DNA of 64,000 bases, taken from the NCBI GenBank assembly GCA_002319075.1, contig NVQB01000001.1, positions 744,001 to 808,000 on the forward strand, read 5' to 3'. The translations under genes were made by a program, and so were the position numbers. The DNA comes from Sphingobacteriaceae bacterium (GTDB lineage: Bacteria; Bacteroidota; Bacteroidia; B-17B0; Aurantibacillaceae). Below, piece by piece: positions 1 through 64,000 of the stretch. Each line of letters opens with the position of its first letter. The stretch's first letter is position 1. A model generated the notes under the pieces. That model ran no database searches. It saw only the letters and a list, made by a program, of their open reading frames with translations, and was not told where the DNA came from.

Positions 1-938
1 ATTGCATAAGAAACCTGAACAAGTACTTCAGAACAAACACCTGCAGCTACGAGATTTTTAGCGATGTGACGTGTAGCATAAGCTGCTGAACGGTCCACTT
101 TACTCGGATCTTTTCCTGAGAATGCGCCACCGCCGTGAGCACCTTTTCCACCGTAAGTATCTACAATTATTTTACGACCTGTTAAACCTGTATCTCCGTG
201 TGGACCACCGATTACAAATTTCCCGGTTGGATTAATATGGTAACTGATTTTGTTATTGAATAAATGCGCGTATTTAGGATATTTCTTTTTAACACGTGGA
301 ATTAAAATATCAACGATGTCTTTTTTAATTTTCGCTAACATTTTTGATTCTTCTGCAAAATCGTCGTGTTGTGTAGACACAACAATAGCATCGATACGAA
401 CGGGAACATTATCATCACTGTACTCTAATGTTACCTGTGATTTTGCATCAGGACGTAAATATTTAATTTCTTTGTTTTCTCTGCGAAGCGCAGCTAATTC
501 TATTAAGATACCATGAGCTAAATCTAAAGCCAAAGGCATGTAGTTGGCAGTTTCATTAGTAGCATACCCAAACATCATCCCTTGATCACCAGCACCTTGT
601 TCTTCTTTTTTCTTTTTGTCAACGCCCTGATTGATATCAGCAGATTGCTCGTGAATAGCAGATAGAATACCGCAAGAGTTTGCTTCAAACATGTACTCTG
701 ACTTTGTATACCCTATTTTACGAATGACTTCGCGGGCAATTTCCTGAACATCTAAATATGCTTTAGATTTAACTTCTCCGGCCAAAATAACCTGTCCTGT
801 TGTAACAAGCGTTTCGCAAGCTACTTTACTGTTTGGATCAAAAGCTAAAAAGTTATCGATTAGAGCGTCTGAAATCTGATCTGCTACTTTGTCCGGATGT
901 CCTTCTGACACGGATTCTGATGTGAATAAATATCCCAT
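1..938 (-). CDS. metK: S-adenosylmethionine synthetase (partial, 3' end outside window)
   Basis: Makes S-adenosylmethionine from methionine and ATP in the cytoplasm. The first 312 residues are visible. The protein opens [17 protein letters not shown], the hallmark N-terminus, followed by the ATP-binding [12 protein letters not shown] motif and the catalytic glycine-rich [16 protein letters not shown] segment. The gene runs off the left edge, leaving roughly a quarter of the usual length of about 415 residues unseen. The start ATG is at 938-936. A lysine-rich stretch (VDKKKKEEQ) precedes GAGDQG, an insertion I believe is common in Bacteroidota MetK. It lies 51 bp downstream of purS on the same strand. 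I see no clear TAnnTTTG box or SAM riboswitch in the gap, so it may be read through from purS. Confidence 0.98.
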
Positions 939-989
939 TTTTAGGAGTTGAAGTTTGTTGAATTATAGATTTATTGAATTGTGTGATTA

Positions 990-1247
990 TTATTTAACGG
1001 CAGTCAATCTGAATTCGTAAGATTCCATGATTTGGTTACAAAGTAATTTTTTGCAGGCCTCGTCTACTTTCGCGCTTGCAGCAGCTTCACTGTCTGCACT
1101 CACTTCTAAAGTAATGTGTTTTCCAATACGCACATTTTCAATCTCTGAAAGATTTAAATTTTTCATTGAACCTGTAACCGCTTTTCCTTGTGGATCTAAT
1201 AATGCTTTCATCGGCATTACATCAATATCTGCAATAAACTTTGCCAT
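990..1247 (-). CDS. purS: Phosphoribosylformylglycinamidine synthase subunit PurS
   Basis: Small subunit of the three-part FGAM synthase (PurS/PurQ/PurL) of de novo purine synthesis. At 85 residues it has the normal PurS length. The sequence fits the family: an N-terminal strand (KFIADIDVMPMKALLDPQG), the LDPQGKAV motif, then the strand-helix with VRIGKHITLEV and a C-terminal CKKLL...ESYEFRL. The start ATG lies 22 bases after a consensus TATTTTTG promoter box. PurL and PurQ are not in the window, so the purine genes are scattered. Neighbours are pssA upstream and metK downstream, all on the minus strand. Confidence 0.93.
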   Translation of the reverse strand: MAKFIADIDVMPMKALLDPQGKAVTGSMKNLNLSEIENVRIGKHITLEVSADSEAAASAKVDEACKKLLCNQIMESYEFRLTAVK

Positions 1248-1269
1248 GTGTTTTTTAAATTTTGAGCAA

Positions 1270-1277
1270 CAAAAATA
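1270..1277 (-). promoter_or_regulatory. Bacteroidota -7 promoter box for purS
   Basis: TATTTTTG on the minus strand matches the Bacteroidota sigma-A -7 consensus TAnnTTTG and ends 22 bases before the purS ATG. I did not find a convincing -33 TTTG. It sits directly downstream of the pssA stop, so purS can be transcribed independently of pssA. Confidence 0.6.
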
Positions 1278-1280
1278 GAA

Positions 1281-2048
1281 TTAAACTTTATTCTTTAAAA
1301 ATATGTTATTCACAATACTTACTAAAATATAAAGGACAATTACCAGGGGAATAGCGACAAATTTCAGCAGCGCTACAAGTACTGCTGTTACTGCAAGAAA
1401 TGAATAAACTAATTTATTAGTAAGCCAGCTAAAGTTTTTGAATTTTAAAGCAAACAATGGAATCTCAGCAACAAGAAGAATACTAAAAACTACCGTAATG
1501 CCCACTAAAAACCAGGAAAGTACCGGAAGGAGGTCTTTATATTCCAGTAGATTTAATCCCTGGCTTTCGATCTGTGCCTGCGCAATTAATGGAAAAGAAC
1601 AGATTACCATGGTATTAGCAGGAGTTGGCAAGCCTATAAAGGAATCTGACTGACGTGTATCGTTATTAAACTTTGCGAGGCGAATGCAGGAAAAAACAGT
1701 AATAATAAAACCCAGGTAGGGAATGAGAGAATCTGTTTTTGCCTCTGTACCCGTAAAAATATCCGTTAAATAAAGAGGCGCAAGAGTAAAACTTAACATC
1801 TTAAACATAACTACACCTGGCACCACACCAAAAGTAACCATATCGGCCAGGCTATCGAGATCTTTCCCTATGGGAGAACTTACTTTTAAAGCGCGCGCTG
1901 CAAATCCATCAAAGAAGTCAAGCACTAAAGATATCCCTACAAAATATGCGGCCCAAACCAGGTTACCATTAAAGGCCTGTACCAATGCCAGACAACCGCA
2001 GAAAAGGTTTCCTAAAGTGAGGGTATTGGGTATGTTTTTTTTTATCAT
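1281..2048 (-). CDS. pssA: CDP-diacylglycerol-serine O-phosphatidyltransferase
   Basis: Integral membrane CDP-alcohol phosphatidyltransferase that makes phosphatidylserine, the precursor of phosphatidylethanolamine, from CDP-diacylglycerol and serine. The full family signature D-x2-DG-x2-AR-x8-G-x3-D-x3-D is visible at about residues 44-66 (DFFDGFAARAL...GKDLDSLAD). The 255 residues include about seven hydrophobic helices, and the N-terminus IPNTLTLGNLFCGCLA is typical of PssA rather than PgsA. It starts 6 bp after the ABC-F gene, so the two are probably co-transcribed. PssA is preferred over other CDP-alcohol transferases because of the N-terminal TLGNLFCG pattern. Confidence 0.93.
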   Translation of the reverse strand: MIKKNIPNTLTLGNLFCGCLALVQAFNGNLVWAAYFVGISLVLDFFDGFAARALKVSSPIGKDLDSLADMVTFGVVPGVVMFKMLSFTLAPLYLTDIFTGTEAKTDSLIPYLGFIITVFSCIRLAKFNNDTRQSDSFIGLPTPANTMVICSFPLIAQAQIESQGLNLLEYKDLLPVLSWFLVGITVVFSILLVAEIPLFALKFKNFSWLTNKLVYSFLAVTAVLVALLKFVAIPLVIVLYILVSIVNNIFLKNKV

Positions 2049-2054
2049 TTAGGG

Positions 2055-3998
2055 TTACAACAATTTACCGCTTAACTCTTCCCACTTCTCCATTTCCGAT
2101 TCCAGGTCTTTTTTTAGTTTTTCGTAGTTAGCGAAAAATGTTTTATCGTTCATCAGCTTCTCGTATTCTGCAGCATCTGATAACTTATCGTCGCAATCTT
2201 TAATTTTAATTTCCAGTGCGCTGATAGTTTCTTCTGCTTTTTTTATAGCGTTGCGAATTTGTTTTTGGTCTGCACTCTTCTCCACTGCGCCCGGAGTGAC
2301 AGACTTTTCGCCGCTTGCAGGGACGGCTTTTTTAGGCTCTTCAACATCCTGCACTCTTCCTGTTTTATCGAGATCTAATTGATTTAAACGTTCTACTTTA
2401 CGAATCTGCATAAACTCTTCAATATCGCATAAGTACTCTTTTACATGACCCTCGCGAAATTCAAACAGGCGGTTACAGATACCTTTCATAAAATCTCTAT
2501 CGTGACTTACCATAATCACCGTTCCTTCGTAATCAATCAAAGCACGCTTTAAAATATCTTTCGAACGAATGTCCAGGTGATTCGTTGGCTCATCCATTAA
2601 GAGAAGATTATAAGGCTCCAATAATAACTTACACAGAGCTAAACGTCCGCGTTCTCCCCCACTTAATACCTGAACTTTTTTATCGATGTCATCACCGCGA
2701 AACAAAAAGGATCCTAATAATCCCCTTACCTGGCGACGCACATCACCCACCGCAGCTTCATCAATGGTTTCAAAAACAGTTTTCTTTGGATCTAATTTTT
2801 CTTCCTGATCTTGTTCAAAGTAACCCATCATTACACTGTGTCCTAATTGCACAATACCATCATGCTCTACTTTCTTCGCGATCATTTTCATCATCGTAGA
2901 TTTTCCTTCACCATTACGTCCAACTAATCCTATCTTCTCTCCTTTTGTAATGATAAATTCAGCCCCACCAAAAATGTGTTTAGGTCCGTAACTTTTACCC
3001 GCGCCTTCCACCGTTAATACAATTTTACCGCTGTGGGCAGGTGCCGGGAAACGAAAATTCATACTTTGCGAATCGTCATCGTCCACCTCAACACGTTCCA
3101 TTTTATCTAATTTTTTAATCAACGATTGCGCAAAGGCAGCTTTACTGGCTTTTGCACGGTTTCTGTCAATTAGAGTTTCATACTGATCAATTATTCTTTG
3201 TTGATTTTTCGCAGCATTCTCTTGTTGTTCTCTTCTCTCGGCACGAAGCACCAAATAATGAGAATAGTTTGTCTTGTAATCGTAAATTTTTTGATTGGAA
3301 ATTTCAATGGTACGGTTAGTCACTGCATCCAAAAATGTTTTATCGTGACTGATCAGCATCACTGCACCCGCAAAAGTTTGCATGAATTCTTCCAGCCACA
3401 TGATCGCTTCAATATCCAGGTGATTGGTAGGTTCATCTAATAAAAGAATATCCGGTTTTTGTAAAAGTAATTTCGCTAATTCTATACGCATTCTCCAACC
3501 TCCACTGAATTCAGCAGTTTGACGATTAAAGTCTTTACGGTCAAATCCAAGGCCTTTTAAAATCTTTTCAATCTCTTCGTGAACGTTGTTTACTCCCAAC
3601 ATATCAAGACGCGCATATACCTCGGTTTGCTCTTCAATCAGCAAAGTATACTCTTTGCTTTCGTAATCTGTGCGGGTTTCAAACTGATGGCCTATCTCAA
3701 TAATTCTTAATTCCAGTTTTTGAATTTCCTCAAAAGCCGATTCTGTTTCTTCAAACACAGTGCGACCATGCTGATGGATCATATCCTGCGGCAAATATCC
3801 AATCTTGCAGGATTTTGGCATAGAGATTTCTCCCTTGGTTGGATTTTGATTTCCCGACAATACTTTTAATAATGTGGATTTACCTGCGCCGTTTTTTCCA
3901 GCTAAACCAATCCTGTCTTTAGGATTTATTAAAAAAGAAATATTATCGAATAAGTCGTAACCACCAAAACTCACCGTCACACCATTAACTGAGATCAT
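2055..3998 (-). CDS. ABC-F family ATP-binding protein
   Basis: Soluble duplicated ABC ATPase of the ABC-F class, ribosome-associated translation factors without membrane domains. Two nucleotide-binding domains are visible: Walker A GKNGAGKS with signature FSGGWRMR, and Walker A GRNGEGKS with signature LSGGERGR. They are separated by a basic helical linker (about residues 235-310), and a C-terminal coiled coil rich in Lys/Glu follows. Length from the chosen start is 647 residues. The reading frame stays open to a TTG at 4025, but that codon lies inside the promoter box TATCTTTG. The ATG at 3998 (MISVNGVTVSFGG) is therefore the start. It resembles the Uup/EttA-like housekeeping type; no antibiotic-resistance role can be inferred. 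Confidence 0.93.
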   Translation of the reverse strand: MISVNGVTVSFGGYDLFDNISFLINPKDRIGLAGKNGAGKSTLLKVLSGNQNPTKGEISMPKSCKIGYLPQDMIHQHGRTVFEETESAFEEIQKLELRIIEIGHQFETRTDYESKEYTLLIEEQTEVYARLDMLGVNNVHEEIEKILKGLGFDRKDFNRQTAEFSGGWRMRIELAKLLLQKPDILLLDEPTNHLDIEAIMWLEEFMQTFAGAVMLISHDKTFLDAVTNRTIEISNQKIYDYKTNYSHYLVLRAERREQQENAAKNQQRIIDQYETLIDRNRAKASKAAFAQSLIKKLDKMERVEVDDDDSQSMNFRFPAPAHSGKIVLTVEGAGKSYGPKHIFGGAEFIITKGEKIGLVGRNGEGKSTMMKMIAKKVEHDGIVQLGHSVMMGYFEQDQEEKLDPKKTVFETIDEAAVGDVRRQVRGLLGSFLFRGDDIDKKVQVLSGGERGRLALCKLLLEPYNLLLMDEPTNHLDIRSKDILKRALIDYEGTVIMVSHDRDFMKGICNRLFEFREGHVKEYLCDIEEFMQIRKVERLNQLDLDKTGRVQDVEEPKKAVPASGEKSVTPGAVEKSADQKQIRNAIKKAEETISALEIKIKDCDDKLSDAAEYEKLMNDKTFFANYEKLKKDLESEMEKWEELSGKLL

Positions 3999-4022
3999 CT
4001 TTACCTTAATTTTATTAAGCTG

Positions 4023-4030
4023 CAAAGATA
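4023..4030 (-). promoter_or_regulatory. -7 promoter box for the ABC-F/pssA unit
   Basis: TATCTTTG on the minus strand is an exact TAnnTTTG match 24 bases before the ATG at 3998. It decides the start of the ABC-F gene, because an upstream in-frame TTG would lie inside this box. Confidence 0.65.
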
Positions 4031-4193
4031 ATTAATTTTAGGGGATTCTTAAAACGCAATATCTTGGGGTATTCAGAAGGAAAAACACGTGGGATTTTCT
4101 TTAACTTATCACACCATGCCGATTATTTAACTTTATTTTAGTGAAGGTTAAACCAAAGCCATAAAAGGAAATCAGAAAACTATAGTCAATACA

Positions 4194-5318
4194 TTAAATA
4201 CACCTTTTTAACTTCGTAAATACCTTTTGAAGTTTAGGATTAACAGGGAAATTTAATTTCACCCCTGGATTTTTAGAACTATTTTCAATCCGGGAATCCG
4301 TGTCGGGATGGGTACTCAGGTACTTCATATACTGCGGCATTTCGGCATTTTCTTCTTTTAAAAGCTGAAGCAAATCCAACATGCCTTTCGGACTTACTTT
4401 GTTATTTACCATAATGTCCAAACCATTATCATCCGCTTCGGTTTCGAGCTCTCTTGAGTAATCAAGTTGTTTAAACTCACTGGCTTTTGAAAGCACTACA
4501 GAACTTACACCATTTGCATCGCCTACTATGCTTGAAATCGCAATGCCTGTAGCGGCACTTCTGCAAATGCTTTTTAAAGAATGGCGGTTTGTTACGTGCG
4601 TTACTTCATGTCCTAACAAGGCAACCAACTCTTCGTAAGAATTCATCTTGTCCAGAATACCTGAATACACGAAAATTTTTCCGCCTGGCAGGGCAAAGGC
4701 ATTGATATCCCTTGATTCGATGACCCTGGCATCAATAGTGTAAGTTTCGTCAAGATCCAAGTGTTTTACAAATTCATTCAAATAGTAAGTGGCTGAATCG
4801 TTTAGTTCATTTTGCTGTTCGTAAACTTTTGCGATATTTTCTCCTATCTGAACTTCAGTTTCCACTGGAATAAGTGCAGTTGCTTTTTCGCCCACCCAGG
4901 GTAAAAAGTAAAATATAAAAAGTACCACCAGCAAAGACAAAATCAAAAAAGCGATGAGGCCAAACGTTACAATTCCTTTGTATTGAAAGGATTTAGGTTC
5001 TGCAACACTTTCCTGCCCTGAACAAATCCTATAAATTTTTTCCGCTAAAGGACCTTCACATTCAATAGTTTGATGTGGTTCGGGTCCAAATTTTAACACT
5101 GCCTGAGAGCCTTGCCATTGGGAGGACTTAAGCGACTTTAAATTCCAGATTAAGAGATCGTTTTTTGTATTTTGAAGAAAGATGTGGAGCATGGTGCCTT
5201 CCAAATGAAGGTTACACTCAATCTGTTGATCTGAAAAACCGTTGCGATAAATTCCTTTTCCTTCCAAAGTGTAATTAATTATAAATCTATTATTTGTACT
5301 TGCTTGCGTGAAAGCCAT
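4194..5318 (-). CDS. M48 family membrane metallopeptidase
   Basis: Zinc metalloprotease of the M48 (Ste24/HtpX/BepA-like) group. From the start used here (MAFTQAST, 374 residues) it has an N-terminal domain of about 110 residues of unknown fold, one membrane helix at about 115-142 (IVTFGLIAFLILSLLVVLF), then the catalytic domain. The HEVTH zinc motif is near residue 237 and the third-ligand region is ELETEADDNG. The PGGKIFVYSGIL motif upstream of HEVTH is typical of M48 enzymes that act on periplasmic or outer-membrane proteins. The frame extends 15 codons further upstream into a repeat patch; the ATG at 5318 was chosen because translation of the repeat (QFERSRERH) is unlikely. The N-terminal extension is not recognised. 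Confidence 0.88.
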   Translation of the reverse strand: MAFTQASTNNRFIINYTLEGKGIYRNGFSDQQIECNLHLEGTMLHIFLQNTKNDLLIWNLKSLKSSQWQGSQAVLKFGPEPHQTIECEGPLAEKIYRICSGQESVAEPKSFQYKGIVTFGLIAFLILSLLVVLFIFYFLPWVGEKATALIPVETEVQIGENIAKVYEQQNELNDSATYYLNEFVKHLDLDETYTIDARVIESRDINAFALPGGKIFVYSGILDKMNSYEELVALLGHEVTHVTNRHSLKSICRSAATGIAISSIVGDANGVSSVVLSKASEFKQLDYSRELETEADDNGLDIMVNNKVSPKGMLDLLQLLKEENAEMPQYMKYLSTHPDTDSRIENSSKNPGVKLNFPVNPKLQKVFTKLKRCI

Positions 5319-5336
5319 TTTGCAAATGTGCCTTTC

Positions 5337-5448
5337 TCGACTACGCTCGAATTGACACTGCAATATGAGGTACGGTTGTGCGTAGTCGATGTCACCTCGA
5401 ACCGGATTAACATCCAGTGGATGTTAAGGCCAGCTTGTGCGTAGTCGA
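5337..5448. repeat. REP-like palindromic repeat patch between dnaE and the M48 gene
   Basis: Three copies of a TCGACTACGC-type element lie here: forward at 5337-5346 and inverted at 5380-5389 and 5439-5448. The first and second can form a hairpin. Between the inverted copies is a near-perfect palindrome TTAACATCCA-G-TGGATGTTAA (5407-5427). The patch lies between two minus-strand genes (M48 upstream, dnaE downstream) and has no coding content. Confidence 0.7.
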
Positions 5449-5452
5449 AATG

Positions 5453-8400
5453 CTAATTCAAATCATATTGTATTTCGGTCATCTTTTCCAGCTCCATTAA
5501 AAATTCGGTATCAATGGCGATCTTATTTTTCTTCGAGAAAAGGCGAATGTTTTGATGTTGCTCTTCATCTTCCACATAAAATTCAACACTGCTTTTACCT
5601 TCAAATCGGTTCATCAAAGCCTCTAATTTTAAAACCATTGGTTCATCCAGACTTGTTAATTTTATTTTGAGTTTAATTAAACTGAAAGCGTTCTTCTTTA
5701 CTTCATCCAGTAATTCAATTTTACTTAGTTTAATTTCTAAACTACCAGGTTGGTTGTAGCGCTCTTGCACACGGGCTTTCACAAAAATGAAAAGTCCCTT
5801 TACCATGTATTTATTGTACTCCACAAAATCTTTCCCAAAAAGCATTAACTCAACGCTTCCATTGTAATCTTCAATAATTAATTTTCCAAAAGCGTTCCCT
5901 GTTTTGCTGGTGCGGTTTTCAAATCCAGTAACAATTCCACCAAAAATAACCTCACGGTTTTTAAAAGGTTCTAGTCCCGCTTTTAATTGGGCGCAGTTGG
6001 CATTACAGCGGTGTTCAATAATAGCTTTATAAGGATCGAGCGGGTGTCCGCTGATAAAAAACCCTACCACTTCTTTTTCACGGCTCAATTGTTCAAGCGC
6101 ACTCCAGGGCTCTACTTTGGAGGGAAGTTGTGGTTCCGAAATTTCAACTTCGTCCTCTCCACCAAACAAGCTTGCTTGCGATGTATCGTTCCCTAAACTC
6201 ATCTGGTTACTGTACTTGATCATCTTGTCCGTCAAGGTTAAACCATCAGCAATGTCAGGAACAAAAAACATAGCGCGGTGCAACCCTTCAAAGCTATCGA
6301 AGCCCCCGGCAAGCGCTAATCCTTCTAAAGATTTTTTATTGATGCTTTTACTATCTAAACGTTTTGCGAGATCAAATACAGAAACAAATTTCCCTTCCGC
6401 ATTTCTCTGATCAATAATGTTTTTTACCGTGTTCTCCCCTACTCCTTTTATACTGGCCATTCCAAAACGAATGTCTCCATTAGCCGTTACCATGAATTTT
6501 GAAAACCCTTCGTTAATATCCGGACCCAAAACACGAATACCCATACGTTTACATTCTTCCATAAAGAAGGCTATGGCTTCAATACTTCCAGAGTGGTTCA
6601 AGGTAGAAGCCATGTACTCTGCAGGATAATGCGCTTTTAAATAAGCCGTCTGAAAAGCTACATAAGCGTAACAAGTTGAGTGAGATTTATTAAAGGCATA
6701 GGATGCAAAAGCTTCCCAATCTTTCCAAACTTTTTCTAAAACTTTTGCATCGTGCCCGTTCTTGGTTGCGTTCTCAATAAATAAAGGTTTGAGTTTATCC
6801 AAAGTCTTTTTGTCCTTCTTCCCCATGGCCTTACGCAAAACGTCGGCGTCGCCCTTGGTAAAGTTTGCCAACTTCTGGCTCAAACGCATTACCTGTTCCT
6901 GGTAAACGGTAATGCCATAGGTTTCCTGCAGGTATTCATCCATGCCTTCAAGGTCATAGGCAACAGGTTCGCGGCCATGTTTACGATTGATATAACTTGG
7001 GATGTAAGCAATAGGTCCCGGGCGGTATAAGGCATTCATCGCGATTAAATCCGTAAAACTATCCGGCTTTAAGTCTTTAAGGGATTTTTGCATTCCCGCA
7101 CTTTCATACTGGAAAATACCATTTGTTTCACCCCGTTGAAAAAGCTCGTAAGTCTTTTCATCTTCAAGTGAAATCGCATCAATATCAATTTCGATGCCCT
7201 GTGTTTGTTTGATGAAGGAGATCGCGTCTTTAATAATAGTGAGCGTGCGAAGACCAAGGAAGTCCATTTTTAATAAACCCGCACTTTCAGCAACGGAGTT
7301 ATCAAATTGCGTCACTAACATGTCACTGTCTTTACCTTTTGTAACAGGAACATATTTCATCATTTCGCCCGGAGTAATGATCACTCCGCAGGCGTGGATT
7401 CCAGTGTTACGCAGACAGCCTTCCAATTCGTAAGCTTGTTTTAAAACTTTCGCTTTATCACCCGGCTCATCCATTAATTTTCTAAAGGCATTAGACTGTT
7501 CGATAACCTCGCGCTTACCTTCAATCTTACCAAGGTACTTGGCATCAATGCCTCCCGGTTTTAGTAAAGCCCTGAGTTTGGCATCGAGACTATCGGGAAA
7601 CATTTTTGTAAGACTGTTAGCATCATCCAAAGGAAGATTTAAAACACGCGCTGTATCTTTGATAGCAGACTTGCCCCCCATGGTACCGTAAGTGATAATT
7701 TGCGCTACCTGGCTCGAGCCATATTTATTAATTACATAATCAATTACCAAGCCACGACCTTCATCATCGAAGTCAATATCTATATCGGGCATGGAAATAC
7801 GATCAGGATTTAAGAACCTTTCGAAGAGGAGATCAAACTTGATCGGATCCACATTGGTAATTCCTAAACAATAGGCAATTGCAGAACCCGCGGCAGATCC
7901 ACGTCCCGGCCCCACCGACACACCAAGCCTTCTTGCCTCAGTGATAAAATCAGCCACAATTAAAAAGTAACCGGGATATCCCATTCTTTCAATCGTTGCT
8001 AATTCAAAATCGATACGTTCTTTAATTTTAGGCGTAAGATCAGGGTAACGTTTTGCGGCACCAATGTAGGTGAGTTCGGTCATGTAAACGAACTGTTCAG
8101 CAATCACGCGCATTTCCGCTTTTAATTCAGCAACAGCTTCTTCGTTTAAATTTTTTGCAGTCCAGTCTTTTTCTTTTAATGCCACAATGCGATGAAAAGA
8201 ATCTGTGATTTCCTGCGCCTTGCTGTCAATAAAGTCTTGTGCAATTTCAAATTTTGGAAGGAGTACTTCGCGTCCTAATTTAAACTGTTCTATTTTATCA
8301 ACGATCAGATTGGTGTTGTTCAAAGCCTCCGGAAGATCTCTGAAGAGAGCCGCCATCTCAGCTGTTGACTTAAAATAAAATTCGTCTGTCGGAAAAAACA

Positions 8401-9970
8401 AACGTCCTAATTTTGGATTATTTTTTAAATTTTTCAGGGCCGCATCATCTTCAAAATTTAAGCCTTCTTTTACACCAATTAAAATATCGCGTGAAAAGGC
8501 ACCTTTTTTATCCAGGTAATAATTACTGTTAGCTGCAAAATAATTTACCTCGTGTTTTTTAGCGAATTTTAATAAAATTTCATTGGCATATTCTTCATCA
8601 CGCGTTTGGTACTGACGATTGATCTCCACATAAAAATCTTCCCCAAACTGCTCCTTGTACCATAAAAACACTTCTTCCCCCTGCTGTTCCCCCTGATTGA
8701 TAATGGTGGAAGGCACTTCCGAATTTAAAGATCCTGTCGTCGCGATCAATCCTTCCTTATATTTCACAAGAAGATTTTTGTCGATGCGAGGCACGTAATA
8801 AGCGCCATCAATTAATCCCATAGAACTGATACGGCATAAGTTTTCATAGCCCTTCCTATTCTTTGCTATTAAAACCTGGGTGCAACCGTTATCTTTTTTT
8901 GTTTTGTCTTTGTGATCAGCGCAAACATTTACTTCGCAACCAATAATACATTTTAATTCTGTTTTTTTCTCGCCAACTGCCTCTCCCTTTTCGATGGCAG
9001 CATTGTGCTCCTTTATTTTTTTATTTTGGGCATCGATTTCCTTCCAGAACAAAAACGCGCCATACATATTACCGTGATCGGTAAGGGCAACACCCGGACT
9101 GCCAAACTCAAGAGCTTTCGCCACAAGGCTTACCACATCGCTGGTAGATTGAAGCACAGAAAATTGCGTATGATTATGCAGGTGACTGAAACGTAGCTGT
9201 GAAACATCTACTTCCTTTATATTTGCGGCAGAAACAAGTTTTTCCGCCTCTTCTTTTTTCTTTGCTTCTTCCCTCTCCTTTTCTTCCTGAGCTTTGCGAT
9301 CTCTCCAATAATTTTCGTGCTTAATGAGTTCGGTAAAATCAGGAGCAACGTAACTAATTGCTGGGAGCAGATCGGCAGTTATCTCCTTAACTTTAGTGAT
9401 ACCGCGTTTGATAATTTCAAAGAAAACCTTCGTAGTTGCTTCAACGTCAAAAGCCGCATTGTGAGCTTCATCGAAGCCTTTATTAAATAATTTCTGGTAG
9501 AGTTCGGTTAAAGTGGGCCATTTAAATTTCCCCCCTCTTCCACCCGGAATGGCGCAATAGTCTGTTGTTTGATCATTCTTGGTATCAATAAAAGGTTTGT
9601 TTTCAAGAACATTCGGAAAGCCTACTCTATATAGCTCTGCTCCAATTATATTAATATCAAATTCAATATTATGTCCACACAGGTAGCTGGTTTGACCTAC
9701 CGCTTCTATAAACTTTTGAAGCGTCTGCTTTAATTCATGTCCCTCTTCGTTGGCGCGTTCGTTCGTAATGCCATGAATCTGGATAGTAGCAAAAGGGATG
9801 GTATAGCCTTCGGGCCTGACAATAATAGAATCGTGCTGTAACAAATTTCCCTGTGCATCGTGCAATTGCCAGGCAATTTGTACCATTCGCGGCCAGTTAT
9901 CGGAATCAGATACCGGGGCATTATAATTTTTTGGTAAACCTGTTGTTTCGGTATCAAAAATTAAGAACAT
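5453..9970 (-). CDS. dnaE: DNA polymerase III alpha subunit with N-terminal DnaQ-like exonuclease
   Basis: Replicative family-C polymerase, 1505 residues. Residues 1-190 are a DEDDh 3'-5' exonuclease: ExoI FDTETTGLP, ExoII GHNIEFDINI near 99-108, ExoIII HNAAFDVEAT near 170-179. A charged linker (about 225-245, EKEREEAKKKEEAEK) leads to the PHP domain starting FSHLHNHTQFS at 261. The polymerase core follows, with GPGRGSAAGSA near 687 and the catalytic MPDIDIDFDD near 728. A helix-hairpin-helix region and an OB-fold (GGIVTGFENRTSKTGNAFG, after about 1335) complete the DnaE1 order. The fused exonuclease presumably supplies in-cis proofreading; this arrangement is, as far as I know, shared by other Bacteroidota. 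No clear promoter is seen before the ATG at 9970. Confidence 0.96.
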   Translation of the reverse strand: MFLIFDTETTGLPKNYNAPVSDSDNWPRMVQIAWQLHDAQGNLLQHDSIIVRPEGYTIPFATIQIHGITNERANEEGHELKQTLQKFIEAVGQTSYLCGHNIEFDINIIGAELYRVGFPNVLENKPFIDTKNDQTTDYCAIPGGRGGKFKWPTLTELYQKLFNKGFDEAHNAAFDVEATTKVFFEIIKRGITKVKEITADLLPAISYVAPDFTELIKHENYWRDRKAQEEKEREEAKKKEEAEKLVSAANIKEVDVSQLRFSHLHNHTQFSVLQSTSDVVSLVAKALEFGSPGVALTDHGNMYGAFLFWKEIDAQNKKIKEHNAAIEKGEAVGEKKTELKCIIGCEVNVCADHKDKTKKDNGCTQVLIAKNRKGYENLCRISSMGLIDGAYYVPRIDKNLLVKYKEGLIATTGSLNSEVPSTIINQGEQQGEEVFLWYKEQFGEDFYVEINRQYQTRDEEYANEILLKFAKKHEVNYFAANSNYYLDKKGAFSRDILIGVKEGLNFEDDAALKNLKNNPKLGRLFFPTDEFYFKSTAEMAALFRDLPEALNNTNLIVDKIEQFKLGREVLLPKFEIAQDFIDSKAQEITDSFHRIVALKEKDWTAKNLNEEAVAELKAEMRVIAEQFVYMTELTYIGAAKRYPDLTPKIKERIDFELATIERMGYPGYFLIVADFITEARRLGVSVGPGRGSAAGSAIAYCLGITNVDPIKFDLLFERFLNPDRISMPDIDIDFDDEGRGLVIDYVINKYGSSQVAQIITYGTMGGKSAIKDTARVLNLPLDDANSLTKMFPDSLDAKLRALLKPGGIDAKYLGKIEGKREVIEQSNAFRKLMDEPGDKAKVLKQAYELEGCLRNTGIHACGVIITPGEMMKYVPVTKGKDSDMLVTQFDNSVAESAGLLKMDFLGLRTLTIIKDAISFIKQTQGIEIDIDAISLEDEKTYELFQRGETNGIFQYESAGMQKSLKDLKPDSFTDLIAMNALYRPGPIAYIPSYINRKHGREPVAYDLEGMDEYLQETYGITVYQEQVMRLSQKLANFTKGDADVLRKAMGKKDKKTLDKLKPLFIENATKNGHDAKVLEKVWKDWEAFASYAFNKSHSTCYAYVAFQTAYLKAHYPAEYMASTLNHSGSIEAIAFFMEECKRMGIRVLGPDINEGFSKFMVTANGDIRFGMASIKGVGENTVKNIIDQRNAEGKFVSVFDLAKRLDSKSINKKSLEGLALAGGFDSFEGLHRAMFFVPDIADGLTLTDKMIKYSNQMSLGNDTSQASLFGGEDEVEISEPQLPSKVEPWSALEQLSREKEVVGFFISGHPLDPYKAIIEHRCNANCAQLKAGLEPFKNREVIFGGIVTGFENRTSKTGNAFGKLIIEDYNGSVELMLFGKDFVEYNKYMVKGLFIFVKARVQERYNQPGSLEIKLSKIELLDEVKKNAFSLIKLKIKLTSLDEPMVLKLEALMNRFEGKSSVEFYVEDEEQHQNIRLFSKKNKIAIDTEFLMELEKMTEIQYDLN

Positions 9971-10195
9971 ATCATTTTATAATTTGTGGATTACAATTTA
10001 TAAGTAGCAAAACGCTGATAAAGGCGCTACCAGATCTTATAAACTGGAAACTTTAAAGTTAGTGAATATAATTTGCCTGCTTTTTAAGTGTTGAAAAATT
10101 TGAAAAGTTTAAGAGCGTTCTGAAATAAAAAAAACCGGAATTATCCACCGTAGTGCATTCTGTTAATTTTCAGCCAAATACATTTCAATAATAGG

Positions 10196-10226
10196 TTTTG
10201 TCATTTCCCGTAAACTATTATCTTTG
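10196..10226 (+). promoter_or_regulatory. Promoter of the PpiD/SurA-type foldase gene
   Basis: TTTTG at 10196-10200 and TATCTTTG at 10219-10226 are separated by 18 bases, a good -33/-7 pair for the Bacteroidota sigma-A. The ATG follows 29 bases after the -7 box. The preceding 200 bases hold nothing else I can identify. Confidence 0.7.
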
Positions 10227-10255
10227 CAAGTCTTAAAAAAATTGTAAAGTAAATA

Positions 10256-12466
10256 ATGGATAAGCAAAACAATGTTCAACAACAAGTTGATGCAGAAAGA
10301 AAAAAAGAACACGTTAGTGTTTTAGAAAGAATCAGGAGAAGAACCGGATTATTAGTAGGTATAGTTGGACTCGCCCTCGTGATCTTTATCTTAGAAAGCC
10401 TTTTAGGTTCAGGTGCGTCCATCTTTGGTGGCAACGACCTGGCTTATGCAGGATCTATTAACGGAAAAAAAATTGATAGACAGGAGTTTGCAAGTCGCTA
10501 CGAAATGCAAATGAATAACTACCGTCAAAGAAACCAGGGTAAAGAACCAGATGCAGGAACAAGAAATCAGGCTATCGAGGCTATCTGGCAAAATTACATC
10601 GGTGAGTTGGTTCTGAAGCCACAGTTCCGGAAAATGGGTCTTGACGTTGGCGAAGACGAACTTTATGAAAATGTAGTAGTAAATCCTGCTCAATCGATCA
10701 TTCAAAACTTATCCGACCAAAATGGTCGCGTAAACGAACAATTCGCCCGTCCCGATGGAAGTCTTGATCTTGTTAAGTGGAGACAAGCCGTTCAAAGTGT
10801 TACTGGCGATAATGAGATGGCTGTTCGTAATATGGAATTACAGGTAAGAGATACCCGTTTTTTTGAAAAATTCAGAACCCTTGTTACTAAAGGCTTGTAC
10901 GTAACCAAAGCTGAAGCGAAACAAAATTTTCACGATATGAGCGATAGATACTCAGTAAGTTACGTGGTGAAAAAATTTACTTCAGTAAGCGACAGTACAA
11001 TCAAGGTTTCAGATTCAGACATTCAGAAATATTACAACGATCATTCATACCTTTATTCAAATTTAGAAACTACCCGCTCGGTTGAATACGTAACATTTAA
11101 CGTTTTACCTAGTCCGGCAGATCTTGCAGCTGTTGAAGCAGACGCTAAGCGTGCCGCTTCTGCTTTTAAAGGAAAAACTATTGCAGAAGACAGCTTATTT
11201 CTTGCACAGGAAAGTGAAAACGGGTCTATCATTATTCAGGATTTTAACAAAAAGTCAATGATTATCCGTGATTCCAGTGTATTTACAGCTGCTCCCGGAA
11301 CTGTGTTTGGTCCTTATAACGAAGGTGCTTATTTCAAAATTTATAAACTTGAAGCTATCAACCAGGTAGCCGATAGCGCCAGAATTCGCCATATCCTCGT
11401 AGGTCTTAACGATCCTCAAACTGGTCAACAAAAACGTTCTTTACAAATGGCTAAAAGAGAAGCTGATAGTGTATTGGTTCTTTTAAAAGAGAAAAAAGTT
11501 TCTTTCGACAGTCTTGTAATGAGTTATAGTGATGACGGAGGAAGTAAAACAAATGGTGGTGACTACGGCTGGTTTGACGAGAACGCAAGGTACGTTCAAC
11601 CTTTTAAAGATGCCGGTTTAATGGGTACTAAAGGAAACATCTCGGTTGTTGCAACAGAGTTTGGCTACCACATTATAGAAGTTTTAGATGTAAGTAAAAC
11701 ACGTCACAACAGTTATAAAGTTGCTCAGATTTTTAAACTTATTGCTCCAAGCGACGAAACCAATCAGGCGATTTTTGCAACTGCCAGTCAGTTTGCTGGA
11801 GAAAATAGTACTGCTGAAGCTTTTGATAAAGCAGTAGTGGCACAAAAATTAGTACCACGCGTAGCTGACAATATTAAAGACGGTGAATATACCCTTTCTG
11901 GGTTAGATGGCGCTAAAGACATGGTAAAATGGGCTTATACTGCTAATAAAGGAGACGTAAGTCTTTTTTCCCTGGCTGATAAACACATTGTTGTGAAACT
12001 GAAAGGTATAAGAAACAAGGGTATTTTACCACTGGATGAAGTAAAACAAGACGTTACTAACAGAGCTATTCAAAAGAAAAAAGAAGAGCGTTTTACTGAA
12101 GAATTCAATACTAAAGCAGCAAATGAAAAGAGTATTGAAAGTATTGCAGCAAAAATGGGGCTTGAACTTCTGAAATCTGAGAACGTAACTTTTCACAGTA
12201 ACAATGTTGATGGTTTAGGCGCTGATGCTGCAATAGTTGGAACAGCAGCCGGAACAAAAGTTAACACGATCAGCAAAGTTAATACAGGTTACAATGGCGT
12301 TTACATGTTATGTGTAACTGCTGTGAATACAAATCCTGAACCCGTTGATTACAGTATGGATAGAAGACAAATGGAACAAATGATGATGGGAAGATCAGAT
12401 TTTGATTCTTTCAACGCATTAAAAGAATTGTCGGACATTCAGTTTCATAAATCAAGAATTGAATAA
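10256..12466 (+). CDS. PpiD/SurA-type periplasmic peptidyl-prolyl isomerase
   Basis: Membrane-anchored periplasmic foldase of 736 residues. A short basic cytoplasmic tail is followed by one membrane helix at about 31-51 (LLVGIVGLALVIFILESLLG), a SurA_N-like helical domain (about 70-230), and a parvulin-type rotamase domain at about 377-475 (RIRHILVGL...SDDGGSKTNGGDYGWF...FGYHIIEV). A second, more divergent rotamase-like or chaperone segment follows to the C-terminus. This is the PpiD architecture: an inner-membrane chaperone for proteins emerging from Sec, relevant here given the number of secreted proteins. It has its own promoter and a strong terminator immediately downstream, so it is monocistronic. 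SurA-like is the alternative name, but the N-terminal anchor favours PpiD. Confidence 0.9.
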   Translation: MDKQNNVQQQVDAERKKEHVSVLERIRRRTGLLVGIVGLALVIFILESLLGSGASIFGGNDLAYAGSINGKKIDRQEFASRYEMQMNNYRQRNQGKEPDAGTRNQAIEAIWQNYIGELVLKPQFRKMGLDVGEDELYENVVVNPAQSIIQNLSDQNGRVNEQFARPDGSLDLVKWRQAVQSVTGDNEMAVRNMELQVRDTRFFEKFRTLVTKGLYVTKAEAKQNFHDMSDRYSVSYVVKKFTSVSDSTIKVSDSDIQKYYNDHSYLYSNLETTRSVEYVTFNVLPSPADLAAVEADAKRAASAFKGKTIAEDSLFLAQESENGSIIIQDFNKKSMIIRDSSVFTAAPGTVFGPYNEGAYFKIYKLEAINQVADSARIRHILVGLNDPQTGQQKRSLQMAKREADSVLVLLKEKKVSFDSLVMSYSDDGGSKTNGGDYGWFDENARYVQPFKDAGLMGTKGNISVVATEFGYHIIEVLDVSKTRHNSYKVAQIFKLIAPSDETNQAIFATASQFAGENSTAEAFDKAVVAQKLVPRVADNIKDGEYTLSGLDGAKDMVKWAYTANKGDVSLFSLADKHIVVKLKGIRNKGILPLDEVKQDVTNRAIQKKKEERFTEEFNTKAANEKSIESIAAKMGLELLKSENVTFHSNNVDGLGADAAIVGTAAGTKVNTISKVNTGYNGVYMLCVTAVNTNPEPVDYSMDRRQMEQMMMGRSDFDSFNALKELSDIQFHKSRIE

Positions 12467-12480
12467 ACAAATTTTAAAAG

Positions 12481-12509
12481 TCCCCTCCGCAAGAAGGGGA
12501 TTTTTTTTT
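12481..12509 (+). terminator. Intrinsic terminator after the foldase gene
   Basis: TCCCCT (12481-12486) pairs with AGGGGA (12495-12500), followed by nine T. An in-frame TTG at 12508 in the T-run could extend the next gene but is rejected because it lies in this terminator. Confidence 0.85.
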
Positions 12510-12528
12510 GACCCCTTATAAATCTCCT

Positions 12529-13623
12529 ATGATCATCGAAGAATTATTAAATGTGCTTGAAGAGTTTGCTCCGCTTGCATTTCAGGAAGAATATGACAAT
12601 TGCGGGCTCCTAACCGGCAATAAAAAAGATCTTGCAACAGGAGCCTTGTTAACGCTTGATTGCACAGAAGAAATCGTAGACGAGGCCATACAAAAAAAGT
12701 GCAACCTCATCATTGCTCATCATCCTATTATTTTTTCAGGATTAAAAAAGCTGACAGGTGCTACCTATATAGAACGCACTATCATTAAAGCCATTCGTAA
12801 CAATATTGCTATTTACGCTTGTCATACCAACCTGGATAACGTTAAACAAGGGGTGAATAAAAAAATTGCCGATAAGTTAGGTCTTGAAAATATAAACATC
12901 CTCGCTCCAAAAAATGCGCTTTTAAAAAAGATCGTCACTTTTGTACCCGCTTCTCACCACGAGCCGGTAAGCCAGGCTTTGTTTAACAATGGTGCCGGAA
13001 CTATTGGTAATTATGATAGTTGTAGTTTTATGCTCGAAGGCACTGGCACATTCAGAGGAAATGCGACAAGTAAGCCTTTTATTGGCAAAGCAAACGCGTT
13101 AAGTAAAGAAAAGGAAATTCGACTGGAAACCATTTTTGAGTTCCACAACCAAGCCCGGATCATCTCTGCTCTTAAGGCTGCACACCCTTACGAAGAAGTG
13201 GCTTATGATATTTATAATTTGAATAACGAACACCCAATTGTGGGCAGTGGAATGATTGGCGACTTAAAAGACGCGCTTGATGAAGAAGTTTTTTTAAATC
13301 ATGTTAAAACCACTTTTAAAGTTCCAACGGTAAAACACACCAAAAAGTCAGGAAAAAAGATAAAAAAGGTAGCCATTTGTGGCGGAAGTGGCCGGTTTTT
13401 ATTAAAAAACGCCATAAATGCCGGGGCTGAGGCCTACATTACTTCAGATTTTAAATACCATGAGTTTTTTGATGCCGATAATAAATTGCTTTTGGTTGAT
13501 ACCGGACACTACGAATCGGAGCAATTTACCCCTGAAATCTTTTATGAGATAATTCAGAAAAAATTTAGTACATTTGCAATCCATTTATCGAAAATCAATA
13601 CCAATCCGATAAATTATTTTTAA
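12529..13623 (+). CDS. Nif3-like (YbgI/DUF34) dinuclear metal centre protein
   Basis: Member of the Nif3/DUF34 family, hexameric proteins with a two-metal site; the physiological reaction is not settled, with GTP cyclohydrolase-like and metal-insertase roles proposed. The 364 residues have both Nif3 halves: an N-terminal half with EEYDNCGLLTG, IIAHHPIIFSGL and YACHTNLDN (metal ligands HH and H), and a C-terminal half with KVAICGGSGRFLL, AYITSDFKYHEF and DTGHYESE. Between them is an insert with the PII/CutA-like pattern VPASHHEPVSQALFNNGAG...HPYEEVAYDIY, as in the long bacterial forms. The ATG at 12529 was chosen over an upstream TTG inside the terminator. It is 4 bp from the zinc-ribbon gene, a pairing often seen in Bacteroidota. 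Confidence 0.93.
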   Translation: MIIEELLNVLEEFAPLAFQEEYDNCGLLTGNKKDLATGALLTLDCTEEIVDEAIQKKCNLIIAHHPIIFSGLKKLTGATYIERTIIKAIRNNIAIYACHTNLDNVKQGVNKKIADKLGLENINILAPKNALLKKIVTFVPASHHEPVSQALFNNGAGTIGNYDSCSFMLEGTGTFRGNATSKPFIGKANALSKEKEIRLETIFEFHNQARIISALKAAHPYEEVAYDIYNLNNEHPIVGSGMIGDLKDALDEEVFLNHVKTTFKVPTVKHTKKSGKKIKKVAICGGSGRFLLKNAINAGAEAYITSDFKYHEFFDADNKLLLVDTGHYESEQFTPEIFYEIIQKKFSTFAIHLSKINTNPINYF

Positions 13624-13627
13624 TACT

Positions 13628-14455
13628 ATGAGCGCAAAAATTAAAGAAAAAATAGATGCTTCGATCGAAGGAAAATTAAAAAACCTTTATCAATTACAAT
13701 TAATCGACAGCAAGATCGATAAATTACGCACTATTCGTGGAGAATTACCTTTAGAGGTGAGTGATCTGGAAGATACAGTAGCTGGTCTTGAAACAAGACT
13801 TACTAATGTAACGGAAGAAGTTGCAGAGTTAGAAAATCAATTGAACGAGAAAAAACAAAACATCAAGGATTTTCAGGCTAATATTAAAAAATACGAAGCG
13901 CAACAAAACAAAGTGCGTAATAACCGTGAATACGATGCTATTACTAAAGAAATTGAATTTCAAAATTTAGAAATTCAATTGGCTGAAAAACGTACTAAAG
14001 AAGCAAAAGCGAGCGTTATCATTAAAAGCGAATTACTTGAGAAAAGTAAAATCGAATTTGAAGAACGCAGCAAAGATTTGAAAGCTAAAAAAAGTGAGCT
14101 TGAAGAAATTATTGCTGAAACTGAAAAAGACGAAAAAGAATTAATTGTAGAAAGCGAAAAAGCGGCGTCAACCATTGAAGACCGTTTATTGAATGCTTAC
14201 AAACGTATTCGTGCTAATTCTCGTAACGGCCTTGCGGTTGTTGCTGTAGAACGTGATGCTTGTGGCGGTTGTTACAATAAAATTCCACCACAACGTCAAT
14301 TAGACATCCGTTTAAATAAAAAAATTATTGTTTGCGAACATTGCGGGCGTGTATTGGTTGATGGTATGTTGATACCGGATTCTGGTTTAGAAGACGTTCA
14401 AAAAGAAGCGCAAAAAGCTGCTGACAAAGCTGCTGCAGATAAAGCAGAAAAATAA
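13628..14455 (+). CDS. Coiled-coil C4-type zinc-ribbon protein
   Basis: 275 residues. About residues 10-180 are a long Lys/Glu-rich helical coiled coil (heptad-like, few prolines). Then comes a C4 zinc ribbon with CGGC near 211 and CEHCGR near 236, and a short charged tail (KAADKAAADKAEK). This matches the DUF164/zf-RING_7 family, which has a conserved association with nif3 genes; a role in RNA or DNA transactions is suspected, but no biochemical function is assigned with certainty. It starts 4 bp after the Nif3-like gene, so the two form an operon. The tRNA-Val promoter begins just past the stop. Confidence 0.88.
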   Translation: MSAKIKEKIDASIEGKLKNLYQLQLIDSKIDKLRTIRGELPLEVSDLEDTVAGLETRLTNVTEEVAELENQLNEKKQNIKDFQANIKKYEAQQNKVRNNREYDAITKEIEFQNLEIQLAEKRTKEAKASVIIKSELLEKSKIEFEERSKDLKAKKSELEEIIAETEKDEKELIVESEKAASTIEDRLLNAYKRIRANSRNGLAVVAVERDACGGCYNKIPPQRQLDIRLNKKIIVCEHCGRVLVDGMLIPDSGLEDVQKEAQKAADKAAADKAEK

Positions 14456-14466
14456 TTTAATTTTTT

Positions 14467-14498
14467 TTTGAATAATTAAAATTAATCTATTACATTTG
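14467..14498 (+). promoter_or_regulatory. Promoter of tRNA-Val
   Basis: TTTG at 14467-14470 and TACATTTG at 14491-14498, 20 bases apart, fit the Bacteroidota -33/-7 pair. A leader of about 65 bases would precede the tRNA. Confidence 0.65.
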
Positions 14499-14570
14499 CA
14501 CACCAAAAAATACAAAGCAAAATGAAAAATTAGCTTTGTCTTTTTTAAGGAGTCCAATCTCTGAAAAATT

Positions 14571-14645
14571 GGGAGCTTAGCTCAGCTGGTTCAGAGCACC
14601 TGCCTTACAAGCAGGGGGTCACTGGTTCGAACCCAGTAGTTCCCA
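14571..14645 (+). tRNA. tRNA-Val (anticodon UAC)
   Basis: 75 nt without encoded CCA. The acceptor stem GGGAGCT pairs with AGTTCCC (one G-T), followed by discriminator A. The D-arm is AGCTCAGCTGGTTCAGAGC. The anticodon stem CCTGC/GCAGG encloses the loop CTTACAA with anticodon TAC (reads GTA/GTN). The T-arm CTGG-TTCGAAC-CCAG is intact. It has its own promoter and terminator. Decayed copies of its 3' half follow it downstream. Confidence 0.96.
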
Positions 14646-14647
14646 CG

Positions 14648-14682
14648 AAAAAAGCCTTACAGAAATGTAAGGCTTTTTTTTT
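14648..14682 (+). terminator. Terminator of tRNA-Val
   Basis: GCCTTACA (14654-14661), loop GAAA, TGTAAGGC (14666-14673), flanked by an A-run and a run of nine T, so it would work in both directions. The same hairpin recurs twice downstream as part of the tRNA-like repeat. Confidence 0.9.
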
Positions 14683-14742
14683 GTAAACTTTTTGCCTTCA
14701 TCAGATCATTACTAAAATTAAATGGATCAGGCGCAAAAGTTG

Positions 14743-14994
14743 GGATCAGGCGCAAAAGTTGTGGGGAAGAAAAAATAATCTGAATTTTACGGGGACTAAA
14801 ACTAACTATGGACCCATCCTACAATGACTTTTTAAAAATAGTATTACCTAAGGGGATTCGGAAAGCTTGGATCAGGCGCAAAAGTTGTGGGGTAGAAAAA
14901 ATAATCTGAATTTTACGGGGACTAAAACTAACTATGGACCCATCCTACAATGACTTTTTAAAAATAGTATTACCTAAGGGGATTCGGAAAGCTT
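14743..14994. repeat. Two direct 126-bp repeats, possible IS-end relic
   Basis: Copy 1 is 14743-14868 and copy 2 is 14869-14994; by eye they differ at one base (GGGGAAGA versus GGGGTAGA). The first 19 bases of the unit also occur once more at 14724-14742, directly before copy 1. Each unit contains an ATG (14808 and 14934) opening a short frame MDPSYNDFLKIVLPKGIRKA that soon stops (33 and 30 residues). That looks like the first codons of a transposase with the rest missing. The unit's end (GGAAAGCT-TGGAG) resembles a motif in the flanking tRNA-associated repeat. The IS origin is inference only; no transposase body or matching right end is seen. Confidence 0.7.
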
Positions 14995-15036
14995 TGGAGA
15001 GGCTGTTTTATTTTACAAAGGTCTAACCTTTATTAT

Positions 15037-15379
15037 ATCAATCCGGAAAGCTGTGGAGAAACTCTTTACTAAAATTAAGTTCAGCTGCTTTAGAGCACCT
15101 GCCATAAACACAGGGGGCATTGGTTCGTCCCGATAGCTATCGGGACAGTAGTTCCCACGAAAAAAGCCTTACAGAAATGTAAGGCTTTTTTTTTGTAAAC
15201 TTTTTGCCTTCATCAGATCACCAGATCAATCCGGAAAGCTGTGGAGAGACTCACTACTAAAATTAAATTTAGCTGCTTTAGAGCAGCTGCCATAAACACA
15301 GGGGGCATTGGTTCGTCCCGATAGCTATCGGGACAGTAGTTCCCACGAAAAAAGCCTTACAGAAATGTAAGGCTTTTTT
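15037..15379 (+). repeat. Two tandem decayed copies of tRNA-Val 3' part plus terminator (period 188 bp)
   Basis: Units begin ATCAATCCGGAAAGCT at 15037 and 15225. Each contains a degraded tRNA-Val (about 15081-15157 and 15271-15345). It keeps GCTTTAGAGCA, CAGGGGGCATTGGTTCG and AGTAGTTCCCACG, but the anticodon arm is broken (CCATAAACA in place of a seven-base loop). In the T-arm the base pairs are replaced by the palindrome GTCCCGATAGCTATCGGGAC (15127-15146 and 15315-15334). Each then repeats the GCCTTACA-GAAA-TGTAAGGC terminator (15160-15194 and 15348-15377). The tRNA copies cannot be functional. The second terminator also faces the end of the large minus-strand gene starting at 20454. Confidence 0.85.
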
Positions 15380-15429
15380 ATTTTGTTTAGTGCATGATGT
15401 TTTGTCTTATCGATGTATGCGTTCAAAAT

Positions 15430-18400
15430 CTATTTCGCCAAGACTATTTTCTTTATTATTTTTTTGTCTGAATTTTCGAACGCCATAAAATAGATTCCAT
15501 TTGCTAGCATAGAGAGATCTATTGTTTCTGAACCAATCCTTAATTTATTTTGAACGTAAACGGCTTTCCCTGCGACGTCTATCACCTTCAGAGTCATGTT
15601 TTCGTTCAACCCACTAATGGAGATAACTCCTGAAGTTGGGTTTGGAAAGATTTCAATACTTGATTGCACCAGGGCTTGGTCTGTAATATCCAACAAGAAA
15701 TTTTTCTGGGTCGGAATAGCCGGAGAGTTAAAGTTCTTGCAGAGAGGTGGCGCCCCACCAGCAATATTAATCGCACCTGCAACACTGTATGGAGTTCCTC
15801 CGCCGGAGCCATTGCTGGTGGGATTAAAACCGGGGCCCGGTTGAACGAACAGAGGAGATGACAAGGCATTGCTCCCGCCCATCACATACGTTTCGTAAGA
15901 GGTTGGCACTGTCCAAATACCGTTCCATTGATTGTTGCTTGGTAAGTTTGAATTGCCCTGAGGACTTATAACAGCATTATTAAGTACCAGTCCTCTTGCA
16001 TGATTTTGCATGCGGTTGCCTGACCAGGTTGTAAGAAGATTCTGGCCTTCAAATTCGAACGCATGGAAGCTATTACTTAGATCGTTGCATTGGATAAAGG
16101 AACGGTAATTATTTTTACTGTGAACGAGAGTAATGAACTGATTATTCACTCCTGTGGCTGCGAGTGTGTTACTGTAAACTCCAAGATTACCCAAACTCGA
16201 AACTGCCTGAATACCCCATTGGCGCGACGGAGCAAAAATATTGTCATTTTCAACTAGAATAAGATTTGAGATAATATTGACAGGATAGGCGTTTAATCCG
16301 TTTACCGAAATGCCGCGATAAATCCGGTTTAATTTATTACTCTGTATCATGGCAGAGCCCGTTACCTGCCAAGCTGTTGTATTGCTGTTATCGTTGATGT
16401 GAATGGCCTCATTCAAAAACTCATTCGCTATGGGAGTGAGGCTGTTGATCTCGGGTCCAAAATAATTCTGTAAGACACTGATATTGGAAGCATATACACC
16501 AGTTCCGGAAGATCCGTTTACGTTGTATGATCCGCTGAGTACATTTGTCCAAAGGGCGTATGTAACGTTATTGAATTCATTCAAATTCACGTTGAAATTG
16601 AAGCGATTGGATTGAAGGTAAATGCCCATACTTCCTGGTCCATAGGGTGGATTGAGAAGGGCCTGGTGGGAACTTCTGAATATCGCGTATTGAATAGTGA
16701 TATCGAAAACATTCCTTGTGCTAATAGCATTCCAGCAATCCCAGAAACGATTACCAATGCTGGTATTCGGTAAAATCGCGGGCGGACTAAGATACAGACG
16801 AGCATTCATCAGCGACGTAATGTTGTGACGTATCCCTAGTCCGCCGAACATTCCGCTAGACGTGGAGAAGTATTTTGCATTTTGGAAAACATTGTTAATA
16901 GTAATTAAACTGGCATTTGTTACATCTATTCCTATTCCCAAACCATCAAATAAATTAAATGTATTCCAACTGGATATGTTGTTGGCTCCGAAATCTATCC
17001 CGTTGGACACAACTGGAGACGATATGTTCCCAATGTTGTTTATTTCCACACCAATATTTCCCGGCTGAGAATTGTATGGAGATTTAAGATTGCTGAAGGG
17101 ATAATTTTGCATAGTGTAGGGTGCGGCAAGTCCTGTTGTCGAATTAATAGCAGCTCTCAGGCCCGGTGCTGTTGTTGAAGAACTCGGCCATGAAGAAGAA
17201 GTAAATGGAAGACTCCGGCTTGTGAAAATGCATGACCTTACCAATAGACTTAAATTCGTGAGACTTCCATTCCGAACTCTGATCCCTGTATAGTTTTTAT
17301 TAAAGATGGTGCCATTGAGTTCAAGAACCGGATTTGCTATCTGCGCTGTGATGTTATCAATATCCACAGCAGCGATCGCATCTTCAATAAGTGTTGAGTT
17401 GCCTCCGCCCGATCCTGATTGCAGGAAAGCTCCGTTTTGAATAACGATACCTTGCCACATTGCAGTGCTGCAGCCATACAGGTGAGAACCGAAAATCTGA
17501 AATTGCGTTCCGGGAACGGCAGTTAAAATAACGCCCGGCGCTATTACAAATTCACCGTTTGTTAATGAGATAATTCCAGGGCCCAAGGTGGTATTTTGAT
17601 TGATAACAATTTGTCCGCTCAGATTTGTTCCCCCGGGAATTGCATTGGAAGTTAAGGCAACATAAGGTGATACTGTTGTTTGGGTGCAGCAGTTGTTACT
17701 AACGTTAAGACTTAATGTTTGGGACACAATGCATCCAGTATTTGGATCAGGAGCGCTGACTGTATAAACTGTAGTAGCAATAGGATTGACAGAAATGTTT
17801 TGCCCGTTTAAGTTACCTGGTTGCCAGTTGTAAGTAACATTGTATCCCAAAGTATTGCTTGCAGATAATTGTACAGATGGGAAAATATTATTGCAGAAGA
17901 TGGAAGGCCCAGTGGTTGTAATTCCAAAGCTGTTTAAGATCGTAATTTGTGATATCATCGACTTTACACAGCCGGCGGAGGTTGTATAGTTGAATGTTAT
18001 GGGGTAGTTTCCCGGTGCCAGCGGAGGGGACAATGTGTTAAAGTTGTAAATACCACCACTGTTAACCACACCTGGGCCATTGAATACAACCCCTGGCGCA
18101 TTTACATATTGCGCCAGGTTAGTGAGCGAACTTCCATAGCACAGTGTCGCCGGAATAGTTATCACAGGGACCTGGCCTGAAGGAACGAGAGAAATATCGT
18201 CCACGTAAAAGTAGAATGGATCATTCGACCCATTTGGATTGGCACTTATGGTTAACGGCACATCGTTACCAATAATCAGACAGTTATGATTGGATGATCC
18301 GGTAAAGGTTACGGTTGCTGTAAGATGTTTCCATACCGCGTTGTCCGCAGGTGTTAATGTAAAACTGACGAGCGTTGTCAAACCGGCCGGAAATCCGGCC

Positions 18401-20454
18401 GGGCCGCCGAATGCGGCAATGTTAGGCGCACTCGCTAAACTTATGACAAGGTTATCGGTAGAAGCGCTAGGTCCCAAAGTCCCGTTAAATAAGCCCTTAT
18501 AAGCCCAGAGGCTTACAACATAAGAACTGTTAGGCATTAACGGTGCCCCCAGAGCAGTTTTCATGCACTCACCAGTAGTGTTATTTGGGTTAATAGCTGG
18601 CCCGCCAACACCAATCATGCCCATTGTTCTATTGTTAGGGATGCCGTTCCATGAATCAGGTAAAGGACTTATTCCGGAAGGCGGAAAATCATTAATACTC
18701 CCTGCGCCTAAGCCCTGGCAATTTCTACTTTGAAGATCCGGCGACGCAATATATATTTCCCAACAATTTATGGCATTGTTAAGGATTGGACCACACACAT
18801 TTGTTGAACCGCTGAGATTTTCAAAACCTCCGTTCTGCACCATATCGCAGAGGTCGGGAGGATTGCAAAAACCTATACAAGGAAAAAATGCCCAGATGTA
18901 AGTGGGGTTGCCCGTTTGACCCGCGGCGTTAATCGGTAAGTACTGCAACAGCATTGGGCCACAAGTGGTCTGCGGTCCGGCAGGCAACTGCAGAATAACA
19001 CTGCCGGAAGCTACTGTAAGCCCAATGTTACCTAGCGAATAAACAGAACTAACGCAAGTGATGCCAACAGTTCCGGGAGCGTCATTATTAATAATGGTGG
19101 AAATTGGAATCGCTATTCCTGTACCGTTACTAATGTTAGGAAGAAAAGAGTAATTGGCGCCATTCAGGCCGTCGTTCACTCCCCATATTCCCGGGCCATT
19201 ACAGACGCCGCCGTAGCTGGCGTTGGCGCCAGCTACCGGGCTGCTGTAATTGGCTTGTACGGTATAACCCAGATCGCACAATACAGTTCTCTCTTGCGGT
19301 TTCGGAAAACGTTTCACAGACCCGTAAGCATTAGCCATAGCAAAATACTGATTGTTATTAGCAGGATTTACAGTTGGTGAACACATGTCTTCAAAATGGC
19401 TGAGACTGGAACCAGGTTCATAACAATTGGGATGATAAAGTTTTACGTCGACAGTTGAAAAGTATCGAGGTGCCGTGGCACAATTGTTTGTGAGGTCGGT
19501 AGGAGGACAAGTATTGCCATTAATAGAGGAAACTGAGGCGTTAAAGTTATAGCTTAAGTTAAAAGTTGGACAACTGCTGTTGCTTGAAGAAAGCAGGTCT
19601 GTACCCAAATAATCTTTGAGGTGTGTGTCAAATTTGGAATAATAATTATTAGCCTGTCCGATATTGGATGAGCCGTTCGGACCAATAAGGCTGACAAAAC
19701 CAAGTCCATGCATGGATTCGTGCAGCATAACAGTATAAAAATCTCTTTGAGCGCTTGGAACGATTGAAGTGCTAGTATTAAAATTCCAATTCGCATTCGG
19801 ATCAATTGCAATGATTCCATGGTAAAAATTGTTAGCGCCGGTATAATTTACGATTGGAGTCGCTACGTTCAAATAACCATCGACGCCGCTGATAATTGTT
19901 TTTTCCATGAAAGTCCACGCTATCCCGGGGTTTGGACTTAACGGATTGGTTGGAAAGCAATATAACGATCCGAACGAAGCAAGTGCTGGTGAAGCTGCGT
20001 TGTCCTCAATATATAGATTAACAAAAGTAGTATTGTTGGATGTTACGTTACAAGGTGACGAAAGCGGGGAACGGATAAAACAGGATAGATCCGTGTACAA
20101 CTGGCAGAGGATATTGCGCATGCTGGTGGGAGCTGGATTTGTGGAAGTTAAACCTCCTCCGAAAAAGAGTCTGAAATAACCTGCCTGACAACTCGTGGTA
20201 GGTCCGGCATTGATAGTGTTGCCTTGGGAGACGGGTTTACCCGGTTGACTGGTAGACGAAGGATTCCCCGAGAAAGGGATTTGCAGATCTTTCAACAGAT
20301 ACTTTTTTCCATATTGGTCATAGATGGTGTCAAAATAGCCGTTAGGTGAGTAATGTGCTCCTGGTGTTTCTTTACTTTGAGAAAATAGTTTTGCCGATAA
20401 AGTGAGAAATAGGAAGAACATGACGTAGACTTTTTTTTGATTTGAATTTTTCAT
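15430..20454 (-). CDS. Giant T9SS-exported surface protein with metalloprotease-like domain
   Basis: 1674 residues from MKNSNQKKVYVMFF, a clear Sec signal peptide ending near LFSQS. The open frame continues upstream but that part is not signal-like, so the ATG at 20454 is used. Near residues 245-249 is HESMHGLGF, a zinc-protease-type HExxH with the following GLGF. No third His within the metzincin spacing is visible, so the ligand set is incomplete or different. A carbohydrate-binding-like segment (DNLVISLASAPN region), one Ig-like repeat (STVYTVSAPDPNTGC) and a long Asn/Ile-rich section resembling a right-handed beta-helix (IYRGISVNGLN, HARGLVLNNA) follow. The C-terminus is a type-A sorting domain (IFPNPTSGVISISGL...NGIYFMAF...KKIVLAK). 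It lies downstream of a LytTR two-component pair on the same strand. Substrate unknown. Confidence 0.85.
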   Translation of the reverse strand: MKNSNQKKVYVMFFLFLTLSAKLFSQSKETPGAHYSPNGYFDTIYDQYGKKYLLKDLQIPFSGNPSSTSQPGKPVSQGNTINAGPTTSCQAGYFRLFFGGGLTSTNPAPTSMRNILCQLYTDLSCFIRSPLSSPCNVTSNNTTFVNLYIEDNAASPALASFGSLYCFPTNPLSPNPGIAWTFMEKTIISGVDGYLNVATPIVNYTGANNFYHGIIAIDPNANWNFNTSTSIVPSAQRDFYTVMLHESMHGLGFVSLIGPNGSSNIGQANNYYSKFDTHLKDYLGTDLLSSSNSSCPTFNLSYNFNASVSSINGNTCPPTDLTNNCATAPRYFSTVDVKLYHPNCYEPGSSLSHFEDMCSPTVNPANNNQYFAMANAYGSVKRFPKPQERTVLCDLGYTVQANYSSPVAGANASYGGVCNGPGIWGVNDGLNGANYSFLPNISNGTGIAIPISTIINNDAPGTVGITCVSSVYSLGNIGLTVASGSVILQLPAGPQTTCGPMLLQYLPINAAGQTGNPTYIWAFFPCIGFCNPPDLCDMVQNGGFENLSGSTNVCGPILNNAINCWEIYIASPDLQSRNCQGLGAGSINDFPPSGISPLPDSWNGIPNNRTMGMIGVGGPAINPNNTTGECMKTALGAPLMPNSSYVVSLWAYKGLFNGTLGPSASTDNLVISLASAPNIAAFGGPAGFPAGLTTLVSFTLTPADNAVWKHLTATVTFTGSSNHNCLIIGNDVPLTISANPNGSNDPFYFYVDDISLVPSGQVPVITIPATLCYGSSLTNLAQYVNAPGVVFNGPGVVNSGGIYNFNTLSPPLAPGNYPITFNYTTSAGCVKSMISQITILNSFGITTTGPSIFCNNIFPSVQLSASNTLGYNVTYNWQPGNLNGQNISVNPIATTVYTVSAPDPNTGCIVSQTLSLNVSNNCCTQTTVSPYVALTSNAIPGGTNLSGQIVINQNTTLGPGIISLTNGEFVIAPGVILTAVPGTQFQIFGSHLYGCSTAMWQGIVIQNGAFLQSGSGGGNSTLIEDAIAAVDIDNITAQIANPVLELNGTIFNKNYTGIRVRNGSLTNLSLLVRSCIFTSRSLPFTSSSWPSSSTTAPGLRAAINSTTGLAAPYTMQNYPFSNLKSPYNSQPGNIGVEINNIGNISSPVVSNGIDFGANNISSWNTFNLFDGLGIGIDVTNASLITINNVFQNAKYFSTSSGMFGGLGIRHNITSLMNARLYLSPPAILPNTSIGNRFWDCWNAISTRNVFDITIQYAIFRSSHQALLNPPYGPGSMGIYLQSNRFNFNVNLNEFNNVTYALWTNVLSGSYNVNGSSGTGVYASNISVLQNYFGPEINSLTPIANEFLNEAIHINDNSNTTAWQVTGSAMIQSNKLNRIYRGISVNGLNAYPVNIISNLILVENDNIFAPSRQWGIQAVSSLGNLGVYSNTLAATGVNNQFITLVHSKNNYRSFIQCNDLSNSFHAFEFEGQNLLTTWSGNRMQNHARGLVLNNAVISPQGNSNLPSNNQWNGIWTVPTSYETYVMGGSNALSSPLFVQPGPGFNPTSNGSGGGTPYSVAGAINIAGGAPPLCKNFNSPAIPTQKNFLLDITDQALVQSSIEIFPNPTSGVISISGLNENMTLKVIDVAGKAVYVQNKLRIGSETIDLSMLANGIYFMAFENSDKKIIKKIVLAK

Positions 20455-20631
20455 TGGCGAGGGATTAATGATCAAGTTTATATTTATGAAAAAGGATAGC
20501 AATTTTTTCAAAAGTACAAGATCAAATTCCTGGAATGGGCCGTTCAAACAGTTTTCAAACCAGTGTAAAAAAAACAAGACATCACAGAACAAGGCACCCA
20601 ACAAAGTGATGGGATGCTTGATAACATTAAC

Positions 20632-21384
20632 TTAAAGGTGTTTCAGGTTTTTCAGAATGTCGGTTTTCTTACGCCGTGAAACCTCGAAGCTTTGTCGACC
20701 TATCATATGCAGAATGCAAATAGCATCTTTCGTGTAGCTTTTGATGAAATGTGTGTTGACGATCACATTTTTATTGATGCGTACAAAATTAGGACTCGTC
20801 TCCAGCGCTTTTTCAAATTTAACCAGGTCTTTGCTTGAGAAATAGTGACTGTTGTCTTTTAGAAAAAGAGTTGTAATATCGTTTTTGGTTTCAATGATTG
20901 AAATATCAGCGATGGAGATAAAAATAACATGGCCGTTATGATGCACGGAAAATTTATTTACAAGATCCTCCTGGTCGGAAAGTGTTTTCACAAAATGAAG
21001 CACGACATCATTCTGCGTATTGAGCTTAATTTTTTCAGTTGCTTTCTTTACCGCCAGGATCAGCTTATCCGAGTCAACAGGTTTCAGCATATATCCCAAA
21101 GCGTTAAATTCGAAAGCCTGCACTGCATATCTATTATAGGCCGTTACAAAGATGACCTCAAAATTAATGACAGTAAACATTTTTAAAAGATCTAACCCAC
21201 TCTTTTTTGGCATTTTAATATCCAAAAAAATAAGACGTGGTTTAAAATGTAATATTTTTTCGTACGCCTCCGCTGCGCTATTGGCTTCTGACACGATCTT
21301 TACTGTATCACAATGCTTTTCCAGCAGGGTTCTTAAACTTATTCTGTTATGTTCTTCGTCGTCGACCAGAAGCGCGGAAATCAT
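20632..21384 (-). CDS. LytTR family response regulator
   Basis: 250 residues. The receiver domain (1-120) has the acidic pair D8/D9, phospho-acceptor D55 in LIFLDIKMPK, T81 and K101 in MLKPVD. A LytTR DNA-binding domain follows (about 145-248; HNGHVIFISIADI, VRINKNVIVNTHFI, SFEVSRRKK). Such regulators bind direct repeats upstream of targets. The gene starts one base after the stop of the upstream sensor kinase, so they form a two-component pair. The adjacent T9SS protein is a plausible but unproven target. Confidence 0.95.
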   Translation of the reverse strand: MISALLVDDEEHNRISLRTLLEKHCDTVKIVSEANSAAEAYEKILHFKPRLIFLDIKMPKKSGLDLLKMFTVINFEVIFVTAYNRYAVQAFEFNALGYMLKPVDSDKLILAVKKATEKIKLNTQNDVVLHFVKTLSDQEDLVNKFSVHHNGHVIFISIADISIIETKNDITTLFLKDNSHYFSSKDLVKFEKALETSPNFVRINKNVIVNTHFIKSYTKDAICILHMIGRQSFEVSRRKKTDILKNLKHL

Positions 21385-21385
21385 A

Positions 21386-22885
21386 TTAATAGGTATTATG
21401 GGTTAAACGAATGAGGACTTTTGTTCCGCAAGGAGTGTTGTCAGCATTAAACAAGTCAACAATTTCCAGTTTAAAATCACCACTATTTCTAAGCAGGTTA
21501 ATACTCTCAATTTTGTCAAGCGCTAATTTAGAACCCATGGATTTCCTTAAGTTAGTTATACCAGAAAGGCTTCGGCCGATACCATTATCTTCTATTACCA
21601 CATAACCGAACCCCCCTTCCAAATATATACTTACGGTAAGCCGTGCAGGTTTTCCTTCAAGAGGAAGCAGGCCATGCCAGATAGCATTTTCTATAAACGG
21701 ATGGGTGATCAGGGAGGGAATTAGAAAATCTTCGGGATTTATATTCTCACCAATCGAAATAGTGAATGAAAAATCATTTTTAAAACGCAACTGTTCAAGT
21801 TCAACGTTCATTTTAATGATAGACAATTCTTCATCCAGTGTGACATAATTTTTTTCAGAATATTCGAGAATTTGTCTCAGGAAATGACTGAATTTTGCTA
21901 AATATTGACTTGCTTTATCCACTTCATTTTGTAACATTAAATTCTGGATGGCTGCCAAACTATTAGAAAGAAAATGTGGATTCATTTGAGTTTTGATCAC
22001 TTTTATTTCCAGTTGAGAAATACGGTTACGTAATTCAAGTTGCTCTTTTTGCTTTCGAAGTGCGCGCTTATTGCGAAAAAGTAAAAGAAGAATGATACTG
22101 GCCAATCCGATAAGTATTGCACCTATCTTTAAAACTTTATAAAGTGTATTCTTAAATGCGTTAGGATTCGGAGCTTCGTATAATGCTTTGATCTCCTGAT
22201 CCGAAAGACTTCGGTGAAAGATCTGGATGTCGTCAAATGTTCCAATGGACATGCGTTCATTTTTTTTGCTGGCGCTATGTCCTATAACCAATGAATCGCT
22301 TGCCAGGAATTTTGTTTCGAAATTTTTTTCCGTTTTTTGTCTTAGTGTACCATTGGTATACAAGGCCAGATAATCAGTGTTGCAAATGATCACATAATGA
22401 TACCACTTATTAAATTGAAAAGGCTCTTCGTCTACAACAGCAACTTCATCTGTAGAATCCTTAGTTGATACAGCTCCTACATGATCCATATCGGGTATAT
22501 AAAAAAACGTTATGGCATTTATGAAGTCCTCTCCGGGACCATTTTTTATGGTGATCATTGGATTGTGAGTATTTCCACGGCCCAAATAATTTCTGCGATA
22601 TAAATTTACCCAGAATGAAATAGTGATATTAGGTGATTTAAGAAGTGAAGATGTGCCAAGACTTAAGTAACAAGCCGGGTCTCCACGGAGGAATACGGCA
22701 GATTTTTCATTGCCAAAACGGTCAGCAATTAAGGTGGCTCCCGAATAAGTTGGATGGACCTTATTATTTTTTTCTTTTATTTGATGCTCGTTAAAATCAA
22801 AAGTCAATGCGATACTGCTGTCATGTTGAGAAAAGGCCTGTAGGAAAAAAAAACTAAATAGAATTGAATAGAATAGTGTTTTCAC
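21386..22885 (-). CDS. LytS-type sensor histidine kinase with extracellular LamG domain
   Basis: 499 residues, starting with GTG. Signal peptide at 1-19 (LFSFFFLQAFSQ), then a concanavalin/LamG-type domain at about 25-235 (SIALTFDFNE, ITISFWVNLYRR, KWYHYVIICN, ALYTNGTLRQ, GTFDDIQIFHRSLSDQEIKALYE). A membrane helix lies at about 253-273 (IGAILIGLASIILLLLF). The cytoplasmic part is a His_kinase/LytS domain with H304 in QMNPHFLSNS and a HATPase with HPFIENAIWHGL (N box) and VVIEDNGIGR (G box). The Leu-Ser at NPHFLSN in place of the usual NPHFLFN is a minor variant. LamG domains bind glycans or proteins, so the kinase probably senses a surface ligand. It pairs with the LytTR regulator downstream. 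Confidence 0.93.
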   Translation of the reverse strand: MKTLFYSILFSFFFLQAFSQHDSSIALTFDFNEHQIKEKNNKVHPTYSGATLIADRFGNEKSAVFLRGDPACYLSLGTSSLLKSPNITISFWVNLYRRNYLGRGNTHNPMITIKNGPGEDFINAITFFYIPDMDHVGAVSTKDSTDEVAVVDEEPFQFNKWYHYVIICNTDYLALYTNGTLRQKTEKNFETKFLASDSLVIGHSASKKNERMSIGTFDDIQIFHRSLSDQEIKALYEAPNPNAFKNTLYKVLKIGAILIGLASIILLLLFRNKRALRKQKEQLELRNRISQLEIKVIKTQMNPHFLSNSLAAIQNLMLQNEVDKASQYLAKFSHFLRQILEYSEKNYVTLDEELSIIKMNVELEQLRFKNDFSFTISIGENINPEDFLIPSLITHPFIENAIWHGLLPLEGKPARLTVSIYLEGGFGYVVIEDNGIGRSLSGITNLRKSMGSKLALDKIESINLLRNSGDFKLEIVDLFNADNTPCGTKVLIRLTHNTY

Positions 22886-23250
22886 AAAGAAATAAATTAC
22901 TTTAGTTTATATTCATAAAATCGAAAATAGTAACTGAACGGTCAAAGATCATTCTTGGATCTTTACGTCAATTTTAAGGTAGAAGTGTGTAAGCCAGATA
23001 AGTTCTATTTTTGAACAATCCGTATTATTCCTGAATTTAAACACTCCTTACTTTATACCTACGGAAAAAGGCACTAAAAGTAGATGTTTTGCTTATAACG
23101 AAGCTAATATAATTAAAAACGATGAGTTCAATAACCGTTTAAACAGTTTTTTGCACAAGGCTTGTAAAGCAAAGGTTAAGTCTGTTATTTGGAAACACCT
23201 GGTAGAAATTAAAGCCTTATTTCAATTTAAAATAAAATAGCATGAAATGA
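22886..23250. other. Intergenic stretch, possible gene remnant
   Basis: AT-rich. Between 22983 and 23240 the plus strand has 85 codons without a stop but with no ATG and no recognisable motif (Lys/Asn-rich, ending HLVEIKALFQFKIK). It could be the tail of a decayed gene or chance. Nothing else is visible. Confidence 0.3.
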
Positions 23251-23253
23251 CTC

Positions 23254-23261
23254 TATCTTTG
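23254..23261 (+). promoter_or_regulatory. -7 promoter box before the candidate small RNA
   Basis: TATCTTTG, an exact TAnnTTTG match. No good -33 TTTG is seen upstream. No conventional gene follows before the terminator at 23334. Confidence 0.5.
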
Positions 23262-23265
23262 CTGC

Positions 23266-23367
23266 AGTAAAAAACACAAGAACTGCCATGGGGAAGGGAT
23301 TGCTTAATTTGAATTTAGTTTCGTTTATGAAATAAAAAGGCCCGGAAAAAATTCCGGGCCTTTTTTT
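23266..23367 (+). ncRNA. Candidate small RNA or 15-codon peptide gene
   Basis: A consensus promoter box at 23254-23261 and a strong terminator ending at 23367 bracket about 100 bases with no ordinary gene. The transcript would contain one tiny frame, ATG at 23288 to TAA at 23335 (MGKGLLNLNLVSFMK), ending at the first base of the terminator region. No Rfam family is recognised. It could be a regulatory RNA, a micro-peptide, or a relic of a lost gene whose promoter and terminator remain. The exact 5' end is a guess of about 5 bases after the -7 box. Confidence 0.4.
23334..23367 (+). terminator. Strong bidirectional terminator
   Basis: The stem AAAAAGGCCCGGAA (23334-23347) pairs with TTCCGGGCCTTTTT (23352-23365) around an AAAA loop, followed by further T. 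No real gene lies immediately upstream on the plus strand. Confidence 0.9.
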
Positions 23368-23370
23368 ACA

Positions 23371-23460
23371 AAACTTTTTGCCTTCATCAGATCACCAGAT
23401 CAATCCGGAAAGCTGTGGAGAGACTCACTACTAAAATTAAATTTAGCTGCTTTAAAGCAC
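23371..23460 (+). repeat. Dispersed 90-bp copy of the tRNA-Val-associated repeat
   Basis: Matches 15197-15286 at 88 of 90 positions in a hand alignment (AAACTTTTTGCC...GGAAAGCTGTGGAGAGAC...TTTAGCTGCTTTAAAGCAC). Like the copies at 15 kb it begins directly after a terminator T-run. It stops about 20 bases into the tRNA-like part, so no tRNA body is present. Confidence 0.85.
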
Positions 23461-23631
23461 CCTGACCTTCATTTGAAGAGATAGCTTCCTGACCAGACAC
23501 AAAGTGCCTACAATTAGAATAATTCATGCAACGCTGGCACATATTGAATAACACCCCACTTGCCCTAATGAACCAACTCCCACGATCTCTGGCATCCATA
23601 TTGCAGCATTGAGTTAACTAATATACTCACT

Positions 23632-23823
23632 ATGAACAGCAACGAACTAAAATTAAAAGGCAACTGGAACGAGCTTAAAGGCAAGATCAAACAAAAATAT
23701 GCCAATCTGACCGAAGACGATCTAAAGTATGAAGAAGGAAAGGATGATGAACTACTCGGACGTCTCCAGCAGAAAATCGGGAAAACAAAAGAAGAAGTTA
23801 TTAGCTGGATTCAAAGCTTATAA
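23632..23823 (+). CDS. CsbD family stress-response protein
   Basis: 63 residues, small, charged and helical. The sequence KLKGNWNELKGKIKQKYANLTEDDLKYEEGKDDELLGRLQQ... carries the CsbD pattern G-x-W-x-x-x-K-G-K-x-K-x-x-x-x-x-L-T-D-D-D. Members are abundant under general stress in many bacteria; the molecular function is unknown. The gene has a terminator 22 bases after the stop, so it is a single unit. The 170 bases between the repeat at 23460 and this gene show no other feature. Confidence 0.9.
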   Translation: MNSNELKLKGNWNELKGKIKQKYANLTEDDLKYEEGKDDELLGRLQQKIGKTKEEVISWIQSL

Positions 23824-23844
23824 ACTTCTTGCGAAGTTCTAATT

Positions 23845-23877
23845 AAAAGATCAGAGTGAAACTTTGATCTTTTTTTG
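23845..23877 (+). terminator. Terminator after csbD-like gene
   Basis: AAAGATCA (23846-23853) pairs with TGATCTTT (23865-23872), followed by a T-run. Confidence 0.8.
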
Positions 23878-23926
23878 TTTAAACAATCGGTAGATTTATA
23901 GCGGTAACACACAAACTCAATTCTTT

Positions 23927-24349
23927 ATGATGGAAGAACAGCAAACAAACAAAGTACAAAACGCTTTCAGGATAGTTTTAGGGATATTTATGGTGCTGGC
24001 AGGTATAGGTCACCTCACTTTTCAAAGAGCAGAATTTCAGGCCCAGGTTCCCGATTGGGTTCCCCTGAGTAAAGATCTTGTTGTGATTTTATCGGGAGTT
24101 GTAGAAGTGCTTTTTGGTTTAAGTATGCTTTTCTGGAAAAAGCAAAGAGTAAAGGTGGGTCTTGCGCTTGCTATTTTTTACGTACTTGTATTTCCAGGAA
24201 ATATAGCTCAGTATCTTAATGGAATAGATGCTTTCGGACTTGATACCGACAAAGCAAGATTGATACGTTTGTTTTTTCAACCTGTTTTAATTTTTTGGGC
24301 TTTATGGTCTACCGGCGCTTTGAGCGCGCTTTTCAAAAAGAAGAAGTAA
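23927..24349 (+). CDS. DoxX family membrane protein
   Basis: 140 residues with four hydrophobic helices (about 15-32, 49-68, 78-98, 116-134). The N-terminal FRIVLGIFMVLAGIGHLTF and central VVILSGVVEVLFGLSMLFW match DoxX/DoxD-like proteins, which are small inner-membrane proteins of mostly unknown function, in some cases tied to redox or thiosulfate metabolism. The start could be either of two adjacent ATGs (23927 or 23930). It is 33 bp upstream of the EVE-like gene on the same strand, so the two may be co-transcribed. Confidence 0.85.
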   Translation: MMEEQQTNKVQNAFRIVLGIFMVLAGIGHLTFQRAEFQAQVPDWVPLSKDLVVILSGVVEVLFGLSMLFWKKQRVKVGLALAIFYVLVFPGNIAQYLNGIDAFGLDTDKARLIRLFFQPVLIFWALWSTGALSALFKKKK

Positions 24350-24382
24350 CCTGAAAATATAAATCCTGTTTTTTTAAATCAA

Positions 24383-24841
24383 ATGGACGCGTTTAAAAAC
24401 ACTTTTCTTTTTTCCTGGAATCCAATAAAATTCAGCTGGCCCGACATTGGTGAGCAGAGTGAATTCTTGCGCAGCGGAGGAAAAGTGGAAGACAGCTGGA
24501 CTTGCGCCAGTCATAAAAAGATTCAACCCGGAGATCGTGCTTTTGTTAGTGTTGTTGGTGTTGAACCGCGGGGAATTTTTGCATCAGGACATGTTTCATC
24601 TTTACCTTTTTTAGGGAAAAACAGGAAAGGAACTATGACACACCGGGTTTTAATTAATTTTGATGTATTACTCGATCCAGCAAAAGAATCAATTCTTACC
24701 CTGGACATTCTCGCCTTAGGAAGATTAGAAAAACAAGTATGGACACCACAAGCAAGCGGCATAAGCATTAAAAAAGAATTTGTAGAAGAGCTTGAATTAC
24801 TTTGGCAGGACTTTCTTTTATCAAAAAAGAAAAAAGCCTAA
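24383..24841 (+). CDS. EVE/PUA-like domain protein
   Basis: 152 residues, a single compact domain with no signal or membrane segment. The opening FLFSWNPIKFSW, then WTCASHKKIQPGDRAFVSVVGVEPRGIFASGHV, resembles the EVE fold pattern (W at the pocket, GDR/A strand, then a G-I-x-A-x-G turn). EVE domains recognise modified nucleobases in DNA or RNA and often accompany restriction or RNA-modification genes; here the neighbours (DoxX, CsbD) do not hint at such a role. Assignment rests on this pattern only. The stop codon lies inside the hairpin that follows. Confidence 0.55.
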   Translation: MDAFKNTFLFSWNPIKFSWPDIGEQSEFLRSGGKVEDSWTCASHKKIQPGDRAFVSVVGVEPRGIFASGHVSSLPFLGKNRKGTMTHRVLINFDVLLDPAKESILTLDILALGRLEKQVWTPQASGISIKKEFVEELELLWQDFLLSKKKKA

Positions 24842-24871
24842 GCGAATAAAAAATTATTTGCTCAGGCTTTC
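24832..24871. terminator. Hairpin overlapping the stop of the EVE-like gene
   Basis: AAAAGCCTAAGCGAATAA pairs with TTATTTGCTCAGGCTTT around an A-rich loop, with two mismatched positions. The stop TAA is within the left arm. The A-rich left flank makes it usable on the minus strand too. Confidence 0.65.
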
Positions 24872-24969
24872 ATAAGAGCTTACGGGCTCAAATATTTTGA
24901 ATGCTTTATCTAAATTAGACGATTAAAAATACTCTTCCTAGAAAATTAACATTAGACAGACTGTTAAAT

Positions 24970-25218
24970 TTATTTCAGCAGCTCTTTTAACTCTAGATCT
25001 TTCACATATTCAAAAAGAATCTGGTTATTTTCCTGTATCTCAACGCCAACAATTTCGTTACTCACGCGATTAAAAAAAACTTCTATGAGGTAGTCATCCA
25101 TAGCAAACAAGCTGATATCATTATCATAATATACTTTTTGCGAAATAAAATCGCCTTCTACCCAGAGCTGTTCCATCTTATCAGGGATAGTTAATTTTAC
25201 AAATTCTTCTCGGGTCAT
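24970..25218 (-). CDS. Hypothetical protein, 82 residues
   Basis: Small soluble acidic protein (MTREEFVKLTIPDKMEQLWVEGDFISQKVYY...). It has alternating strand/helix character, no signal peptide and no Cys motif. Patterns such as YLIEVFFNR and IVGVEIQENNQILFEYV suggest a small alpha/beta fold. I do not recognise the family. It is transcribed alone on the minus strand, divergent from the T9SS gene at 25367. Confidence 0.65.
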   Translation of the reverse strand: MTREEFVKLTIPDKMEQLWVEGDFISQKVYYDNDISLFAMDDYLIEVFFNRVSNEIVGVEIQENNQILFEYVKDLELKELLK

Positions 25219-25366
25219 ATTTGCTAAAATAAAGCTAAGATACTACACAAGATAGCTTTGCTTTGCTACAGAATGTAGTATAATTGAATTTGACAGCATT
25301 TAAAGGCGATTTGAATTTTTAATTCTTAGTGTATATTTACGAAACAAAGGTTAATTTTAAGAAAGA

Positions 25367-28165
25367 ATGAAAAGCCTATTTTTTCGCGTTTGCTTTTTTG
25401 GTTTTATACTGTGCTGCTTACCAGGCCGCGCGCAGCTTAGCTATGACGCAAGTGCGGTGTATGGCTTGAGAAAAATGACTCCCACGTATTCCGGCAGTGC
25501 AATAAGAGTGCAACGTACCTGCGACAATGGCACCGGGGATATCGGCTTTAACTCTTGTGGTGATCTTGACACTGTTGCCTTAAAAACTTTTGTACTGGCT
25601 TCAAATCCATTAAGCGCAATAACTGTTACAAGTTCTACGGCTTTTAGTTTGCGCCGTCTCCGTTGTTCCTATCCCGGAAATGCTATCCGGGTAAGAAGCA
25701 GTGCTACTGGAAGTCCTACCCTTGATATAGCTTTTACACCTAATGGCGATCTGGATACAGCCGCATTAAAAACTTTTGCAGGAACTAATAGCGCTTTTGT
25801 AACTATCTGGTACGACCAAAGTGGAAATGCCAGAGATGCCAGCCAGGGCACAACTGCTAATCAACCCAGGATCGTAAATGCAGGTGTTGTTGAACGACAA
25901 GGAGGAAGGCCTGCGGTTTATTTTACCGGCATGGGTTGCACGTTAAGTACAGCTGCGTTTACAACCTTTTCTGCAGCCGCTTGCTTCAATGGTGTGGCGC
26001 GGGTTAACACAAATGTTACCTACAATACCATTCATAATAAAACCAATACAAATTATCCTTCACCTTTAGATTTGTACAATGCACAAGTGGTTATTGGCGA
26101 CGGGTCGAACGCTGGTTATAGTTTTGCCGGCTACGGTCAGACTTTTAATGCCTCTCTTCCACTTTCTATCTGGACATACCAGGCAGCATCGGGAGGTTCT
26201 TACACATTTTATTATAACGGTTCGCAAACAGCAACAGGAAGTGTCGGGCAGTATGGTGATAACGGAAATCCTTTTGTATTGGGCGGTCGCGCAGATGGAC
26301 TAACGGGCCTGAATGGCTGGATCTCAGAAAGTATAACGTTTAATTCTCTTCCAACTACAACTGATCGCCAGTTTTTAGAGTGGTCGCAAAGTCAATATTA
26401 TTTAACGGGAGGGCCCGCCCTTTCGGCCCTACCCGCTTCTCCTGCCAGTGCATCCGTGGCTATCTGGTATGATCAATCAGGAACAGGTAAACATGCCGCG
26501 CAGGCAACAGCTACCAATCAGCCAAGAATTGTAAATGCGGGGAGCATCGTTAAAAACAACCTTAACCCTGCTATTAATTTTGCCGGATTTCCTCAGAATT
26601 TAGTGGCAGCACTTTCTACCAGTGCTTACCCAGTTTCCATCTCGTTGCTTGCAAGTACGTCCGGTTCGTCGTCTAATGGTGCGTTTGTAAAACTCGGAAC
26701 CGATGTCAGCACCGGCGGACAGGCTGGTATAGGAATTGGTATCGGGAACTCCGGAGGAGACTATGATAATTCGGGAACATCTGTGATAGCTGTAAAAGAA
26801 TGGGTATCGTGGTCACCTTCTAATCCGAATGTCAACTACCCGTCTACGCCATTCAGTTCCGTTCTTATTCAGCAAAGTGGCGGAGGAGGAACTACTACTT
26901 ATTTAAATGGCACGAATATTCCTTTAAGTAATTCTTCTAATGCTGTAGGATCAGCCATCGCCGGTAGTTTATTAATTGGTGGATATGTAAACGGCGTTAA
27001 TCGCTACGCCATTGTTAAAGAGTCGGAAGTTATTGTTTTTCCAACTGCACTTTCCTCTACTCGCAGACTTCTATTGGAAGCAAATCAATCTGCACAAAAT
27101 GGAATTAGTATTGCTATCAATAAATATACGCCACCAAGTTCTACTTCCTATCAACGTTTTGTGAATGGTATTGGACGCGAAAGTTCTACCGATAGCGTAG
27201 CAGGAACAAGAAGTACCATGGGCATGGGAATTCGCACTGGCACTACCTCAACAGATTTTTTAAAAGATAATGGAGACTACATAACCTTTGGCATGAATTG
27301 CCCTGTAACAACAACCGTATCTACTTCCAATTTGCCTGCAGGTATAACCCAGCGTTGGTTTAACGACTGGTATGTAAACAAAACGGATGTTAGCAGTAAT
27401 AATGGCACCTTAACTGTCTTTTTTGATTTTAGCGATTATAGGTTAAGTTTACTACCTGGGGTTGCGGCTAACTATGAATTATTATCGCGCAGCTCTCCCT
27501 CCGGAAATTTTTCTATCGTTTCAGGCACAACAAAATCAGTGCTTGGCGATCGTGTTGAATTTTCTTTAGACGCATCCAACATCACTACTAATTTTTATTA
27601 TACCATAGGAACAAGAAGTATTAATGCGAGTCCCCTTCCAGTTGAATTACTTTCTTTTGAGCTGGGCTGTGAAAATTACAAAGTGAATTGCAAATGGTCT
27701 GTTGCTTCTGAAAAAAACAACGACTATTTTTTAGTAGAAAGAGCTGTTGACGGAATTAATTTTGAATCTGTGGGCTATGTAAAAGGAGCCGGCACAAGCA
27801 ATCTTAGAAAGAATTATTTTTATGCCGATGAGCGTCCCTTAAACGGATTAGCCTATTACCGTTTGAAACAAAAAGACTTTAATGGCGCTGAATATATCTA
27901 TCCCCTAAGGCAGGTTACGTGCGAAGGTTCGGGTCTTGGCATCCTTATCTATCCCAATCCCAATTCAGGTACTTTTATTGTAGAAGGCGCCAAACTTTTT
28001 TCAGATATTGAAGTCATTGATTTAACCGGGAGGGTTATTTATACACAAAAAAATCTTCTGACTAAACAGGAAATTAAAATTGCGAATTTAAAGCAGGGAG
28101 TTTATTATGTAAGAATTAGCAATTCATCACAAAGCAATGTTCTAAAAATGGTAGTGACCTATTGA
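25367..28165 (+). CDS. T9SS surface protein with duplicated arabinofuranosidase/lectin-like modules
   Basis: 932 residues with a signal peptide at 1-22 (FFGFILCCLPGRAQ). The N-terminal part holds two copies of a short motif (LRKMTPTYSGSAIRVQR and LRRLRCSYPGNAIRVRS, each followed by GDLDT-ALKTF). Two copies of IWYDQSG-x-A-x-Q-x-T-NQPRIVNAG, near residues 145 and 365, follow. That pattern occurs in the AbfB-type arabinofuranosidase catalytic/LamG-like fold. A Bacteroidota-type segment (LPVELLSFELGCE...VERAVDG.NFE) leads to a type-A T9SS sorting domain (IYPNPNSGTFIVEG...GVYYVRI). Probably carbohydrate-binding or -degrading at the cell surface; catalytic residues could not be checked. It lies alone between a divergent small gene and a small hypothetical gene. 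Confidence 0.8.
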   Translation: MKSLFFRVCFFGFILCCLPGRAQLSYDASAVYGLRKMTPTYSGSAIRVQRTCDNGTGDIGFNSCGDLDTVALKTFVLASNPLSAITVTSSTAFSLRRLRCSYPGNAIRVRSSATGSPTLDIAFTPNGDLDTAALKTFAGTNSAFVTIWYDQSGNARDASQGTTANQPRIVNAGVVERQGGRPAVYFTGMGCTLSTAAFTTFSAAACFNGVARVNTNVTYNTIHNKTNTNYPSPLDLYNAQVVIGDGSNAGYSFAGYGQTFNASLPLSIWTYQAASGGSYTFYYNGSQTATGSVGQYGDNGNPFVLGGRADGLTGLNGWISESITFNSLPTTTDRQFLEWSQSQYYLTGGPALSALPASPASASVAIWYDQSGTGKHAAQATATNQPRIVNAGSIVKNNLNPAINFAGFPQNLVAALSTSAYPVSISLLASTSGSSSNGAFVKLGTDVSTGGQAGIGIGIGNSGGDYDNSGTSVIAVKEWVSWSPSNPNVNYPSTPFSSVLIQQSGGGGTTTYLNGTNIPLSNSSNAVGSAIAGSLLIGGYVNGVNRYAIVKESEVIVFPTALSSTRRLLLEANQSAQNGISIAINKYTPPSSTSYQRFVNGIGRESSTDSVAGTRSTMGMGIRTGTTSTDFLKDNGDYITFGMNCPVTTTVSTSNLPAGITQRWFNDWYVNKTDVSSNNGTLTVFFDFSDYRLSLLPGVAANYELLSRSSPSGNFSIVSGTTKSVLGDRVEFSLDASNITTNFYYTIGTRSINASPLPVELLSFELGCENYKVNCKWSVASEKNNDYFLVERAVDGINFESVGYVKGAGTSNLRKNYFYADERPLNGLAYYRLKQKDFNGAEYIYPLRQVTCEGSGLGILIYPNPNSGTFIVEGAKLFSDIEVIDLTGRVIYTQKNLLTKQEIKIANLKQGVYYVRISNSSQSNVLKMVVTY

Positions 28166-28201
28166 TAATTTTTTATCTTCGTAAAGAGCAAAAGAGAAAT
28201 T

Positions 28202-28429
28202 ATGATAGAAACTTTTGAACTTAAATTGCCTTCAGGCGAAACTGCAAAATTTTCGATCTGGAAATCGGCTTTCAAAAAAGAAACTGCTTATTTTGCCAAG
28301 ATTATCGATGTCAAAAAAGTTTCTGCAAAAAATACTTACGGTGTTATTGTAAAAGCCGGACAAAAAACAGTTTATTACGCAGATCACATGAAACTTAAAT
28401 CAGACCTCATAGCCTTTTATGGAGTGTAA
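28202..28429 (+). CDS. Hypothetical protein, 75 residues
   Basis: Small basic beta-rich protein (FELKLPSGETAKFSIWKSAFKKETAYFAKII...TVYYADHMKLKSD). No signal peptide or membrane helix. It overlaps the start of the DUF3108 gene by 11 bp, so they are translationally linked. A near-consensus box TATCTTCG precedes it. Family not recognised. Confidence 0.6.
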   Translation: MIETFELKLPSGETAKFSIWKSAFKKETAYFAKIIDVKKVSAKNTYGVIVKAGQKTVYYADHMKLKSDLIAFYGV

Positions 28430-29303
28430 ATCAAGTAGGCATATTTCACCGGAATCTTTATTCAAAAAAAAAATCACTCTGCTTCTTTGTCTTTTGTTTT
28501 TAGGATCTAATGGATTTTCGCAAACCTCCTGCGTTACAAAAAATGTTGCTTTTTCTTCAGGCGAAGAACTCAATTATCAGATAGTTTATAACTGGGGAAT
28601 GATCTGGGTAGAATCTGCCTATGCTTCTTTTAAAGTGAACAGTTCGAAATTAAACGGAAGAAATTGTTATCGCTTTACAGGAACAGGAAGTACCTATACT
28701 AAATACGATTGGTTTTATAAAGTACGTGACGTTTTTGAAACTTATGTAGACTCCGAATCTTTCCGTCCTTTAAAATTCAAAGCAGATATACTTGAGGGCT
28801 CTAAAAAAGACAAGCATACCTACATCTTTAATAATGCTCAAAAAAGAGCTTACACACTCATTAATCGTGGAGAAAAGCCGATCAAAATAGATACCTTAAA
28901 AATTAATAGCTGTACTATAGATGTACTTACTGCCATTTATTATGCCCGTAATATTGATTATTCTAATTGCAAGTATAACGACACTGTTAGTATTTCTTTG
29001 TTACTCGATGGAAAAGTGTATCCCATTTATGTACGCTATTTGGGAAAAGAAGTTTTTACCTCTAAGGAACTTGGGAAATATAATTGTATAAAGTTTAGTC
29101 CGCTTTTAGTAGAAGGCTCCATCTTTAAAAAAGGAGAAGGCATGACGGTTTGGGTAAGTAATGATAAAAATAAAATTCCTATTTATATCGAAACACCTAT
29201 TGTTGTAGGCACAGTGAAAGTAAAACTCGTAAGTGTTAAAGGCTTAAGAAATGAGGAGGAAGGAAAGATCTCAGGACCTGAATTAACGAAGTCTAAAAAG
29301 TAA
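28419..29303 (+). CDS. DUF3108 domain protein
   Basis: 294 residues. A hydrophobic stretch at about 20-33 (ITLLLCLLFLGSNGFSQ) is a signal peptide, preceded by an 18-residue lead that may not be translated (no better ATG is seen). The mature part starts FSSGEELNYQIVYNWGMIWVESAYASF and continues with YRFTGTGSTYTKYDWFYKVRDVFETYVD, the characteristic DUF3108 pattern. That fold resembles LolA/LolB-like half-barrels, so a periplasmic lipid- or envelope-related role is possible but unproven. It overlaps the preceding small gene and ends 21 bp inside the convergent beta-barrel gene. Confidence 0.85.
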   Translation: MECKSSRHISPESLFKKKITLLLCLLFLGSNGFSQTSCVTKNVAFSSGEELNYQIVYNWGMIWVESAYASFKVNSSKLNGRNCYRFTGTGSTYTKYDWFYKVRDVFETYVDSESFRPLKFKADILEGSKKDKHTYIFNNAQKRAYTLINRGEKPIKIDTLKINSCTIDVLTAIYYARNIDYSNCKYNDTVSISLLLDGKVYPIYVRYLGKEVFTSKELGKYNCIKFSPLLVEGSIFKKGEGMTVWVSNDKNKIPIYIETPIVVGTVKVKLVSVKGLRNEEEGKISGPELTKSKK

Positions 29304-30770
29304 CAGGCATTCTAAACCAAATCCGAAGTTTTTTTGTTTGTAGTAAAATCCTTCTTTAATCATTGATGCTGGCGAATAAAACATATTCGGACACACTTGA
29401 AACTGAATATTTTTAGTGACCTCTTCAATAAGTCCTGCTTTTAAATTTACATTAGCAATCCACTTTCTGGATTGCTCATACATGTATGAATTGCGGGCAT
29501 CAAACTGCGCTGAATAGGCAAGGTCTGCAGAATAGAGTTTTGATTTCAGTCTTAATTTTTGAGCATGCAAGCCAATAGCAAATTTTACTTTCAAGAAACG
29601 ATTAAACGTATAAAGTCGTGCAACTTCCGTTGAAAAGTCATAGTATTTATAAGTGCTTTTATAGATAGCGTTTGGATCGGGAGCATTATTTGTATTGAAA
29701 TTCTGCGGAGTTAATGGAATTGACGTGCTTTGATTATAATTTGTGAAAGGCAATACCACCGCTTTGCTTTTTTGCGTGTATTTCTGAAAACCAAATCCAG
29801 CAAGCACTTCCCATTTGTTCTTAATTAAAAAGCCACCTTTAAGACCGAAACCATAATTAAACATAAGACTGTTTTCACTTTTTACAGCCTTATAATACGC
29901 ATCGTAAACAGCCTGATCGTTGCCTTTTTCTTTTTTAAGAAAGTAGGCGCCCATTTGGGGATTGATAGCTGCGCCAACAAAAAAATTCACCTTTTTTTCT
30001 TTTTTTATAGAGTCATTTAAATTTTTTGTCAGCGGTAATTCTCTTGCGGAATCTGCACGGATGCTTTGCGAAGCTCTCTCATATTTTAGCGGCATAGTCA
30101 ACAACTCGAGTTTATCAAAGTTATATTCCAGACTTTGCAGCGGTTCTTCCTGAACCATGTCGGGATTAATTTCTTTTGTAGCGGTACTATAAGATCTTGT
30201 TTCAGCTTCACTCTCTCTTACTACGTTTTTTGATCCTGACTGTTGCGCATCTGTATTTCTTTTTCTATGAACGCCTTGCATTTGACCGGCTAAAGACCTC
30301 TGCGATGAAATTTCCTGCGACGGTTTCCTCAGGATTGCTGAGCGCTTCACTGCTCTTGTTTCAGTTTTGGATTTTTCAGGTGAAAGCTTTTTGTCGGATC
30401 TTGATTTGCTTGCCAGAGGTCCGGGATGAGTATTATCAACCTTCCCCGGAAGTTCATTTGTTGTTTGAATTTCAGCTTTAGATCTTTCAGTTTTAGAAGA
30501 AGGAAGTGTACTTGAAATTTCCTCCCTCTGCGTGTGTTTTGTAACCGTGTTACTAAAAGGCATTTGTAGAGTCTTTTCATTTTTAAAAAACAAATAACCC
30601 GCAGTACCCAGCAAAAGAACAATTCCAGGGATAACGAAAACAAAAAATGCTCTTCTTTTTTTCTTCATCATTTTTTCCTGGATCACTTCAAAAGAAGTCA
30701 TCCTTGGCTCAAGCCTGAAATCTTCAAGCCTGCTTTTTAAATGTTCGTTTATGTTGTCCTGATCTTCCAT
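29283..30770 (-). CDS. Membrane-anchored putative anti-sigma/outer-membrane beta-barrel protein
   Basis: 495 residues. A charged cytoplasmic N-terminus (1-40; HLKSRLEDFRLEPRMTSFEVIQEKM) is followed by one membrane helix at about 42-62 (FFVFVIPGIVLLLGTAGYLFF), a 200-residue Ser/Lys/Glu-rich disordered linker, and a C-terminal section with alternating aromatic strands (FFVGAAINPQMG, YGFGLKGGFLI, VLAGFGFQKYTQ, FGFGLECLLLFRLR). That section fits an outer-membrane-type beta-barrel or a periplasmic beta-domain. It starts 9 bp after the ECF sigma gene, so the N-terminus probably binds that sigma factor. No ZAS zinc motif is present. Role inferred from position. Confidence 0.7.
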   Translation of the reverse strand: MEDQDNINEHLKSRLEDFRLEPRMTSFEVIQEKMMKKKRRAFFVFVIPGIVLLLGTAGYLFFKNEKTLQMPFSNTVTKHTQREEISSTLPSSKTERSKAEIQTTNELPGKVDNTHPGPLASKSRSDKKLSPEKSKTETRAVKRSAILRKPSQEISSQRSLAGQMQGVHRKRNTDAQQSGSKNVVRESEAETRSYSTATKEINPDMVQEEPLQSLEYNFDKLELLTMPLKYERASQSIRADSARELPLTKNLNDSIKKEKKVNFFVGAAINPQMGAYFLKKEKGNDQAVYDAYYKAVKSENSLMFNYGFGLKGGFLIKNKWEVLAGFGFQKYTQKSKAVVLPFTNYNQSTSIPLTPQNFNTNNAPDPNAIYKSTYKYYDFSTEVARLYTFNRFLKVKFAIGLHAQKLRLKSKLYSADLAYSAQFDARNSYMYEQSRKWIANVNLKAGLIEEVTKNIQFQVCPNMFYSPASMIKEGFYYKQKNFGFGLECLLLFRLR

Positions 30771-30779
30771 GAGTTCAGC

Positions 30780-31331
30780 TTAAGCGTTTTTTTTACTTAC
30801 GGCCAGTGTTTTTTCTTTCAGCAGTTTCATTAATGCCTGTCGCGCCCTTGCCAATTGTGAGCGACTCGTACTTTCTGTTATATTTAATTTTTCTGCAATC
30901 TCGCGGTGTGAAAAATCTTCCACCAAAGCAAGATTGATAATTGTTCTGTAACCTTCAGAAAGAACACTCATACAGGAAAGAATCTCCTCCAGACTCATGT
31001 GTTCTTTTTCTTCACTTTCAAATTCTATAGTCTCTACTATTTCGAGGTTGCGCTCAAAATAAATACGGTTTTTTTTTCGTAATGCTGTAAGAGCAGTATT
31101 AACAGCAATGCGTTTGGCCCAGCCTTCAAAACTGCCCTCATTTTTAAGCGACTTCAGATTGGTAAAAATCTTTACAAAAGAATCCTGCATAACGTCCTCA
31201 GCCTCATCCCGATCCTGCAAATAACGCACGCAAATGCCAAGCAGAGTCGGCGCTAACCAACTATACATCTGAAACTGGGCTTGTTTATCGCCCTTTTTAC
31301 AGTTTGCTATTATCTTATCTGAATCAATCAA
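30780..31331 (-). CDS. ECF RNA polymerase sigma factor
   Basis: 183 residues. Region 2 shows YLQDRDEAEDVMQDSFVKIFTNL and GSFEGWAKRIAVNTAL. Region 4 shows YRTIINLALVEDFSHREIAEKLNITESTSRSQLARARQ, the standard ECF sigma-70 pattern. The start codon is TTG (31331), since no ATG occurs before residue 22 and region 2 begins well before it. It is followed 9 bp downstream by its presumed membrane partner, giving a cell-envelope stress or surface-signalling pair. An upstream autoregulated promoter could not be defined by eye. Confidence 0.93.
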   Translation of the reverse strand: MIDSDKIIANCKKGDKQAQFQMYSWLAPTLLGICVRYLQDRDEAEDVMQDSFVKIFTNLKSLKNEGSFEGWAKRIAVNTALTALRKKNRIYFERNLEIVETIEFESEEKEHMSLEEILSCMSVLSEGYRTIINLALVEDFSHREIAEKLNITESTSRSQLARARQALMKLLKEKTLAVSKKNA

Positions 31332-31446
31332 TTACCTATTACCGACTAAAATTCGTGATTCTAAATTAGTCTAAAATTAACCGGGATATTTTTCTTTCTC
31401 AATACACTTCTAAGACGCCGTTATCTTAAAAACGCTGCACGCAAAT

Positions 31447-31472
31447 AAAAAAACCTCCAGGAGGAGGTTTTG
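31447..31472 (-). terminator. Terminator of the T9SS gene at 31.5-34.6 kb
   Basis: AAACCTCC (31451-31458) pairs with GGAGGTTT (31463-31470). The A-run at 31447-31453 becomes the T-run on the minus strand, 20 bp after the gene's stop. Confidence 0.8.
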
Positions 31473-31492
31473 TATTTAACATTCTTAAAATT

Positions 31493-34400
31493 TCATTTCA
31501 TGATTATGATCTTCTGACTGATCATTTGGTTGTCTTTGTTGCCCATGATAAAATAGATACCATTGGCAATATCAGTAAGGTGGGTTTTATGTTCGTTGGA
31601 ATCTGAAAGCTTAATAAAATTAACTACTTGCCCAAGTTCATTTACCAGCCTCAAATCCAGGTCTGCCTGCGATTGAACAGTAAACTCTCCATTGTTGGGG
31701 TTTGGATAAATGGTCAGTACTCCAGTATCTCTGTTCAGTTGCCCGATACCCGCACAAACCGAAATTTTTAAAAGAACTGTGCCTGTGTTAACACATCCGT
31801 TACTATCGGTTCCTGTAACAGTGTAAATTGTTTGTGCCATTGGCGATACCTGCAAGGTTGCTCCGGAAGCGGTGTTGCTCCATGTATAAGTTTGCGCGCC
31901 CGAACCTGTAAGAATGGCTTTTTCTCCCTTACAAAGTATGCTTTTATTGGAGTGAACTGTCACTGTAGGATTTGAATAAATTCCAACACTGGCGGTGGCA
32001 GTTGACGCACAATGTAATCCATTGCTATTGCTGGTTGCACTTAATGTATACACTAACGCCGTTACAGGACTAACAGTGGCAGAGTTTAAATTGCTTCCGT
32101 TGCTCCAGGTATAAGTTAAAGCTCCTGACGAAGTTAATAGTGCTGTGCCACCCGTGCAGATGGATGAAGTTGCCGAGATGCTTAAAACAGGCGTAAAAAT
32201 AGTGACTACTACCGTGTTTGTTTTTTTACAGCCGGTTATAGTATTTTGCCCTGTTACGCTGTAAATAGAAGTTGCCAGAGGGTTGACGATGGTTGTTGCA
32301 GAAGTTTGCCCACCTGACCAGGTATAAGAATTGGCACTGCCGCTTGCGGTAAGTGTTGCCGAACCACCAACACAAACCAGTGTTTTATTTGTTATTGCTA
32401 TAACAGTGGGCTGAGCATTTACAAGTATTACCTGACCCATGATACTCGTGCAACCAAGAGAATTAATTCCGGTAACCAGATAATTTGTTGCTGTTGTTGG
32501 CGAAACCACAGCTGTAGAATTGAGCGAAACAGCCGGATTCCAGCTGTAACTCAGAGCGCCACTAACCGTCAGAACAGACGTATCACCTGCACAAATAACC
32601 GAATTATTTGCTGCAATAGTAAGAACCGGGTTTGGATTAACGGCAATACCCACAGTGGTACTATTTATACAGGTTCCATCGGAAGCCGAAAGTGTATAGG
32701 TGGTACTAACCGAAGGCAAAATAACAGGTGATGCACCATAGGTGGTATATCCCGGAGCGGTCCATGTATAAGTCTGGGCACCCGCGGCAGCCAGTGTGGC
32801 AACGTTTTGTGCGCAAACTAAAGTTGGATTTACTAACGCTGCTATGGTTGGAAGCTGGTTGACGGCTACCGTTAGTGTGCGTGTTCTTGAGCAGTGGGCG
32901 TTAGATTGTACAACGCTATAAGTTGTTGTAGCAGTTGGAGAAACGATAGCAAGACTGCCGGAACTGTTTATGGGTAACCAAGTGTATGTCAAAGCTCCCG
33001 ATGTAGTTAGACTCGAAGAACCACCTATGCAAATTAAAGCTGGTGAGCTTAGCGGTGCAACACTGGGTGTGGGATAAACCGTTATAGAGCTTGTTGCCAT
33101 TGCGGTACAACCCATTGCACTTGTTCCAAAAACAGTGTAATTAGCAGAAACAGCAGGTGTAAAAGGTGCTGCATTTAATACCTGTGGAAACCAGGTATAG
33201 GTAGAGGCTCCTGCTCCGCTAAGAGACAGCGTATTGCCGGAGCAAACCGATGGCGAACTTGCCGCGGCCGAGACTACAGGAAGGGGATGGATAGAAACAG
33301 TAACCGCCGCTGTAGCGCTTCCACAGCCATTAGCGCCCGTAACAGTAAAAGTATCTGAAAGCGTAGGACTAAATGCCGTTGCATTAGCAACTCCGTTGCT
33401 CCAGGTATAACTTATTGCTCCCGAAGCATTTAAGGACAAGGTAGTACCTGGACAAATGCCATTGGCCGTATTGCTCGCAACTGCTGTAACCGTGGGTCCA
33501 ACTGTATTTACAGTAACTGTTACCGCCGAATTGGCTACACAGCCGAAAACATTTGTACCCGAAACCGAATACGCCGCGGTTGTAGAAGGTGTAACGTTTA
33601 TAGATGCAGAATTAGATCCTGTACTCCAGGTGTATGTTACATTACCACCACCAGTAAGTGCTGCGGAGCCACCTAAACAAACTGACATATTGCCACTTAC
33701 CGGGATAGAAGAAGGACTTACATAAGTTGTTCGAGTAGACGCACAACCCGGAATTGGCGTGTACCTGTACATCTCTGCCACTGCGGTCCACGTACTGGTA
33801 GAATTCCTTCCTGAAACAGCCCCTCCATGCGTTCCTGTAACATCTTTAATACCCATGGTGTGATTGTAGTTATTGGGTACCATGCTTGCGGTGTGCACTT
33901 CAATAACGTTTGACGTTTCATACAGGTGAATCTGAGCTGTAAGATTCCCACCGCCTGAACCAAAGTGAGGAATATTAACGTAAGACACAATTAATTTTCT
34001 GTTTGGAGAAGTTCCTACCGTTGTGTAGCTTATCGTTCCACCTGCTCCTGGATTCCAGTCAGTCCATGTGGCGGTAATAATATTTAGAGGTGTTAAGGTG
34101 CTTGGCAATGTGCCTCCGGAACAACAACCGTTACTTTGAGAGGCAGAAAAACTTATAAAGCCATTTGAAGAAATATAAAAGCTCGTGTAGGTAGCGCAAA
34201 AAAACTTAAAGTTAAAACCAATCGCTGCTGCCGTAGAGGTCATTTGATCATCGCTTAAAGAAACTGTAGTGCCCTCTGCAGATAAAGAACCTGATGAACT
34301 TGCCGTTCCTGATGAAGCTGTATAGGGCGCATAAGTTCCTGAAGTAATAGTGTAAGAAGAAGGACATAAAACATACGAAATAGTATGTGTTCCCGCTCCG

Positions 34401-34612
34401 GCCACTGAAGGATTAAACACCGAGCCAGTTACGCCTGGCCCGGAATATACACCACCTGCCAGGGTGGAAGTTAATTGACTTGTAGGGGAGTAAACACAAT
34501 AGTTTGAAGCTAGTCCGTTAAAACTACATTGTGCATATACAGATAGTGGTTGTATGAAGCCCAAAACCAGGAGTAAAAAGGAGAAGGCAATTCTAAACTC
34601 AGCGAAAACCAT
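31493..34612 (-). CDS. T9SS-exported adhesin-like protein with nine Ig-like repeats
   Basis: 1039 residues. Signal peptide at about 1-28 (FSFLLLVLGFIQPLSVYAQ). An N-terminal head (about 30-300) has a pattern resembling beta-sandwich domains of Bacteroidota surface proteins (IGFNFKFFCATYTSFYISSNGFISF...IITATWTDWNPG...AQIHLYETSNVIEVHT). Then come nine repeats of about 75 residues, each with C-x-G-x4-L-x-x-x-G-A-x-x-Y-T-W and a closing TxYTVTGT-x-x-x-GC. The C-terminus is a type-A sorting domain (IYPNPNNGEFTVQS...NGIYFIMG...QKIIIMK). The stalk is co-linear with those of the proteins at 42.5 and 45.6 kb. Likely surface-anchored and structural or adhesive; ligand unknown. Confidence 0.85.
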   Translation of the reverse strand: MVFAEFRIAFSFLLLVLGFIQPLSVYAQCSFNGLASNYCVYSPTSQLTSTLAGGVYSGPGVTGSVFNPSVAGAGTHTISYVLCPSSYTITSGTYAPYTASSGTASSSGSLSAEGTTVSLSDDQMTSTAAAIGFNFKFFCATYTSFYISSNGFISFSASQSNGCCSGGTLPSTLTPLNIITATWTDWNPGAGGTISYTTVGTSPNRKLIVSYVNIPHFGSGGGNLTAQIHLYETSNVIEVHTASMVPNNYNHTMGIKDVTGTHGGAVSGRNSTSTWTAVAEMYRYTPIPGCASTRTTYVSPSSIPVSGNMSVCLGGSAALTGGGNVTYTWSTGSNSASINVTPSTTAAYSVSGTNVFGCVANSAVTVTVNTVGPTVTAVASNTANGICPGTTLSLNASGAISYTWSNGVANATAFSPTLSDTFTVTGANGCGSATAAVTVSIHPLPVVSAAASSPSVCSGNTLSLSGAGASTYTWFPQVLNAAPFTPAVSANYTVFGTSAMGCTAMATSSITVYPTPSVAPLSSPALICIGGSSSLTTSGALTYTWLPINSSGSLAIVSPTATTTYSVVQSNAHCSRTRTLTVAVNQLPTIAALVNPTLVCAQNVATLAAAGAQTYTWTAPGYTTYGASPVILPSVSTTYTLSASDGTCINSTTVGIAVNPNPVLTIAANNSVICAGDTSVLTVSGALSYSWNPAVSLNSTAVVSPTTATNYLVTGINSLGCTSIMGQVILVNAQPTVIAITNKTLVCVGGSATLTASGSANSYTWSGGQTSATTIVNPLATSIYSVTGQNTITGCKKTNTVVVTIFTPVLSISATSSICTGGTALLTSSGALTYTWSNGSNLNSATVSPVTALVYTLSATSNSNGLHCASTATASVGIYSNPTVTVHSNKSILCKGEKAILTGSGAQTYTWSNTASGATLQVSPMAQTIYTVTGTDSNGCVNTGTVLLKISVCAGIGQLNRDTGVLTIYPNPNNGEFTVQSQADLDLRLVNELGQVVNFIKLSDSNEHKTHLTDIANGIYFIMGNKDNQMISQKIIIMK

Positions 34613-36324
<1,712 letters not shown>

Positions 36325-36342
36325 CAAAAAAATAATGCGAAA

Positions 36343-36350
36343 TAACTTTG
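36343..36350 (+). promoter_or_regulatory. -7 promoter box for citrate synthase
   Basis: TAACTTTG matches TAnnTTTG and lies 50 bases before the ATG at 36401, giving a leader of about 45 bases. Confidence 0.55.
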
Positions 36351-36400
36351 TTTATATACGCTGAGAGTGTAAATTAGTAACCATATAAAGACATTATTCC

Positions 36401-37726
36401 ATGGATCCGTTGAAAGAAAAGTTTAAGACAAAAGCAGACGTTTTGTCTACAGAGATTAAAGACATTATTAAAAATCATGGTGACCTAAAGTTAGGCGAAA
36501 TCACCGTTGCACAGGTTTACCAGGGTATGCGTGGTATGCCGGGTATGGTTACTGAAACTTCACGTTTAGATCCTGAGGAAGGAATTCGTTTCAGGGGCTA
36601 TTCTATTCCTGAATTACGTAAACAATTACCAAAAGCTCCGGGTGGAACTGAACCCTTACCAGAAGGCATTTTCTATTTAATGTTAGTGGGAGAACTTCCA
36701 ACGCAGGATGATGTTACTTTTATCACAAACGAATGGCAAAAACGCAGTAACGTTCCTAAACACGTGTTTGACGTTATCGAAGCCTTACCAGTAGATACGC
36801 ATCCTATGACCCAGTTTGTTATTGGGATTATGGCCATGCAAAGAGAATCGGTTTTCGCAAAAGCTTATGCAAAAGGCATGAGTAAAAAAGATTACTGGGA
36901 TTATGCCTACGAAGATAGCATGAACCTGATCGCACGTTTACCGCGTGTTGCAGCGTACATTTACCGTCGTAAGTACAAAAACAATGTACACATTGAACCA
37001 GATCATAAATTAGATTGGGCTGCAAATTTCGCCCACATGTTAGGCTACGAAGAATTTGATATGAAACGTTTAATGCGTTTGTATTTAACTATTCACGTAG
37101 ATCATGAAGGTGGAAACGTTTCAGCGCACACAACTCACTTAGTGGGTTCTGCATTATCTGATCCGTATTTGGCTTTTGCAGCGGGTATGAACGGTTTAGC
37201 AGGTCCTTTACATGGATTAGCTAACCAGGAAGTATTAGGCTGGATCATGGAGTTAAAAGAAACTTTAGGTGGTGGTTTACCAACCAAAGATCAGATTGCC
37301 GAATACATCAAAAAAACATTAACTGAAGGAAAAGTTGTTCCGGGGTACGGTCATGCTGTGTTACGTAAAACAGATCCTCGTTTTACTGCTCAACAAGATT
37401 TCTACAAAACCTATATTAAACACGACGACATTTGTGAGATCGTTCAAATGGTGTACGAAGTAGCACCTCCGATCTTAGAAAGCACAGGGAAAATCAAAAA
37501 TCCTTGGCCTAACGTGGATGCGCACTCGGGAGCTTTATTGGTTCACTACGGTATGCACGAATATGATTTCTACACAGTATTATTCGGTGTAAGTCGTGCC
37601 TTAGGTGTATTGGCAAGTTTAATCTGGGACAGAGCTACGAATTCTCCTATCGAGCGTCCGGGTTCTTTAACCACTGATAACATTAAAGCTAAAATTAAAG
37701 CGGCACAGGCTGCTGCAAAAGAATAA
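36401..37726 (+). CDS. Citrate synthase, eukaryotic (mitochondrial) type
   Basis: Condenses oxaloacetate and acetyl-CoA, first step of the TCA cycle. 441 residues. The sequence follows the eukaryotic/mitochondrial type, not the usual bacterial GltA: RGMPGMVTETSRLDPEEGIRFRG, then DHEGGNVSAHTTHLVGSALSD, then GLAGPLHGLANQEVL. Catalytic residues are visible as His near 271 (GPLHGLA), His near 317 (GYGHAVLRKTDPR) and Asp near 373 (NVDAHSGALL). There is no mitochondrial-type N-terminal extension. As far as I know this type is found in some Bacteroidota lineages, which would make it lineage-typical but phylogenetically notable. Followed by a strong terminator. Confidence 0.95.
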   Translation: MDPLKEKFKTKADVLSTEIKDIIKNHGDLKLGEITVAQVYQGMRGMPGMVTETSRLDPEEGIRFRGYSIPELRKQLPKAPGGTEPLPEGIFYLMLVGELPTQDDVTFITNEWQKRSNVPKHVFDVIEALPVDTHPMTQFVIGIMAMQRESVFAKAYAKGMSKKDYWDYAYEDSMNLIARLPRVAAYIYRRKYKNNVHIEPDHKLDWAANFAHMLGYEEFDMKRLMRLYLTIHVDHEGGNVSAHTTHLVGSALSDPYLAFAAGMNGLAGPLHGLANQEVLGWIMELKETLGGGLPTKDQIAEYIKKTLTEGKVVPGYGHAVLRKTDPRFTAQQDFYKTYIKHDDICEIVQMVYEVAPPILESTGKIKNPWPNVDAHSGALLVHYGMHEYDFYTVLFGVSRALGVLASLIWDRATNSPIERPGSLTTDNIKAKIKAAQAAAKE

Positions 37727-37748
37727 GTTTCTATAGAACTAAATCTAG

Positions 37749-37782
37749 AAACCGGGTTATGAAAATGGCCCGGTTTTTTTTT
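37749..37782 (+). terminator. Terminator after citrate synthase
   Basis: AACCGGG (37750-37756) pairs with CCCGGTT (37769-37775), followed by a run of T to 37782. Confidence 0.85.
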
Positions 37783-37944
37783 GCTCACAAGTTGCCGCAG
37801 ACTATACTGATCGGGGTGCAGACTATTTTACGCTTCTCCTCATAGAGACATTGAGGGCTCTGAAGATTGGGCGCGGTATTAAAATCTGTGTAATTTGTGA
37901 AATCTGCTTCAAGATAAGTGTAGAGATGGTAAACCTTTTTCATC

Positions 37945-37952
37945 TACCTTTG
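37945..37952 (+). promoter_or_regulatory. -7 promoter box for glutathione peroxidase
   Basis: TACCTTTG matches TAnnTTTG, 26 bases before the ATG at 37979. The 160 bases upstream also carry a motif (AAATCTGTG...GAAATCTGC, about 37880-37908) that resembles the repeat at 54.75-54.94 kb. Confidence 0.6.
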
Positions 37953-37978
37953 TTTGTAATTAAACTCTAACATCAGTC

Positions 37979-38554
37979 ATGAAAAACAAAGCAATTAAAC
38001 TCTCAGGCCTACTTGGTTTAGCACTAACATGCATTTTTGCCATAGCTGCAACTACAAAAAAAATTGAAACAAAATCTAACGCAAAAATGAGCATCTACGA
38101 TTTTAAAATGAAAACGCTCGATGGTCAGGACCTCAGCCTTTCTAAATTTAAAGGTAAAAAAATATTGATCGTAAATACAGCCAGCGAATGTGGTTACACT
38201 CCTCAATACAAAAACCTGCAAGCCCTTCACGAGAAGTATGGTAATAAAGTGGTTGTGATTGGTTTTCCAGCAAATAATTTTGGCGGACAGGAACCAGGAA
38301 GCAGCACTGAAATCAAAAGTTTCTGCACAAAAAATTATGGCGTTACTTTCCAGATGATGGAAAAAGTAAGCGTGAAGGGCAGCGATATTACTCCCCTGTA
38401 CAAATGGTTAAGTACCAAAGAAGAAAACGGAACCTGCAGTGATGCTCCTGGTTGGAATTTTTGTAAATACCTGATCGATGAAAAAGGAAATGTTGTGAAA
38501 TTCTTCAACAGCAAGGTAGATCCAATGAGTAGCGAGATCACTTCCTTATTATAG
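37979..38554 (+). CDS. Glutathione peroxidase family protein, exported
   Basis: Thiol peroxidase of the GPx fold, 191 residues. Signal peptide or lipoprotein-like leader at about 1-24 (LSGLLGLALTCIFAIAA; a Cys at 18 makes a lipoprotein possible). The thioredoxin-like domain starts IYDFKMKTLDGQDLSL. The peroxidatic residue is Cys71 in NTASECGYTPQY, so this is a Cys enzyme, not Sec. The usual catalytic Gln (FPCNQFG) is Asn100 here (FPANNFGGQEP). Trp159 and Asn160 are present in GWNFCKY. It probably detoxifies peroxides in the envelope using thioredoxin-like donors. Monocistronic, with promoter and terminator. Confidence 0.92.
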   Translation: MKNKAIKLSGLLGLALTCIFAIAATTKKIETKSNAKMSIYDFKMKTLDGQDLSLSKFKGKKILIVNTASECGYTPQYKNLQALHEKYGNKVVVIGFPANNFGGQEPGSSTEIKSFCTKNYGVTFQMMEKVSVKGSDITPLYKWLSTKEENGTCSDAPGWNFCKYLIDEKGNVVKFFNSKVDPMSSEITSLL

Positions 38555-38568
38555 TTTGATCTCTTTTT

Positions 38569-38612
38569 AGCGGCGGTGTTTTTTGATATATGTCAAAATC
38601 CACCGCCGTTTT
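38569..38612 (+). terminator. Terminator after glutathione peroxidase gene
   Basis: CGGCGGTG (38571-38578) pairs with CACCGCCG (38601-38608), with an inner TTTTGA/TCAAAA pairing, then TTTT. Confidence 0.8.
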
Positions 38613-38687
38613 ATTTTCAGTACTGTTTCTTTATACATTAGCGTATGAAGCAGTTTTTTACGCATTCTAAAAATTAAAGATCCTGAT

Positions 38688-38972
38688 ATGAAATTATTTA
38701 TTTATCCTTCCAGTTTCGAAAATGGTCTTAACATTGCAAACAAAATGGATCTTTTCGGGATAACGATCAGCAATGCTGAAATTGCAAGCGAACAGGTTTA
38801 TCTGGCGCACCATCACAGGCGTCGCATCACCGTATGGAATGTTCAATCAGAAAAAGAAAACCTTGAGGCGATCAGCAAAAATGCGGATTATATTCAAAGT
38901 GATAAACTTATTCCACTGCTGAAATCTTTGGGCAAATACAAAAAACAAGGCCTTAAGAATCTACGTTGGTAA
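38688..38972 (+). CDS. Small protein resembling the C-terminal part of GDPD phosphodiesterases
   Basis: 94 residues, no signal peptide. The second half, RRITVWNVQSEKENLEAI...ADYIQSDKLIPLLKSL, resembles the last two strands of glycerophosphodiester phosphodiesterase barrels (V-x-V-W-T-V-N ... G-V-D-G-I-I-T-D). The N-terminal half (KLFIYPSSFENGLNIANKM) also has strand-helix alternation. It lacks the catalytic first half (HRG and E/D motifs), so it is a truncated relic or a small protein of similar fold. It ends 5 bp before the convergent rsmE gene. Confidence 0.55.
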   Translation: MKLFIYPSSFENGLNIANKMDLFGITISNAEIASEQVYLAHHHRRRITVWNVQSEKENLEAISKNADYIQSDKLIPLLKSLGKYKKQGLKNLRW

Positions 38973-38977
38973 GATTT

Positions 38978-39673
38978 TTAAACTAAAAGCGATGCAGCCT
39001 GGCAAACATAAAGCCCGGCTGTTTCGCTTCTTAGTCGGTTGGTGCCAAGACTGATGGCTTTATAATTATTTTGTTCCGAAAGTCCCACTTCTTCCATGGT
39101 AAAATCTCCCTCAGGACCGATCATAATTACTGTGGATTTATTTATGAAATCTACTTGTTTAATTTCATCTTTTGGCGATTCGTAACAATGAGCGATTAGT
39201 TTCTGATCGGCCTGTGCATTTTGAATAAACTCTTTAAAAGTGCGAAGTTCATTTACTTTAGGAAGATAGGCCTGCAGACTTTGCTTTATGGCACTTTCAA
39301 CGATCTTAACAATACGTTCGGTTTTAATTACTGTTCTCTCCGAATTTTTGCAATTTATAAAACTGATTTCATCTACTCCAATCTCCACAGCTTTTTCAAC
39401 CATCCACTCTATTCTATCCATTTGTTTTGTGGGCGCAATAGCAAGGTGTAAAGAATAATTTTTTTTAGGTTGTGGAATTGGGCCTTTCGTGATATGCACT
39501 TTACTTTGTTTTTCAGAAACAAGTTCAAGTGTGCCTTCATAAAAATTCCCATTCCCATCTATCAGGTGAATAGCCTCGCCTGCTTTTTTTCGAAGCACTT
39601 TTGCACAATGCCAGCTTTCTTCACTGGTTAAAATTCCTGTAGATCCTTCGATGTTTGCAATGAAAATATTCAT
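38978..39673 (-). CDS. rsmE: 16S rRNA m3U1498 methyltransferase
   Basis: SPOUT-family methyltransferase that N3-methylates U1498 of 16S rRNA. 232 residues from MNIFIANIEGSTG. The N-terminal PUA-like part has SWHCAKVLRKKAGEAIHLIDGNG. The knot has IAPTKQMDRIEWMVEKAVEIGVDEI, MIGPEGDFTMEEV and SLGTNRLRSETAG, diagnostic of RsmE. The frame extends 57 codons further upstream into the serpin gene, but the ATG at 39673 gives the right N-terminus. A consensus promoter box lies only 4 bases before this ATG, so the mRNA may be leaderless. Confidence 0.95.
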   Translation of the reverse strand: MNIFIANIEGSTGILTSEESWHCAKVLRKKAGEAIHLIDGNGNFYEGTLELVSEKQSKVHITKGPIPQPKKNYSLHLAIAPTKQMDRIEWMVEKAVEIGVDEISFINCKNSERTVIKTERIVKIVESAIKQSLQAYLPKVNELRTFKEFIQNAQADQKLIAHCYESPKDEIKQVDFINKSTVIMIGPEGDFTMEEVGLSEQNNYKAISLGTNRLRSETAGLYVCQAASLLV

Positions 39674-39677
39674 GAGA

Positions 39678-39685
39678 CAAAAATA
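39678..39685 (-). promoter_or_regulatory. -7 box directly before rsmE
   Basis: TATTTTTG on the minus strand, then TCTC, then the ATG. With initiation a few bases past the box, transcription would begin at or next to the start codon. Confidence 0.5.
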
Positions 39686-39702
39686 AGAATTTACAGGGAT
39701 TA

Positions 39703-40920
39703 TTAATTTGCGGTTGGATCCATAACTCTGCCCATAAAAACGATGGCCTTTGTTTCGTCGTCTACGATATAAAATAAAAACGGGTGATTGGCAATAAATT
39801 CTTTCGCTTTCTGTTTCTCTACAATACTTGACGATTCGAGGCACATCACAACCGCCGTAGCCGCCGCTGCCTCAGTACCCTCTTCGTCTATCTCAATAAA
39901 TGCTTTATGTACTACATCAGAAATATGCAATTTTGTAGTATCACACATTTTTGTAAAATCAGCCTGTTCAGAAAACGCAAGTTTCATTCCCATATTTTTT
40001 AAAGGCTGTACTAAATTTAAAGGCAAAGTCATCTTAAATTTCGGAATTGATAGCTTGATTTGCAAGTAACCTGCTTGTTGAAAAACTATATCAAGACTTG
40101 ATGCATCAATCACTTTTTCAAGTGCTGCAAGATCCGTTATGTTCTGCGGCATAACCATAACCATGCTGTGTTTATTTCCTTTGTAGGGAAGGCGTACCAT
40201 TTTAAAGGTCCTGTTTTCATAAAAACCCAGTACTGCTTGCTGCGTCATAAAAGGTGTTTCAATGTCTTTACCTTCTTGTCTGTAAAATTTTTCAGGTTTT
40301 GTATTGGCTTTATCAAACTTGTTCCACCAGGAGCCTTTAAAATAAATAGCGTTCGTTAAAATCAGGCGCGTATCTGAAGTCACCGTACCTACCGGTAATA
40401 AATTCTTTATTTTGCCTTCTGTTTTCTTTTCCACCCAATAATTGATAAGTGCCCGACTTCCTTCAGGATCCCTTACAAAGCTAACTTCCTCCAGCGACGC
40501 TTTATAGTTGCGACGATTCAAATCTAAAAAACCAGCTTTGAGATCCAATTTCTTTTCCATCCACAAGCGGTTTGCGACTTTGAGCTGAATTCCGCTTTTT
40601 GCGTTTTCCTCAAGGGTTTGAATGTATGAACCGTAATAGTAATGAAACACCTCATCATTGCCAGAAAAGTGCATTACCCTTGCAACTTCGCTCGCTGTGC
40701 TACCGTTAGCTCCGGCATTCGCCATAGCCAGCGCTGTGGAAATACTGAAAGGTGAAACAAAAATATTTTTAGTGTTATTTTGCGAGAGCTGATGATACAG
40801 ATCAAAAGCAAATTTATTGTTATTGGAAGCAACAGTTTTGACTTCTGGTTTTTCGTTGCCGGTGAATAAAATACCGGTACTTAATCCAATCGCGAAATTA
40901 ATGAGTTTTATACTTAGCAT
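39703..40920 (-). CDS. Serpin (serine protease inhibitor family)
   Basis: 405 residues covering the whole serpin fold: NTKNIFVSPFSISTALAMANAGANG, LILTNAIYFKGSWWNKFDKANT, VMVMPQ, the breach ISDVVHKAFIEIDEEGTEAAAAT, and the C-terminal HPFLFYIVDDETKAIVFMGRV. The hinge EEGTEAAAAT (346-355) has the small-residue pattern of inhibitory serpins. Counting from hinge E346 as P17 puts Glu362-Ser363 at P1-P1', which would suit a Glu-specific protease; Leu361 is the alternative P1. The N-terminus is weakly hydrophobic, so export is uncertain. It ends 29 bp before the rsmE start, same strand. Confidence 0.95.
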   Translation of the reverse strand: MLSIKLINFAIGLSTGILFTGNEKPEVKTVASNNNKFAFDLYHQLSQNNTKNIFVSPFSISTALAMANAGANGSTASEVARVMHFSGNDEVFHYYYGSYIQTLEENAKSGIQLKVANRLWMEKKLDLKAGFLDLNRRNYKASLEEVSFVRDPEGSRALINYWVEKKTEGKIKNLLPVGTVTSDTRLILTNAIYFKGSWWNKFDKANTKPEKFYRQEGKDIETPFMTQQAVLGFYENRTFKMVRLPYKGNKHSMVMVMPQNITDLAALEKVIDASSLDIVFQQAGYLQIKLSIPKFKMTLPLNLVQPLKNMGMKLAFSEQADFTKMCDTTKLHISDVVHKAFIEIDEEGTEAAAATAVVMCLESSSIVEKQKAKEFIANHPFLFYIVDDETKAIVFMGRVMDPTAN

Positions 40921-40979
40921 CGTCTTTTTTAATAGAGATGCGCAGCTTTTTAATTTTCCATAAAAAAATCCGCAAAAAA

Positions 40980-41396
40980 TTACATTCCTGAAAAATTCAT
41001 GTAATCCTGTAAAATAATAATGGCACTGATCATGTCCACTGTATCTTTTGCCTGGCGGTCTTTCTTTTTCAAACCGCCTGATAGCATCGTTTGATGAGCC
41101 ATAGCACTGGTAAAACGTTCATCGTAACGTTCTATTTTCTTATCTGGAAATTTTCTCTGAAGATGAACAACAAAGGGATCGATAAAACGTGCACTGTCAC
41201 TTTTATCATTCTGCAGTGTCTTGGGTTCTCCCACAACAATAATATCGACTGCTTCTCTTTTAAAATAGTTTTCGAGATACTCGATAAGATCTTTGCTGTG
41301 AACAGTTGTAAGTCCCGTAGCTATTATTCGAAGACTATCTGTCACTGCCAGTCCTACCCGCTTGCTTCCGTAATCAATTGCTAAGATTCTTCCCAT
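40980..41396 (-). CDS. ruvX: RuvX/YqgF family Holliday junction resolvase-like protein
   Basis: 138 residues, RNase H-like fold: ILAIDYGSKRVGLAVTD (first catalytic Asp), IIVVGEPKTLQND, FPDKKIERYDERFTSAMA, and a C-terminal DTVDMISAIIILQDYM with the last Asp. The family is linked to processing of 16S rRNA 5' ends and, in some species, to Holliday junction resolution. Divergent from pfkA across 89 bp. A TAATTTTG box ends 5 bases before the ATG, so the message may be leaderless. Confidence 0.93.
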   Translation of the reverse strand: MGRILAIDYGSKRVGLAVTDSLRIIATGLTTVHSKDLIEYLENYFKREAVDIIVVGEPKTLQNDKSDSARFIDPFVVHLQRKFPDKKIERYDERFTSAMAHQTMLSGGLKKKDRQAKDTVDMISAIIILQDYMNFSGM

Positions 41397-41401
41397 TCTT
41401 T

Positions 41402-41409
41402 CAAAATTA
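41402..41409 (-). promoter_or_regulatory. -7 box directly before ruvX
   Basis: TAATTTTG (minus strand) followed by AAAGA and ATG. Same close spacing as at rsmE. Confidence 0.5.
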
Positions 41410-41485
41410 CGGAATAATTCACAGTCTTAAATGCTTCTGAATTTGTAAATTCGAATCTGAAGCTTATTAAGAAGCTCTGAATACT

Positions 41486-42454
41486 ATGAAAAAAATTGGA
41501 ATATTAACTTCAGGTGGCGACTCTCCGGGGATGAATGCCTGCATAAGAGCTGTAGTTCGTACGGCGCTTTATCATAATATAGAAGTTATAGGATTTATAA
41601 GAGGTTACGAAGGACTTATAGATAACACTTTTTTAAACCTAAACCGGGAAAGTGTTTCCGGGATTATTCAAAAAGGTGGCACTATTTTAAAAACCGCCAG
41701 AAGCGAACGTTTCAAAACAGAAGAAGGCCTTCAAAAAGCTGTGCGAACGGTGAAAGAAAATAAAATAGATGGCATGGTAATTATTGGAGGCGACGGGTCT
41801 TTCAGAGGTGCTATTGCACTAAGTAAAGTTGCGGGTATCCCCATTATAGCTTGTGCAGGCACCATTGACAATGATCTGGTGGGAACAGACTTTACAATTG
41901 GTTACGATACTGCCATTAATACCGTTATTGACGCCCTGGATAAAATAAGGGACACGGCCGAAAGTCACGACCGTGTTTTTGTTGTAGAAGTAATGGGCAG
42001 AGATGCCGGCCTCATTGCCTTGCGCAGTGCTATTGCCAGTGGTGCAGAAGCTGTATTGGTTCCTGAATTAAATCATGACCTCGACGATCTTGTGCAAAAA
42101 ATGAAGAAATGGAGAAGTACAAAAAGTAGTAAAATTATTGTTGTGGCTGAAGGAGACCAGAGTGGTGGTGCATTTAAAGTAGCGGAAATAATAAAAAGGG
42201 AGTGTCCAGAATTTGATTTGCGAGTGAGCGTTTTAGGACATATACAGCGCGGAGGAAATCCCTCCTGCATGGAACGTGTAAATGCAAGTATGGTGGGATT
42301 TAATGCCGTAAAGGCCTTAATGAATGGCAAAAAGAATGTTATGGTTGGAATAGTAAACAATGAAATAACCTTCACAGCTTTAGAAAATGCTGTAAAACAT
42401 CATGATACGCTTGACAAAGAACTGGCTGAGCTTATAGAAATTTTAAGTAGCTAA
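41486..42454 (+). CDS. pfkA: ATP-dependent 6-phosphofructokinase
   Basis: Glycolytic kinase, 322 residues, bacterial PfkA length. ILTSGGDSPGMNACIRAVVR is the ATP site (GGDSPG), then IIGGDGSFRGA, then ACAGTIDNDLVGTDFTIGYDTA with the catalytic TIDND. VVEVMGRDAGLIAL and VLGHIQRGGNPSCMERV are the fructose-6-phosphate site. GGDGS at the ATP site suggests ATP rather than PPi as donor. It ends in a bidirectional terminator shared with the convergent T9SS gene. Confidence 0.97.
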   Translation: MKKIGILTSGGDSPGMNACIRAVVRTALYHNIEVIGFIRGYEGLIDNTFLNLNRESVSGIIQKGGTILKTARSERFKTEEGLQKAVRTVKENKIDGMVIIGGDGSFRGAIALSKVAGIPIIACAGTIDNDLVGTDFTIGYDTAINTVIDALDKIRDTAESHDRVFVVEVMGRDAGLIALRSAIASGAEAVLVPELNHDLDDLVQKMKKWRSTKSSKIIVVAEGDQSGGAFKVAEIIKRECPEFDLRVSVLGHIQRGGNPSCMERVNASMVGFNAVKALMNGKKNVMVGIVNNEITFTALENAVKHHDTLDKELAELIEILSS

Positions 42455-42484
42455 GAACAGTAGTTTTAATACCACAGTAATTAT

Positions 42485-42526
42485 AAAAAAAATCCCGTTT
42501 CCTTTACGAAACGGGATTTTTATTTT
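42485..42526. terminator. Bidirectional terminator between pfkA and a T9SS gene
   Basis: AATCCCGTTTC (42491-42501), loop CTTTAC, GAAACGGGATT (42508-42518), with A-run on the left and T-run on the right; serves both convergent genes. Confidence 0.9.
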
Positions 42527-42540
42527 GACTGTTAAACAAC

Positions 42541-45474
42541 TTATTTAGAGATAATCACTTTTTGATTTACTTGTACATTATCTTTTTGGCCGCTTAAGAA
42601 ATAGATTCCTTTAGCCAGATCATTTACATAAACCTTGTTATTATTTGCTCCCGATAATTCGATCACACGAATTAATTGTCCAAGGTCATTTACTAAAGTC
42701 AATTTTAAATTCACGCCTGATTCAATTACAAACTCACCGTTGTTTGGATTTGGATAGACATTCAGTCCTAAATTTGCACCATTTTGTTCTGCGATTCCTG
42801 AACAGCCAGATACTTTAACCTGAATGGTTCCCGTATTGGTACATCCATTCGAATCTGTACCAGTTACGGTATAGTTGGTGGTGCTATTCGGCGATACACT
42901 AATTGTTTGCGTATTAAAACCTGTACTCCACAAATAACTATCTCCACCATTAGCGGTAAGCACCATAGTTTCTTTCACACAAATTTGTGTTCTTGACGCC
43001 GTGGCTGTAATGGTTGGATTAAAAAACAGATTCACGTCTATCGTTTTTGTACCTGGACAAAGAGAGGCAGATCCCGAAGTGGTTAAACCCGTAAGTGTAA
43101 AAACTGTAGCACCTGCAATGGTTGAACTAAATGCCGACTGCGTACCCGACGGAGAACCGCCAGGAACTGTGTACCATTTATAGTTAAGAGCTCCTGTGCC
43201 ACCGCCTGCCTGCAGGACAATTGTGCCACCCACGCAAGTACTTGTATTTCCTGTAACTGTTAAAGTTGGAATAAACACCCCAATAGCAACTGTTTTGTCA
43301 GCATGACACATGGTATTTGTAAAAGTACCGGTAACCGTAAAAATAACCGGACCCGTTACACTACTAATAGGATTTACAATAGTAGATTGCGTTGTTGCAC
43401 CGTTGCTCCATGAGTAAGTGTTGGCACCGGTTGAATTAACCGACACACTACCACCGCTGCATACCAGTGTTTTATTGGGCACTGCTGTTAGCGTTGGATT
43501 ACCAAATACCTGAACAAATTGCACAGTGGAAGTACTGCAACCAAAAGAATTATCTCCTGTGATATTAAAAGCGGTACTAGCTGTAAGCGTTTCTGTAATA
43601 GGAAATGCAGAGTAAGTATTAGAATTGGCAGAAGATGTAACTGTATAGCTTAACCCCCCTGTAGCATTGATAATTGCCGTGGAGCCAGCACAAAGTGTAG
43701 CAGGACTGGATGTTGTAATAATGGTTGGATTCGGATCAGCCTGAACAAATACAGTAGTTGTATTTACACAAGTACCATCATGAGCTGCTACAGTATAAAT
43801 TGTAGATACTGGTGGGAATGCAAGTGGACTAGCACCTGTAAAAGTAAAGGAAGGAACTGTTGGAGGCACTCCGGGTGAAGTCCATGTGTAAGTCTGGCCA
43901 CCCGCCACCGTTAGCGTTGTAGGCTTCCCCGCACACACCAGTGTAGGAGCTGCAATGGCGAATACTGTTGGTAAACCATTTGTAATAATAGTTGCAACCT
44001 GCGTTGTTGTACACACCGAATTTGCCCTAACAATGGTATAGGTTGAAATACCAGGAACAGCAGGTGTTACAACATAGGAGTTGGTAGTTGCTGTTTGCGC
44101 TCCACCCGACCAGTTGTAGCTTGCTGCGCCCGACGCTGTTAGTGTACTGGACTTTCCAAGACAAATAAGTGAGGGAGAGATAACTGAAGTTACGCTCGGA
44201 GTGGTAATAACCGTTACGGGAACTGTGGCCGAAGCAGTACAACTTAAAGCGCTGGCAGTAACCACCGTAAAGTTTGCAGAAGTGGATGGCGCATAAGCGG
44301 CACCATTCACTATTCCAGGCCCTCCAAACCATGTGTAAGAAGTGCCGGTGCCTATCCCTGTTAAAGAAACCGTACTGCCAGAACATAAAGAAGATGTGCT
44401 TGCCACTGCGGTAACGGTTGGAAGCGGGTGAAGCGAAATGGAAGTAATGGCGGATGTACTGCCACAAGCATTAATTCCTGAAACGGTATAAGTTGCACTG
44501 GTTGTAGGTACGAAGGCTACTCCGTTAATTAAATTTGCTCCACTACTGCTGGATAAACTATAAGTGGTCGCACCAGTTCCTGTAAGAGTTACTGAAGCAT
44601 TCGGACAAACTCCGCCAGTTGCCGAAGAGGTGTTAGCCACAGACAAAGAGGGCACAGTGCCGTTTACCTGAACATTTATTGCTGAAGACGATACACAATT
44701 AGCAGAGCTTGTAGCGGTTACCGAATAACCGGTATTAGCAGTTGGAGCAACCACTATAGAAGAAGTTGTAGCACCAGTGCTCCATGAAAAATTGCTCACG
44801 GCATTCGTAGTAAGCGTTAAATTATTTCCCGCGCAGATAAAAGGAGATACGGTGCTATTATTTACACTGTTTGTTAAATTGATCGAGCAGTTGGAAGTGA
44901 CAATAATGTCATCCACATAAACACCATCATACGCATTGTCAATACCATCGACAGAATTAAAATTAAACCTGAGCATTATGGTTTGGTTGCTATAGGTGTT
45001 TAATGCATAAGTAACGGGCGTCCACGTTGCATTATTTGCAATTAGCGTGTTGGTTGTTGCATTTGAAACCAGGGATGTAAAACTAGTACCTCCATTTGTA
45101 GAAATTTGAAGGGAAAGAATATCATAGCTACAATTGGTCGAGCTTCCTGTGCATTCATTTTGTAGATAATAATTGAAGGTCAAAACAGCTCCTGAAGGAC
45201 CAATAGTCATTGTAGGAGTGTTTAAATTACCGCTAACGGTTCCACTGCTTCCAAACTGGCAGCCGCTACCAACAAAGATGGCATGCCCCGAAACACTGTG
45301 CCCAGTAACAGTACTTTGTGCGCAGGAACTGGACCATACCCAATTTGCATTCGAAGAATTTGTAGCGACGCATTGGTTGAGACTGGTAGAAAAAGTCTCT
45401 GAAAATAGTATCTGAGCCTTAAATGAGTAATTCATACAAAGCATCAAAGCGAATAGAAAAGTAATTTTTTTCAT
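42541..45474 (-). CDS. T9SS-exported adhesin-like protein, nine Ig-like repeats, MAM-like head
   Basis: 977 residues. Signal peptide at 1-20 (FLFALMLCMNYSFKAQ). The head (about 21-198) contains LFSETFSTSLNQC, LNTPTMTIGPSGAVLTFNYYLQ, SYDILSLQISTNGGTSF and IDNAYDGVYVDDIIVTSNC, a MAM/carbohydrate-binding-type jelly-roll pattern. Nine Ig-like repeats follow (starts near ICAGNN, VCPNAS, LCSGST, LICLGKS, LVCAGKP, LCAGST, LVCSGGS, TCVGGT, ICVKET). The C-terminus is a type-A sorting domain (VYPNPNNGEFVIES...GIYFLSG...QKVIISK). The repeats match those of the next gene one for one. Surface localisation is firm; the ligand is not known. Confidence 0.85.
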   Translation of the reverse strand: MKKITFLFALMLCMNYSFKAQILFSETFSTSLNQCVATNSSNANWVWSSSCAQSTVTGHSVSGHAIFVGSGCQFGSSGTVSGNLNTPTMTIGPSGAVLTFNYYLQNECTGSSTNCSYDILSLQISTNGGTSFTSLVSNATTNTLIANNATWTPVTYALNTYSNQTIMLRFNFNSVDGIDNAYDGVYVDDIIVTSNCSINLTNSVNNSTVSPFICAGNNLTLTTNAVSNFSWSTGATTSSIVVAPTANTGYSVTATSSANCVSSSAINVQVNGTVPSLSVANTSSATGGVCPNASVTLTGTGATTYSLSSSSGANLINGVAFVPTTSATYTVSGINACGSTSAITSISLHPLPTVTAVASTSSLCSGSTVSLTGIGTGTSYTWFGGPGIVNGAAYAPSTSANFTVVTASALSCTASATVPVTVITTPSVTSVISPSLICLGKSSTLTASGAASYNWSGGAQTATTNSYVVTPAVPGISTYTIVRANSVCTTTQVATIITNGLPTVFAIAAPTLVCAGKPTTLTVAGGQTYTWTSPGVPPTVPSFTFTGASPLAFPPVSTIYTVAAHDGTCVNTTTVFVQADPNPTIITTSSPATLCAGSTAIINATGGLSYTVTSSANSNTYSAFPITETLTASTAFNITGDNSFGCSTSTVQFVQVFGNPTLTAVPNKTLVCSGGSVSVNSTGANTYSWSNGATTQSTIVNPISSVTGPVIFTVTGTFTNTMCHADKTVAIGVFIPTLTVTGNTSTCVGGTIVLQAGGGTGALNYKWYTVPGGSPSGTQSAFSSTIAGATVFTLTGLTTSGSASLCPGTKTIDVNLFFNPTITATASRTQICVKETMVLTANGGDSYLWSTGFNTQTISVSPNSTTNYTVTGTDSNGCTNTGTIQVKVSGCSGIAEQNGANLGLNVYPNPNNGEFVIESGVNLKLTLVNDLGQLIRVIELSGANNNKVYVNDLAKGIYFLSGQKDNVQVNQKVIISK

Positions 45475-45633
45475 GTAAGTAGGTAATAGGTTTTAAATTA
45501 GTGATTTGTGTGCCTCACTAATATAGGAAAAATTTTAGTAATTATTAACTAAAACCTTCTTAAATATTAACTTTTAACAACCTTGAAAATTCTCAGAACT
45601 TGTTCTATTAATTAGTACTCTACCCTTTTACAT

Positions 45634-48600
45634 TTATTCAGCAACGACTATTTTACCTGTGTAAAAGGTATTAGTGTTATTCAGCCCTCTTAAAACATAG
45701 AGACCTTTGTCGAGAACATCTAAAGAAACCCTGTAATTATTTTCTGCAGATAACTCTATAACTCTTATTACCTGTCCTAATTCATTCAATAAGTCCAATT
45801 TCAAGTCTGAGTCTGATTGAATGGTAAACTGCCCATTGTTTGGATTTGGATAAACCTTCAATCCCAAGTTAGAAGCAGTTAAGTCTGCCACTCCTGTGCA
45901 GGAAGATACTTTTATCTGAATTGTTGCTGTACCAATACACCCGTTAGTATCCGTTCCCGTAACAGTATAATTAGTGGTGCCAGATGGGGAGACGTTGATA
46001 GTGGGTGTGTTAAAGCCTGTATTCCAAACATAAGTATCGCCACCAACTCCATGAAGTATGACTGATTCTTTAGCACAGATTTGGGTTCTTTGCGCAGTGG
46101 CCGTAATAACTGGATTCAGGTACAGATTTACATTTATCGTTTTTGTCGCCGGACAAAGACTTGCTGTTGAAGATGTGGTTAGAATGCTGATGGTGTAAAC
46201 CGCAGGGGCGGTAATAGGGATGATCAACTGTGAAACTGTGCTAGTTGGGGCGCCGCCGGGAACAGTATACCAGGTATATTTATTCTGACTTGCTCCACTT
46301 GCAATCAAATTAATATCTCCACCATTACAAGCACTTGTATTTCCACTAACAGTAATTGTTGGAATAAATACACTTACGGCAACCGTCTTTTCTGTATAAC
46401 AAAGAGTATTTGTAAAAGTACCCGTCACCGTAAAAATAACAGGACCACTGATAGCATTAACAGGATTCACAACGGCGCTGGAAGTAGCAGCGCCACTGCT
46501 CCATAAATATGTATTTGCCCCTGAAGCATTTATTTGAACACTACCACCACTGCAAACAAGCGTTTTAAGCGGCACAGCCGTCAGAGTTGGATTACCATAA
46601 ACCTGCACAATTTGACTGGTTGAAGTTATACATCCGAAAGAATTATTACCACTAATAAGATAAGCGGAAGTGGTTGTAAGTGTTTCTATAACCGGGAAGA
46701 CAGCAAAGGTAGCTGAAGTGGCAGAGGAAGTAATTGTATAACTGATACCCCCATTTGCATTAATCGTAGTTGTGGAGCCACTGCAAAGTGTAGCTGGAGC
46801 TGCGCTGGTAATGATCGTTGGATTCGGATCTGCATGAACAAAAACCGTAGTTGCAGCCACACAGGTTCCGTCATTAGCCGCTACTGTGTAGGTAGTTGGT
46901 ATAGGAGGAAAAGCAAGCGGACTGGCGCCCGAGAATGTAAATGACGCTACTGTTGGAGGAGCGCCCGGAGAAGTCCACACATAGGTTTGTCCACCAGCAA
47001 CAGTTAAGGTTGCCGGCTTTCCTGCACAAACCTGTGTGGGATTTGCAATAGCGAATACTACAGGCAATGAGTTGGTTGTAATGCTTATTATTTTAGTGTC
47101 TAGGCAATTCGCATTTGACTTTGTCACGGTGTAGCTGGTAATGCCTGTGTTTGCGGGTGTTGAAAGCATGGTGGGTGTAAAAACGGTTTGCGTTGCACTT
47201 GTCCAAGTGTAGTTACTAGCCCCTGTTGCTGTTAATGTGAAAGAATTTCCAATGCAATTTATAAGTGAACTTGAGGTTGGCGCAAGTGTTGGCGTGGTTA
47301 CCACCGATACAACCACTGCTGCTGAAGCCGTGCAATTTAAAGCGCTTGTGCCCCTTACAACATAGGTACTCGTTAGAGCCGGCGAAAAACTTGTGCCGCT
47401 GGTAAAACCACCTGTCCACGTGTACGTAGAGGCATTACTGCCTGTTGTAGTCAATGTGAGTGCTGCGCCGGAGCAAAGTGATGGGGTACTTGCAACGGCA
47501 ATAACTATAGGTAAAGGAAAAACAGAAACTGAAGATACGGCAGTACTTGTTCCACAGGCATTCGCGCCAGTAACAGTGTAGTCTGTTGTAGTAGACGGTG
47601 CAAACGCTACACCGTTGGTAACGGTGCTCGCTCCCCCAGTCCAGCTATAGGTAGTGGCACCGCTTGCAGTAAGCATCACGGTTTTGGTAGGACAAATGCC
47701 TCCGGAAGGCGCAGTTGAAGTAACAGTAAGCGTGGGTACCGTACTAAATACATTTACAGTAACCATAGCATTGTAAGTGCAGCTTTGTGAGTTCACTGCC
47801 TGCACGGTAAATTCAGTTGTAACACCTGGTGTTACAGAAACTACTGTAGTTGTTGCACCTGCAAAATTTCCTGCAGGAAGCCAGGTGTAATTAGACACAC
47901 CGCCAGCAGTAAGTGTGGCAGATCCACCCGAAGTGCAAAGATTGGCGGGACTCACACTGGCGGTTAAAGGAACCTGAACTCCTGAAACCGCAAGAATTCC
48001 TATTTTTTCGCTGCTGCCACCTGTATTTTTAAAAATAAGCCGTTTAATTTGTTTGCCCTGGTTGGCGCAAAGTATTGGAAAGTCCGTCGCAAAAAAACGG
48101 GGATTACCATTTCCACCTTCATTGGCAGGTGTATCATTCGATCTGTTTAACCTGTCAAATCCGTTTACAAAAGCTGTAGCACCAGTATATAACCAGTCGT
48201 ACACTGTCACACTCGAAAAAGTCTGCGTGCTATTATCTGTAAACCTTACAGTAACACTCATAGTGGTGGGACTAAAAGCATCGGTAGCGAAATTCAGAAT
48301 GCTTACGCTTTGACAGGCTACGGGACTTATAAAAGTAAGCGAATCCTGCGCGGCATGCGGAACAAAAAGTAAATTGGAACCAGTATAATTTTGTAATTGA
48401 AAAGTTTTAGTGGAGGACGATAAAGTGCCATTATTTGGTAAACCATAGGAAGAACTAACCAGGGCAGCATACGCGGCGCTATACATCACATTTACGCCAT
48501 CAAGAGTGGCACCGGTGGTTAATACAGCGGTTGTATTCTCTGCAATCGCGTCAAGAGTGTAACCACTTGTAGCAATTGGTGAATAAGCTTGTGCCTGACT

Positions 48601-48651
48601 TTTAAGACAGATAAACACTACAAAAACGAGAAAAGTAATTTTTTGAATCAT
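45634..48651 (-). CDS. T9SS-exported adhesin-like protein, nine Ig-like repeats, distinct head
   Basis: 1005 residues, tandem paralogue of the preceding minus-strand neighbour. Signal peptide at 1-21 (FLVFVVFICLKSQAQ). The head (about 22-232) differs from its neighbour: YSPIATSGYTLDAIAENTTA, FVPHAAQDSLTFISP, TVRFTDNSTQTFSS, IKRLIFKNTGGSSEKIGILAVSG. It resembles a beta-sandwich with a possible galactose-binding-like fold. The nine-repeat stalk is nearly the same as in the 42.5-45.5 kb protein; for example repeats 5-6 share GKPxTLTVAGGQTYxWTSPG and DPNPTIIT. It ends with a type-A sorting domain (VYPNPNNGQFTIQS...GLYVLRG). Confidence 0.85.
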   Translation of the reverse strand: MIQKITFLVFVVFICLKSQAQAYSPIATSGYTLDAIAENTTAVLTTGATLDGVNVMYSAAYAALVSSSYGLPNNGTLSSSTKTFQLQNYTGSNLLFVPHAAQDSLTFISPVACQSVSILNFATDAFSPTTMSVTVRFTDNSTQTFSSVTVYDWLYTGATAFVNGFDRLNRSNDTPANEGGNGNPRFFATDFPILCANQGKQIKRLIFKNTGGSSEKIGILAVSGVQVPLTASVSPANLCTSGGSATLTAGGVSNYTWLPAGNFAGATTTVVSVTPGVTTEFTVQAVNSQSCTYNAMVTVNVFSTVPTLTVTSTAPSGGICPTKTVMLTASGATTYSWTGGASTVTNGVAFAPSTTTDYTVTGANACGTSTAVSSVSVFPLPIVIAVASTPSLCSGAALTLTTTGSNASTYTWTGGFTSGTSFSPALTSTYVVRGTSALNCTASAAVVVSVVTTPTLAPTSSSLINCIGNSFTLTATGASNYTWTSATQTVFTPTMLSTPANTGITSYTVTKSNANCLDTKIISITTNSLPVVFAIANPTQVCAGKPATLTVAGGQTYVWTSPGAPPTVASFTFSGASPLAFPPIPTTYTVAANDGTCVAATTVFVHADPNPTIITSAAPATLCSGSTTTINANGGISYTITSSATSATFAVFPVIETLTTTSAYLISGNNSFGCITSTSQIVQVYGNPTLTAVPLKTLVCSGGSVQINASGANTYLWSSGAATSSAVVNPVNAISGPVIFTVTGTFTNTLCYTEKTVAVSVFIPTITVSGNTSACNGGDINLIASGASQNKYTWYTVPGGAPTSTVSQLIIPITAPAVYTISILTTSSTASLCPATKTINVNLYLNPVITATAQRTQICAKESVILHGVGGDTYVWNTGFNTPTINVSPSGTTNYTVTGTDTNGCIGTATIQIKVSSCTGVADLTASNLGLKVYPNPNNGQFTIQSDSDLKLDLLNELGQVIRVIELSAENNYRVSLDVLDKGLYVLRGLNNTNTFYTGKIVVAE

Positions 48652-48831
48652 GGGTTAATTATATGACTTGAATTTACACAAACTATTGCTTCCTAAAATA
48701 CAAGCTCTCTGATTTCTAAATTATTTAGCTAGAAAAGATTAGGCTACGATTAAGTACTTAAATAATGTTTGTCTGAAAATTTTCAAGTTTAAAAAATTTC
48801 TCTCCGAAACAAATTTTTGTAACATTGTGTT

Positions 48832-50070
48832 ATGGAAAAAACCCAAAAACCTATCCTCTTTATCTTCCTCACTATTTTGATCGATTGTATTGGTATCGGC
48901 ATCATCATCCCTACTCTACCCGCCTTAATACAAAGTTTGAGTGGGGCTGACATCAGCACTGCCGCGAGTTATGGGGGATGGTTAAATTTTTCTTACGCCA
49001 TCATGTCTTTTATTTTTTCGCCGGTACTAGGTGGCCTTAGCGACCGATATGGCAGAAGACCCATTTTATTACTTTCGCTTCTGGGATTAGGACTCGACTA
49101 TGTATTTCTTGCTTTTGCACCGACTATTTTTTGGTTGTTTATAGGAAGAATTATTGCAGGAGTTTGTGGGGCAAGTTTCACAACAGCGTCAGCTTATATT
49201 GCAGATGTAAGTACAAATGAAAATCGCGCTAAAAATTTTGGAATGATCGGCGCTGCTTTCGGATTGGGTTTTATCATTGGGCCGCTACTGGGTTCTTTAT
49301 TTGGAAGCATCGATACCCGTGCTCCATTCATAGCCGCTGCAGGCTTCTCGCTGTTAAATTTTTTATTTGGCTATTTTATTTTACCTGAATCTCTCGACAA
49401 GGACCACCGCCGTGCCTTTAGCTGGAAACGCGCCAATCCATTCGAATCTTTGTACAGACTTACAAAACATAAAGTCATTTTTAACCTCATTATCATTTTG
49501 TTTCTGGTAAACATTGCAGGTCAAGCTATGCCGAGCATATGGACCTTCTTTTGCATTGAACGTTTTAACTGGAACGAAAAAATGATTGGTCTTTCCCTCG
49601 CATTTGTTGGCGTAACAGTATCCATCGTGCAAGGCGGACTTATTGGAGTGGCTACAAAAACCTTAGGTGTTAAGCGAAGTATTTTTGTCGGACTAGGATT
49701 TATTATGCTGGGCTTTTTTCTTTTTTCTATCGCAAATCAAAGCTGGATGATGTTTGCCTTTATGATCCCTTATGCGTTGGGCGGAATTGCCACGCCTAAC
49801 ATTCAAAGTATTTTAAGTGCCAGGGTGCCTGCTAATGAGCAGGGTGAGCTACAGGGAGGCATTACAAGTCTTATAAGCCTTACGTCCATTATTGGCCCCC
49901 TGGTTATGAGTATGTCTTTTACTTATTTCACCAGAAAAAATGGACCTGTATATTTTCCGGGAATTTCCTTCTTCATCGGGGGAGTACTTTCTTTAATTAG
50001 TCTCATTTTAAGTTATAACACATTAAAAAAAATGATCCTCCCAAATCATGAACAATCCAAACCCCACTAA
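48832..50070 (+). CDS. MFS transporter, Tet-like drug:H+ antiporter type
   Basis: 412 residues, twelve predicted membrane helices. Motif A GGLSDRYGRRP lies between helices 2 and 3, and motif C-like GFIIGPLLGSLFG in helix 5, as in the DHA1/TetA group. The N-terminus ILFIFLTILIDCIGIGIIIPTLP is typical of TCR/Tet exporters. Such proteins efflux tetracycline-like or other compounds, but many are uncharacterised and a resistance role cannot be concluded. It overlaps the next gene by 23 bp, so the two are in an operon. Confidence 0.9.
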   Translation: MEKTQKPILFIFLTILIDCIGIGIIIPTLPALIQSLSGADISTAASYGGWLNFSYAIMSFIFSPVLGGLSDRYGRRPILLLSLLGLGLDYVFLAFAPTIFWLFIGRIIAGVCGASFTTASAYIADVSTNENRAKNFGMIGAAFGLGFIIGPLLGSLFGSIDTRAPFIAAAGFSLLNFLFGYFILPESLDKDHRRAFSWKRANPFESLYRLTKHKVIFNLIIILFLVNIAGQAMPSIWTFFCIERFNWNEKMIGLSLAFVGVTVSIVQGGLIGVATKTLGVKRSIFVGLGFIMLGFFLFSIANQSWMMFAFMIPYALGGIATPNIQSILSARVPANEQGELQGGITSLISLTSIIGPLVMSMSFTYFTRKNGPVYFPGISFFIGGVLSLISLILSYNTLKKMILPNHEQSKPH

Positions 50071-51295
50071 GAAATACATTTACATTTGCCTCCTGTTATT
50101 TTCGCTGTTCTGGTTTGTTTTTCCCAGAACCGGACACCCTTATGATAACTGGTGCTGGAGCGAATGGGCCCGACATAGCTACACGATGGGTTTGGGTAAT
50201 GTGTATAATTATTTTACGGATTATGTTCCCCTCTACCATTATATTTTAAAATTTTACCTGTTATTCCAGGGCAGTGAAGAAGAGATCGCTAAGAATATTT
50301 ATTACCTGAAAATGATCACGCTTGTTTTTCATTTCATAACAGGGTATTTTGTTTTTAAATTAATACGTAATGAAAAAGAAAATGATGACACCACCCTTAT
50401 TAATGTTTTATTTTACCTGCTGAACATAGGAGTGCTCTATAACGCGGTGGTATGGGGGCAGGTAGATATCATCCTGGGATGTTTGGTATTTATAAGTTGT
50501 TATTATGCTTTTAAACACAAAATTTTCCGTTCTCTTTTATTTCTTTTACTAGCACTCAATTTTAAATTGCACGCCATCATCTTTGTTCCTGTAATAGGAT
50601 TATTTATACTTCCGGATCTTGTTGCCACTTTTTCCTTAAAAAAAACTATCGGATGGATTGCGTCACTCGCCATCGTTCAATACCTGATTGTTCTTCCCTT
50701 TATCAATGCAGGAACAATGGAAAATCTCATTAGAGTAGTAACAGGGTCCGTTGACAAGTTTCCGGTTTTGTCTGCTAATGCCTTTAACCTTTGGCATTTT
50801 TTCTTTAACGGTGATCTCACAAAAATGTATGATACTGCAACGGCGTTTGGCTTAAGTTACAAAAGCTGGGGGCTCATGTTTTTCTGCGCCACGTCTGCCC
50901 TGGCCCTCTTTCCGCAGTTTAAGGTTTTATATCTTTCATTTAAAACAAGAATGCCCGTGTATTTGAGTCTTGAAAAGATCCTCCTCATTTGTTCGCTTAT
51001 TCCAATGCTCTTTTTCTATTTCAACACCCAAATGCACGAAAGGTATGCACATCCCGCTTTTGCATTTTTGTTAACCTACTGCATTCTGCAAAAAAAACCT
51101 GTACTCGCTTTCGTTGCGAGCTCTGCTTATTTATTAAACCTGGAAGCTGTCCTGAAATTTTTACAACTTCCAAAATACTCCACACTTATCTTTGACCCGG
51201 ATTTTATTTCCTGTCTTTGGCTTATTACCATTATCGTATGCTATTTTCAACTGTACGATCTACGGTTTAGAAAAAAAGTTTTGGCGACCGGCTAA
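50048..51295 (+). CDS. Multispanning GT-C-like membrane glycosyltransferase
   Basis: 415 residues with about ten hydrophobic helices. The first loop has HPYDNWCWSEWARHSYTMGLGNVYNYFTDYVPLYHYIL, with acidic/aromatic residues of the kind seen in GT-C (GT87/PMT-type) enzymes. VVWGQVDIILG and LNFKLHAIIFVPVIG follow, both common in bacterial polyprenyl-linked-sugar mannosyltransferases. The FYFNTQMHERYAHPAF motif is also typical. A role in surface glycan or glycoprotein synthesis is likely. It is translationally coupled to the MFS gene (23 bp overlap). The stop overlaps that of the convergent T9SS gene by 4 bp. Confidence 0.75.
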   Translation: MNNPNPTKKYIYICLLLFSLFWFVFPRTGHPYDNWCWSEWARHSYTMGLGNVYNYFTDYVPLYHYILKFYLLFQGSEEEIAKNIYYLKMITLVFHFITGYFVFKLIRNEKENDDTTLINVLFYLLNIGVLYNAVVWGQVDIILGCLVFISCYYAFKHKIFRSLLFLLLALNFKLHAIIFVPVIGLFILPDLVATFSLKKTIGWIASLAIVQYLIVLPFINAGTMENLIRVVTGSVDKFPVLSANAFNLWHFFFNGDLTKMYDTATAFGLSYKSWGLMFFCATSALALFPQFKVLYLSFKTRMPVYLSLEKILLICSLIPMLFFYFNTQMHERYAHPAFAFLLTYCILQKKPVLAFVASSAYLLNLEAVLKFLQLPKYSTLIFDPDFISCLWLITIIVCYFQLYDLRFRKKVLATG

Positions 51296-53274
51296 TGTGT
51301 TTGCACGATCAATTTTTGATGAAAACTCTTATCTGCATTCACGATAAAATAAATACCAGTTGTTAAACCCGTTACCGAAATTTTAAAGCTGTTGCCCGAA
51401 TTAAGTTCCAATTGACGCACCACTTGTCCTACACTATTCATAAGCTTCAGTGACATTCCCTTTTCTGCCCGCAAATAAAATTCGCCATTGTTTGGATTAG
51501 GATAAATTATCACTCCGTTGCTTTGCGTGAGATTCTCATCAGCCAATCCTATGCAACCGAAAACCGTTATAGTCTTAACTGCCAATCCCGAACACCCGTT
51601 GGCGCCTGTGCCTGCTACCGTATAGTTGGTGGTAATAGTGGGACTTACGCTGATGGAATTAGACATGATTGCGGTATTTGAATTTTGTAGTGTATATGTA
51701 GCTGCACCGGCCACGGTTATAAAAGTGCTTTCATTTCTGCAAATGTTTTGTTTTACACTACCAACCAAAACTGTGGGAGATGGAAGAGGCTGAAGTGTTA
51801 CCGATGCCGAATCAGAGCAATTTCCATCCTCACCAATAACCGTGTAAACACTTGTTCCCGTTGGAAGAACTGAAACCGATGTACTTATAATATTCATGGG
51901 TAACCAGGTGAACGTTGTTGCTCCAACTCCAGTAAGTGTATTCGATTGGCCACTGCATACCAATGCAGGACTTGAGAGGATAGAGATCACCGGCACCGGA
52001 TCAACATTTAGAATCAGTAGCGTTTTGCTAACGCAGCCATTCTGGTTCTGTACACTTACAGTATAGGCAGTGGTAGTTTGTGGCGACACTGTTACGTTTG
52101 CACCCGAAAGGTTTCCGGGTATCCATGTGTAAGAAACGCCCCCACTTGCCGTTAAGGTAGCGGTGCTGCCTAAACAAAGAGAATTTGGATGAGACGAAGA
52201 AACAACAGCAAAAGGCAGAGGATTTACAAGCAATGGTACGTTTACGGCAACACTACAGCCATTAGAAGGAAAACAAGTTACCGAAACAATTGTACTGATT
52301 GTTGGACTAAAAACCGCTACGGAGCTTGTGAATCCTCCCGGACTCCAGAAATAACTAGTGCCTCCGGTAGCGTTGAGTATGGTACTAGAACCAAAACACA
52401 CTGCCGTATTACCGCTAATAGAAACCAAAGGCAATGGCAAAACATAAACTGTGATCACATCAGAATAACCGACATTGCTTGTAGAAGTGCTTGCGGCCCG
52501 TCGAAAATAAGTGGTTTGCGACAGAGCACCCGGAGCGTAAGTAAGTGAATTGGCTGACGCAATAGTTGTAAAACCGCTATTGACAGATGTTGTAGAAGAT
52601 TGCCATTCGTAGGTAATCGTACCAGAAGTAACTGAAGCAGACGCTGATGAAGAAAATGAATTGGGTGTTTGTCCGGCACAAATAGTCTGGCTGGCCGTAA
52701 TACTTCCTCCATACACAGGAGGCGGCGGACAACAATTCCCACCCACAGACAGGCTCTGTGTGCCTGTCCAGCAACCGTACTGCACTTTATGCGCGTATAA
52801 ACTACTTCCTGAAAAATAATTTAAAAAATAAGCTTCTACCTGATCAACCGTATTACAACCACCCTGGCTTGTAGTATTATTGCACGAATAGCCGCATATA
52901 ATAGAGCCGTACCCATTAGCGTTTGACAGCGTTGCTGCCGGCGCAAACGATACACTAACAGCAGCCGTTCCAGGAGCTCCTGTGATAGTTGTAGTGGCAA
53001 TTGAAGCGCCACAGCTGGAATTGTTTGAATTATTAAAACCTGCGTAATGTACAGCTGTGACATTGGCTATAAAGGCTCCGCTAAGATTAACCTGGCAGGC
53101 TTCGTAACTGCAAATACCTATTTTTAAATTTGAAATATTCTGATCAACGTTAATCGTAATCGTTCCTCCATCGTAATTTGTAAAAAGCATCACGTTTCCT
53201 GACGAACTACAGATAGTTTGAGCGGTAGAAAAAAGCGCGGCGAAAGCTAATACAAGTGTGTAGATTTTTTTCAT
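51292..53274 (-). CDS. T9SS-exported protein with five Ig-like repeats
   Basis: 660 residues from MKKIYTLVLAFAALFSTAQ, a clear signal peptide; the ATG at 53274 is used because the upstream frame (SKRLNSSRFK...) is not signal-like. The head (about 20-205) carries VMLFTNYDGGTITINVDQNISN and the Cys-rich IICGYSCNNTTSQGGCNTVDQVEAY, then GNCCPPPPVYGG. Five Ig-like repeats follow (TICAGQ, AVCFGSS, SLCLGST, LVCSGQS, NICRNES), and then a type-A sorting domain (IYPNPNNGEFYLRAE...GIYFIVN). Shorter relative of the three nine-repeat proteins in this window. Confidence 0.85.
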   Translation of the reverse strand: MKKIYTLVLAFAALFSTAQTICSSSGNVMLFTNYDGGTITINVDQNISNLKIGICSYEACQVNLSGAFIANVTAVHYAGFNNSNNSSCGASIATTTITGAPGTAAVSVSFAPAATLSNANGYGSIICGYSCNNTTSQGGCNTVDQVEAYFLNYFSGSSLYAHKVQYGCWTGTQSLSVGGNCCPPPPVYGGSITASQTICAGQTPNSFSSSASASVTSGTITYEWQSSTTSVNSGFTTIASANSLTYAPGALSQTTYFRRAASTSTSNVGYSDVITVYVLPLPLVSISGNTAVCFGSSTILNATGGTSYFWSPGGFTSSVAVFSPTISTIVSVTCFPSNGCSVAVNVPLLVNPLPFAVVSSSHPNSLCLGSTATLTASGGVSYTWIPGNLSGANVTVSPQTTTAYTVSVQNQNGCVSKTLLILNVDPVPVISILSSPALVCSGQSNTLTGVGATTFTWLPMNIISTSVSVLPTGTSVYTVIGEDGNCSDSASVTLQPLPSPTVLVGSVKQNICRNESTFITVAGAATYTLQNSNTAIMSNSISVSPTITTNYTVAGTGANGCSGLAVKTITVFGCIGLADENLTQSNGVIIYPNPNNGEFYLRAEKGMSLKLMNSVGQVVRQLELNSGNSFKISVTGLTTGIYFIVNADKSFHQKLIVQTH

Positions 53275-53380
53275 TGGGTGGTTTTTTGAAATAGTTAGAC
53301 TAGTTGGGATTAGTTTAAACCTACTAGAATTCAGGCGCTTAGACAAGAAAAATCAAATTTTTATATCTTTTAAAAAGCCG

Positions 53381-53388
53381 TATCTTTG
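53381..53388 (+). promoter_or_regulatory. -7 promoter box for the alpha-oxoamine synthase gene
   Basis: TATCTTTG, 23 bases before the ATG at 53412. Confidence 0.6.
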
Positions 53389-53411
53389 CGCCTATAAACA
53401 AAGACAGATTA

Positions 53412-54677
53412 ATGAAAGATATTTTCGAAAAAATAAAAGCGAATTTAGGTCCGATTGGTGAACATGCAAAGGAATCTCATGGGTATTTTACCTTTCCGAA
53501 ATTAACGGGAGATATTAATCCGCATATGGAATTTCGCGGTAAAAAATTACTTAACTGGAGCTTAAACAATTATCTTGGATTGGCAAACCATCCTGAAGTA
53601 AGACAAGCTGATATTGACGGAGCAACACAATTTGGTCTGGCTGCTCCCATGGGTGCGCGTATGATGAGCGGCAATTCCGATTATCACGAAGCCCTTGAAA
53701 AAGGATTATCTAAACTGGTTAATAAAGAAGACACTATACTTTGTAATTTCGGTTACCAGGCAATGGTTTCGGCAATTGATGCGATTGTTGACCGTCATGA
53801 CGTAATTGTTTATGACGCTGAAAGTCACGCTTGTATCTTAGACGGCGTACGTTTACACATGGGAAAACGTTACGTATTCAAACACAACGATGTGGCTGAT
53901 TGCGAAAAACAATTAGAGCGCGCTAAAAAATTAATTGAAGAAAACGGAAATAAAGGCGCTATTCTGGTGATTACAGAAGGAGTGTTTGGAATGCGTGGCG
54001 ACCAGGGTAAATTAAAAGAGATTGTTGATTTAAAGAAAAAATACAATTTCCGTTTATTTGTTGACGATGCTCATGGCATTGGAACAATGGGCGCTAAGGG
54101 CGGCGGAACCGGTGAAGCACAAGGTTGCCAGGATGGAGTAGATATTTACTTTGGTACTTTCGCGAAGTCTTTTGCTTTAATTGGTGGATTTATTTCTTCT
54201 TCAAAAGAAATTATCACTTACCTGCGTTACAACATGCGTTCTCAGATTTTCGCAAAATCATTGCCAATGCCATTGGTAATTGGTTTACTAAAACGTCTTG
54301 ACTTATTAAACGCACATCCCGAATACCGCACTAAATTGTGGGACATCGCTACGAATTTGCAAAAAGGATTAGTAGATGCAGGATTTAATATTGGTGATAC
54401 TAATACCATGGTAACCCCGGTTTACATGAATGGGTCTATTCCCGAAGCAACCAACATGGTAATTGATTTACGTGAGAACTTCGGTATTTTCTGTTCTATG
54501 GTTGTGTATCCTGTAATTCCAAAAGGCATGATCATTTTACGTTTAATTCCCACAGCTATGCATACGATGGAAGATGTAAAATACACTATTGAATCTTTCA
54601 GTAAAATAAAAGATAAATTATACGGAGGTTTATACATGGCCGACAAGATCCGTGAAGGATTTTCGCAGGCACTTTAA
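53412..54677 (+). CDS. Alpha-oxoamine synthase (serine palmitoyltransferase/KBL/CapL-like)
   Basis: PLP enzyme of the alpha-oxoamine synthase family, 421 residues. LLNWSLNNYLGLANHPEV, GARMMSGNSDYHEALEKGLSK and VYDAESHACILDGVRL are family motifs. The PLP-binding Asp and His lie in LFVDDAHGIGTMG, and the PLP lysine is K252 in YFGTFAKSFALIGGFI. In Bacteroidota such genes encode serine palmitoyltransferase for sphingolipids or the cysteate-using enzyme for sulfonolipids; KBL (threonine catabolism) and BioF are alternatives. The somewhat long N-terminus and FAKSF (rather than FSKAFG) favour the SPT/CapL group. No neighbouring lipid genes help to decide. Substrate unresolved. Confidence 0.9.
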   Translation: MKDIFEKIKANLGPIGEHAKESHGYFTFPKLTGDINPHMEFRGKKLLNWSLNNYLGLANHPEVRQADIDGATQFGLAAPMGARMMSGNSDYHEALEKGLSKLVNKEDTILCNFGYQAMVSAIDAIVDRHDVIVYDAESHACILDGVRLHMGKRYVFKHNDVADCEKQLERAKKLIEENGNKGAILVITEGVFGMRGDQGKLKEIVDLKKKYNFRLFVDDAHGIGTMGAKGGGTGEAQGCQDGVDIYFGTFAKSFALIGGFISSSKEIITYLRYNMRSQIFAKSLPMPLVIGLLKRLDLLNAHPEYRTKLWDIATNLQKGLVDAGFNIGDTNTMVTPVYMNGSIPEATNMVIDLRENFGIFCSMVVYPVIPKGMIILRLIPTAMHTMEDVKYTIESFSKIKDKLYGGLYMADKIREGFSQAL

Positions 54678-54700
54678 ACACTCATTTCACGAATTATACG

Positions 54701-54748
54701 AATCCCGTTTTCTCCCGATAGCTGTCGGGAGAGACCGGGATTTTTTTT
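54701..54748 (+). terminator. Nested-hairpin terminator with the CCCGATAGC palindrome
   Basis: The outer arms AATCCCG and CGGGATT enclose an inner hairpin CTCCCGATAGCTGTCGGGAG (54712-54731), followed by eight T. The inner part is a one-base variant of the palindrome found in the tRNA-like repeats at 15 kb. Confidence 0.85.
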
Positions 54749-54935
54749 GACGCTGATTTCGCAGATTACACAGGTTTTTTGCAAGAATCGATAAATTAAA
54801 TTTCATAGATCATAAATCCTTCGAATTTATGGTTGTGATGAACGGCCAAACTTAAATTTGAAATTTGATTAGCGAAATTGTCCAGGTAAATTCCGAGTTT
54901 AACGCTGCGAAATCTGGGAAATCTGCGTCGAACTT
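54749..54935. repeat. Intergenic stretch bounded by an inverted GCAGATT-type repeat
   Basis: GACGCTGATTTCGCAGATTA (54749 on) and the reverse-complement-like GCGAAATCTGGGAAATCTGCGTC near 54907-54929 face each other around about 130 bases of AT-rich sequence with no frame. A partial relative (AAATCTGTG...GAAATCTGC) lies near 37880-37908. Probably a decayed palindromic repeat of the genome. Confidence 0.5.
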
Positions 54936-54938
54936 GCA

Positions 54939-55391
54939 TTAGAGTATCGAGAGAATTCGATACTCAAACTCATTCACCTTCACCTTTTCATCGAGTTTTA
55001 ATCCTATTAAAGATTTTCCTAACGGAGAACCTGGTGAAATTACGTAGATAGTTTTTCCATCCAGTTCAACTTTACCCAGCGGAATGATGATGAAAAAAAT
55101 ACCTTTATCTGTGTACACTAAATTTTGACTGGAGACGCTTTGAATAGAGCGTTCTTTATCTATTTTAGTGAGCTGCTCATATTGATTTTTTAGTTCATCC
55201 AATTGCCAGCTTAATTTTTCGTGCTCGCTTTGCATTTTTGCACGGGCCGTTTCGTGCTTGTCGCCCGCAGAACTTTTTGTTTCGTTCTCCATAGATCCGC
55301 TGATCTCGTCCATAGAAAAAGCAATAAGCTCAATCTTACGACGAACAGTGTCTTTACAATGCTCCAGCACTTTTTCTTTAAAGAGATCCAT
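54939..55391 (-). CDS. GreA/GreB-like transcription elongation factor family protein
   Basis: 150 residues from MDLFKEKVLEHC (ATG at 55391; the open frame runs 7 codons longer). The N-terminal half (about 15-80) is helical and charged, as in the Gre coiled coil (RKIELIAFSMDEISGSME, MQSEHEKLSWQLDELKNQYEQL). The C-terminal half shows the Gre FKBP-like globule: GKVELDGKTIYVISPGSPLGKSLIGLKLDEKVKV. The acidic tip residues of the coiled coil that stimulate RNA cleavage are not obviously conserved, so it may be a Gre-factor homologue with an altered role. Monocistronic on the minus strand. Confidence 0.8.
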   Translation of the reverse strand: MDLFKEKVLEHCKDTVRRKIELIAFSMDEISGSMENETKSSAGDKHETARAKMQSEHEKLSWQLDELKNQYEQLTKIDKERSIQSVSSQNLVYTDKGIFFIIIPLGKVELDGKTIYVISPGSPLGKSLIGLKLDEKVKVNEFEYRILSIL

Positions 55392-55561
55392 AGTTTTTAT
55401 AAAGGTAAACAATAAACCTGTTTGTTCTTACAATCAATTAGCGGCAAACTAAGTGTCTGCACCCGACTAACTTAAGATTCAACTATTAACAATTTGAAGG
55501 CCCGTGTTAAAAAGTCAGGTACTGAAACGCTTACGAATAGCTTAACTTAGTTACCCTATTT

Positions 55562-58198
55562 ATGGCAAAGACGACGGAAGTAAAAGAAACCCCCTTAATG
55601 AAACAATACAATACCATCAAGGCGAAATATCCTGATGCAATTTTATTATTCAGGGTTGGAGATTTTTACGAAACATTTGGAGAAGATGCAATCAAAGCAT
55701 CTAAAGTACTGGGTATTGTGCTTACAAAACGCGCTAACGGTTCAGCTTCACACATTGAGCTGGCAGGATTTCCGCATCACTCATTAGATTCATATTTACC
55801 AAAATTAGTGCGCGCCGGTTATCGTGTCGCAATTTGTGATCAGCTCGAAGATCCTAAAATGGTGAAAGGTATTGTAAAACGTGGTATTACTGAATTGGTA
55901 ACCCCTGGCGTTAGTTACAACGATAAGATCTTAAACCACCAGCAAAATAATTTTCTTGCTTCTGTACATCTTGAAAAGGATTCTGCAGGACTTGCTCTTT
56001 GTGATGTTTCTACCGGTGAATTTCTTGTTGCGCAAGGCACTCACGACTATATTGAAAAACTCATTCAAAATTTTAAACCTAACGAATTACTTTTCGAAAA
56101 ATCAAAAAAAACCGAGCTTACCGATTTAATCGGCGATCGTTTTTATTGTTTTGGTTTGGATGATTGGGCTTTTGCTTATGATTTTGGATATGAAAGTCTG
56201 ACCAAGCAATTTGATACAGTTTCTCTTAAAGGCTTCGGAATTGAAGACCAGCACACCGCCATCAAGGCCTGTGGAGCCATTTTGCATTACCTTGGCGAAA
56301 CAAAACATGATAAATTAAAACACATCAACCGTGTTAGCCGCATTGAAGAAGATAATTACGTTTGGCTGGATAAATTCACCATTCGTAATTTAGAACTTTA
56401 TGGAAGCAATCATGAAAACGGAAAAAGCCTGATCGACGTCATAGACAAAACCGTTAGTCCGATGGGCTCGCGTTTATTGAAACGTTGGTTAGCACTTCCC
56501 TTAAAAAACATTGACGCTATTAACGAGCGTTTAAACGCCGTTGAATTTTTTGTAACTGAAAATGAGCAACGCGAAGAATTAATTTCTTCTTTAAAAGAAG
56601 TCGGTGATCTCGAACGTTTAATTTCTAAAGTTTCTGCCTTTAAAGTAACACCTAGGGAATTGGTGCATTTAAAAAGATCGCTCGGTATTATTTCAGAGAT
56701 CAAGGACAAAATAAAATCTTCCGCCAACCCTACTCTTCAAAAAATTGCCGATCAGTTAAATCCTTGCCAGGTGATGTTTGAACGTCTCGACAACGAGCTG
56801 AATGAAGAAGCGCCCGTTAGCGTTATGAAAGGAAATGTGATAGCCAAAGGAATTAATGCTGAACTGGACGAGCTGCGCAACATTGCTTTTAACGGGAAAG
56901 ATTATCTATTGCAGATTCAACAACGTGAAGTAGAAAAAACAGGGATCACTTCTTTGAAGGTGGCCTTTAATTCTGTGTTCGGTTATTATTTAGAAGTTAC
57001 ACATTTACATAAAGATAAAGTTCCACAAGAATGGATCCGCAAACAAACACTCACCACAGCTGAGCGTTATATTACCCCAGAATTAAAAGTATATGAAGAA
57101 AAAATACTAGGGGCGGAAGAAAAGATCATGTCTATTGAAGTGCAGTTGTTTGAAAACCTGGTGCGCGATCTGGCAGATTACATTGCTCCAATTCAACTCA
57201 ACGCTAACTTACTCGCAAGACTGGATGTGTTTTGTGGTTTTGCTATTTTAGCAAACAGCAATAATTATAACCGTCCTTTTTTTGGTGAAGGATATGCTAT
57301 AGACATTACCGATGGCAGACATCCGGTAATAGAAAAACAATTAGCTGTTGGTTTAGATTATGTGAGCAATTCTGTTTATCTCGACAACGATACACAACAG
57401 ATTATGATGATTACCGGTCCCAATATGAGTGGTAAATCTGCTTTATTACGCCAAACGGCATTAATTGTTTTATTAGCCCAGATAGGATCTTACGTTCCTG
57501 CTAAAGAAGCGCGCTTAAGTATTATTGATAAAATCTTTACCCGTGTAGGCGCCACAGACAATATCAGTTCCGGCGAATCTACCTTTATGGTGGAAATGAA
57601 TGAAACAGCGAGCATTTTAAATAATTTAAGCGACAGAAGTTTAGTGTTGTTAGATGAAATCGGTCGCGGTACTTCTACCTACGATGGTATTTCCATTGCC
57701 TGGAGTATTGCAGAATTTATGCATAACCAGCCTGTAAACCGCGCCAAAACACTGTTCGCAACGCACTATCACGAACTAAATGACATGAGTAACCTTTTTC
57801 CACGCATTAAAAACTTTAATGTTTCTGTTAAAGAAAGTGGAAATAAAATCATCTTCCTACGCAAGCTGGCAGAAGGTGGAAGCGAACACAGCTTCGGGAT
57901 TCACGTAGCAAGAATGGCCGGTATGCCGAACTATGTGATTGACCGTGCAAACGCTATTCTGAAAAAATTAGAAAAAGAACACGAATTTGAATTGGAAGGA
58001 ACGGCAGACCTTGTTATTAATGGCAGTGCAAAGATCCCATCCAAAGATAAAAGTGAAATGCAGTTGAGTTTCTTTCAATTGAATGATCCTTTATTACAGC
58101 AAATCAAAGAAGATATTCTAGCTACGGATATCAATACTTTAACTCCGGTGGAGGCGCTATTGAAGTTGAGTGAAATTAAAAAGTTGGTGGGTGGGTAG
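55562..58198 (+). CDS. mutS: DNA mismatch repair protein MutS
   Basis: 878 residues. The N-terminal mismatch-binding domain has LFRVGDFYETFGEDA, whose F-x-E motif contacts the mismatch. A connector and clamp follow, then the ATPase with Walker A TGPNMSGKSALL, Walker B LVLLDEIGRGTSTYDG and the ATHYHEL switch region. The HTH/dimer region FGIHVARMAGMP follows, and the C-terminal tail ends LSEIKKL. Length and motif order are those of MutS1. MutL is not nearby. No clear -7 box is seen in the 150 bases upstream. Confidence 0.98.
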   Translation: MAKTTEVKETPLMKQYNTIKAKYPDAILLFRVGDFYETFGEDAIKASKVLGIVLTKRANGSASHIELAGFPHHSLDSYLPKLVRAGYRVAICDQLEDPKMVKGIVKRGITELVTPGVSYNDKILNHQQNNFLASVHLEKDSAGLALCDVSTGEFLVAQGTHDYIEKLIQNFKPNELLFEKSKKTELTDLIGDRFYCFGLDDWAFAYDFGYESLTKQFDTVSLKGFGIEDQHTAIKACGAILHYLGETKHDKLKHINRVSRIEEDNYVWLDKFTIRNLELYGSNHENGKSLIDVIDKTVSPMGSRLLKRWLALPLKNIDAINERLNAVEFFVTENEQREELISSLKEVGDLERLISKVSAFKVTPRELVHLKRSLGIISEIKDKIKSSANPTLQKIADQLNPCQVMFERLDNELNEEAPVSVMKGNVIAKGINAELDELRNIAFNGKDYLLQIQQREVEKTGITSLKVAFNSVFGYYLEVTHLHKDKVPQEWIRKQTLTTAERYITPELKVYEEKILGAEEKIMSIEVQLFENLVRDLADYIAPIQLNANLLARLDVFCGFAILANSNNYNRPFFGEGYAIDITDGRHPVIEKQLAVGLDYVSNSVYLDNDTQQIMMITGPNMSGKSALLRQTALIVLLAQIGSYVPAKEARLSIIDKIFTRVGATDNISSGESTFMVEMNETASILNNLSDRSLVLLDEIGRGTSTYDGISIAWSIAEFMHNQPVNRAKTLFATHYHELNDMSNLFPRIKNFNVSVKESGNKIIFLRKLAEGGSEHSFGIHVARMAGMPNYVIDRANAILKKLEKEHEFELEGTADLVINGSAKIPSKDKSEMQLSFFQLNDPLLQQIKEDILATDINTLTPVEALLKLSEIKKLVGG

Positions 58199-58217
58199 GG
58201 CAAACCTGCCTTCTGCC

Positions 58218-58248
58218 GCAGATAGTGCAGATAGTGCTGATAGTGCAG
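58218..58248. repeat. Short 9-bp tandem repeat
   Basis: AGATAGTGC repeated three times with one change (AGATAGTGC, AGATAGTGC, TGATAGTGC), 20 bases after mutS and just before the next gene. Confidence 0.7.
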
Positions 58249-58255
58249 GTCTAAG

Positions 58256-58621
58256 ATGGTATTTACTTTTTTAAATTCATCTTCGCTAAACCGAAGGTCA
58301 TCAAGACCATTTATATCTTACAGTGTGACCAATTTCAATAAAATTATTTCCTATGCAACGCTCGTTATGTGTTTATGCATTAAAGCGTATTGGTTTGTGC
58401 TTTTTGCAAGGTATCCTGAGATCGAAGAAGCTTCCCGGATTTTCAGAGCTCAATTTTCTTCCACCTTTCTAATCCTTATAGACTTGTTCGCTTTTGTAGC
58501 TGCTTTTTACTTTATCACAAAACTAATTTCCGCAAAAACAGCCCGAATAAGAACCCTGTACATCACTTCCCTTACATTAATTGCGCTCTGTTTGTTTCTC
58601 GATTTTTGGAGTAGTTTATAA
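58256..58621 (+). CDS. Small membrane protein of unknown function
   Basis: 121 residues. Three hydrophobic helices at about 29-50 (ISYATLVMCLCIKAYWFVLF), 67-91 (FSSTFLILIDLFAFVAAFYFI) and 99-119 (TLYITSLTLIALCLFLDFW). The basic N-terminus (RRSSRPF) would face the cytoplasm. The start is uncertain; a GTG near 58324 would drop the first 22 residues. No family recognised. It follows mutS by about 57 bases on the same strand. Confidence 0.5.
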   Translation: MVFTFLNSSSLNRRSSRPFISYSVTNFNKIISYATLVMCLCIKAYWFVLFARYPEIEEASRIFRAQFSSTFLILIDLFAFVAAFYFITKLISAKTARIRTLYITSLTLIALCLFLDFWSSL

Positions 58622-58705
58622 AAGAAGCATTCCTTAATTCTTTTGATTTTATTTTATGGAAAATTATTAGGTCTGCGTCTAATTGATGAATAGCTAAACG
58701 GAAGC

Positions 58706-59554
58706 ATGAAACATTTTAAAATCGAAATTAAAACCCCCTGTGATCAGAATTGGAACGCCATGCCAAAAATCGGAAACGGCGGTTTCTGCAGTCAATGTTC
58801 TAAAGTAGTGACCGATTTTGCTGCCATGAGCGACGCAGAGATTCTGCGGATTTTAAGTAAAAAAAACGCGGGTGAGATTTGCGGAAGCTTTTTGCCAGAT
58901 CAATTAAAAAAAATCTACCCCGCTAATAATTTTGATCACTCAAAAAAACATACAAGCTTAAATTTAGTTCTGGCAGGGCTATTGAGTTTGCCACTCCTTT
59001 CTAATGGTCAAAATGCGGTTCAAAAAACAGCTGTTGTAAGACCTGAAGTTCAAACAACAAACTTACAGAAACATGAACGTATTATTAGAGGAAAAATCTT
59101 TAACAGAGAAACTAAAGCGGGCATTAGCGCAACGATCAAAGTTTATACAAGCAGAAGAGACACTTTGCCAGTAAGCGCCTTCTACACTAACGGCACTGGA
59201 GAATACGAAATCTTACTACCTGATAGTGGCCTTTCAGGATTTTTTAAAATCACCTGTACGTCAGAAAATTTCGTGGAACGCACGGTAGTACTGGACCGAA
59301 ATAGTCTCCCAAACCGTCTGCATATCAGCCTGCAGGCTTTGCTTATTGTTGAAGTAACGGTAAGTGTTCCTGCTACGGAAGAAGTTATAAGAGACGTAAA
59401 TGTGATAAGGGATGAAAGAATAATGGGTGCGTCGTTTGCCAATAATCTCTACACAGAAAGACCATCCTTACCAAAACGTGTTTGGTACAAACTAAAACAT
59501 ACAGTCATTAACATGTTTAGAAATCCTAAACAACCTAATTTTTCTCTGCAATAG
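58706..59554 (+). CDS. CarboxypepD_reg-like membrane protein with N-terminal Cys cluster
   Basis: 282 residues. The first 60 residues hold a Cys pattern (C12, C28-x-x-C31, C59) in the context KTPCDQNW...GGFCSQCSKVVTDFAAMSDAEIL, a motif I associate with Bacteroidota envelope proteins of unknown role and possibly metal-binding. A hydrophobic segment lies at about 84-100 (LNLVLAGLLSLPLLSNG). Then comes a carboxypeptidase-regulatory-like beta-sandwich (IIRGKIFNRETKAGISATIKV...GEYEILLPDSG), a segment of alternating strands, and a basic tail. Its topology would put the Cys cluster in the cytoplasm and the beta domain outside. The 3' end overlaps the convergent SRPBCC gene by 20 bp. Confidence 0.65.
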   Translation: MKHFKIEIKTPCDQNWNAMPKIGNGGFCSQCSKVVTDFAAMSDAEILRILSKKNAGEICGSFLPDQLKKIYPANNFDHSKKHTSLNLVLAGLLSLPLLSNGQNAVQKTAVVRPEVQTTNLQKHERIIRGKIFNRETKAGISATIKVYTSRRDTLPVSAFYTNGTGEYEILLPDSGLSGFFKITCTSENFVERTVVLDRNSLPNRLHISLQALLIVEVTVSVPATEEVIRDVNVIRDERIMGASFANNLYTERPSLPKRVWYKLKHTVINMFRNPKQPNFSLQ

Positions 59555-59981
59555 CCTTCAATAGATCAAGGGCTTTCGGCCAGGTCTCTTTAAAATAGTG
59601 TACCATTTTCTCACCAATATCTCCAAACTCGAGGTCCACAGTGAGCTCAGTTTTTCCGTGACTCTCCTTCAAAGTATAATTTTCGTGCCCACCTCTCCAT
59701 TCGTCATCCTCAGGGCGATTAAGGTACTCCTCGCCTTTTAAAACAGTTCCCATGTGCCTGATAGACAAAAATTCACTGGGTATATTTTCCTCAATTACGG
59801 ACGACATGCCGTCATTTTTTGAGTCGAGAAATAAAGCTTTGCTTCCTTTTTGCCAGGTAGTGTCAACCCATGAGCCCTCTGCAAAGACAGAAGTCCAGTA
59901 ACGGTAATTTTGATCTGTGAATAAAGCATCCCACACTTTTTCGCGGGAAGCATTTAGGGTAATTTTAAATTGCTCTTTCAT
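59535..59981 (-). CDS. SRPBCC (AHSA1-type) domain protein
   Basis: 148 residues from MKEQFKITLNASREKVWDAL, a START-like helix-grip fold. AHSA1/SRPBCC patterns: ASREKVWDALFTDQNYRYW, WVDTTWQKGSKALF, LTVDLEFGD, HYFKETWPKALDLLKA. It binds or senses small hydrophobic ligands in many relatives; no substrate can be named. Transcribed toward the preceding gene and divergent from the ArsR operon, whose first gene starts 166 bp away. The ATG at 59981 is preferred to an upstream in-frame ATG at 59999. Confidence 0.8.
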   Translation of the reverse strand: MKEQFKITLNASREKVWDALFTDQNYRYWTSVFAEGSWVDTTWQKGSKALFLDSKNDGMSSVIEENIPSEFLSIRHMGTVLKGEEYLNRPEDDEWRGGHENYTLKESHGKTELTVDLEFGDIGEKMVHYFKETWPKALDLLKAIAEKN

Positions 59982-60092
59982 AGTTTCAGTTTTATACAAA
60001 TATGCTACAATTCAAATGCCACTATGGAGGCTGATCACGAATTTTAAGGGGGTAATTGCGACAGGTTACTCGTACGTTAAAAAAAACCAAAA

Positions 60093-60100
60093 TAAATTTG
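60093..60100 (+). promoter_or_regulatory. -7 promoter box of the arsR-like operon
   Basis: TAAATTTG, an exact TAnnTTTG match, ending one base before the first operator palindrome. Confidence 0.65.
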
Positions 60101-60101
60101 C

Positions 60102-60143
60102 GCAGTTAAATAACTGCACGTATATTCGCAGTCAAATAACTGC
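60102..60143 (+). promoter_or_regulatory. Two operator palindromes for the ArsR-type repressor
   Basis: GCAGTTA-AA-TAACTGC at 60102-60117 and GCAGTCA-AA-TAACTGC at 60128-60143, centres 26 bp apart. The first sits at the expected transcription start and the second ends 3 bases before the ATG. This fits autorepression by the ArsR-like product. Confidence 0.75.
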
Positions 60144-60146
60144 ACA

Positions 60147-60467
60147 ATGGAAATCCGTAGAGATGTTTTTCAGGCACTGGCCGACCCTACCCGCAGGGCC
60201 ATAATAACTTTAGTAGCGCTTCAGGCAATGACTCCCAGTGCTATTGCAGAGAATTTTGACTCTTCGCGTCAAACCGTATCTAAACACATTCAGATACTTA
60301 CCGAGTGCCAGTTACTTAGGCAGGAACAAAATGGGCGAGAAATTTATTACCATATTAATGCCAAAAAAATGAAGGAGGTCGCCGATTTTATAGAACCTTT
60401 CCGGAGCATGTGGGAGGACAGATTTAATAAATTAGAGGCCGTCATGAAAAAATATAAACGCAAATAA
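60147..60467 (+). CDS. ArsR family transcriptional regulator
   Basis: 106 residues, winged-helix repressor. [19 protein letters not shown] is the ArsR N-terminal motif, then [21 protein letters not shown] is the recognition helix region, and [18 protein letters not shown] the wing and C-terminal helix. No CVC or other clear metal-binding Cys pair is visible, so it belongs to the metal-independent group commonly paired with an AHSA1/SRPBCC gene. It starts 3 bases after two palindromes it probably binds. The next gene begins immediately after its stop. Confidence 0.93.
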
Positions 60468-60935
60468 ATGGAACGAAAAACAAAAATTACTGCCGAAGAT
60501 GGTAAACAAGAGTTAACCATCACCAGGGAATTTGATTTGCCTTTGGATTTACTTTTTAGGGCTTATGCAGAACCTGATATTGTTGAGCAATGGATGAATA
60601 CAAAAGTTTTGAAGCTTGAAAATAAAAAGCACGGCAGCTATCAGTTTGAAACCTCTGATCCCAAAGGAAACGTCGTCTTCCGGTCTAATGGTACAATTCA
60701 TGACTTTCAAACCAATCTAAAAATCACAAGAACATTTGAAATGGAGAATACTGGTTTTCCCATTCAACTGGAATTTTTAGAATTCGAATCTTTAAGCGAT
60801 GAAACAAGTAAACTCACCATGCATGTTATTTACAAGTCGGTAGAAGTAAGAGACCAACTACTTAAATTGCCTTTTGCACAGGGCATAAACATGGCACATA
60901 ACCGCATACAAGAAATTTTAAATCCTCTAAAATAA
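60468..60935 (+). CDS. AHSA1/SRPBCC domain protein
   Basis: 155 residues, helix-grip fold: LTITREFDLPLDLLFRAYAEPDIVEQWM, then GSYQFETSDPKGNVVFRSNGTIHDF. The pattern is that of the SRPBCC protein found directly after ArsR-type regulators. The gene starts at the base following the ArsR stop. Function is unproven; such proteins are assumed to bind hydrophobic ligands. Distinct from the shorter SRPBCC protein on the other strand at 59.5-60.0 kb. Confidence 0.85.
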   Translation: MERKTKITAEDGKQELTITREFDLPLDLLFRAYAEPDIVEQWMNTKVLKLENKKHGSYQFETSDPKGNVVFRSNGTIHDFQTNLKITRTFEMENTGFPIQLEFLEFESLSDETSKLTMHVIYKSVEVRDQLLKLPFAQGINMAHNRIQEILNPLK

Positions 60936-60941
60936 AAACTC

Positions 60942-61325
60942 ATGACAAAAAGAAACAAAATTATCTATTGGATCGCAACCGGTTGGTTGGCTTTAGGGAT
61001 GACCGTTACGGGGATCGTTCAGATCCTGAGGATTCCGGACGAAAAAGTTGTCATGGAAAGGCTTGGCTACCTGCCCTATTTTATGGTGCTTCTCGGAATT
61101 TGGAAATTACTAGGAGTTATTGCCGTACTTGTTCCCAAATTCGCTCTTGTAAAAGAATGGGCTTATGCAGGATTTTTTTTCGCGATGTCAGGCGCTTTAG
61201 TTTCCCATCTTGCTATGGGCGACTCTGCCATTGAACTTTTTGGTCCTTCTCTGTTACTGGTATTGACTTCTGTTTCATGGTATTTCAGACCAGCTGAAAG
61301 AAGACTTATTGCAACTGTTAAATAA
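60942..61325 (+). CDS. DoxX-like small membrane protein
   Basis: 127 residues with four hydrophobic helices. IYWIATGWLALGMTVTGIVQI, then LGYLPYFMVLLGIWKLLGVIAVLV and LVKEWAYAGFFFAMSGALVSHLA match the DoxX-like family that follows ArsR/AHSA1 pairs in many Bacteroidota. It starts 6 bp after the AHSA1 stop. Role unknown. Confidence 0.88.
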   Translation: MTKRNKIIYWIATGWLALGMTVTGIVQILRIPDEKVVMERLGYLPYFMVLLGIWKLLGVIAVLVPKFALVKEWAYAGFFFAMSGALVSHLAMGDSAIELFGPSLLLVLTSVSWYFRPAERRLIATVK

Positions 61326-61355
61326 GATTTCTAATTTCATTCTAAGAAAAGAATT

Positions 61356-61943
61356 ATGAGCGAGACCAACCCGAAAGTTGATTTTTATTTTACGAAAGCC
61401 AAAAAATGGCAGAAAGAAATAGACCTGTTAAGAACCATAGTATTAGACAGCGGCTTAACCGAAGAATTAAAATGGGGTGTGCCTTGTTATACTTTAGATG
61501 GAAATAACGTAGTTTTAATCCATACTTTTAAAGACTACTGTGCGCTCTTATTTCATAAAGGCGTGCTTATAAAAGATGTAAAAGCAGTACTTATTCAGCA
61601 AACCGAAAATGTTCAGGCTGCGCGCCAAATGCGGTTTACGGATCTTCGCGAAATTATTGATCTGAAGACCACGATAAAAACATACATTAAAGAAGCTATA
61701 AAAATTGAAAAATCGGGTGAAAAAGTTCCGATGAAAGAAACCAGGGAATTTAAAATGCCTGAAGAATTTAAAAGCAGGTTAGAGAAAAACGCAGGTCTTA
61801 AAAAAGCTTTTGAAACTTTAACTCCGGGAAGACAAAGAGGCTATTTACTTTATTTTTCATCTGCGAAACAATCGTCCACACGGGAATCAAGAATAGAAAA
61901 ATATATCCCTCAAATCCTTAAAGGAAAAGGCGTGGATGACTAG
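61356..61943 (+). CDS. DUF1801/YdeI family protein
   Basis: 195 residues. The N-terminal half has the DUF1801 pattern LRTIVLDSGLTEELKWGVPCYTLDGNNVVLIHTFKDYCALLFHKG. The C-terminal half has the YdeI/OmpD-associated helix pattern PEEFKSRLEKNAGLKKAFETLTPGRQRGYLLYFSSAKQSSTRESRIEKY. Reaction unknown. It starts 30 bp after the DoxX-like gene, so it is the likely fourth gene of the ArsR operon. Confidence 0.88.
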   Translation: MSETNPKVDFYFTKAKKWQKEIDLLRTIVLDSGLTEELKWGVPCYTLDGNNVVLIHTFKDYCALLFHKGVLIKDVKAVLIQQTENVQAARQMRFTDLREIIDLKTTIKTYIKEAIKIEKSGEKVPMKETREFKMPEEFKSRLEKNAGLKKAFETLTPGRQRGYLLYFSSAKQSSTRESRIEKYIPQILKGKGVDD

Positions 61944-62001
61944 AAATTCAAACCTATTTTAAAATACTAGTAAATCCTTCAGTACTCCAACCCATTTCAC
62001 T

Positions 62002-62559
62002 ATGAAAACGTCTAAAAAAGAATCAAACTATTCAGACCTATTGCAAGTTCTAAAAAACCGTTTTGAAAAAAACATGAACCGTCATAAAGGCCTTGATTGG
62101 GCCAAGGTACAAGCAAGACTGGAAGCTCATCCTGAAAAACTCTGGTCGATCGACCAAATGGAATTAACCGAAGGGGAACCGGATGTTGTGGGCTATGATA
62201 AAAAAACGGGTGAATTTATTTTTTATGATTGTTCAGAAGAAAGTCCGAAAGGACGAAGAAGTTTATGTTATGATCACGAGGCCCATTCATCGCGTAAAGA
62301 AAACAAACCAAAAAACAGCGTTATGGCCATGGCGGAAGAAATGGGCGTTGAACTTTTAACAGAAGAAGAATACAGAGAGTTACAGGAGCTTGGAAATTTC
62401 GACAGGAAAACATCGAGTTGGCTTGTTACCCCTGCTAACATTCGCAAGTTAGGCGGCGCGCTGTTTGGAGATCGTCGCTACGATACTATTTTTGTTTACC
62501 ATAATGGGGCTGAATCCTATTATGCGGCACGCGGATTCCGCGGTTCTGTAAAAGTTTAA
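62002..62559 (+). CDS. DUF4256 family protein
   Basis: 185 residues, soluble. LLQVLKNRFEKNMNRHKGLDWAKVQARLE, then LWSIDQMELTEGEPDVVGYDKKTGEFIFYDCSEESPKGRRSLCYDHEA, and a C-terminal RKTSSWLVTPANIRKLGGALFGDRRYDTIFVYHNGAESYYAARGFRG, a pattern I associate with DUF4256. No signal peptide. It follows the YdeI-like gene by 58 bp and may belong to the same transcript. Function unknown. Confidence 0.85.
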   Translation: MKTSKKESNYSDLLQVLKNRFEKNMNRHKGLDWAKVQARLEAHPEKLWSIDQMELTEGEPDVVGYDKKTGEFIFYDCSEESPKGRRSLCYDHEAHSSRKENKPKNSVMAMAEEMGVELLTEEEYRELQELGNFDRKTSSWLVTPANIRKLGGALFGDRRYDTIFVYHNGAESYYAARGFRGSVKV

Positions 62560-62744
62560 GGAGCGTTAAACAGACTACATTTTAGATCACGCCTACACAG
62601 GCCTTTTCTTTTACAATTTCCCGCAAATAGAATTCCGATGTAAGTTTTTCCATCATTTTGGGTAGAAAATGTGGTTATTTTTTTGTCTATTTGAAAAAAC
62701 AGACAACAGAGTAATTCCGGATTAAACGAAGCTTACCCAAATTT

Positions 62745-64000
62745 TTGATAAAAAGGAAATACATATATTTTTATGTTTTTGCGTTTGCACTGCTAGTGTC
62801 AAGCATCCTGTTTTTTTTCAAAGCGTACCGCCAATTAGAAGAATACATCGACTTAAGTGCGAGGGCAAATAAGGTACATAATAGCTTTAACAACCTTTCC
62901 CGACATGTTAACAACGCCGCGGTAATTTTCCCTGAAGTGCTTGCGGTAGCTAACCAGTTTCAACCTCATTTTTTTTATACGGATAGTCAAACGGTGATAG
63001 TTGAGCTTGAGAAATTACAAGGCCTGGTGGCAGATTCGATGAATAGAAGAATAGCCAAATCAGTTGATGTTTTGATTCGTTCTGAACTAGCTTGGCTAAC
63101 AAGAAGCAATGTGATTGATTCTATTGTAAATCGCCGGGCGCAGGCCCACCTTCATGCTCTGCGTTCTATAAACACGCTATTAGAACAAGGTGTTCAGCGA
63201 ACAAATTTTTTAGTGGAGCATCGCAAAGAAAACTTAAATAAGGCCTTAAAAGAGGATGGTATTGCCCTACTCATCTTTATTTTGCTCTTCGGTGTTGTGC
63301 TTATTTCCACTACAACAGGTTTGTTTGATCAACGTTCAAAAAGAAAAAACAAAGAACAGGAACTTTCAGAGAAAGAAGATCGTTTCAGTAAAACACTTGA
63401 CGGCCTTTTAGAAGGTGTACAGATACACGATTTTAACTGGAGATACATATACGCCAACGACACCCTTGAAAGGTATAGTATGGGTTCTAAGGAAGAACTT
63501 ATAGGCCTGACATTGATGGAAAAATATCCAGGCATAGAACATCTGGAAGTTTTTAAAATCCTGGAGGAATGCATGGTAAAAAGAATAAGCCGCCAGTTTG
63601 AAACAACATTTATTTTTCCAGATGGCAGAAGGGCAGACTTTGAACTGAGTGCGCACCCCGTGCCAGAAGGTTTGTTTATTCTGTCGATGGACATTACGGC
63701 GCGTAAAAAAACAGAATTAAAACTAAAAGAGGTAAACCGTCTTTATGCCTTTATAAGTGCCATTAATCAAAATATAGTACATGTAAACACCAGAGAAAAA
63801 CTTCTTTACAATGCCTGCAATATCGCTGTAACTATTGGCGAATTTAAAACCGCCTGGATAGGATGGTTAAACGCTGAAAATAAAATTGACATGATTGAAG
63901 TGTGCGGCGATCACCCTACTACCGACGGTGGCAAACATCTTAATCTCGATTATACAACAGATTTACTTAAAGATACTCCAACGGGCAGAGCTTTGAGAAC
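62745..64000 (+). CDS. PAS/GAF sensor protein, probable histidine kinase (partial)
   Basis: Runs off the right edge; 418 residues visible. The likely start is TTG at 62745 (LIKRKYIYFYVFAF), since no ATG occurs in frame for over 100 codons and a membrane helix starts at once. Two membrane helices (about 5-22 and 172-190) bracket a periplasmic helical domain of the CHASE3/4HB type. A PAS domain follows at about 213-320 (SKTLDGLLEGVQIHDFNWRYIYANDTLERY, ending SMDITARKKTE). A GAF-like domain begins near 328 (LYAFISAINQNIVHV...LYNACNIAVTIGEFKTAWIGWL). A kinase domain is expected beyond the window but not seen. Confidence 0.8.
   Translation, partial: MIKRKYIYFYVFAFALLVSSILFFFKAYRQLEEYIDLSARANKVHNSFNNLSRHVNNAAVIFPEVLAVANQFQPHFFYTDSQTVIVELEKLQGLVADSMNRRIAKSVDVLIRSELAWLTRSNVIDSIVNRRAQAHLHALRSINTLLEQGVQRTNFLVEHRKENLNKALKEDGIALLIFILLFGVVLISTTTGLFDQRSKRKNKEQELSEKEDRFSKTLDGLLEGVQIHDFNWRYIYANDTLERYSMGSKEELIGLTLMEKYPGIEHLEVFKILEECMVKRISRQFETTFIFPDGRRADFELSAHPVPEGLFILSMDITARKKTELKLKEVNRLYAFISAINQNIVHVNTREKLLYNACNIAVTIGEFKTAWIGWLNAENKIDMIEVCGDHPTTDGGKHLNLDYTTDLLKDTPTGRALR

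Follow-up and report, generated by a model that had tools for sequence, protein, structure and literature searches.

Downstream of an intact tRNA-Val gene in the stretch of DNA analyzed here lie two tandem partial copies of that gene, and we consider it very probable that they are the ORF-less relics of a cassette carrying a tRNA-targeting GIY-YIG nuclease. The stretch, called the window below, comprises 64,000 nucleotides, i.e., bases 744001–808000 of a 5.65-Mb genome in two contigs. In relatives of this genome, the complete cassette consists of an intact tRNA, a terminator, a same-strand GIY-YIG ORF of roughly 80–105 codons, a partial tRNA copy, and a terminator. In most cases, a short GC-rich palindrome replaces or interrupts a loop (D, anticodon, or T) of the partial copy. 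Some cassettes have the mirror arrangement, in which a disrupted 5′ copy is followed by the ORF and then by the intact tRNA. The GIY-YIG ORF is absent from the window units.

An earlier note, made from the sequence alone, had placed an intact tRNA-Val(UAC) at 14571–14646. This gene was confirmed by ARAGORN, which called it (as tRNA-Val(tac)) as the sole tRNA of the whole window, and by Rfam, in which it scored 69.5 bits against the tRNA model and was the one match above the gathering score. A further 17 sub-gathering Rfam matches (STnc230 at 30.4 bits, SpF41, and similar) were set aside as terminator look-alikes. The gene directly upstream of the tRNA (13628–14455) encodes a protein of 275 aa that has two CxxC motifs close to the C-terminus. 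By eye, the terminator of the tRNA is similar to the terminators of two cassette loci, L113 and L144, but also to the one at L101, a locus at which the GIY-YIG ORF was not detected. The features of the locus are summarized in the table.

Table. Features of the tRNA-Val locus in the window
Feature	Position	Strand	Basis or remark
Intact tRNA-Val(UAC), host tRNA	14571–14646	+	ARAGORN; Rfam; 76 nt identical to the tRNA-Val of 13 of the 29 orthologous loci
tRNA-Val terminator (GCCTTACAGAAATGTAAGGC and T run)	14648–14682	+	Inverted repeat
IS left-end remnants, including a 126-bp tandem duplication (14736–14861 and 14862–14987, 98%)	14723–14987	+	
Unit 1: linker, partial tRNA-Val copy (about 15078–15158), terminator; flank retained to 15220	15037–15194	+	
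Palindrome GTCCCGATAGCTATCGGGAC in the T-loop of copy 1	15127–15146	.	Same palindrome and position in congener locus L103
Unit 2: linker, partial tRNA-Val copy (about 15266–15346), terminator	15225–15382	+	
Palindrome GTCCCGATAGCTATCGGGAC in the T-loop of copy 2	15315–15334	.	
Third, partial unit, preceded by another terminator-like hairpin and consisting of flank, linker, and the beginning of the tRNA copy	23357–23461	+	

The two units are as alike as they had been said to be, with 96% identity and a start-to-start distance of 188 bp. Both were thought to keep the tRNA 3′ end, the terminator, and the downstream flank; the first two are kept in both, whereas the flank survives in unit 1 and not in unit 2. 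The 75-nt stretch containing the tRNA 3′ end, the terminator, and the flank (14634–14708) is 100% identical to 15146–15220 in unit 1, whereas unit 2 matches it at only 71% because its post-terminator flank differs. The anticodon arm is, by eye, broken in both copies, and the 20-bp palindrome reported from the T-arm lies in the T-loop, between tRNA positions 58 and 65. Both observations agree with the initial description. The 16-base core of the palindrome has three matches in the window at ≤ 1 mismatch, compared with 0.00 in 100 shuffles. Neither a profile search of the window units for remains of the ORF nor the scoring of their stretches against ORF profiles (C-terminal profile, p 0.24–0.97; N-terminal profile, p 0.10–0.51) gave a significant result, so the cassette claim for the window rests on the congener locus L103, the position, the palindrome, and the sister loci. 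A genome search with the 188-bp unit, which had been proposed as a check, showed the unit to be confined to this locus apart from one partial copy 8 kb away; the kind of arrangement is not local, as described below.

Two elements of the locus had gone unmentioned in the earlier note, namely two 126-bp copies of an IS left end, which separate the tRNA-Val from unit 1 (14736–14987), and the third, partial unit. A longer copy of the same left end elsewhere in the genome (L004) has an ISL3-type transposase (PF01610) downstream. Left ends of this IS (GGATCAGGCGCAAAAG) lie within or beside tRNA-copy arrays both in the window (14723–14987) and at another locus (L228, about position 1966), and this may reflect a target preference. 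Three long genes are located between unit 2 and the third unit. One is a 1724-aa ORF with the secretion tail PF18962, read as a secreted protein; another encodes a response regulator with LytTR, and the remaining one encodes a histidine kinase that carries a Laminin_G_3 domain. This gene block (15430–22885) looks as if it was inserted at the T-run of a terminator.

The cassette itself is found with its ORF at other loci of the window's genome and in relatives. The GIY-YIG domain (PF01541) scored 53–68 bits in 4/4 proteins from these sources, and none of the four ORFs matched an NCBIfam family; the residues Y, S, Y, G, R, H, E, and K are invariant in 11 aligned ORF rows. In the window's genome, the order tRNA, ORF, copy occurs at tRNA-Ser(GCU) and in a tRNA-Leu(CAA) array, and the mirror order occurs at Leu(GAG). 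The element that follows Met(CAU) is nearly the same as the one at Arg(ACG) (alignments over 685 bp at 93% and over 98 bp at 97%), and the ORF rows of the two are identical in the tree described below. The distal copy of both is only a 9-nt tRNA end, and these 9-mers are tRNA-specific, indicating that the element moved between tRNAs. An array at tRNA-Ala contains three tandem palindrome-bearing copies with a 258-bp period. It is ORF-less, with a relic of the ORF start (VYILYS; p 0.0005, 0.03, and 0.01 in units 1–3) and a C-terminal relic (p 0.02–0.03); the start relic supports the loss of the ORF by deletion within arrays. In six genomes of the genus, 20 of 35 small GIY-YIG matches had a same-strand tRNA within 500 bp, in a count that covered same-strand tRNAs only and 35 of the 37 matches with an open frame < 150 aa, two sub-threshold fragments and 13 longer proteins being left out. 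The 15 matches with no such tRNA within this distance include a YILKCSD-like subgroup and some remnants or contig ends.

We then compared the tRNA-Val locus among relatives. Of 296 loci encoding a relative, 80 were kept, nearly all from metagenome-assembled genomes (Bacteroidetes, Bacteroidia, or Sphingobacteriaceae), and the 29 with a forward tRNA-Val (ARAGORN) behind the same upstream gene were taken as the orthologous set. At eight of these 29 loci, a same-strand GIY-YIG ORF lay no more than 1.5 kb downstream; three of the other 21 hold < 450 bp of downstream sequence. In the sister genomes, a free-standing GIY-YIG ORF of about 82 aa lies between the tRNA-Val and a downstream partial copy, and partial tRNA-Val copies occur upstream and/or downstream in which a TCCCGA...TCGGGA hairpin stands in place of the entire anticodon arm (28|46). 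At 23 of the 29 orthologous loci, no palindrome-bearing tRNA copy was detected. The intact tRNA-Val is identical in four cassette loci and nine loci without a detected cassette, which means that the tRNA body alone cannot separate self from target. Thus, if the nuclease spares its own locus, the flank must be read or some other limit must exist. One genome (G001; L017 and L247) has, directly upstream of the intact tRNA-Val, a tandem of ten near-identical copies, 89 bp apart, that contain upstream sequence and the tRNA-Val 5′ half with a hairpin. These ten copies are possibly all included in one precursor leader.

The key congener locus for the reading of the window units is L103, a 3,651-bp contig (JANYBY010000117.1) that is equal over the compared stretch to a congeneric genome (G029). 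Its order is tRNA-Val, terminator, open GIY-YIG ORF, and tRNA-Val copy, and the ORF ends at the TAG of the D-arm of the copy. The copy carries palindromes in the D-loop, the anticodon arm, and the T-loop. The T-loop palindrome (TCCCGATAGCTATCGGGA after CACTGGTTCG) and the one in the window units are the same 18-mer at the same position. Judged by eye, about five residues are missing from the ORF behind the first tyrosine, and it may therefore be inactive.

The relationship between the window units and a nuclease gene can be questioned, because a local tandem duplication beside the tRNA, by slippage or unequal crossing-over, could have been hit by a neutral, REP-like palindrome dispersed through the genome, in which case the locus would never have been a nuclease cassette. 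The 188-bp unit is indeed local and holds no significant ORF relic, and the palindrome occurs at 43 sites in the genome, where its flanks tend to be complementary (40 sites, z −5.4), so that it lies in other hairpins too. However, L103 has the same palindrome at the same T-loop position and a nuclease gene between the tRNA-Val and its copy. Furthermore, the same architecture with the ORF is present at other tRNAs, and the tRNA-Ala array of the window's own genome retains the relic of the ORF start. We therefore regard a simple local duplication as improbable. The copies are read as traces of a mobile element rather than of slippage alone because the arrangement recurs at other tRNAs, both in this genome and in its relatives.

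We also analyzed the distribution of the palindrome in the window's genome, in which CCCGATAGCTATCGGG or close forms account for the 43 sites. Thirteen of them are within 1 kb of a tRNA, compared with 0.53 expected (8 of 29 clusters), and 30 are > 1 kb from any tRNA, as measured with 47 tRNA matches above a cut-off of 52. Besides Val, the palindrome is found in partial copies of tRNA-Ala, Phe, His, Leu(UAA), Asn, Cys, and Leu(GAG). It mostly replaces or interrupts a loop of the copy, either the T-loop (Val 58|65, Ala 57|63, Phe 56|61) or the D-loop region (Asn 12|19, Leu(GAG) 13|17). The exceptions are Cys (8|13), in which it takes bases of the D-stem, and the Leu(CAA) copies, in which another palindrome lies between two stems. 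These positions were obtained with a hairpin-first script, which missed inserts visible by eye (Ser, Leu-taa, His, and Arg-cct in G026). Many of the tRNA-distant copies sit in terminators or other hairpins. The flanks of 40 sites had a mean duplex energy of −7.65, compared with −5.28 when re-paired at random, and this complementarity was reached in none of 20,000 permutations; three tandem duplicates of the 43 sites were dropped for this test, and related integron-like sites were kept uncollapsed. Palindromes were also seen at two other loci of this genome. At the first (L182; G000:C1:2055000-2062500), hairpin sites resembling integron attC sites by eye are repeated between small ORFs, and several contain the same palindrome. 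At the second (L177; G000:C1:4576000-4580600), a second tRNA cluster, compared with L179, looks like a decaying partial copy of the Gln-Leu-Ile-Pro-His-Phe-Tyr cluster, and the T-arms of its His and Phe copies contain palindromes.

Short palindromes repeated through a genome are known as REP sequences and as Rickettsia palindromic elements, and the 43 sites found here are similar in this respect. In contrast to those elements, the palindromes described here lie in the loops of tRNA copies within nuclease cassettes, and their sequences differ by genome. We considered the idea that one palindrome family is inserted into any hairpin loop by a single-strand transposase. This idea was rejected, since the Y1 (IS200-like) transposase family PF01797, which is associated with REP/RAYT systems, had zero matches in the window's genome (the control search was positive in 5 of 14 genomes), and the cassettes of other genomes carry other palindromes. 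For these reasons, the palindrome was not taken to be the mobile entity itself. A RAYT route as the source of the palindrome in the window's genome is unlikely because of the absent PF01797 match.

To estimate the breadth of the cassette, 148 genomes of the class were searched with the alignment of 11 ORFs, and matches at E ≤ 1e-8 were obtained in 103 of them; this alignment consists mostly of tRNA-linked ORFs and favours the tRNA-linked subgroup, so the class-wide share is not a census. The search returned 30 loci, one of which was from the window's own genome, and two class stretches (L285 and L286) were left out of the examination. A tRNA was located within 520 bp of the ORF at 24 of the 30 loci (within 200 bp at 23), and the nearest tRNA was on the same strand as the ORF in all 24. 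On the other side of the ORF, a partial tRNA copy was present at 20 of these 24 loci, and none was found at four. Under strict rules, a palindrome flanked on both sides by tRNA sequence was detected at 10 of the 24 loci and at none of the other 14; one of the ten (L254) may be the T-arm itself, and L265 has a further palindrome-bearing tRNA copy beyond these ten. The host tRNAs across the class were Val, Ala, Met, Arg, Leu, Ser, His, and Asn.

Several genomes of the class contain tandem arrays in which the ORF is repeated. In G156, ten ORFs follow tRNA-Met with a spacing of exactly 457 bp, and four follow tRNA-Asn with a spacing of 379 bp. G201 has eight ORFs at 359–368 bp with Met-type copies, in a stretch where no intact tRNA was called, and G146 has three ORFs behind Leu(UAA). 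The tRNA copies displayed in these arrays again carry palindromes, not all of them perfect, and the palindrome sequences differ between genomes. The phylogeny of the ORF tracks tRNA identity: the tRNA labels need 18 changes on the tree, compared with a mean of 25.5 and a minimum of 21 in 500 shuffles of 35 rows. The tree is based on only 81 columns, and many of its forks are open. Of its 47 rows, 43 were labelled, and 35 remained after one row was kept per label in the genus; 18 of the 20 tRNA-linked ORFs of the genus were used, L250 (the same gene as G000:4269419) was left out, and the label of L277 was set by hand from L279.

We propose a homing mechanism for the cassette and give it about an even chance of being correct. 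In an allele without the cassette, the nuclease would cut the tRNA gene, and recombinational repair would then copy the whole cassette in, with the two tRNA copies acting as homology arms. The intact tRNA copy of the cassette would restore the essential gene, and the palindrome would disable the second copy as a tRNA and probably also as a cutting target. Unequal recombination between copies would then produce tandem arrays and delete the ORF, as proposed for the window. Repeated stretches invite unequal exchange, and this would explain both the amplification and the ORF-less 188-bp and 258-bp arrays of the window's genome. A broader proposal, to which we give slightly less than an even chance, is that the cassette is a widespread, minimal selfish chromosomal element of Bacteroidia. 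It would comprise one nuclease gene of ~80 codons that targets one tRNA type and two tRNA copies that serve as homology arms, one intact copy keeping the host alive and the other marked as immune by the loop palindrome. Such an element could home across species, since tRNA genes are so conserved, and would move occasionally between tRNAs.

The closest known system is SegB of phages T4 and T6. According to a segB survey that covers phage and archaeal-virus genomes, SegB is a free-standing GIY-YIG homing endonuclease encoded beside tRNA genes; it is reported to cut tRNA-containing DNA and to drive tandem repeats of the tRNA-segB unit, microhomology is shared by the 5′ end of the tRNA and the 3′ end of segB, and no tRNA isotype is favoured near segB (PMC13096335). 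The cassettes are similar in their free-standing GIY-YIG gene, their place beside tRNAs, and their tandem habit. The free-standing ORF is present in relatives and at other loci of the window's genome and missing from the window units, and the location beside tRNAs holds for the 24 of 30 class loci and the 20 of 35 genus matches given above. Unlike SegB as described there, the cassettes reside in Bacteroidia genomes, most have a partial tRNA copy, often broken by a palindrome, and their ORF clades track tRNA identity. In the best reading, the cassettes would be a bacterial counterpart of phage SegB.

The earlier note had interpreted the copies either as scars of serial integration and excision or as a SINE-like, tRNA-derived repeat family. 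Its general notion of a mobile, tRNA-associated element stood in our analysis, and neither of the two specific forms did. Integrative elements at tRNA attachment sites leave partial 3′ tRNA copies, and the att sites of many of them keep the tRNA 3′ end. The window copies keep this end too, and unit 2 is separated from the third unit by a gene block of 8 kb. However, Pfam searches of the three long genes in this block (15.4–23.4 kb) revealed no integrase, and thus no integrase gene sharing the att-like core, which had been suggested as a check, was found among them. Moreover, the recurrent neighbour at such loci is the GIY-YIG nuclease. Elsewhere, 5′ copies occur in which the D-loop or the anticodon arm is replaced; 3′-end att scars would not give these. 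The cassettes also differ from integrative elements in their loop palindromes and in consisting essentially of one small nuclease gene. Serial integrase scars are therefore very improbable. The SINE-like family was not upheld, because unit 1 carries post-terminator sequence and the copies stay beside their own tRNA.

Also very improbable is a role of the palindrome-bearing copies as functional RNAs (decoys or regulators) with the nuclease as a domesticated partner, which would suit the ten-copy tandem upstream of tRNA-Val in G001 and the folding of window copy 2 (z −3.9, better than each of 200 shuffles; copy 1, z −2.3) but not the position of the window copies behind a terminator, the change of the disrupted loop from locus to locus, the 23 orthologous loci without detected copies, or the erosion of several copies.

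If the reading of the window units as relics of a nuclease cassette and its extension to the class are true, SegB-like, tRNA-targeting homing endonucleases exist in bacterial chromosomes on a class-wide scale. Among the open-licence papers listed in literature searches, none was seen to describe GIY-YIG cassettes linked to tRNAs in bacterial chromosomes, which is weak evidence of novelty. The cassettes would provide a natural model of a nuclease that lives on an essential and very conserved gene, and they raise a testable question, namely, how short palindromes enter hairpin loops. They would also account for many "pseudo-tRNAs" in Bacteroidia as well as some false tRNA calls there, and annotation pipelines will report false tRNAs at loci with palindrome-broken copies. 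Such false ARAGORN calls were seen at L011:1856-1935, L017:781-857 (minus strand), L265:1724-1799, and L254:1155-1235. The genes called, tRNA-Glu(ttc), tRNA-Cys(aca), tRNA-Phe(gaa), and tRNA-Lys(ttt), are copies of tRNA-Val or tRNA-Ala with a palindrome in the anticodon arm; the "tRNA-Phe" of L265, for example, is a palindrome-bearing tRNA-Ala copy.
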